Source of the DNA: a virus | Length of the DNA stretch: 27,682 bases | IMG/VR virus record: IMGVR_UViG_3300009314_000073 | Location: 1-27,682 of that record | Strand: one strand, 5' to 3' | Position numbers and translations under genes: made by a program | Shown: one piece after another, positions 1 to 27,682 of the stretch | How the letters are laid out: the number at the start of each line of letters is the position of its first letter | Numbering within the stretch: position 1 is the stretch's first letter | Notes under the pieces: generated by a model | What the model saw: only the letters and a program-made list of their open reading frames with translations | The model's database searches: none | What the model was told of the DNA's origin: nothing

Positions 1-19
1 ACTTCCTGAAGGAGAATAG

Positions 20-229
20 ATGGTCTCATATATCGATACTCCATTAGATGTAGATAGTTACTTCCTGAAAGTCTACTGCGATCCGACCCGGGACGTTGAC
101 CGGAGCGCAAGAAACTATAGAGGCTGGAATAGTACCTGCATCAAGGCAACCAGATGGGCCGGGCCAGACGTAACCTGCCTGGATTGCCCACTAAAAGAGT
201 GTGTTTATCAAAGGAGTAAATATGGCTGA
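20..229 (+). CDS. small cysteine-rich protein, function unknown
   Basis: A 69-residue protein whose second half has four cysteines, the last three in a C-L-D-C-P-L-K-E-C pattern (about residues 54-61). Such a cluster could bind zinc or an iron-sulfur centre, but the fold cannot be named. Similar Cys-rich mini-proteins of unknown role occur next to replication genes in many phages. The start is supported by AAGGAG about 5 nt upstream. The stop overlaps the start of the replication initiator by 8 nt, so the two are probably translationally coupled. Confident that it is a gene; function unknown. Confidence 0.65.
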   Translation: MVSYIDTPLDVDSYFLKVYCDPTRDVDRSARNYRGWNSTCIKATRWAGPDVTCLDCPLKECVYQRSKYG

Positions 230-992
230 CCCGCAACCGGAAGATGCACACCTGAGAGTAGCGCACAGCATCAACGAAGCTATAATGCTAAGGGACTTCT
301 CCAAGCGCCAGCGGAAGATACTGGACCTTATCCTCCGGCTGTCCTGGGGCTGTGGCAAGAAGACCGCTATCATAACGCGGCAGAAGGACTTTGCCGTTGT
401 AGGGGTGGGTGAAGGGCATATCAAGGCAGAGGTTATATGGTTATTACAGAGCAAGATTATTTTTATAGAAGGTAATGAGTACCGGTTTAACAAGAATTTT
501 GATGATTGGCAAATATCAAGAGTCCATCCCTTTGAACCGGAAAAACTTACCGAAATGGTAAGATTAAACCTTATTAAAACTTACCAATTACCGAAACAGG
601 AAGAAAGTACTTACCGAAACGGTAAGTTTCTTGAGCCTGAGTTAGCCTCGCCTAAAGAAATATTAAAGAAATATATAAATAAAGAGGAACCAGATAATAA
701 TATTAATAATAATTACGAAAACAGAGAAATGGCTGAAAAGATATGGAGTGACGTGTTGGTGAAAATCAAGGGCCATGTCAGCAAGCCAAATTACAATACC
801 TGGTTTAGCAGGACGGTAGGGTTGTCGTGCGAGGATGGTGTTTTTAAGGTGCTGGCTCCCGCGACAGTTATTGACCACATAATGGGGAATATGTGCTCGA
901 TGGTGGAGATGTATATTATCGAGGTGGCCGGGGAAAGGATGAAAGTCCGTTTATACCCATTACAGGTTACTGGTCCAGAAGAGCCGCCGTAG
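222..992 (+). CDS. replication initiator: phage Rep_O-like N-terminal domain fused to a DnaA domain I-like C-terminus
   Basis: A 256-residue protein. Residues about 10-95 read like the winged-helix N-terminal domain of lambda O-type initiators: a helix with A-x-x-I-N-E-A-I-M, then F-S-K-R-Q-R-K-I-L-D-L-I and the L-S-W-G-C-G-K-K block. Residues about 170-240 match the DnaA N-terminal domain pattern (I-W-S-D-V-L, S-K-P-N-Y-N-T-W-F, then V-L-A-P-A). A lysine- and asparagine-rich linker (about 140-168) joins them. By family knowledge, the N-terminal domain should bind origin iterons and DnaA domain I-type folds bind the replicative helicase. So this protein may open the origin and recruit host DnaB by itself; that part is inference. 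ATG 222 is preferred over GTG 201 because AAGGAG lies at 211-216. The gene carries palindromic iterons and an AT-rich block at 546-720, as lambda O does. Confidence 0.8.
   Translation: MADPQPEDAHLRVAHSINEAIMLRDFSKRQRKILDLILRLSWGCGKKTAIITRQKDFAVVGVGEGHIKAEVIWLLQSKIIFIEGNEYRFNKNFDDWQISRVHPFEPEKLTEMVRLNLIKTYQLPKQEESTYRNGKFLEPELASPKEILKKYINKEEPDNNINNNYENREMAEKIWSDVLVKIKGHVSKPNYNTWFSRTVGLSCEDGVFKVLAPATVIDHIMGNMCSMVEMYIIEVAGERMKVRLYPLQVTGPEEPP
546..626. repeat. palindromic iterons inside the initiator gene
   Basis: Two 17-bp palindromes, CTTACC-GAAAT-GGTAAG at 546-562 and CTTACC-GAAAC-GGTAAG at 610-626, differ only at the last base of the 5-nt centre. A third, degenerate copy (14 of 17 positions match) lies at 587-603. 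Isolated half-sites are at 580-585 (CTTACC) and, more weakly, about 570-580. Approximate starts 546, 570, 587 and 610 give helical-turn-scale spacing. These are probably binding sites for the encoded initiator. Confidence 0.75.
546..720. other. putative lambda-type replication origin
   Basis: Iterons at 546-626 are followed by a very AT-rich block at about 655-720, in which nearly every codon is Lys, Asn, Ile, Tyr or Glu. This is the lambda ori arrangement: initiator sites then a DNA-unwinding element, all within the initiator coding sequence between its DNA-binding domain and its partner-binding domain. The iterons and AT block are seen directly; origin activity is inferred. Confidence 0.65.
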
Positions 993-1030
993 GTATGAGT
1001 GGCACAGGATAAAAAAATTGGAGGTCTCTA

Positions 1031-1270
1031 ATGAGTCTTAAAGATGAGATAGCAGAGATGTTAAGGAAACATGTTGGTGGTTCGTGGCATACTTATGAAG
1101 CGGATAGAGTCCTCACCAAATTCCGTGAGGCAGTGGACAGGGCGGAGAATCCCTTCCCAAACCATAGCGGTATTCACACCTATACATGGGGAGAAAAGCC
1201 AGCAGAGGAATGTGATAGATGTGCTTTTCACCATGCAAAATATTTAATACTAAAGGAACTGGACAGTTAG
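1031..1270 (+). CDS. small hypothetical protein
   Basis: A 79-residue protein with no recognised family. It starts with a charged helix (S-L-K-D-E-I-A-E-M-L-R-K-H) and ends in E-E-C-D-R-C-A-F-H-H-A-K, where a C-x-x-C followed by two His could hold a metal. GGAGG lies 6 nt before the ATG. It follows the initiator by 38 nt and is probably in the same early operon. Confidence 0.6.
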   Translation: MSLKDEIAEMLRKHVGGSWHTYEADRVLTKFREAVDRAENPFPNHSGIHTYTWGEKPAEECDRCAFHHAKYLILKELDS

Positions 1271-1289
1271 GTACTGTCGGGAGGATAAC

Positions 1290-1448
1290 ATGGGTGATAA
1301 AGAAGCAATAGAGATAATGAAAAAGCATGGTATGACCCAAGAGGAAGCAGAGGAATTTCTGGCAGGAACTAAAAAGGGCTGTGAGGATTATAAAAAGGGC
1401 AATATGCGCCGGTGGAGTGATGTTAAAAAGGAGCTTGGTTTAGATTAA
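1290..1448 (+). CDS. small hypothetical protein (52 aa)
   Basis: A short ORF with a strong GGAGG (1280-1284) 5 nt before its ATG. It encodes a mostly helical, charged 52-residue peptide: an E-A-I-E-I-M-K-K-H stretch, then M-T-Q-E-E-A-E-E-F, ending K-K-E-L-G-L-D. It sits between two real genes in the same direction and without overlap. The T-Q-E-E-A-E-E-F section could be part of a helix-turn-helix, but it is too short to place. No function is assigned. Confidence 0.5.
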   Translation: MGDKEAIEIMKKHGMTQEEAEEFLAGTKKGCEDYKKGNMRRWSDVKKELGLD

Positions 1449-1488
1449 ATAGACAGTAGCCTACAGAAGGAAGTGGAATAGGAGGGGA

Positions 1489-1797
1489 ATGAAGCGTACA
1501 GGGATAAAGCTACCAGCTACAACCGAGACTGAATTAAGAGAGCAGATAAGAGACTTAGCGAATCTCTTTGGCTGGAAATTCTACTTTACCTGGACATCGA
1601 TGCACAGTCCTAGAGGTATGCCAGACCTGATACTATGCCGGCAGCCCCGGTTGATATTTGCCGAATTGAAAACAGAGAAGGGTATTGTATCGGAGCACCA
1701 GCAGGATTGGCTTGATTTGCTTGGGGAATGCCCGGGGATTGAGGTATATTTGTGGAGACCATCGGACATTGAGGAAATAGCGGAGGTATTGAGATGA
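1489..1797 (+). CDS. VRR-NUC domain nuclease
   Basis: A 102-residue single-domain protein matching the VRR-NUC branch of the PD-(D/E)xK nuclease fold. An early helix carries E15 (T-E-T-E-L-R-E-Q). G43-M-P-D46-L-I supplies the metal-binding Asp, and E59-L-K61 follows as the E-x-K motif. Q71-Q-D-W-L matches the conserved Gln helix. Stand-alone VRR-NUC proteins are common near phage replication genes and are thought to act on branched or flapped DNA; the substrate here is not visible. The ribosome site GGAGGGG is very close to the ATG. Length fits the family. Confidence 0.85.
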   Translation: MKRTGIKLPATTETELREQIRDLANLFGWKFYFTWTSMHSPRGMPDLILCRQPRLIFAELKTEKGIVSEHQQDWLDLLGECPGIEVYLWRPSDIEEIAEVLR

Positions 1798-1835
1798 ACG
1801 ATAAGTGGTGCAGAAGGAGGATTAAAAGGAGTTAG

Positions 1836-2255
1836 ATGTACAGTAATAGGGTTATCAGATGGATACTGGATAACTATGCGGAATTATCAGCCGGTAAACT
1901 GCCTGACGGTATAGATGATTATGGAGTTAAGATACTGCTTGGGTCCCGGCAGCAAGCTCCGTATGAGTTGGCTAGAATATATTTAGCTGATGTGGACCGT
2001 GCCATGAGTGAGTTAAACCCTACTCAGCGCTTTGTTATTCTGGCGTTGGGTATAGACAATTACTCTGTTAACGACTGTGCGTACTGGTGCCAGAAAAATC
2101 CCGACGACATAGCCGAGATAGAGAGACATAGTATTAACCGGATGGTAAGTTTGTTAAACGGCAGGTCAATATTGCCGAGATTTAACGGTAAGCAGTATTT
2201 AAGCAAGAAACAACTCCAGGAAAGAGCTAAGAGACGAAAGAACAGGAGGCGGTAA
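1836..2255 (+). CDS. sigma-region-4-like transcription regulator (possible late-gene activator or antiterminator)
   Basis: A 139-residue protein. Residues about 53-108 read like sigma-70 region 4 or ArpU/RinA-type phage regulators: A-M-S-E-L-N-P-T-Q-R-F-V-I-L-A-L-G, then a loop, then a D-D-I-A-E-I-E-R helix and S-I-N-R-M-V-S-L-L. The C-terminus is strongly basic (K-K-Q-L-Q-E-R-A-K-R-R-K-N-R-R-R) and suits nucleic acid binding. Two SD-like sequences precede the start. It sits directly before the regulatory gap and late genes, the usual place for a late regulator such as lambda Q or RinA. Function is inferred from the motif and position; no exact family is claimed. Confidence 0.5.
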   Translation: MYSNRVIRWILDNYAELSAGKLPDGIDDYGVKILLGSRQQAPYELARIYLADVDRAMSELNPTQRFVILALGIDNYSVNDCAYWCQKNPDDIAEIERHSINRMVSLLNGRSILPRFNGKQYLSKKQLQERAKRRKNRRR

Positions 2256-2257
2256 TT

Positions 2258-2466
2258 ATGGATAACAATATATGTCTAAGGCGGAAGGCTTAGGGATAAC
2301 TCAAAAAGAATTGGCTTATACGTGTTTTATGTGTATTGGTACATTACGGGCTGTAGAGAAGGGGAAACGCATCCCCTTGCCCGATGAGAGAAAGTTGTTC
2401 TGTAAAGCATTGGAATGTAATCCTGAATATTTGTTCCCGTATAAAGGTGATATATATCCCGTGTAA
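2258..2466 (+). pseudogene. XRE-family HTH protein, apparently frameshifted
   Basis: An ATG at 2258 with GGAGG at 2245-2249 (8-nt spacing) encodes M-D-N-N-I-C-L-R-R-K-A and then hits TAG at 2291-2293. The overlapping frame, open from 2272 to 2466, continues as L-G-I-T-Q-K-E-L-A, then G-T-L-R-A-V-E-K-G-K-R-I-P and A-L-E-C-N-P-E-Y-L-F. Joined, the two halves make a normal XRE/Cro HTH of about 68 residues. The ATG at 2272 has no SD and would lack helix 1. So the gene has lost one base near 2290, or uses -1 frameshifting, or the sequence has an error there. The product would be a small DNA-binding regulator. Confidence 0.65.
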
Positions 2467-2524
2467 TTCCTCACGCTCAACACTTTTCGGGTGAGACTGA
2501 GTGTAAACGATACTAGAAAAGGTA

Positions 2525-2543
2525 TTGACATATATGGTATAAT
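2525..2543 (+). promoter_or_regulatory. putative extended -10 promoter before the late genes
   Basis: TGG-TATAAT (2535-2543) is a perfect -10 with the extended TG element. TTGACA at 2525-2530 is only 7 nt from it, too close to act as its -35. Transcription would start near 2550, about 10 nt before a terminator stem. The string TATATGGTAT is shared with the promoter at 25933-25961. Confidence 0.55.
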
Positions 2544-2559
2544 AAGAATGTTGGAATAT

Positions 2560-2588
2560 GCCCGCACTTAGTTGAGCGGGCTTTTTTT
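2560..2588 (+). terminator. intrinsic terminator upstream of terS
   Basis: Stem GCCCGC (2560-2565) with GCGGGC (2576-2581), a 10-nt loop, then seven T at 2582-2588. It lies between the regulatory genes and the small terminase gene and directly downstream of a promoter-like element. Confidence 0.8.
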
Positions 2589-2595
2589 ATTGGCG

Positions 2596-2632
2596 GAAGC
2601 CCCGGGGTTTTTCTCCTTTCCCCCGGGGCTTC
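2596..2632. repeat. 12-bp perfect inverted repeat before terS
   Basis: GAAGCCCCGGGG (2596-2607) pairs perfectly with CCCCGGGGCTTC (2621-2632) across a 13-nt pyrimidine loop. No T-run follows, so it is not a standard terminator. It could stabilise or process the late mRNA, be a second pause site, or be a packaging-related site. It ends about 33 nt before the terS ATG. Confidence 0.7.
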
Positions 2633-2665
2633 TTCTATGGTCATAGGTGGGAGCCAGGGGAAACT

Positions 2666-3163
2666 ATGGTTACTAAGAATAATAAAAAGAAAGAGATATC
2701 ACAGGCTTCGACCTGCCAGAATAAAAAGCTGTTCCTTGAGAAATATCCCGAATATGGCAGCGTTGGGGCTACTATGGCAGCAATTGGGGTTAAATGCCGC
2801 CGCACGTTCTACAAATGGCTGGATGCAGATCCGGCTTTCAAGGAACAGTACGAAACAGAACTTCTCCCGAACCGCAGGGATGAGCTGGTATCTTTGCTTT
2901 ATCGTGTGGCCACAGGGCGGCTTGGTACGCACGTTAAAACATATATCAGGAAAGACGGCACAGAAACTACCGAGGAAGTACCCAACGAGATACCCGCCAC
3001 GCAGCTAACCGGCATATTCGGATTCCTGAAAGCTACAGACCATAACGATATACCGGACTCACCAGACCGCCTGCATTTTACGGAGAAACATCAACTGGAG
3101 ATGGCTGGCAAAGGTGGAGGTCCGGTGAAGATTGTAGTGGTAGAAGATGGCAATGACCAGTAG
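2666..3163 (+). CDS. terS: terminase small subunit
   Basis: A 165-residue protein. Residues about 24-60 form an HTH of the type seen in phage small terminases and phBC6A51-like proteins (Y-G-S-V-G-A-T-M-A-A-I-G-V, then R-R-T-F-Y-K-W-L-D-A-D-P-A-F-K). A helical oligomerisation section follows, and then a C-terminal tail ending in V-K-I-V-V-V-E-D. It would recognise the packaging start site and load the large subunit. Its last 17 nt overlap the terL start, which is the usual coupling and the strongest contextual support. The SD is a modest AGGGG. Confidence 0.75.
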   Translation: MVTKNNKKKEISQASTCQNKKLFLEKYPEYGSVGATMAAIGVKCRRTFYKWLDADPAFKEQYETELLPNRRDELVSLLYRVATGRLGTHVKTYIRKDGTETTEEVPNEIPATQLTGIFGFLKATDHNDIPDSPDRLHFTEKHQLEMAGKGGGPVKIVVVEDGNDQ

Positions 3164-4487
3164 AGAGTACAAAGTCCATCTGCGTTCATCCTCTGAGCAT
3201 GAATCACAGGACAGATTTATAACCTCTGTCACTAAGCGGATAATCATTAAGGCTGGTAGACGTGGGGGAAAGACTGTAGGAGTGGCTAAGAGGGCTGTTA
3301 AACGGTTCCTGGCGGGCAGACGTGTACTATATGCAGCTCCCACTTCAGAGCAGACGGCGGCGTTCTGGTTTGAAGTGAAAAGGTCGCTCCAAGAGCCGAT
3401 AGATGCCGGTGTACTCAGGAAAGACGAGACCCGGCAGATAATAGAGGTAGCCGGTACAAAACAGGCTATCAAAGCAAAAACAGCCTGGAATGCTGATAGT
3501 CTGCGCGGTGACTACGCAGACGACCTGATAATGGATGAGTATCAACTCATGAATGAGGATGCCTGGTCGGATGTTGGTCAGCCCATGTTGCTGGATAACA
3601 ACGGTGATGCAGTATTTATATTCACTCCTCCAAGCCTCAAATCAACCGGTGTCAGTAAAGCCAAAGACCCTCGCCATGCTTCTAAGATGTTTAAGAGAGC
3701 ACAGGCCGATGTGACCGGGTTATGGGAAGCGATACATTTCACCTCGCACGATAATCCGTTTATATCTAACGAGGCATTACAGATAATCACTGCCGATATG
3801 TCACTGGACAGCTACCGCCGTGAGATTATGGCTATGGACGATGAAATAGAGCATTCATGGCTGGTCTACGGTGTATTCAACGAGACATTGTGCAAATGTA
3901 AGCGGTTCGAGATACCTACGACATGGCCGGTATACTCCGGTCACGACTTCGGCATTGCTAATCCCGCAGCATTGTTTGTAGCGCAGAATCCGGGGCAGGA
4001 TGAGCCGAGGACATCAACTTTCAACCAGGTGCGCAAGGGCGATTTCGTCATATTCAGGGAATACTGCCCTGGCGGTGGATTATCAGCGTTTAACCACATT
4101 GAAAACTACAAAGAGATTACAGCCGGTTACACGATAAGGCGCAGTGTTGGCGGTAATCTGACAGGCGAGGATGATTCAAGAAGTCTTTACACTTCGCATG
4201 GCTGGCCCATAATGCCCCCGAAGTTTGCCAAGATTAACCCGCAGATAGACCGGGTAATAGGTTTAATGGAGCTTAACAAGCTACACATATTCGAGGACTT
4301 GCACAACCTGTTACTCCAGATAGCTAACTGCCTGTGGGTACTGGATGATGAGAACAAGCCGACTAACAAGATAGACCAGGAAGCTAAATATCATATGCTG
4401 GCTTGCCTCAGATACATTATGAGTGATTTTGCCCCTGAGACGGCTAACGCAACACCAGGATTCAAAGTACATAAATGCAGGATGTGA
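3147..4487 (+). CDS. terL: terminase large subunit (packaging ATPase-nuclease)
   Basis: A 446-residue protein, typical of TerL. Walker A is G37-R-R-G-G-K-T43. Walker B is L127-I-M-D-E-Y, with E131 as the catalytic carboxylate, followed by a Q-L-M motif. The coupling motif is F-I-F-T-P-P (about 157-162). The RNase H-like nuclease domain begins with H-D267-F-G-I-A-N-P. The C-terminal Y-H-M-L-A-C-L-R-Y-I (415-424) corresponds to the conserved last nuclease helix, although the usual Asp there appears as His or neighbouring residues. The protein cuts concatemeric DNA and pumps it into the prohead through the portal encoded next. Confidence 0.95.
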   Translation: MAMTSREYKVHLRSSSEHESQDRFITSVTKRIIIKAGRRGGKTVGVAKRAVKRFLAGRRVLYAAPTSEQTAAFWFEVKRSLQEPIDAGVLRKDETRQIIEVAGTKQAIKAKTAWNADSLRGDYADDLIMDEYQLMNEDAWSDVGQPMLLDNNGDAVFIFTPPSLKSTGVSKAKDPRHASKMFKRAQADVTGLWEAIHFTSHDNPFISNEALQIITADMSLDSYRREIMAMDDEIEHSWLVYGVFNETLCKCKRFEIPTTWPVYSGHDFGIANPAALFVAQNPGQDEPRTSTFNQVRKGDFVIFREYCPGGGLSAFNHIENYKEITAGYTIRRSVGGNLTGEDDSRSLYTSHGWPIMPPKFAKINPQIDRVIGLMELNKLHIFEDLHNLLLQIANCLWVLDDENKPTNKIDQEAKYHMLACLRYIMSDFAPETANATPGFKVHKCRM

Positions 4488-4491
4488 TTGT

Positions 4492-6162
4492 ATGGCACAT
4501 GATTTGAAAGAGATTACAGACAAAGAGAAACTCGAATCTGATTTGAGAACACGGTTTGATAATGACCGTAAACTGCATACCGGCGTAGAGTATAAAATGG
4601 AGAACACAAAAAGCGAGACGATTGACGATGTTATTAACGTTACTCCTCCCAATCTAAAGCTGTTCGGCAATGAGATAATCAGTACGATATGCAAAGCTAT
4701 TCAGCAAATAGTTGTCTCGTACGACAAAGATGATCAGGACAAGGCGGCAGAAGTAGAGAATATACTGAGTGCTGCGCTGGTAGGGGCTGACGACCTTCTG
4801 ATGGCTACTGACGAGTTTCCGCTAAAGTGGTCTGCTGTGGAGCAAAACTGTGTTTTCGGCAGAATGGCTGCCCGGGTAATGTTTCAGAAAGACGGTAAAC
4901 TGGTGGAACAAAACATATTACCGTATGACCAGGAGTTTTTCTGTTGTGACTACAACGGGCGGGACATGGCATGGAGCAGCTACAAAATTGAGAAAACCCC
5001 TGCCATGATGAAGGCTGAGTTTGGTATGGATGTAAACTCAAATACCTGGGTGCGTGAGGTTTGGGACACGGAGAATTGCACAATTTACCTGAACGATAAA
5101 GAGCCGATACTCAACCAGTTTCAGAATCCCTTTGGCTACGTGCCGGTAGTGTATCAAAAAGTGCTTTACGGCACGTCACTCAAACATAAGGACGTACAGA
5201 AATATACCGGCGAGAGCGTCTATTACATGGTCCGGGACATATGGGACAATTACTGCATGAATCTGTCTATCTACCAGAGCATGAATTTTTACAACTTCAA
5301 AAAGACCTACCTGCGGAAGTTAGACCCGAATAGACTAGGAAGCGATCTTAACAGTGCCGAGCAGATTACCGAATATCCGGTAGGTCCCGGTAAAGTTATA
5401 GATATGCTGACTACTGAGGATATGACACCGTTGGAGATAACAGACCTCACCAGAGCGGGGCAACTGATATACTCCATACTCAGCCAATTAGTCCAGGACT
5501 GCACATTCCCCGCTCATGCCTATGGTTCACTCAATATACCCCTTTCCGGTGTGGCGCTCATGGAACTGACCGAGGGCATGGGTAACAAGATTGCTCCACG
5601 CATTCAGGCACTTGGATTGTTCTACCGGCGGATGTGCAATATGATAGCCAGCCAGCTACAGGCTATAGGCGGTACGGTTATGCTGGGCGAATACGGACGT
5701 GAAAAGAAGTATGAGACCGCAGTGCTCAGAGGTGAATATACTATCCAGTTGGAGTACAATACCAAGTCGGAAACTGAGGATATTGCCAGGTTTGCCAAAG
5801 CGGACAAGGCAAGTGAATATTTTGATGAGGAAACAGTGCTGGCAGATGTGCTGAAGGTTAAAAACCCGGCTGGAATACTGGCAAAGATACGAGCGGAGAA
5901 AGCATCAGAGTTGTCTCCCGTGCTGAATATGCGGGATACTATTAAATCTTTGATTAACCAGGAACGCAACGAGGAAGCGTGGATTGTGTATTACCAGTTG
6001 CAAGACTATCTGGACGGTAGAGGTCAAATGCCGGTACCGGCTGATGGAGGAAAACAACAGCAACCAGGCAAGCCAATGATAGACCTGTTTGGCGATGCTG
6101 GTAAAGAGCCTGCACGTAAAGAGTTACCGGATGAGATGAGAGAAAATGCACTTAGACTATGA
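4492..6162 (+). CDS. portal protein
   Basis: A 556-residue protein directly after terL, where the portal is expected. It shows portal-like features: an N-terminal helical part (K-L-F-G-N-E-I-I-S-T-I), a long central alpha/beta region, a Y-Y-M-V-R-D-I-W-D-N-Y-C helix followed by a Tyr/Asn/Phe-rich segment, and a long C-terminal helical crown. The last part has a Gln/Pro-rich tail. ATG 4492 is chosen over in-frame ATG 4423 because the latter lies well inside terL. The SD is weak (AGGAT). The portal is the dodecameric DNA channel at one vertex and the docking site of terminase and connector proteins. No close family is named; the call rests on length and position as well as sequence. Confidence 0.8.
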   Translation: MAHDLKEITDKEKLESDLRTRFDNDRKLHTGVEYKMENTKSETIDDVINVTPPNLKLFGNEIISTICKAIQQIVVSYDKDDQDKAAEVENILSAALVGADDLLMATDEFPLKWSAVEQNCVFGRMAARVMFQKDGKLVEQNILPYDQEFFCCDYNGRDMAWSSYKIEKTPAMMKAEFGMDVNSNTWVREVWDTENCTIYLNDKEPILNQFQNPFGYVPVVYQKVLYGTSLKHKDVQKYTGESVYYMVRDIWDNYCMNLSIYQSMNFYNFKKTYLRKLDPNRLGSDLNSAEQITEYPVGPGKVIDMLTTEDMTPLEITDLTRAGQLIYSILSQLVQDCTFPAHAYGSLNIPLSGVALMELTEGMGNKIAPRIQALGLFYRRMCNMIASQLQAIGGTVMLGEYGREKKYETAVLRGEYTIQLEYNTKSETEDIARFAKADKASEYFDEETVLADVLKVKNPAGILAKIRAEKASELSPVLNMRDTIKSLINQERNEEAWIVYYQLQDYLDGRGQMPVPADGGKQQQPGKPMIDLFGDAGKEPARKELPDEMRENALRL

Positions 6163-6331
6163 AAATCTGGAAAAGGTCTGCCAATTATATTCTGATAATC
6201 TGAAGAACCTTAGCTTTGAAGAAAAGCGGTTTACGCTCGAAGCTTTGCAAATCAAAGTATTAATTGATAATGAGAAGGTGAAAGTAGAAGGAGCTATACC
6301 ATACCGAATGATAAACAGAGCGTGGTATTAA
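6146..6331 (+). CDS. short ORF resembling the C-terminal tip of a serine recombinase
   Basis: A 61-residue ORF overlapping the portal stop by 17 nt. Its core, N-L-S-F-E-E-K-R-F-T-L-E-A-L then K-V-L-I-D and V-K-V-E-G-A-I-P, strongly resembles the last segment of large serine recombinases (typical pattern: L-T-x-E-E-K-R, L-x-A-L, V-x-I-D-G, I-x-G-A-I-P). The catalytic domain is absent, so it cannot recombine DNA. It may be a decayed recombinase remnant or a domesticated small domain. No strong SD. Confidence 0.5.
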   Translation: MHLDYENLEKVCQLYSDNLKNLSFEEKRFTLEALQIKVLIDNEKVKVEGAIPYRMINRAWY

Positions 6332-6345
6332 ACTGAGGTAGCATT

Positions 6346-6483
6346 ATGAAAAAGCTGACGATGGCAGAAGTAGACAAGATGATATTTAAGCGGTTAGAAA
6401 GAGCCGATAGAGGGAAATTAGGGGATTTGGTACGGCAGGCATTAAAAAAGTTTAAGGGGACAGGTAGACAAGATGACATTTAA
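6346..6483 (+). CDS. small ORF duplicating the start of the following giant gene
   Basis: A 45-residue basic peptide. Its residues 12-22 (M-I-F-K-R-L-E-R-A-D-R) are nearly the same as residues 1-11 of the giant protein (M-T-F-K-R-L-E-R-A-D-R), because 41 bp of DNA are duplicated. Its stop codon lies 11 nt inside the giant ORF. A TGAGG about 8 nt before the ATG could serve as SD. It may be a leader peptide coupled to the giant gene or a leftover of the duplication. Confidence 0.4.
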   Translation: MKKLTMAEVDKMIFKRLERADRGKLGDLVRQALKKFKGTGRQDDI

Positions 6484-6504
6484 GCGGTTAGAAAGAGCCG
6501 ATAG
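6370..6504 (+). repeat. 41-bp direct repeat around the start of the giant gene
   Basis: Copies at 6370-6410 and 6464-6504 match at 40 of 41 positions, 94 bp apart. The second copy contains the ATG of the giant ORF (6473). Because 94 is not a multiple of 3, the copies lie in different frames with respect to each other, but both are read from an ATG in the same phase within the repeat. Confidence 0.9.
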
Positions 6505-9500
6505 AATGAAGTGGCACCCGATGGATATTATCGCTCGTCCTAAAAGGCGAGAAATTAATATTGACGAGTATCCCGACCTTCTGAGAAGACAGATAGAGGA
6601 ATTAGAGGGAAAAGGTTTGTGGAGCGATTTTGAAAACCTTGTTCGTGACGAGATACCACAGCCGAAACTTATACCACCTGAAACGCTGCATACCGAAGGG
6701 ATAGAGCTTGACGCAGGTGTTCAATTAGAGGCAGGTGTAAGCAAAGCCGGTGAACTTCCCCCCATTACCCTGATTGACAACGGCAACAGACTCATTCTTG
6801 ACTATGAGACAGGCGAGTTTAGAGAAGCTAGCCAGTCAGAATATGAGATGTGGGAATTATTCTACCGTGATTTTCCTTCAATCAAGCCGGGTACTCCTGG
6901 CGAGATGACATTGGTTGAAGGGGTAACACCAGAGAAGATACAAGAGAGGCAATATGGTATTGGCGGAGATATTGAGGCTGTTGATGCTATGGAAGCAGCA
7001 AGGTGGCAGGCACAGCAAGGTTGGGACATAGGGCAGGACCTAGCTTATATTCAAGCAGGTCAAGAATACCAGATGGATATGGAAACAGCTATTAAAGGTC
7101 TGTATCCCGATACCAATTACGATAACTTTGCCAGATTTGTAGAGAATCATCCAGACCAGTTCGTTCAGGACATCATGGACAAGGGACGGACACCTGAGAC
7201 GGAGGCATTGTTAAGTGCTATAGGAGTAAGTCCTGCTGAGGTTTATGGTGTCGAGCCTGCCGATGTCCCTTATGAAAAGTTACCCGGACAATTTACGGAA
7301 GGGGAACACAAGGAATATTACGAATCTCAGGTAAGGAATATCCGGTCACTTTATCCCCAACCTCCTTATACAAGGGAACAGATGAAGACTGACTGGTATA
7401 AAGAGATGCGGGCGGAGGAGACTAAGGCATGGGAAGATTATCAGGAGACATTACCAGGCTTTGAGGAAAGTTTTGTCGGTCAAGTCTTCGAGGCTTTTGA
7501 TAACGTATTTGCCTTACTGGGGCTATCTACCAGAAGTATGTTTACTGATTCCGTTGGTGTGAAAGCCCCTGAATTGGGCGATTATTACCAGCAACTTAAA
7601 GAAGGCAAGATAACACGTACCGAATACCTACAGAAGGTAGAACAATGGCATGGACGTGCAACTGAAGTAAAAGAACAGTTTAGAGAATTGCCTTTGTGGG
7701 AACAATTACTGTGGGAAGGCCCTGCTATAATTATTGATATGTTTCCATCAATGGCTACATTATCTTTAAGAGGCGTTACCTCATTACAAGCCAAGATGTA
7801 TGAAATCCTGTTGAATAAAGGACTCGACCAGTTAATAGCGAAGATGAGTAGAGGTGTTCAACCTGCAAGAAATCCCGCACTACAGAGAGCACTTTATAGA
7901 CTATTCAAGGGTGACAGGGCGGAAGTGGCTGAAAGAGCTACCAATAACTGGCTTAGACGCATGGGGAAAGACCCTAACAATACGAAGATAATGAAAGAAG
8001 CAGTAGAAGAAACTATGGAGGAGTTGGAGACTTTACTTCTACCTGCTGTCACTCCGGGCGGTACGGCAGTCCCAGGTCAAGTAAAACCCCTAGCCGAACT
8101 GATTAAGGCAGCGGAAGGCGTACCGAAAGTTACCGAAGCAGTAGTCCCTGAGACAGCAAAGGCTGTAGGTAAGGCAGCGGAAGGCGTACCGAAAGTTACC
8201 GAAGCAGTAGTCCCTGAGACAGCAAGGGCTTTGGCTGGTGTGGAAGCTAGGTTGAAGAGAGGGCTTCTAAGTGCTCAACAGATATCTGATTTTAGGGTGG
8301 GTACTGATAAAGTTGTACGTGAGGGTGGCAAAACATATGTAGTAGATACTGAGGGTATTCGTGCGAAAATACAAGTACAGTCTGATATATTGACTCCTGA
8401 TGTTGTAGCAAATATTAACAAGTTAAGTCCTGAACAAAAGACTAAGATGTTAGAAGCTGTTCAGTCTACGCCTTACCTTTCAGATGAGGGGCGTGCTGAA
8501 AGATTAGCATTATTGAAAGAACCTACTCCTCCAAAAGTCACACCAGAAGTCCTTGTTAAGCCACTTGCTGAAAAGCCCACTCCCAAAGAGGTTACAAAAG
8601 AACCCTGGGAAATGACGAGAGAGGAATGGATAAAAGAAGGTAGGGGTAATCCTGAACTTCATAAATTGATTGTGGAGGAGAAATTAAAATCTCAAACACC
8701 ACGAACTAGAAATGTTGTACCGCCCGAAGTATTAAAAGACTATCCTGATTTAGTAAAACCTACTGCAACCGCAGAGGATATTACTGCAGCAGTAGTCCCT
8801 GAGACAGCAAGGGCTGTAACGGGGGTAAAGGCTGAGTTGGGTGGTGAAATAAATGCAACATTACGTGAAATAAATGCAACATTACCTGAAGGTTGGCGTA
8901 TAGAGATTGGTGAAATTAGAATCAAGCCTGGGATGGAGGAAGTCGCAACAGGTAAGGCAATGGTAGATTGGCTAAGAAAGGTAATTGTTGTTCGTGATGC
9001 TAATGTAATGCGTGATAACGCTGTTATAAATGAGGAAATAGCACATGTAAGACTTGAAGAACTACCTAGTGAAACAATGAAGGCAGCAATAAGTGAATAT
9101 GAAGTGGCTGCCAAGTATGAACCTATAGAAATTAGAAGTCAATATGCTAGACGTGAAGGTTTTGGGGGTGATTACGGTAAGTATCTTACAGACCCTTCAA
9201 ACGTAAGTCCTGAGATTGCCTCTGTATTTAGAAAGTATTTCCCTACCAAGCCAGTACCCGAAGTCTTAAAGGACTACCCCGATTTACAAACCAAAGCTGA
9301 AGTAGAGGAAGTGGTTAAAGAACCACCTATTGAGGCTATGGAGGAGTACCCTGATATTACAGGGGCAGATGATCTTACTATATCAGCACGGCAAGCAGGT
9401 ATAGATGCTTTTATGGATGATGCCAGTCAGGAAGATATGGTTGCTTCTGCTAAGACAGCTTTAAACGCACAGTCTGAGGCTGCCAACCTTCCACCTCCTA

Positions 9501-12500
9501 ATATACCACCTGCGAGAGTAGGACATATTGGTAGTGGTGGCAAGAATCCCGAAAATGCCCTCTATGATATGACCAATAGAATCATCCACGGAGAAGATGC
9601 TGGAAGGGCTGCTGTTAGAATATGGTCGGGTACTAGAAAAAGGATGGCTACCGAAGCTATATCATGGTGGAAGAAGGGCAATGAAACGCTTAAAAATATG
9701 GGGTTAGGTACTACTGAGGGGATTAATCAAAGGCTAACTAAAGAAGACAGTTACGATTTATTCAAAGCCCTGCACGGTGAAGGCAAAGTCCCTAAGAATC
9801 TAAAACCAGTTTATGATGATTTGAAGAAGATGCTCGACCAGGAGGCTTCAGATATGCTGGCATTCGACCCTAGTTTCTCAAGGGTAATGATGGCACATCC
9901 TGATTACTTCCCTAGAGGCTGGAAACCCCCCAAGGCAGAACAAGCGGGTAAATATAAGTTAGGTGCTAAACCGGGCTTTCTTAAACCGAGAGTAGACGCC
10001 ACATTCACAGAAATGGTCGAAGCTGGATGGGAACCTATATCATGGAATCCCTACGATATGGCAGCTTTAAGACGTGTTGCCGGTACTGAATACAGAGAGG
10101 GATGTATCCTGATTGACAGGTTGAAAACATTTGGCAAGGCTATTAATGAGAATGATGCACCGAGAGAGGGGTGGAGAGTTCCTAAAGTTGGTCCCGCATT
10201 TGAAGGCAAACCCTATGTCAGTACCGATGGCAAAGCCTACATGACACCTAAAGTAGCCGTGCCGAATAGAATTGCGGATATACTCGAAAGTACCTATGGG
10301 GTAGAGATAGAGTTCCGTATCGCAGGCGTTAATGTATTTGGAGCGTTAAACGCCTTTGGTGCTTTTACAAAAAGAGCAAAGTTGTTCGGTTCTTTATTTC
10401 AGCACTGTGATTTCTTGACCAGAGATTATATAACAACGTTTACGCCTGAAGGAATAAGACATGGTGAGCCTTTAAAGTTTCCCGCACTGGCGGCTAAGGT
10501 TACATGGTCGGCACTTAGTCCTACTCATAGAGCTAATTTGGAAGCTCGTATTTTGTCAGGTGAGCCATTATATGAAGACTCTACTATAACACTCAAGATG
10601 ATAGCTGATTCAGGTTGGGAATTAGGTGCGGATGAAATGCTTATCCGCAGAGACGTGAGAGAGCAACTTGAATCAATAGTAAAGGAAACTAAGGGGTGGA
10701 AAACCTTTAAACCGATTGCAAATCGTTTAGATAGTATAGCTAAATTCTTTGAGGCAGGTTTATTCGATGGCGTATATAGAGAATCACAGGCGTATGCACT
10801 GGAGCACGTTATAGTACCGAGATTAAAAAGACTTCATCCAACATGGACTGACGAACAAATAGCAGGATCGGCTGCCGAGGAGGTAAATAAACAATTCAGT
10901 ACATTACCTGTATGGCAGAGTGCATTACAACAGCCGGCAGTCAGAGCCATAGCAAGGACATTAATCTTCAGTTCAAACGAAACAGAGTCGTGGATAAGAC
11001 AAGCTACCAGCGCAGTTAAAGGAGAGAATAAGCTATATTGGCAAGAATATGCAATATCTACCTTTGTTTCACTTGCTATAGCTGCTAACGCAATCAACCT
11101 TATATCTGAAGGCGAACCCTTACCGCCTGATAGATACTTACCGATAAAGCTTCATAGTCCTTATAGTCATATGCCCTGGGGTATAGCTTATAATGATAAA
11201 TTCCTGTCACCGCGACTACCCTGGAATGGTAGAAATGGTCAACCTATATACCTCGATATAGTGGGACAGGCTGATACATACCTTAGATGGATTCTTGACC
11301 CTGCTGGTGCTCTAACTGCCAGATATAATGTACTACCCAGAGCAGTAATGAATCAGATACAGGGGCGTGATTTCTGGGGTAGAGAACTAGAAAATATGGG
11401 AGAACGGTCAAGGCAGGCGGTTAATGACCTCTTTATGCCTATAGGTTTTGGCAATCTGGTGGAAGCGGGCAGGCTTATGTGGCCTGTAGTTGGCAATGTT
11501 ATACCGGAACAAGAGGGTAGAATAGGTATTGTAGGCTCACTAATACAGGCAACTGGTTTGAATGTGCGGTCTATAAAGACCAGGGATATGCTTGATAAGT
11601 ATGCAAGGGAAAGTGGGCTAAAAAAGGCGGATGGCACACCGGTTACTCAGTGGTCAGACTTAGAACCTGCACAAAAGAAAAACTTTGGGAACAATACCGA
11701 ACTACAGGAAGAAATGGGGTTGCGGGGAGATACAGCAGTAGAACGGAAGTACCCCGGTGCTAAAGCATTCGCCATACTCGATGAGTTAGACCAAGAGAGG
11801 ATAACACGCGGTGATGCTTTAGTATCTGAGCTTGTAAGTGATTTGATTGGTGAGGAACGGGCAGAAGGCTTTGAATTCTCCAGGAGTTTCAGAGACGAAG
11901 TTACTAAACTCAAAAGAGAAATAGCCAACAGAAAGTCACAGGTTGATAGGGACTTTGAGTTATTCAAGGATACGGGAAAACTACCGGAGGACCTCAATAA
12001 AAGAGCATTAGTTGAATATTATAATATGTTCGATGAGTCAAAAAGACCATCCGGTGCTATTGATTGGGAATTCTTAAATCAGAAAGAGGAAGACCTGCGG
12101 AAAAAGTGGACACCTGAGCAAGAAGCCTTTGTAGACAGGAATACCGGGCTTACAGAGTGGGGTCCGTTGATGAAGGAATACATAGACAATCAAAAGGTGC
12201 TCAATGATTCGGGCTATTGGGATGAAGAGGAACGGGACAGAAAGGCAATGCGTTACTTGAAGCCGGAAATTGAGGACATTCTCACCGGCAAGTTCTATAA
12301 TTATAAACCAATTTCTAAGGAATCTGAGAAATTAGGGCTTAAATGGCAAGATGTCTATAGGCAGATAGATACCTTTAAAGAGAAATATAACGAGATGTCA
12401 GATAGTGACATTAATAACATTGTTCCCCCTGAAGGTATTTCCCAAGAACTGTGGAATAACATGAGCGTTAAAAACAAAAAAGGCGCTCTACTTGATATCT

Positions 12501-14104
12501 ATAAAGAATCATTATATGAGATAAACCCTGGCTTTTGGGAAGACGATAGAAAGAAATCCGCTTGGAGTACTATCGGTGACAAATTAAACTATAAGCATGG
12601 TGAGATAGTTGCCAATGAATTTGTGGAATACAGCAGAGCCGTAAAAGAACACGGAGCTAATAGCTGGCAGGCTTTACTTTACCGATACCGGAGTACAAAG
12701 TTAAATGCCTTTGGTATACAGGAGGGTACGTTTTCTACTGATGGATGGCATGAGTTAGATACTAGCCAAGTGCCAGTCTGGGAAATAAAAGAGACGTGGA
12801 ATACCTTAATTGAAGAAAGAGAAGCGTGGAAAGACCCTGACTCTGGCCCTGACATTTTTATTGCTGATGATGAGACAATGATACACCCTGAGACGGGTGA
12901 GACAGTCAATAAAAGACGCTATACGTATGATAAACAATATAAAGATAACCCTGAGTATCGGGATGCCATGAGCAGAATGCAGGTGTATCAGTGGGGCAAT
13001 GATACTGAGACGATGTTGAACGCCCATGTTGGATATAACCATGTAGTTGATGAATTCGGTGGTAACAGCCCGGAAGCTTACCTGCACCGATTCAAACATA
13101 CTGATTACAATAACTTCCGTACAAATAAAGATATTCCTGGTATGGAGGTACTCCAACCATTAGACGAAAAGAAAGTGCCATTGTGGGAATTGAAAGTGCA
13201 ATGGAAAGAGGAGGAGGATTATTACGACAATAAAATACCGGAATTGTTTGCCGATATAAAGGATAAGGACAAACGCAATAAAGCTATACGGGAAAGGAGA
13301 GCACGTGAGTTGTCTACTAACGAGGATTACCGTAAGGGCAGGCGTGCTATAGAAGGCCTTGAAAAGGGTATATCAAGCAAATATATAGAGGATTATGTAT
13401 CTCATTATGAATTACCAACGAAGGGTTACGCTAGAGAACATAACTTAATTAAGAATATACATTTGGCAAACGAGATGAGGGATGCAGGGATTATCACAGA
13501 GATAACCCCTGCTAACGAATTGCCCGACCCAGAATATGACAGACTATACGCTGATAACAAAAACCGAATTGACGAGTTAGACGATATGACCGGGGACGAA
13601 AGGGATAGCGAACTTAAAAAGGATGTAAACCGTAATCTTGCTATGGTGTATTACAAGAGACAGGCTTACAAGGAGTTTATCCCCAAAGAGCACGTAACCG
13701 AATATGCCGAATATATGTATAAGTACGGGCTCCATAGTAAGCCTGATGATTGGCCGCCCGATGATAGGTGGTGGGAGCCTTACTGGTATCTGGATGAGCA
13801 TAGGGGTTTATATAAGGCTATCAAGGAATCGAGGGAGTGGGAAGCAAAGGACTTTCGCAATATGCCGCCCCGGGAAGTGTGGAAACTGTACCTGGAGTAT
13901 CTTGAAGAGCCTGACTACAACAAAAAGCAATTCAGGGCTGATAACAGGGACTTGGACGTGTGGGGACAAGGGGCTAAAAGCTGGGCCCCTATTGAGGACT
14001 GGGTAAGACGCCAGGAGGAAAAGCACGGACTTCACGGGGAGAAACCGGAAGTGCCGGATTGGAAAAAGATGATTGAAGAGTGGCACAGAGCCGGTGTGAG
14101 ATGA
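6473..14104 (+). CDS. giant (2543 aa) putative internal/ejected virion protein
   Basis: A single ORF of 2543 residues between portal and scaffold, about 28% of the window. The N-terminal third is acidic and low in complexity, with a 22-residue tandem repeat (545-588), a 7-residue tandem repeat near 790-805, and four Y-P-D-[L/I] motifs (33, 757, 935, 959). Hydrophobic stretches occur near 412-435 and 1525-1547. Residues about 1010-1720 are the best-ordered-looking section and resemble large polyvalent or internal virion proteins of podovirus-like phages, from memory only. The C-terminal part is rich in Trp, Tyr and charged residues and contains a diverged domain duplication (about 2025-2110 and 2160-2250). 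No polymerase, lysozyme or protease motif was confirmed. It may be packaged in the capsid and ejected with DNA. ATG 6507 is an alternative start. Confidence 0.65.
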   Translation: MTFKRLERADRMKWHPMDIIARPKRREINIDEYPDLLRRQIEELEGKGLWSDFENLVRDEIPQPKLIPPETLHTEGIELDAGVQLEAGVSKAGELPPITLIDNGNRLILDYETGEFREASQSEYEMWELFYRDFPSIKPGTPGEMTLVEGVTPEKIQERQYGIGGDIEAVDAMEAARWQAQQGWDIGQDLAYIQAGQEYQMDMETAIKGLYPDTNYDNFARFVENHPDQFVQDIMDKGRTPETEALLSAIGVSPAEVYGVEPADVPYEKLPGQFTEGEHKEYYESQVRNIRSLYPQPPYTREQMKTDWYKEMRAEETKAWEDYQETLPGFEESFVGQVFEAFDNVFALLGLSTRSMFTDSVGVKAPELGDYYQQLKEGKITRTEYLQKVEQWHGRATEVKEQFRELPLWEQLLWEGPAIIIDMFPSMATLSLRGVTSLQAKMYEILLNKGLDQLIAKMSRGVQPARNPALQRALYRLFKGDRAEVAERATNNWLRRMGKDPNNTKIMKEAVEETMEELETLLLPAVTPGGTAVPGQVKPLAELIKAAEGVPKVTEAVVPETAKAVGKAAEGVPKVTEAVVPETARALAGVEARLKRGLLSAQQISDFRVGTDKVVREGGKTYVVDTEGIRAKIQVQSDILTPDVVANINKLSPEQKTKMLEAVQSTPYLSDEGRAERLALLKEPTPPKVTPEVLVKPLAEKPTPKEVTKEPWEMTREEWIKEGRGNPELHKLIVEEKLKSQTPRTRNVVPPEVLKDYPDLVKPTATAEDITAAVVPETARAVTGVKAELGGEINATLREINATLPEGWRIEIGEIRIKPGMEEVATGKAMVDWLRKVIVVRDANVMRDNAVINEEIAHVRLEELPSETMKAAISEYEVAAKYEPIEIRSQYARREGFGGDYGKYLTDPSNVSPEIASVFRKYFPTKPVPEVLKDYPDLQTKAEVEEVVKEPPIEAMEEYPDITGADDLTISARQAGIDAFMDDASQEDMVASAKTALNAQSEAANLPPPNIPPARVGHIGSGGKNPENALYDMTNRIIHGEDAGRAAVRIWSGTRKRMATEAISWWKKGNETLKNMGLGTTEGINQRLTKEDSYDLFKALHGEGKVPKNLKPVYDDLKKMLDQEASDMLAFDPSFSRVMMAHPDYFPRGWKPPKAEQAGKYKLGAKPGFLKPRVDATFTEMVEAGWEPISWNPYDMAALRRVAGTEYREGCILIDRLKTFGKAINENDAPREGWRVPKVGPAFEGKPYVSTDGKAYMTPKVAVPNRIADILESTYGVEIEFRIAGVNVFGALNAFGAFTKRAKLFGSLFQHCDFLTRDYITTFTPEGIRHGEPLKFPALAAKVTWSALSPTHRANLEARILSGEPLYEDSTITLKMIADSGWELGADEMLIRRDVREQLESIVKETKGWKTFKPIANRLDSIAKFFEAGLFDGVYRESQAYALEHVIVPRLKRLHPTWTDEQIAGSAAEEVNKQFSTLPVWQSALQQPAVRAIARTLIFSSNETESWIRQATSAVKGENKLYWQEYAISTFVSLAIAANAINLISEGEPLPPDRYLPIKLHSPYSHMPWGIAYNDKFLSPRLPWNGRNGQPIYLDIVGQADTYLRWILDPAGALTARYNVLPRAVMNQIQGRDFWGRELENMGERSRQAVNDLFMPIGFGNLVEAGRLMWPVVGNVIPEQEGRIGIVGSLIQATGLNVRSIKTRDMLDKYARESGLKKADGTPVTQWSDLEPAQKKNFGNNTELQEEMGLRGDTAVERKYPGAKAFAILDELDQERITRGDALVSELVSDLIGEERAEGFEFSRSFRDEVTKLKREIANRKSQVDRDFELFKDTGKLPEDLNKRALVEYYNMFDESKRPSGAIDWEFLNQKEEDLRKKWTPEQEAFVDRNTGLTEWGPLMKEYIDNQKVLNDSGYWDEEERDRKAMRYLKPEIEDILTGKFYNYKPISKESEKLGLKWQDVYRQIDTFKEKYNEMSDSDINNIVPPEGISQELWNNMSVKNKKGALLDIYKESLYEINPGFWEDDRKKSAWSTIGDKLNYKHGEIVANEFVEYSRAVKEHGANSWQALLYRYRSTKLNAFGIQEGTFSTDGWHELDTSQVPVWEIKETWNTLIEEREAWKDPDSGPDIFIADDETMIHPETGETVNKRRYTYDKQYKDNPEYRDAMSRMQVYQWGNDTETMLNAHVGYNHVVDEFGGNSPEAYLHRFKHTDYNNFRTNKDIPGMEVLQPLDEKKVPLWELKVQWKEEEDYYDNKIPELFADIKDKDKRNKAIRERRARELSTNEDYRKGRRAIEGLEKGISSKYIEDYVSHYELPTKGYAREHNLIKNIHLANEMRDAGIITEITPANELPDPEYDRLYADNKNRIDELDDMTGDERDSELKKDVNRNLAMVYYKRQAYKEFIPKEHVTEYAEYMYKYGLHSKPDDWPPDDRWWEPYWYLDEHRGLYKAIKESREWEAKDFRNMPPREVWKLYLEYLEEPDYNKKQFRADNRDLDVWGQGAKSWAPIEDWVRRQEEKHGLHGEKPEVPDWKKMIEEWHRAGVR
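8104..8225 (+). repeat. 66-bp period tandem repeat in the giant gene
   Basis: A 56-bp stretch is identical at 8104-8159 and 8170-8225, giving two copies of a 22-residue unit (K-A-A-E-G-V-P-K-V-T-E-A-V-V-P-E-T-A). The tail of the unit (A-V-V-P-E-T-A-R-A) reappears near 8787-8819, so the unit has spread within the gene. Confidence 0.9.
8844..8885 (+). repeat. 21-bp perfect tandem duplication
   Basis: The 21 bp at 8844-8864 are repeated exactly at 8865-8885, adding seven residues (E-I-N-A-T-L-R then E-I-N-A-T-L-P) in frame. The perfect identity implies a recent slippage or duplication event. Confidence 0.9.
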
Positions 14105-14234
14105 TGATATGAACATAGTGATGTAAATTGGAGAACAGACCGGGTAATACTCCGAAATACTGGGATATAGCACAGGAATTAGATGACTTGTTTGTAATGA
14201 TAATGACTTAACAACTAGATAAGAGATACCCGCA
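14105..14234 (+). other. gap between giant gene and terminator
   Basis: No SD-supported gene is seen. A 27-residue frame could start at TTG 14128 and end at 14211 (L-E-N-R-P-G-N-T-P-K-Y-W), which looks coding-like but lacks a ribosome site and an ATG. It may be a leftover of a former gene. Confidence 0.3.
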
Positions 14235-14266
14235 GCCCACGTCAAATATTAAGGCGTGGGCTTTTT
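14235..14266 (+). terminator. intrinsic terminator between giant gene and scaffold
   Basis: GCCCACG (14235-14241) pairs with CGTGGGC (14255-14261) across a 13-nt loop, followed by TTTTT. It lies within the late gene cluster, upstream of scaffold and capsid genes, with no obvious new promoter after it. Confidence 0.8.
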
Positions 14267-14294
14267 ATTACCAAATCTCAGGAGGATTAATAAC

Positions 14295-14987
14295 ATGGAC
14301 GAAACCAACGAGACCACTCAGGACGAAACCAACGCAGCTACTCAGGATTCAAGTAATTCTGCGGGCAATGCTGGCGGTTCTGGTGATGGAGATGGCAGTT
14401 CAAAGGAAACACCCCGAATGTTTAACGAGGAGGAGCACAGGAAACTTTTAAGTGACGCTTTATCTAAGGCTGGTATGTCTAAAAAGGAATTAGAGACTCG
14501 TGAGACCAAACTTACCGATGATCAAAAGAAGTTTCAGGACACTATGGATTCCTGGTTATCAGCCGAAGCCGAGGCAGCGAAAGAAGACCCGGACGAGCTT
14601 GACGTAATTACCCGACAAAAGAATTTACGGACAAGACTCACAACCGTTGGAACAAGGGAAAAAGACGCTGACCGGCGAGAAGAGGCTGTCAGGGACAGAG
14701 AGACCAAAGCCGATGAAAAAGAGGCCGAACATCTCTTAGCTGATGTTGCCAAAGAGAAGGGTATCAAAACCGAGGACTTGAAAGCAAAAGTAGAGGAATA
14801 CAAAATTACCGGCAAGGAACAGATTGAATCCGTAGCCGACATGATTAAAAGCTCTACAACAACAAAAGTCGAGGCTCCTTCAGGTAAGACGGTAGGGGGG
14901 AAAACAGATTATACATCCGTACAATTCGGAGACAACGCCCCCAGTGCTAAAGAAATGATAAAAGCGGGGGCAAAGAAAAAAGAATAA
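14295..14987 (+). CDS. capsid scaffolding protein
   Basis: A 230-residue, highly charged, mostly helical protein directly before the major capsid gene. The N-terminus is a disordered Thr/Asn/Asp/Gly-rich segment. Residues about 60-180 are a long Lys/Glu/Arg-rich coiled-coil-like region (T-R-E-K-D-A-D-R-R-E-E-A-V-R-D). The basic C-terminus ends A-G-A-K-K-K-E, as expected for the coat-binding end of scaffold proteins. It would guide prohead assembly and then leave. ATG 14295 is chosen over GTG 14256 because AGGAGG lies 8-9 nt upstream and GTG 14256 lies inside the terminator stem. Confidence 0.8.
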   Translation: MDETNETTQDETNAATQDSSNSAGNAGGSGDGDGSSKETPRMFNEEEHRKLLSDALSKAGMSKKELETRETKLTDDQKKFQDTMDSWLSAEAEAAKEDPDELDVITRQKNLRTRLTTVGTREKDADRREEAVRDRETKADEKEAEHLLADVAKEKGIKTEDLKAKVEEYKITGKEQIESVADMIKSSTTTKVEAPSGKTVGGKTDYTSVQFGDNAPSAKEMIKAGAKKKE

Positions 14988-14999
14988 GCGAGGTAAAAC

Positions 15000-16022
15000 A
15001 TGAGCACTTCATTAGCTGAATATAAATATCTCGGACCAGAGGCAGAGATTCGGGCAGGCGTAGCTAAAACTATCGTAACCGAATCGCCCTGGCTGAGAGA
15101 AATGCCATTTATAGAAATCAATAACGATACATCCCGGTACAAGATGGAGAATGAGGCTGCTGCTGCCGATACCTATGAGGTCGGTGATACATGGGTGGAA
15201 GGCGCACCGACATGGGAATACAGGGACGCACCGCTGGCTATCCTGGGCGGCGATGCCGATGTGGACAACTTCGGTAATCAGGCAGCCGGTCCCGAAGATG
15301 CGATGGCAGTGGTTATCGAACTGAAAGCCAAAGCCGTAGCACAGTGGTTTGAAACGCTTGCTATCTTAGGGCAAACCACTGCCGTATCTACATACAGCGC
15401 AGCAAAGAACTTTAAGGGGCTGTTAAGGCTGCTCTGTGAATGTGAATCATCTACGGCTACCGACCTGGACGGCGCTCTTTATTCCGCCATCGGCAGTGCC
15501 AACAATGCACAGGTTATACAGGCTGCTTCCGGCGCATCCGGCACACTGACACTGGATATGGTGGACGTGCTGGTTGACCTGGTTAAACCAAAGGCAACAC
15601 ATATCATTCTCAACAGGCTGATGCGGAGGAAACTACAATCACTGGCCAGGGCTGCGGGAAACAACCTTGAACACGATAAAGGTGTATTGGGATTCCCTGT
15701 AACCAGATACGGTGATTACATTGTGCTGGTAGACGACAGCACTCCGGTCAACTTCCCTGACCCTTCCACACTGGTAAGCGCACCGGCTTCCTACACACCT
15801 TCTACTGCCGTAGCTGCCGCTAATGATACCTCTCCTATCTTTGCCGTCCGCTTTGGAGAAGACGGACTGGTGGGGATTAATGGGGTTGGAATGATTCAGA
15901 CCGAACGGTTTGAAAAGCTGGAAACCAAAGATGCTAAGAGGACTCGTATTAAGTTCTATGCCGGTATGAGGCTGACCAATAAAAGGGCGGCTGCCGGGCT
16001 CTTCAGCGCAACTTCCAGTTAA
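15000..16022 (+). CDS. major capsid protein (HK97-like fold)
   Basis: A 340-residue protein after the scaffold gene. The order of elements suits HK97-type coat proteins: N-arm (L-A-E-Y-K-Y-L-G-P-E), a W-L-R-E-M-P-F segment, an E-loop-like region (Y-E-V-G-D-T-W-V-E-G-A-P-T-W), a spine-helix region (D-A-M-A-V-V-I-E-L-K-A-K-A-V) and a P-domain with the A-T-H-I-I-L-N-R-L-M-R-R-K motif. The last strand has I-K-F-Y-A-G-M-R-L. No separate protease is seen and there is no long delta domain, consistent with a separate scaffold. The SD is GCGAGG. Context makes the call firm. Confidence 0.88.
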   Translation: MSTSLAEYKYLGPEAEIRAGVAKTIVTESPWLREMPFIEINNDTSRYKMENEAAAADTYEVGDTWVEGAPTWEYRDAPLAILGGDADVDNFGNQAAGPEDAMAVVIELKAKAVAQWFETLAILGQTTAVSTYSAAKNFKGLLRLLCECESSTATDLDGALYSAIGSANNAQVIQAASGASGTLTLDMVDVLVDLVKPKATHIILNRLMRRKLQSLARAAGNNLEHDKGVLGFPVTRYGDYIVLVDDSTPVNFPDPSTLVSAPASYTPSTAVAAANDTSPIFAVRFGEDGLVGINGVGMIQTERFEKLETKDAKRTRIKFYAGMRLTNKRAAAGLFSATSS

Positions 16023-16059
16023 ACCGAAATAAGTAAATAAACAAGCGAGGTAATAAATC

Positions 16060-16536
16060 ATGGCAAATCCAACTGCTGTTTCAAAACCTGCTGTATTCAC
16101 ACAGCAAGGCAATCAAGGCGCACTCCGGGACTTCTGGATTAAAATACCTGACCTGTCTGCTGCCGCTGATTGCGATTCATCGTCCCAAATCTACTACACC
16201 CTGAATCCGAAATATATGGACTTGGTGATAGTAGAAGCGATAGCCAACATAACCACACTGGACGCCCAGGACGGCGATATTGACATCGGGCTGGCAGATG
16301 ACGCTGATGGAACCAACAAGGGAGTTGAAATCTGCGATAGCCTGGTCAACAGCGCCACAGGCGCATTGTCATTACTGGCTACCGAGGAGATAACCGGTGC
16401 ATCACGACCTATCTGGAAAGCCAGTGGGACATCTACCGACTCATATATAAGCATCTGGCAAAACGGTGATGCTGATGTGAGTGCGCTGGTGTGGCACCTG
16501 TTCTTACGGGTAATCCCACTAGCCGATATGGACTAA
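16060..16536 (+). CDS. probable capsid decoration or minor head protein
   Basis: A 158-residue protein directly after the capsid gene, rich in Ala, Thr, Asp and beta-strand-like segments (Y-M-D-L-V-I-V-E-A-I-A-N-I, then I-W-Q-N-G-D-A-D-V-S-A-L-V-W-H-L). The first strand set alternates with D-I-D-I-G-L-A-D-D-A-D-G. It looks like a compact beta fold, such as a capsid cement protein, and lies where these usually are. The family is not recognised; role inferred from position. Confidence 0.5.
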   Translation: MANPTAVSKPAVFTQQGNQGALRDFWIKIPDLSAAADCDSSSQIYYTLNPKYMDLVIVEAIANITTLDAQDGDIDIGLADDADGTNKGVEICDSLVNSATGALSLLATEEITGASRPIWKASGTSTDSYISIWQNGDADVSALVWHLFLRVIPLADMD

Positions 16537-16551
16537 ATAAAAGGAGGCGAT

Positions 16552-16800
16552 ATGTTAATACCTGAAGTATCAATTACGGATTTCCGCAAACTCAAGGCAA
16601 GAAAGATAAAGAAACTGAAGTCCTGCAATGTTATGGCTGATGGCGAAGTGTTATTTATTGCCATCATACCGCCTGAAAATGGCGGAATTTCTATAACAGA
16701 CAATATCAGGACACAGGGTGAATATCTTGGCATGAGGGGCAATACCGTTGGCGGTAAGACCATCGAGGAATTGAAGGAGGCTGCCGATGCCCTTGTATGA
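16552..16800 (+). CDS. small hypothetical protein in head operon
   Basis: An 82-residue protein with a perfect AAGGAGG 5 nt before its ATG. It starts I-P-E-V-S-I-T-D-F-R-K-L-K-A-R-K-I-K-K, a basic helix, and then has a beta-rich middle (V-L-F-I-A-I-I-P-P). It ends with a T-I-E-E-L-K-E-A-A helix. It overlaps the FmdB-like gene by 14 nt. No function recognised. Confidence 0.6.
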   Translation: MLIPEVSITDFRKLKARKIKKLKSCNVMADGEVLFIAIIPPENGGISITDNIRTQGEYLGMRGNTVGGKTIEELKEAADALV

Positions 16801-16993
16801 ATATGAGTGCCCTGAATGCGGTGTCTTTGAGCAAAGGAACACCGTAGAGAAAAGGGGGGAAGCATATTGCCCGAACTGCGGACGTTTATCTGAGAAGAAA
16901 ATGTCCGTTGTTAATTTCACCTTTGGCTGGCGGCTGGCAGACGAATGCCACTATGTCAAAGGAACACCCGATAAATTTATTCGGGATATATAA
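16787..16993 (+). CDS. FmdB-type zinc ribbon protein
   Basis: A 68-residue protein beginning M-P-L-Y-E-Y-E-C-P-E-C-G, the signature start of the FmdB/CxxC zinc ribbon family. A second knuckle follows (Y-C-P-N-C-G, about 26-31). The region between is shorter than in typical members. The four Cys should bind one zinc. FmdB was first linked to regulation of formamidase, but the roles of most members are unknown. Here it lies inside the head gene operon with an AAGGAGG SD within the previous gene. Confidence 0.85.
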   Translation: MPLYEYECPECGVFEQRNTVEKRGEAYCPNCGRLSEKKMSVVNFTFGWRLADECHYVKGTPDKFIRDI

Positions 16994-17015
16994 ATAAATT
17001 CTGGAGGAATATTCG

Positions 17016-17705
17016 ATGGAACTACAAGCGATTGTTTCAAGAACACTGAGGAATCTGGCTAACGGGCTGGAACGACCCTCTATGTCACCGGATGGTGCTC
17101 TACTTACCGTACCAAGTATACAAAGACTGATTGACCAGGGGCACGGTTATCAAGTCGATGTAGGCTCTTTCAGCACTCCGCTAACAGGCGGCGGCGATGG
17201 TACAACTGTAGACGCTGACCAGCCGGAGGTTGCTATTGCTGTACCGGCAGGTATGACAATCAAACCTTTCCGCATAACCGCTCAAGGTCTGGTGCCATTG
17301 CTTGCCAGTGACGAGGATGAGGCTGAGATAGTCTTCGCTGTTGACAAGGATGTAGCGTGTGCATTTGCAGGCACATGGACGACTGCCGAAACACCGATTA
17401 ACCTGCTAAGCAAGAGTGTTAAGACCTCAAAATGTACCTGTAAATCTGCCTGCTCGGCTAATGAGGCTGTGCAACCTACCTCAGACTTTGACCTGGCAAG
17501 GGTGATACTCCTGGGTGATGTACAGGGTACTGCGGCTACCGCTCTGTGGACGAAACTTGACCTGCTTTATGAGCCTCTCTATGTAACGGCTATCAATGGA
17601 CCTGCAACCATAGTCGGTTACTGGGGTGGCACTGTAGCGGTTGATGCGTTTGCACAAATATGCTGGGTAGAGTACGAGACCGGCGCATACCATGACCTGA
17701 CGTAA
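17016..17705 (+). CDS. putative virion structural protein
   Basis: A 229-residue protein with a helical start (I-V-S-R-T-L-R-N-L-A-N-G-L), then a beta-rich body with P-L-T-G-G-G-D-G-T-T and a C-T-C-K-S-A-C Cys cluster near residues 139-145. The C-terminus has Y-V-T-A-I-N-G-P-A-T-I-V-G-Y-W-G-G-T-V, suggesting a beta sandwich. It is similar in style to capsid fibre or outer decoration proteins. GGAGG lies upstream at a suitable distance. A perfect hairpin follows the stop. Family not recognised. Confidence 0.55.
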   Translation: MELQAIVSRTLRNLANGLERPSMSPDGALLTVPSIQRLIDQGHGYQVDVGSFSTPLTGGGDGTTVDADQPEVAIAVPAGMTIKPFRITAQGLVPLLASDEDEAEIVFAVDKDVACAFAGTWTTAETPINLLSKSVKTSKCTCKSACSANEAVQPTSDFDLARVILLGDVQGTAATALWTKLDLLYEPLYVTAINGPATIVGYWGGTVAVDAFAQICWVEYETGAYHDLT

Positions 17706-17712
17706 TCCTGAA

Positions 17713-17739
17713 GTGGGAGGGGCAAACATCCCCTCCCAC
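17713..17739 (+). promoter_or_regulatory. 10-bp perfect hairpin without T-tract
   Basis: GTGGGAGGGG (17713-17722) pairs perfectly with CCCCTCCCAC (17730-17739) around a 7-nt loop. No U-run follows, so it is a poor intrinsic terminator. It lies 8 nt after a stop codon and 10 nt before a GGAGG, so it may shield the 3' end of the upstream message or mark a processing site. Confidence 0.7.
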
Positions 17740-17762
17740 AATCCTTTCAAGGAGGTAATAAG

Positions 17763-18617
17763 GTGACTGAGAAGGAAGAATATACTAAGACCGAAGATAA
17801 TTTTGGCAGACAAGTAAAGCCAATCGTATTAAACGAGGAACCGGACGGCTCCGGTAAATGGCGTATACCTATAGTGGACGAGGAGGGACGGTTAATAACC
17901 TCTGTAAAAGCCAGCGAACTTTTACTCGGCAAGGTCAGAATAGTAGATTCTGACGGCGATGATATTGTTGATAAGGAAAACCTTGCTGCCCGTGTGGTGT
18001 TTGTGAATGAGGAAGGGGAATCAGTAAAGGGCTTGATGCTGGTTGACAGTAAAGGTAATTATCTGGCTGAACCGGACATATACGCTTTAAGAAATCATCT
18101 GGTTAGTTCCAGGGGTGATGCGCTGGCGGATATAACTCAGAAGGCAGTCAGAACCTATGAGGACACATGGATAGACCGGCTGGTGGCGGAGCAAAGGCTA
18201 CTCACCACTACAGGCGTCCAGTACAATGTCGCTGATGCCGATGCAGGAGCTACAACCGTACAGAACACGGAAACGGATATGTTTACCGTTGTACTCGATA
18301 AGCCGAATCGTGCGGGGTTAATAGACCACATAGATTTCGGGTTGACGGTAGCACTAATACAGATTACAGGAGCAGTAAACGGCACTTACAGGTGGTACAT
18401 AGACACGGCAGGCGGTGAGAACTGGCTCAAGATATATGAGAGAGGTTCAATAGCTCTCGGTGCTGCCTATACTGAGTATTCGTGTGGTGGCCGGTGGAAA
18501 CAATCAGGACTTACCTATCCTGTAAAACTGAAGTTAACTCTTGAAACCGATGGTGGTACAAACATGGGTAATGCAAAGATAAGCCACAGCAGCTATGCGA
18601 GGATATATTTGAAATGA
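17763..18617 (+). CDS. putative virion surface protein
   Basis: A 284-residue protein starting at GTG with AAGGAGG 7 nt upstream. The N-terminal third repeats a similar beta pattern (I-V-D-E-E-G-R-L, I-V-D-S-D-G-D, F-V-N-E-E-G-E, L-V-D-S-K-G-N), roughly 20-25 residues apart. These may stack as a small beta-solenoid or fibre shaft. The C-terminal half is a beta-sandwich-like domain (Y-R-W-Y-I-D-T-A-G-G, V-K-L-K-L-T-L-E-T-D-G-G). The stop overlaps the next start (ATGA). Probably a head fibre or decoration protein; the family is not named. Confidence 0.5.
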   Translation: MTEKEEYTKTEDNFGRQVKPIVLNEEPDGSGKWRIPIVDEEGRLITSVKASELLLGKVRIVDSDGDDIVDKENLAARVVFVNEEGESVKGLMLVDSKGNYLAEPDIYALRNHLVSSRGDALADITQKAVRTYEDTWIDRLVAEQRLLTTTGVQYNVADADAGATTVQNTETDMFTVVLDKPNRAGLIDHIDFGLTVALIQITGAVNGTYRWYIDTAGGENWLKIYERGSIALGAAYTEYSCGGRWKQSGLTYPVKLKLTLETDGGTNMGNAKISHSSYARIYLK

Positions 18618-19342
18618 GCATTGAGACGTTGGAACGTGACAAGTTAATATTTGACCCACCGGGACCCGATTGCGTTTTGTATTTGCCCGGACTTCCGGGA
18701 GGCGGTGGCTATCTGTTTGACCGGTCTCACCACAATAATATATGCGCGATAACTGGCGCAGCGTGGGAAAGGACACAGGGCGGACTGTGGACAACGAGAT
18801 ATGATGGTACTGATGATTGGCTTTGTATAGACAGTGTCCTTAATGACCTTGCTGCTACGACTAAGGGCACATGGATGGGCTGGTTTAAGCTGGATGATGC
18901 TACTCCTGCATCTACTACCAGGCTTATCTCTTTTGGGGATACAAATGCGAATGAGATATTAGCAATTCATATTGGTGAGACTGGTAATTTTTCATTTTTT
19001 GCTGTCAAGGCGGGTGTGGCACAATCCGTTGGCGGCACTACGGCTGCTGCCCTAGCCAATGGCGCATGGGGACACTTGGCAGTAATCCAGGATGGGACTG
19101 CCCCTGCGTTGCTGGTTAATGGAGTGGAGGTAGCACAGACATTCTCGGTTCAGGCCGATGAAACAGTCTGGTTTGGTGATTTAGCAGGGCTTGACAATGG
19201 AAGAATCGGTTGTAAGTTATACAATTCAGCAGCAGCGACTAACTTTATCACTAATGGAAATACCGCTATGGTCAAAATATTTAATACCAGTCTTGCCGTT
19301 GCAGCTGTATTAAACGACCATTATAACATAGATCTTCACTAA
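18614..19342 (+). CDS. LamG / concanavalin A-like domain protein
   Basis: A 242-residue protein that reads as a LamG-like jelly roll: L-Y-L-P-G-L, W-T-T-R-Y-D-G-T-D-D-W-L, then G-T-W-M-G-W-F-K-L-D-D, then G-A-W-G-H-L-A-V-I-Q-D-G and L-L-V-N-G-V-E-V. Such domains on phage particles bind carbohydrates or other surface ligands. It has no signal peptide and lies in the structural operon with a 4-nt overlap to the preceding gene, so it is probably displayed on the virion. The ligand is unknown. Confidence 0.75.
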   Translation: MSIETLERDKLIFDPPGPDCVLYLPGLPGGGGYLFDRSHHNNICAITGAAWERTQGGLWTTRYDGTDDWLCIDSVLNDLAATTKGTWMGWFKLDDATPASTTRLISFGDTNANEILAIHIGETGNFSFFAVKAGVAQSVGGTTAAALANGAWGHLAVIQDGTAPALLVNGVEVAQTFSVQADETVWFGDLAGLDNGRIGCKLYNSAAATNFITNGNTAMVKIFNTSLAVAAVLNDHYNIDLH

Positions 19343-19403
19343 GTAGTGACCGAGTTGAAGATATTTACAACAACAGTAAACACTTTTTTGGAGCAGTATA
19401 GCT

Positions 19404-19550
19404 ATGAAATACTGGAAAGTACGAAAACACGAAAAGATGGCTGATGAATTTATACATCCGCCTGAGAAACTATCAAACAAGCAAAAAGGCGCATTGAACC
19501 GTATCATCATGCGTCAAGGATTGGAGGTAAATAATGCAGTTATTTCTTGA
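19404..19550 (+). CDS. small basic hypothetical protein (48 aa)
   Basis: A 48-residue ORF with a GGAG about 10 nt upstream. It is rich in Lys/Arg (M-K-Y-W-K-V-R-K-H-E-K) with a P-P-E-K-L-S-N-K-Q-K-G-A-L-N-R-I-I helix near the end. It overlaps the next gene by 17 nt. The 60 bases before it hold nothing else that I can see. No function recognised. Confidence 0.5.
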   Translation: MKYWKVRKHEKMADEFIHPPEKLSNKQKGALNRIIMRQGLEVNNAVIS

Positions 19551-19731
19551 TACCTTCATTAAGAGCGAGGATGAGGCTATACAAAAAACCCACCTGGATG
19601 TTACTGACTTGAGTAATAAAGGGAAGACAGATACCCTGAATGATGTCAAAATACTCTACCCGGGCGGGAAGTTCTACTGGCATACCTGTAGGCATGACGA
19701 AGGTTTGGGCTGTTCTAGCGTGGAGGCTTAA
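19534..19731 (+). CDS. small hypothetical protein (65 aa)
   Basis: A 65-residue protein with TTGGAGG 7 nt before its ATG. It has an acidic helical start (D-T-F-I-K-S-E-D-E-A-I) and a C-terminal section with W-H-T-C-R-H-D-E-G-L-G-C that could bind a metal. It sits 2 nt before the adaptor-like gene. No family recognised. Confidence 0.55.
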   Translation: MQLFLDTFIKSEDEAIQKTHLDVTDLSNKGKTDTLNDVKILYPGGKFYWHTCRHDEGLGCSSVEA

Positions 19732-19733
19732 CT

Positions 19734-20597
19734 ATGGCTAAGAAAACGAGGGCTACAATATTAACGGAAATACAGGACGGGTTGCCTACCGCTCCGGCTG
19801 ACGTCTGGACGGAGGCGCGATGTTCCGAGGCTCTAAATAAAGCCTTGAAAGAGATGGGGAGATATGACCCGGTAATCGTCAGGCATACCCTGTCAACCAC
19901 TGAGGATGTCAAGACGCTGGATATTAACTCGGTCACAAATAAGCTCTACATACCGCAAAACATGGGGTTGGAGTACAAAGTTGACAAGACGCCAAAGAAA
20001 TACCGCAACTGGCGTTATATTACCCATGATGTAATCCTGATGGCTGTAGACTTTAACCCGGGTGATGCTGATTCAGTCTATCTCTACGTGCATAAGCCTC
20101 ACCGCATGACGCTGACAACCACCCTGGCGGGGAAGATTGACTTAGAGGCGGGATATGCCGTTGGTGTTACAACATTGCATCTTGATGATTTTGCCAATGC
20201 AGCAGCTATACCGGCTGATACCACGCTAATCATAACTGGAGATACTACGAGATACCGCATAACAGCCGATGTGACCGTTTCCGATGACGATGATAGCGAG
20301 GCTGATTTCGCCATTGACCCCGCATTGGTTGTAGCCGTTATAGATAATGTGGTGGTAACTCTGGAAACCTCAACACTGTCCTTTGAGTTAGAGGATATCC
20401 TTATTAAGTTGACACAGGGACGGCTTGCTATGGACCTGATGGTTCACTACGTGGAACAGCCTACTTTCGGCGGTAAAGAGCAGGCTACCAAGTATTACAA
20501 CTGGGGAGCTGCAAAAGTGCAGGAGGCATTAAGCAAATTGCGTCCCTATAGAGTGGCTGATAGATATGATTTTGTGCCGTGGCCGAGGACGGAATGA
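19734..20597 (+). CDS. putative head-tail adaptor (connector) protein
   Basis: A 287-residue protein. Its N-terminal helices (T-R-A-T-I-L-T-E-I-Q-D-G-L-P, then W-T-E-A-R-C-S-E-A-L-N-K-A-L-K-E) and its C-terminal helices (A-T-K-Y-Y-N-W-G-A-A-K-V-Q-E-A-L) resemble gp6/gp15-type connector proteins. A beta-rich domain (V-T-T-L-H-L-D-D-F) is inserted between them. It would bind below the portal and carry the tail. Its position directly before the tail hub/fibre gene agrees. The 4-nt ATGA overlap implies coupled translation. Confidence 0.55.
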   Translation: MAKKTRATILTEIQDGLPTAPADVWTEARCSEALNKALKEMGRYDPVIVRHTLSTTEDVKTLDINSVTNKLYIPQNMGLEYKVDKTPKKYRNWRYITHDVILMAVDFNPGDADSVYLYVHKPHRMTLTTTLAGKIDLEAGYAVGVTTLHLDDFANAAAIPADTTLIITGDTTRYRITADVTVSDDDDSEADFAIDPALVVAVIDNVVVTLETSTLSFELEDILIKLTQGRLAMDLMVHYVEQPTFGGKEQATKYYNWGAAKVQEALSKLRPYRVADRYDFVPWPRTE

Positions 20598-23500
20598 GAA
20601 CTATCACATCTACATTAGAAGCATATCAGAAAGTAAGACCGGCAGCGTGGACAAAGCTCGTCCTGACTAAAAATGGCGAGGACACCATAACGCTTTATAA
20701 TCATCAGAACGGTACTATCGGGGATGCTGCTGTTACTAACCGGCTACTGCGCTGTATTTCTGTAGAGGAAGGCGTATTACAGTCTGCCATAGTCTTGATT
20801 GATAATACCGACCTTGACCTGACCGACATAGATTTAAGGTATTATAAAGGCGTTCTGTCTTATGGCGGGGATTCTGACGGCATAGAGTATTCCGACATGG
20901 CGTACCTATGGGTATGGAGCCAGCGCGAGATTACCGACTATGACGGCGGATTCATTGCCACAAGTCTACACATGATTGGCATATTCAACCGGATGCAGAT
21001 TGACCAGGCTTCCGCAGATTTCACGATTGACAATATCGATGACCAGACGGTCCAAGACTTACTATACCAGATTGCAAAAGGTGATGTTGCTGATTGGACA
21101 GCCTCAACCGCTTATACATTAGGTGATATTGTTAAACCTACGACACCTAACGGATATACTTACAGATGTACTACTGCCGGTACGTCCCATTCCGCAGAAC
21201 CTTCTCCGTGGGGAACTACTATTGGTGGTGAGACAAGTGAAGGCGGCGGCACTGTTGTCTGGACTTGTGAAGGATCAGCCTGTACGGTATTCAACCACTG
21301 TGAAGACTACTCGATAATATGGGATGATAAAGATGATTTAGCGGATGTTTATGTACCGGCTGAAAGTTTTAAGATAGCCAAAGGGCAGAGTAGAAAGAGT
21401 GTATGGGATAATCTTATTTCAAGAATAGATGCGGTGGACAGGGCGGAGAATGACGGCAAGATACATATATTCAGAAAGCCTTACCCTAATACGCTAAGAC
21501 CTAATGCTGCGGGAGACTCTACGGACCTTGCGCCTCATCCTAATGATGGAGAAGATAATTACGAGGACGTAGACGAAGAAACAGCAGATACCACTACCAA
21601 TGTCTGGTATTTCTTCTCTACCGTTGAACTAGATGACCTTTATAATATAGAATCTCCTTCCGGGCACGGTGGAACGATAAAGCAGGTTACGGTTTATGCT
21701 TTATGCGGTAAGACTGACACATCTAGGAAAAGTTATCTGAGAATCAAGGTTAAGGCGGGCGGGAATACTTCTCAAAGTGACCAGAAGGAAATTACAGACT
21801 TACACGCAACAGCCTACGGTACGTACTCAGAGAGCTTCACAACTAATCCGGCTGATTCGGAAGCATGGGAATGGTCTGACATAGCAGCTTTACAAATAGG
21901 AATATCCTTCCAATCTTCTGATGACAGTGGTGCAAATTTTGTGAGATGCACACAGGTCTACTGCATAGTAGAGATAGATGATACCAGGGATTACAGTGTT
22001 GGATCAGACTTTCACCCGTTCAGGCGCAAGGAATATCTGGAAAAGCTGATTGACCCCTCTTATGTGGAGGTATCTTCAGACGGTGCTGATGGTGACGGTT
22101 ATTCCGGTAACTATGACAGTGGACAATCCCCGGCATTAAAGGCTTTCAAGACAATGAGACTTGCTTCTGATGCACAGGGGACTTCCATATCCACCGCTAT
22201 GGTTAAACGTGCCGAGATGGAGGCGCAATCAGGCTATGGCAAGGTCTACATGGACGTAGCACTTGAAATGTACGATTATGTGGCAATCATCGACCCGCAG
22301 GACAGCACGACCCGGTACGGCAACGTGGGATACATAAGGCGGGTGTTTGATAATAATAAAGACCCTGCGATGTATATAGGCTTCGGCAAGCTGTCTGTGA
22401 ACGATTACATAGGAGTGGTAGAGGGCAATACGAGCGTCAGTGATTTGGCTGAACAGATAGATTCTATCTGGAACGAGCTTAATAACATGATGACGCGATC
22501 CGATAAACCGCCGTTTATTAATGTCAGGCGGATCGAGTCCGGGACCCACGTATTCAATCCATTGGGAACGTGGACGAATAATAGTGATGACGGGACGGAA
22601 GATTCACAGGCTGGTTCGGTTCATTGGGCTGGCGTTAAGTTGGTCTACAAGGGAGTTGAGTACGATATAACAGACGGGTATACCGATAAGGAATATATCT
22701 GGTGGGATGTTTCCACCTCGAAGATAGCTTTCCAGGTAACGGATACACGCCCGACTGAGATAGGGGATAATGATTTGCTTGTAGCTGTAAATACTAATGG
22801 CATAGTTACGATTTACTGGAACTCCACAATTGTCGATGGCGGGTATCTTAGAGCAGGGACGGTAGAAGCGCAACATATTAAAGCTAGAACCATTACAGCA
22901 AGTGAAATTAAAATTGAAACCATTACAGTAAGTGAAATGGACATGACATCTGTTACTCTTGATACTATTGGTGAGGGGAGTACACATAAAAGGGTGTTGT
23001 CTACACATATTTATGAAGGGGGCATCAAAGTATCTAGTATCACAGGTTTCGATGGTACTTGGTATTCGTATAGCGGAGTAACTATAGATGCGGAAATTGG
23101 AATAACTTTTACAGGGGCACAAGATTTAATATTTAACTATGGTGGTGGCACTTCATATATCTATAGTGGAGTTTCTGGTCATCTAAACCTGTACCATTCC
23201 ACTTCCGGTAAATATATAGTATTAGATACTAATGGTGGTGCGGTTATAATGGTGGATGATGTATACCCGATAACAACCTATGCGCAGGTTGATTTGGGTA
23301 ATCCAGATGAATATTATGACGATGTATATTGCGATGAGTTGCATTATAAGACACAGCCTCACTCCTTTGATGAATATGACGATATTGAGTTAATCAAAAA
23401 CATTAAGACTAAAAAGGATGAGTCAGGTAATGACGTGCTGGACTATAGCAGTTTTCCTAGTATTATGAAGACGCATAAGGACGACAAGATAAAGGGAAAG

Positions 23501-23779
23501 AAGGAAGCTTTTAAATTGAGGGCGGAGTACACCAAGGTAAATTTGCAAGCCATACTGGATGATACGCCTTTAAGTAGACAGGATAAAAGGGATAAAATAC
23601 AAAGACAGATTGACGCACTTCCCGCATCAGTTGAGGCACAAACAGAGAAGTATATCAGCAGACTTAAAACCGATAAAGACGGGTACTTACCACACATTAA
23701 GGACAGAGACTTAACAGGTTTGCTGGTTGGCGGGCTTAAATGTATTATAGAACGGCTTGAAGCTCTGGAGGCTAAATGA
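20594..23779 (+). CDS. multidomain tail hub/fibre protein with C-terminal chaperone-like domain
   Basis: A 1061-residue protein. Residues 1-165 look like a tail hub or baseplate base domain. Residues about 167-226 form a small module (D-W-T-A-S-T-A-Y-T-L-G-D-I-V, Y-R-C-T-T-A-G-T-S, V-V-W-T-C-E-G) like CBM5/12-type sugar-binding modules. Residues about 327-461 are a beta sandwich ending A-A-L-Q-I-G-I-S-F and C-T-Q-V-Y-C-I-V-E-I. Residues about 756-785 have T-I-T-A-S-E-I / T-I-T-V-S-E-M repeats (30-bp DNA period) typical of tail-fibre shafts. Residues about 900-1061 (V-D-L-G-N-P-D-E-Y-Y-D-D-V-Y, L-L-V-G-G-L-K-C-I-I-E-R-L-E-A-L) resemble the end of S74-type intramolecular chaperone domains. This is probably the host-recognition protein. 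ATG 20594 is preferred over GTG 20579. Confidence 0.75.
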   Translation: MRTITSTLEAYQKVRPAAWTKLVLTKNGEDTITLYNHQNGTIGDAAVTNRLLRCISVEEGVLQSAIVLIDNTDLDLTDIDLRYYKGVLSYGGDSDGIEYSDMAYLWVWSQREITDYDGGFIATSLHMIGIFNRMQIDQASADFTIDNIDDQTVQDLLYQIAKGDVADWTASTAYTLGDIVKPTTPNGYTYRCTTAGTSHSAEPSPWGTTIGGETSEGGGTVVWTCEGSACTVFNHCEDYSIIWDDKDDLADVYVPAESFKIAKGQSRKSVWDNLISRIDAVDRAENDGKIHIFRKPYPNTLRPNAAGDSTDLAPHPNDGEDNYEDVDEETADTTTNVWYFFSTVELDDLYNIESPSGHGGTIKQVTVYALCGKTDTSRKSYLRIKVKAGGNTSQSDQKEITDLHATAYGTYSESFTTNPADSEAWEWSDIAALQIGISFQSSDDSGANFVRCTQVYCIVEIDDTRDYSVGSDFHPFRRKEYLEKLIDPSYVEVSSDGADGDGYSGNYDSGQSPALKAFKTMRLASDAQGTSISTAMVKRAEMEAQSGYGKVYMDVALEMYDYVAIIDPQDSTTRYGNVGYIRRVFDNNKDPAMYIGFGKLSVNDYIGVVEGNTSVSDLAEQIDSIWNELNNMMTRSDKPPFINVRRIESGTHVFNPLGTWTNNSDDGTEDSQAGSVHWAGVKLVYKGVEYDITDGYTDKEYIWWDVSTSKIAFQVTDTRPTEIGDNDLLVAVNTNGIVTIYWNSTIVDGGYLRAGTVEAQHIKARTITASEIKIETITVSEMDMTSVTLDTIGEGSTHKRVLSTHIYEGGIKVSSITGFDGTWYSYSGVTIDAEIGITFTGAQDLIFNYGGGTSYIYSGVSGHLNLYHSTSGKYIVLDTNGGAVIMVDDVYPITTYAQVDLGNPDEYYDDVYCDELHYKTQPHSFDEYDDIELIKNIKTKKDESGNDVLDYSSFPSIMKTHKDDKIKGKKEAFKLRAEYTKVNLQAILDDTPLSRQDKRDKIQRQIDALPASVEAQTEKYISRLKTDKDGYLPHIKDRDLTGLLVGGLKCIIERLEALEAK

Positions 23780-23958
23780 TAAAGGTAATTACGATAGTCT
23801 ACGTGGATGAAGGGAACGGTAAATACAGTGATGTCCAGTACATATCACCCTTAGTATCTTTGGCTGAGGCGCAGCAGATTATTCAGGGCTTGATTTTGCA
23901 TCAAGTTAAAAAGGAAGCTGTTGAAGAAGTTATGACTCAGGATAAGCCCTCAGACTGA
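23776..23958 (+). CDS. small hypothetical protein after the tail fibre
   Basis: A 60-residue protein whose ATG overlaps the fibre stop (ATGA). It has a short beta segment (I-T-I-V-Y-V-D-E-G-N-G-K-Y) and then a helix (S-L-A-E-A-Q-Q-I-I-Q-G-L-I-L). It could be a fibre assembly helper by position, but no family is recognised. The 64 bases after it hold short inverted repeats (AGGGTA/TACCCT near 23959-23977) of unknown meaning. Confidence 0.55.
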   Translation: MIKVITIVYVDEGNGKYSDVQYISPLVSLAEAQQIIQGLILHQVKKEAVEEVMTQDKPSD

Positions 23959-24022
23959 AGGGTATCAACCTTACCCTCTACCCTAGCTATCTCAGAGGTA
24001 GTTGTCAATAAGGGGGCAAATT

Positions 24023-24196
24023 ATGAAACTACATCCTATAAGAGCTACGTTAGCTATTTTAAGTACCCTCATAACGGGAACACTGCTCTACCTTTATTAC
24101 TTCACAGGCATGGATGTACCGGATTGGTGGGCGGCTATTTATGCTGTAATCATCACATTCTACTTCACGGCAAGGAAGTCAAATGGAAGTAATTGA
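24023..24196 (+). CDS. small two-helix membrane protein, holin-like
   Basis: A 57-residue protein with two hydrophobic segments, A-T-L-A-I-L-S-T-L-I-T-G-T-L-L-Y-L (about 8-24) and W-W-A-A-I-Y-A-V-I-I-T-F-Y-F (about 34-47), separated by a short polar turn. It has a basic start and a charged end (A-R-K-S-N-G-S-N). This is the class II/III holin layout and the position after tail genes fits. ATG 24023 with AGGGGG upstream is used rather than TTG 24002. It overlaps the phosphoesterase gene by 14 nt. Holin activity is inferred. Confidence 0.6.
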   Translation: MKLHPIRATLAILSTLITGTLLYLYYFTGMDVPDWWAAIYAVIITFYFTARKSNGSN

Positions 24197-24986
24197 AAAG
24201 GATTTCAAGTACGCTCGGCCAGATGTATTCAAAGTCTATACTATGGGCGATGAGCATTTGGGTACTAAGCATTGCTCTGAGAAGGAAATCTTAAAACACG
24301 TCAATCAAATCAAGAATGATCCTTTTGCTTACTGGGTAGGTATGGGGGATAAGGCTGAGTTCATAACTCCGATTGACCCTAGATGGGACGTGGATGTTAT
24401 CGCTGATTATGTTCATCCCGATAACATAGCTTACGACCAGTCGGAAAGATATTGTGATATTTACTCACCTATTACTCATAAATGTCTTGGTTTAATAGAG
24501 GGCAATCACGAAGATTCAATCAGGGCACACTCTCATATAGACGTACAAAAGAATATCTGTAAAAGGTTAGGCGTCCCGAATTTGGGTTACTCCGCATTTA
24601 TCAAGATACTATTTCAAAGGTCGGGAGGTCATGTTGAGAAGATAGTGGGATTCTTCACTCATGGCGCTGGATGTGCCACAACCAAAGGGGCGAAGTTAAA
24701 TAGACTACAGAGAGTAATGGACTCATTTGAAGCTGATATCTATGCACACGGACACGTCCACGACATTATAACGGACAACAAATCGTATATTACGTTAGAC
24801 CAGAATAACAAAATAAAGCAGAAAGAGAAGTATGGAGCTATGACTGGTTGCTTCTTCACCACGTATTCCCAGGGTGTAAGGGCTAGTTATGGAGAAAAGA
24901 AAAACTACCCGCCTACTATTATCGGTTGTCCAATATTCACGATAATTCCGGACAAAGGGATTATATCTGTGGGAGGAAGTCACTAG
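24183..24986 (+). CDS. calcineurin-like metallophosphoesterase
   Basis: A 267-residue protein with all the dimetal phosphoesterase motifs: G-D23-E-H25 (motif I), G-M-G-D56 (motif II), G-N108-H109-E-D (motif III), F-T-H160-G (motif IV) and G-H191-V-H193 (motif V). Members hydrolyse phosphomonoesters, diesters or cyclic nucleotides; the substrate here is unknown. It is encoded between two membrane proteins of the presumed lysis region. It might degrade a signalling nucleotide, process DNA ends, or serve lysis; none is shown. No signal peptide, so probably cytoplasmic. Confidence 0.9.
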   Translation: MEVIEKDFKYARPDVFKVYTMGDEHLGTKHCSEKEILKHVNQIKNDPFAYWVGMGDKAEFITPIDPRWDVDVIADYVHPDNIAYDQSERYCDIYSPITHKCLGLIEGNHEDSIRAHSHIDVQKNICKRLGVPNLGYSAFIKILFQRSGGHVEKIVGFFTHGAGCATTKGAKLNRLQRVMDSFEADIYAHGHVHDIITDNKSYITLDQNNKIKQKEKYGAMTGCFFTTYSQGVRASYGEKKNYPPTIIGCPIFTIIPDKGIISVGGSH

Positions 24987-24996
24987 AATAGCTAAG

Positions 24997-25065
24997 ATGC
25001 GTTACAGGTACATCTATAAATTGGATGATAAGGAAGTAACCGAGAAGATAGTACGTGCATATTAG
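24997..25065 (+). CDS. possible micro-ORF (22 aa)
   Basis: A basic/acidic 22-residue frame (M-R-Y-R-Y-I-Y-K-L-D-D-K-E-V-T-E-K-I-V) that looks coding-like but has no clear SD of its own beyond GGAGG at 24971-24975, which is too far upstream. It could be real or the remains of a gene. Low confidence. Confidence 0.25.
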   Translation: MRYRYIYKLDDKEVTEKIVRAY

Positions 25066-25092
25066 AATCTGACGAAGGGATAAGGGAGTCTG

Positions 25093-25272
25093 ATGGAAGA
25101 GCCGGAAACAGCGGAGAATGATTTGGTTGAACGTATAAAGACTACTAAGAACAGGTGCGAGATAGCACTATTGATATTAGATAATGGGAGAGAAGATTTA
25201 ATCTATACGGAGTTGGAAGATATGTATTACGGCACACAAGTTATATTAGACAAGTATTGCATCAAGGAGTAG
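25093..25272 (+). CDS. small acidic hypothetical protein (59 aa)
   Basis: A 59-residue ORF starting M-E-E-P-E-T-A-E-N-D-L-V-E-R-I and continuing with N-R-C-E-I-A-L-L-I-L-D-N-G and D-M-Y-Y-G-T-Q-V-I-L-D-K-Y-C. It is probably helical. AGGGAG lies 7 nt before the ATG. It ends 4 nt before the next gene. No family recognised. Confidence 0.5.
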   Translation: MEEPETAENDLVERIKTTKNRCEIALLILDNGREDLIYTELEDMYYGTQVILDKYCIKE

Positions 25273-25276
25273 ACCG

Positions 25277-25480
25277 ATGGCTACATTTACACAAAAAGAC
25301 AGGGATATGCTGATAGAAATGCACACATCTTTGGTTGGCATTAATGGTCAAGAGGGTTTAATTAAGAGGGTTACAAAACTGTGGGGTAGCCATTATGCGT
25401 TGAAAAGAAAGTTCTACGCCTTGATAGCTTTCCTGTTAGGTTCTGGCGCAATAACAACAGGTATTCTATATATTAATTAG
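25277..25480 (+). CDS. single-TM protein, XhlA/holin-accessory-like
   Basis: A 67-residue protein with an amphipathic N-terminal half (D-R-D-M-L-I-E-M-H-T-S-L, then L-I-K-R-V-T-K-L-W) and one C-terminal membrane segment (F-Y-A-L-I-A-F-L-L-G-S-G-A-I-T-T-G-I-L-Y). This is the XhlA-type layout of proteins that work with holin or endolysin. It lies with another membrane protein after the tail genes. AAGGAG is 7-8 nt before the ATG. Role inferred. Confidence 0.6.
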   Translation: MATFTQKDRDMLIEMHTSLVGINGQEGLIKRVTKLWGSHYALKRKFYALIAFLLGSGAITTGILYIN

Positions 25481-25488
25481 GGATTTTA

Positions 25489-25779
25489 ATGAGCGCACCT
25501 GCACAGACATACTTTTGTGGTAATGGGCATAAGATAGTTGACATTTCACATGGGGATATCATATTAGACGTACCGCCTTGCAATCATTGTGATAATGACA
25601 AGGTTTATATGGTGCTTGAGTGGTACGACCCTGATTATGGTGATATAGACGAAAATATGCCGCATAAACCAATTCGTTATGAGAGTAAAACTATCGAGGT
25701 AGATATTCCAGTCTATGACATTTCTAAACTTAAAGAACTGCAAGGCGAGAATGGTGTCGGTAGGGAGTTATGGCAATAA
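25489..25779 (+). CDS. putative zinc-binding small protein
   Basis: A 96-residue protein with Y-F-C-G-N-G-H near residue 10 and P-P-C-N-H-C near 30, three Cys plus His that could form one zinc site. The rest is acidic (D-P-D-Y-G-D-I-D-E-N) with short strands. It is the last gene before a strong terminator. The SD is very weak (GGATTTTA), so it may rely on coupling to the gene 8 nt upstream. Function unknown. Confidence 0.55.
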   Translation: MSAPAQTYFCGNGHKIVDISHGDIILDVPPCNHCDNDKVYMVLEWYDPDYGDIDENMPHKPIRYESKTIEVDIPVYDISKLKELQGENGVGRELWQ

Positions 25780-25818
25780 TGTGAAATGAGATTTAATTGA
25801 GCGCAATCCATGTAAAAA

Positions 25819-25869
25819 GAGGGGGAGCATCTTATGGTTAAGACCATAGGGTTCTCCCCTTCTTTTTTT
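25819..25869 (+). terminator. strong intrinsic terminator, end of late operon
   Basis: A long stem: 25819-25827 pairs with 25854-25862 (one G-U pair), with an inner stem TATGGT/ACCATA (25833-25838 with 25843-25848). Seven T follow (25863-25869). An A-run at 25814-25818 could let it work weakly on the other strand too. Confidence 0.85.
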
Positions 25870-25932
25870 ATGCTCAATAATTTGAGTACATATATCAATT
25901 TTTGAGTGGACAAAACATAATTTAAAAGGGGG

Positions 25933-25961
25933 TTGACAAAAGTATGTATATGGTATATAAT
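25933..25961 (+). promoter_or_regulatory. consensus sigma-70-type promoter
   Basis: TTGACA (25933-25938), 17 bp, then TATAAT (25956-25961): both hexamers perfect with the optimal spacer. It lies after a terminator and about 33 nt before the ribbon-helix-helix gene. TATAT-GGT-ATATA across the -10 is an imperfect inverted repeat that a small repressor could use. Confidence 0.9.
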
Positions 25962-25993
25962 ATAGACAATACTTAAGTTAGGATTAAAGGGTT

Positions 25994-26161
25994 ATGAGCG
26001 TAGAAGTAGAAGATACGATGTCAATGCAGAAAAAGTTTTTAGTCAAATTGCCTGAGGATGTGCTAGCTAAGATTGGTTCTGCTGCTATAGCTATGGGAAT
26101 TTCCAAATCTGCCATTATCAAAATCGCTATTGCAGAGTACCTCGGCAAGCCTCGTCAATAA
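25994..26161 (+). CDS. ribbon-helix-helix DNA-binding protein
   Basis: A 55-residue protein with the ribbon-helix-helix pattern: strand Q-K-K-F-L-V-K-L-P, then E-D-V-L-A-K-I-G-S-A-A-I-A-M-G helix, then I-S-K-S-A-I-I-K-I-A-I-A-E-Y-L. This is the CopG/Arc-type fold, which dimerises and inserts the strand pair into the DNA major groove. An AAAGG lies upstream of the ATG. It has its own consensus promoter and is followed by a terminator, so it is expressed independently of the late operon. It may repress its own promoter. Length suits the family. Confidence 0.8.
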   Translation: MSVEVEDTMSMQKKFLVKLPEDVLAKIGSAAIAMGISKSAIIKIAIAEYLGKPRQ

Positions 26162-26194
26162 CAATCGGTAAAGTAAAATCTGAGGGGTTTTACG

Positions 26195-26335
26195 ATGAAA
26201 ACAATACCGAGGAAAACAAGCCAACTTCACATAACATATACGGTCAGCTCAATAGTATATACCAATACTACCTTACATAAATATATTTCAAACACATATT
26301 CCAAGCCTATAGTTTACATAAGCGGGACACCCTGA
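26195..26335 (+). CDS. possible small Thr/Tyr-rich protein (46 aa)
   Basis: A 46-residue ORF with GAGGGG about 8 nt before its ATG, 33 nt after the ribbon-helix-helix gene. It is rich in Thr, Ser, Tyr and Ile (T-Y-T-V-S-S-I-V-Y-T-N-T-T-L-H). Its stop lies inside the stem of the terminator that follows. It may be the second gene of a two-gene cassette or a non-coding 3' UTR. Composition is unlike its neighbours. Confidence 0.35.
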   Translation: MKTIPRKTSQLHITYTVSSIVYTNTTLHKYISNTYSKPIVYISGTP

Positions 26336-26356
26336 ATTAACAGGGTGTCCCTTTTT
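26324..26356 (+). terminator. intrinsic terminator of the ribbon-helix-helix cassette
   Basis: GGGACACCCTG (26324-26334) pairs perfectly with CAGGGTGTCCC (26341-26351) across a 6-nt loop and is followed by TTTTT. An 11-bp perfect stem. Confidence 0.9.
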
Positions 26357-26392
26357 ATTTATTAAGGAATTGTGAGGATTTCAGCCTATTTT

Positions 26393-26423
26393 TTGACATT
26401 TTTGTGAGAAAGGATGGTAGTGT
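26393..26423 (+). promoter_or_regulatory. possible promoter for the HTH/coiled-coil gene
   Basis: TTGACA (26393-26398) with TGG-TAGTGT at 26415-26423 as a weak extended -10; the spacing is 19 bp. It lies after a terminator and before a gene at 26476, so some promoter is expected here. The -10 is poor. Confidence 0.35.
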
Positions 26424-26475
26424 ACGTAAGGTGGGAAGTTTGTGTGCGGATGGGAATACGTACTAGGAGGCAGTT

Positions 26476-26856
26476 ATGAAGTCAAGGTATTACAGTAAAT
26501 TCAATGGTCGAGAAGGGGAGGTAATAGCTTATGCTCATACTCATACCCTGTGGGAAACGGCTGATAAGTTCGATGTGGGCTTCACCAGTCACGAAAGATT
26601 CCATGATTGGCTTAAAGATGTGTCTGGTGATAGTGAAATCTGCGTCAAACCGGAAATTGGCAATAAAAGTCTCCGAGAACTGTCTGATTATATTGCTGAT
26701 GCGCTGGTACGGAAGATTAAAGCGCAGGATGAGGAAATATTGCAACTGAGGAAACAGCTACAACGTGAGCAAATAGAGCAGATACAGAAAGAGGATGAGG
26801 TGAGGGTGTCAGGGTATGAGTTATTGAAGATACTAAAGTTAGAGGCTGATCCATGA
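26476..26856 (+). CDS. hypothetical protein with HTH-like N-terminus and coiled coil
   Basis: A 126-residue protein with AGGAGG 8 nt before its ATG. Residues about 12-50 (G-E-V-I-A-Y-A-H-T-H-T-L-W-E-T-A-D-K-F-D-V, then S-H-E-R-F-H-D-W-L) resemble a homeodomain-like HTH. Residues about 80-112 form a coiled coil (K-A-Q-D-E-E-I-L-Q-L-R-K-Q-L-Q-R-E-Q), and the end is a short helix (Y-E-L-L-K-I-L-K-L). This suggests a dimeric DNA-binding protein, perhaps an early regulator. Family not named. Confidence 0.6.
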   Translation: MKSRYYSKFNGREGEVIAYAHTHTLWETADKFDVGFTSHERFHDWLKDVSGDSEICVKPEIGNKSLRELSDYIADALVRKIKAQDEEILQLRKQLQREQIEQIQKEDEVRVSGYELLKILKLEADP

Positions 26857-26924
26857 TTCGTAAATTCTCCATAGGCAGCAAAGTAGTACAGTCAAAGGCA
26901 AATAGTAGTCTGATAGGCACCTAG
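26853..26924 (+). CDS. possible micro-ORF coupled to previous gene
   Basis: A 23-residue frame whose ATG overlaps the previous stop as ATGA (26853-26856). It is basic (M-I-R-K-F-S-I-G-S-K-V-V-Q-S-K). Only the coupling geometry supports it. Confidence 0.25.
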   Translation: MIRKFSIGSKVVQSKANSSLIGT

Positions 26925-26976
26925 TAAAGAGACGGTGCAATATATAGGTGTTCTACACTCAATATGAGGCTGGTAT

Positions 26977-27216
26977 ATGGAACTTGTAGATTGGACAAAA
27001 TACAGAGTTAAAACACTGGAATTCGGGGAATGGACGATTACAGCGAATAGTGCTGACCACGCTATTGATTTCTTGCCTCTAAAGCATAGGGAAGGCGCTA
27101 CTGCTGTTGAAGCCATCTACGTAGACATTTGTTCTCATCACCCTCCCCTAGATATAAATAGAGGCCACCGATTGGTGGCCTCGGCCCTGCCGCCGAAGCG
27201 ACAGGGGAAGTACTAA
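26977..27216 (+). CDS. hypothetical protein (79 aa), 3' end doubtful
   Basis: A 79-residue ORF with a GAGG about 10 nt before its ATG. The first 50 residues look coding-like (L-E-F-G-E-W-T-I-T-A-N-S-A-D-H-A-I-D-F-L). The last 25 residues are encoded by the two stem-loops that on the other strand form a probable small RNA, so the natural end or the whole frame may be fortuitous. No family recognised. Confidence 0.4.
   Translation: MELVDWTKYRVKTLEFGEWTITANSADHAIDFLPLKHREGATAVEAIYVDICSHHPPLDINRGHRLVASALPPKRQGKY
27151..27215 (-). ncRNA. putative minus-strand small RNA with two stem-loops
   Basis: Read on the minus strand from about 27215, the transcript has a first hairpin (27206 to 27185) with a 9-bp stem, one G-U pair, and a cUUCGg tetraloop. 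After two bases a second hairpin follows (27182 to 27161) with a 9-bp perfect stem GAGGCCACC/GGTGGCCTC and loop AATC. Then comes a U-rich stretch TATTTATATC that may serve as terminator. A near-consensus minus-strand promoter lies just upstream (27249-27222). Predicted length is about 60-65 nt. No match to a known RNA family is claimed. Confidence 0.6.
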
Positions 27217-27221
27217 ATACT

Positions 27222-27249
27222 ATTATAGCACATGGCTTGCTTTTGTCAA
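27222..27249 (-). promoter_or_regulatory. minus-strand consensus promoter
   Basis: On the minus strand TTGACA (27249-27244) is followed by 16 bp and TATAAT (27227-27222): both hexamers perfect. Transcription would begin near 27215 and run to the left, opposite to every gene in the window. Confidence 0.8.
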
Positions 27250-27253
27250 TAGG

Positions 27254-27278
27254 GTAGAAGTTGGAACCGTAGAAGTTG
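27254..27278 (+). repeat. 10-bp direct repeat, possible operator
   Basis: GTAGAAGTTG occurs at 27254-27263 and 27269-27278, 15 bp apart, just upstream of the minus-strand promoter and upstream of the gene at 27316. It may be a regulator site. Confidence 0.45.
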
Positions 27279-27315
27279 ACCGGGATAAATATAGAGGTAA
27301 AAAGGAGCAACAACC

Positions 27316-27591
27316 ATGATAATAGGTAATTACAAAATAGAATCCGACCCTTTAAATGTTACCTTATCAGAGAAAAAACTTATCGCAAAGGATACCGAGA
27401 AAAGCAAAGCCGGTGATGAATACTGGTCGGTTATAGGCTACTACGCCACAACCGAAGAGGCTCTCAGGGCTATGGCGAATTACCGCATCAAAAAGTCGGG
27501 ATTAAAAGATAGAGAGTCGCTCCGCAAACTACTTAAAGAAATTCACGAAGAAATCCAGACAGCCAAACAACTTCAATCCTCAGACACGTAG
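27316..27591 (+). CDS. small hypothetical protein of a common phage early type
   Basis: A 91-residue protein with AAAGGAG about 9 nt before its ATG. It starts I-G-N-Y-K-I-E-S-D-P-L-N-V-T-L, then E-Y-W-S-V-I-G-Y-Y-A-T-T-E-E-A-L-R-A-M. It ends with a long charged helix (L-R-K-L-L-K-E-I-H-E-E-I). This layout is familiar from small hypothetical proteins in early regions of many Gram-positive-type phages; their role is not known to me. A short inverted repeat CCTCAGA/TCTGAGG (27578-27605) spans its stop. Confidence 0.7.
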   Translation: MIIGNYKIESDPLNVTLSEKKLIAKDTEKSKAGDEYWSVIGYYATTEEALRAMANYRIKKSGLKDRESLRKLLKEIHEEIQTAKQLQSSDT

Positions 27592-27628
27592 AGCCATATC
27601 TGAGGGCTTTAACGGTAAAGGAGGTAGC

Positions 27629-27682
27629 ATGGTAGTTAAAGCAGATATAAGAGTGAAGTGTCCGTCATGCGGTATAGACCGC
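27629..27682 (+). CDS. start of a zinc-finger-like protein, cut by the window end
   Basis: Only 18 codons are present: V-V-K-A-D-I-R-V-K-C-P-S-C-G-I-D-R. AAAGGAGG lies 5 nt before the ATG. The C-P-S-C-G knuckle suggests a zinc ribbon, as in topoisomerase, primase or small Cys-rich phage proteins. The rest lies outside the window. Confidence 0.6.
   Translation, partial: MVVKADIRVKCPSCGIDR

Follow-up and report, generated by a model that had tools for sequence, protein, structure and literature searches.

The stretch of DNA analyzed here, which we call the window, comprises the 27,682 bases of a metagenomic phage record without terminal repeats. Its minus strand contains a sigma-70-type promoter (27222–27249) consisting of the –35 box TTGACA (27249–27244), a spacer of 16 nucleotides and the –10 box TATAAT (27227–27222), which is extended by a preceding TG. 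The two boxes match at 12 of 12 positions, for which a dinucleotide-preserving simulation predicts 0.02 occurrences per window compared to the two that are observed, the other being located at 25933 on the plus strand. The promoter is followed by a predicted small RNA of about 65 nucleotides (27151–27215, minus strand), whose exact 5′ and 3′ ends are estimates. It folds into two hairpins of nine pairs each, the first (27185–27206) with the sequence CCCUGUCGC-UUCG-GCGGCAGGG and a C(UUCG)G loop, the second (27161–27182) with the sequence GAGGCCACC-AAUC-GGUGGCCUC and a terminator-like appearance. A modest U-rich tail (27151–27160, UAUUUAUAUC) completes the unit and coincides with a predicted terminator-like site. 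The calculated folding energy of the RNA is –37 kcal/mol (z = –5.3), a stability that was reached in none of 200 shuffled sequences. The first-pass annotation had described a promoter with a 16-nucleotide spacer at this place, followed by two perfect stem-loops, the second with a U-rich tail, and all of these elements are present as claimed.

Conservation and distribution of the RNA

In searches of Rfam 15, we found no match in the window at the gathering score, the region gave only chance hits at E-values up to 10, and the copies of the RNA in relatives matched no family either. A Dehalococcoidia MAG encodes an 80% relative of the phage's capsid protein, and the 111-nucleotide region was therefore searched in 393 Dehalococcoidia genomes, where the best relative shows 82% identity over nearly the whole query. 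When aligned, the relatives prove to share the –35 box and hairpin 1, followed by a linker (CGAG or GCGAG), hairpin 2 and the U-rich tail. With covariance models, the RNA was detected in 73 of the 393 Dehalococcoidia genomes (E ≤ 0.001) and in 57 of 400 Chloroflexota genomes (E ≤ 1e-6), the latter with up to five copies per genome, and relatives were also identified on Leptospira, Serratia, Phaeobacter, Paenarthrobacter and mycobacterial elements. Copies in tandem occur and carry separate promoters. When searched with covariance model R2, which was built without the window, the phage RNA is recovered as the sole match in the window with 72.2 bits and E = 1.7e-20, and the R1 match spans positions 27148–27212.

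The conservation of the structure is manifested in an alignment of 60 copies, where 96.9% of cells are paired and 13 of 18 pairs have changed on both sides, although these counts are biased towards the structure because the alignment was fitted to the model. The covariation score amounts to 0.332, compared to 0.178 ± 0.007 (sd) after shuffling and at most 0.115 in slid structures, and a similar picture was obtained from a first MAFFT alignment of 15 sequences. Whereas hairpin 1 (six of nine pairs changed on both sides in the A3 alignment) is conserved family-wide in sequence and structure, hairpin 2 (seven of nine pairs changed) combines a variable loop with a conserved stem containing many compensatory changes, in which 99.8% of cells are paired. 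A TTGAC sequence is found 34–40 nucleotides upstream of the RNA in 45 of the 60 copies compared to 1.2% of control bins. The RNA is thus a member of a conserved structured family, which is not private to the phage and is absent from Rfam 15. The covariation of paired bases in relatives, for which a search in related phages had been suggested as a check in the first-pass annotation, together with the conserved position of the promoter, bears out its assignment of a compact minus-strand small RNA gene.

A two-hairpin RNA consistently paired with NYN nuclease genes

In 48 of 59 copies, the RNA is followed on the same strand by a gene encoding a protein of about 210 residues, which matches the Pfam family NYN (PF01936) at 1.4e-9 and no other Pfam family. 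The distance between RNA and gene is mostly 2–37 nucleotides for single copies and about 93–152 nucleotides for the upstream copy of a tandem. The usual arrangement therefore has the order promoter, RNA, terminator and NYN gene, with convergent and tandem variants. This NYN protein family is found on 442 plasmids. Residues D8, N11, E110, D114, D139 and D141 are invariant among 16 NYN proteins and, as judged from these sequences, the conserved acidic residues show that the bacterial partners retain an intact active site resembling that of PIN-like nucleases. Four of the proteins, from Chloroflexota, E. coli, Leptospira and Klebsiella, match the PADLOC profile HEC-09 over their full length with E-values between 7e-25 and 2e-44, whereas the window itself retains only 11 NYN codons. 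HEC-09 is listed in PADLOC as a single-protein candidate, and we know of no RNA partner described as part of it, whereas the NYN protein is here paired with an RNA. The term HEC refers to Hma-embedded candidates, for some of which antiviral activity was shown, HEC-09 not being among those named, and in one strain study HEC-09 correlated with phage susceptibility and not with resistance (PMC12447246). The literature searched, which lacks most subscription journals and preprints, contained no direct test of HEC-09 and no link between an NYN protein and an RNA antitoxin. Some Klebsiella plasmids (e.g. OW967273.1, 50553–51230) list the NYN protein under the name '6-hydroxy-3-succinoylpyridine 3-monooxygenase HspA', which is probably misleading for a nuclease.

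The arrangement of RNA and nuclease gene varies between elements. Covariance models locate the RNA beside NYN genes on Leptospira, Serratia and Phaeobacter plasmids and, in convergent orientation at the end of the NYN gene, in a Mycobacterium prophage and a Paenarthrobacter plasmid. The convergent layout is also found in three Chloroflexota loci. The RNA forms a separate convergent gene at the 3′ end of the NYN gene in L104, L108 and L121–L123, and together with L124 these make up the loci in which it is convergent to, or downstream of, NYN; L104 and L108 contain a TTGACA at the usual place upstream of the RNA. Such convergent genes point to an action in trans, and the range of positions in which the RNA is encountered (upstream, tandem, convergent and solitary) fits a separate trans-acting gene better than a cis leader. 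In plasmids of E. coli and Klebsiella, about four repeats of 33 nucleotides (3.5–3.8 copies) and then a strong terminator lie ahead of the NYN gene. Each repeat constitutes a CCUGUGGC/GCCGCAGG hairpin, the last one carrying the compensatory changes CCUACGGC/GCCGUAGG. A search for the E. coli plasmid repeats in phage records found no match. Of 17 loci from plasmids and phages, 10 have a terminator by a strict rule within 100 nucleotides upstream of the NYN gene, compared to 3 of 55 other genes in these stretches. The p-value of 7e-6 overstates the significance, since some of the 17 loci are closely related to each other (E. coli with Klebsiella; three from Leptospira). Another group of enterobacterial NYN plasmids contains two 28-nucleotide repeats with a spacing of 53 nucleotides (GCGATTAAGTTACGC...) in front of the NYN gene (L112, 938–1018; L147, 154–234), with an RNA that is unlike the others.

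About 10 of 48 RNA loci in bacterial chromosomes contain the RNA only, and in two of the bacterial orphans (L070 and L071) a truncated NYN gene is found. The fraction of pairs kept is 96.3% in orphan RNAs and 97.1% in those linked to NYN genes. At one locus (L125, G267:C1:806500–808300), a broken NYN gene lies between RNA copies, three in all, that are encoded on the other strand. At another (L041), an RNA of the Rfam family DUF3800-IX (1342–1411, minus strand) is located beside a DUF3800-like gene, with an orphan NYN-partner RNA about 60 nucleotides away. The Rfam RNAs DUF3800-I to -XI resemble the family described here as small structured RNAs tied to a gene of a little-known protein family, and they differ in RNA structure and in the protein, the RNA described here matching no Rfam family.

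A phage cassette with the NYN gene cut to 11 codons

In the phage, promoter, RNA and the first 11 codons of an NYN gene form a cassette (27106–27249, minus strand) that has been acquired, as indicated by its homology to the Dehalococcoidia locus L034 (G070:C28). Both share 126 of 146 identical positions (86%, blastn) between the first base of TTGACA at 27249 and codon 11 of the NYN gene at 27106, and the similarity ends on both sides. The remnant of the nuclease gene (27079–27138, minus strand) starts with the homologous sequence MRTNVYVDGFN (27138–27106), continues with SSSAFPML and then reaches a stop codon; beyond these 11 codons, no further NYN homology was found in the window. The phage record, which may be incomplete, thus contains promoter, RNA and terminator and no nuclease gene. 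Compared to L034, hairpin 1 is identical, two stem pairs of hairpin 2 differ on both sides with pairing being kept, and the –10 box is TATAAT where this nearest relative has TACCAT. In the NYN remnant and the bases preceding it, only 1 of 44 nucleotides differs, which suggests that the cassette may be recent. Because of this possible youth, selection to keep the RNA is not readable from a single genome.

A comparable situation is found in two Leptospira phages (L119 and L120), which are both related to NYN-bearing plasmids and which have kept the RNA with the NYN gene being absent. One Leptospira phage shows 94–98% identity to an NYN-bearing plasmid in its flanks, and in one of the two hairpin 1 is shortened. 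The host of the phage described here presumably belongs to the Dehalococcoidia. Four genomes were compared with the phage in search of a match that would establish its host, and besides the RNA region they yielded only one match, of 46 nucleotides, in G376. Queries of phage records with positions 26900–27400 returned chance matches of about 30 nucleotides, and no relatives of the flanking proteins at 27316–27591 and 26977–27216 were found in viral contigs. No true relative emerged when viral contigs, with near-window records excluded, were scanned with patterns representing hairpin 1, hairpin 2, a promoter combined with a UUCG hairpin, and the conserved core. Relatives of the early region identified via the nuclease gene at 24183 are not collinear and contain no RNA above chance (best E = 0.09), and consequently they gave no empty site. 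The RNA region falls outside the near-identical contig G001.

A putative RNA antitoxin and competing readings

Known type III toxin–antitoxin systems mainly employ one toxin family. Their layout of RNA repeats, terminator and toxin gene is regarded as a mark of the class in a review (PMC5086642), and published ToxI-family repeat units comprise 34–36 nucleotides in 2.8–5.5 copies (PMC12373285). The NYN loci resemble type III systems such as ToxIN, CptIN, TenpIN and AbiQ in the combination of a promoter, a structured RNA, an intrinsic terminator and an RNase gene with a mobile distribution, and in the 33-nucleotide repeat arrays of the E. coli and Klebsiella plasmids. As in type III systems, where the RNA gene is next to and normally upstream of a co-oriented RNase gene, this order prevails here (48 of 59 copies, with a convergent or downstream minority), and a terminator separates RNA and NYN gene, as found family-wide in hairpin 2 with its U-rich tail and in the 10 of 17 loci mentioned above. 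In contrast to the arrays that are typical for type III systems, the Chloroflexota RNAs consist of one or two two-hairpin units, the window containing a single one; the RNA is sometimes a convergent gene, and inhibition of the NYN protein is putative. In Pfam, the partner is assigned to NYN PF01936 only, and we thus refer to the system as type III-like and not as a member of a named family, since its presumed toxin is an NYN protein and not ToxN, CptN or TenpN. A further parallel is provided by AbiF/RCd22 from Clostridioides difficile, in which a small RNA neutralizes the protein in cis and trans (PMC12373285). That RNA also has a terminator and its own promoter, there dependent on SigA, and is located directly upstream of an RNase gene (PMC12373285), whereas the nuclease is HEPN-like and the RNA motif is different. 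In case of phages, PhiTE contains a pseudo-ToxI, and its escape mutant PhiTE-F has hijacked ToxI by recombination with toxIN (PMC3475682). Like the window with its putative antitoxin, both contain the RNA partner of an RNase system of the host and lack the toxin gene. PhiTE-F arose under selection and was tested, whereas we describe a natural metagenomic phage; compared to PhiTE, RNA and nuclease are unrelated and the RNA has a promoter of its own.

By analogy to ToxIN and AbiF/RCd22, we propose that the RNA would bind and inhibit the NYN nuclease. The strong promoter would yield much RNA and read-through of the terminator little nuclease, leaving the RNA in excess, and infection or loss of the RNA would liberate the nuclease, which would then cleave RNA and abort phage growth. 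The phage might have recombined with a host locus and gained promoter, RNA and terminator while leaving the toxin behind, and by making the RNA during infection it would keep the nuclease bound, as PhiTE-F does with ToxI. The orphan RNA thus suggests that the phage has taken the RNA 'off switch' of an RNA-cutting enzyme suspected to act against phages. We consider the chances about even that the phage RNA is such an orphan antitoxin of a type III-like NYN system, captured without its toxin and possibly acting as a decoy; neutralization of the nuclease and decoy function are inferred from the analogy, and an orphan RNA alone is no proof of a decoy since RNA-only copies are also found in bacterial chromosomes. 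More tentatively, and with a likelihood falling somewhat short of even, the system might protect bacteria of several phyla against phages, with at least two unrelated phage lineages (the Dehalococcoidia phage and the Leptospira phage-plasmids) carrying the RNA as counter-defense without the nuclease. A similarly guarded judgement applies to its novelty as a previously undescribed system that would be type III-like but based on a PIN-like nuclease. If true, the type III class would be widened by an unrelated nuclease with its own RNA, whose distribution extends from Chloroflexota to small plasmids of E. coli, the defense candidate HEC-09 would gain an RNA partner and a likely mechanism, and a natural phage with only the RNA would be the environmental counterpart of the PhiTE-F escape observed in the laboratory. 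The E. coli plasmid version makes the system directly testable.

Among the competing readings, the strongest views the cassette as a neutral piece of a host or prophage RNA–NYN locus, which has lost the nuclease and whose promoter, RNA and terminator persist by virtue of their youth, so that the RNA may be made without being of use to the phage. The small divergence of the NYN remnant from L034, which perhaps left too little time for decay, and the bacterial orphans with truncated NYN genes are in line with this proposal. We nevertheless regard it as rather unlikely in light of the perfect promoter in place of the TACCAT of L034, the 18 of 18 intact pairs with compensatory differences in hairpin 2, the retention of the RNA in two Leptospira phages and the equal preservation of pairs in orphan and linked RNAs. 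A lower likelihood still is ascribed to a cis-acting leader, in which the hairpins would be an attenuator for self-control of NYN expression by the protein or a signal, with no antitoxin being involved and the phage copy constituting a cut-off leader. Although the terminator ending the RNA is found a few nucleotides ahead of the NYN start codon in most loci, a leader would be of no use in the convergent or downstream arrangements, two of which retain the TTGACA box, in tandem copies with separate promoters or in copies without NYN gene.

Regulation by antisense pairing appears very improbable. The first-pass annotation had correctly noted that the RNA overlaps in antisense orientation with the 3′ end of a 79-residue open frame (26977–27216, plus strand) and had offered control of this frame as one possible function. 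The overlap results from the imported cassette, which covers the 3′ part of the frame from about position 27106, whereas the 5′ part may represent a phage gene that the insertion interrupted. The frame shows no Pfam or PHROG match and no detected relatives, while conservation of the RNA extends across a phylum in which its neighbors are quite different, its bacterial copies adjoining NYN genes, and it is the hairpins that are conserved and not unpaired seeds. The alternative suggestion of a protein decoy or defense-related RNA has fared better, since the RNA is the partner of an NYN ribonuclease listed as a defense candidate, with the role as decoy being presumptive. Finally, chance hairpins or a bidirectional terminator in the absence of an RNA gene, for which the terminator-like hairpin 2 and the match of a model fragment on the plus strand at this site might speak, are refuted as a full account by the family-wide covariation, the fixed promoter distance and the independent model match.

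Several further features of the window were recorded. A compact repressor-like unit at 25933–26351 on the plus strand, 0.8 kb from the RNA, comprises the second 12/12 promoter (TTGACA-17-TATAAT, 25933–25961), a CopG-like ribbon-helix-helix gene (25994–26161) and a strong terminator (26324–26351). Just upstream of the RNA promoter and on the other strand, a small protein (27316–27591, plus) matches PHROG 154, a replication initiation protein, at 2e-16. The frame at 201–992 (plus) encodes a replication protein O fused to a DnaA N-terminal domain, and the near-identical contig L013 contains 16 extra residues (NGKIIGTELTETVSSN) in the linker between both parts. A lambda oop-like antisense RNA near the replication O gene (rep_O, starting at 201) had been considered and was dropped after the NYN partnership appeared. 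The terminase (3147–4487, plus) shares 58% identity over 189 residues with its counterpart in the Methanosarcina virus MetMV, whereas the capsid points to Dehalococcoidia. Finally, a 71-bp imperfect duplication precedes, and short repeats are located within, a frame of 2543 residues at 6473–14104 (6341–6505 and 8130–8230).
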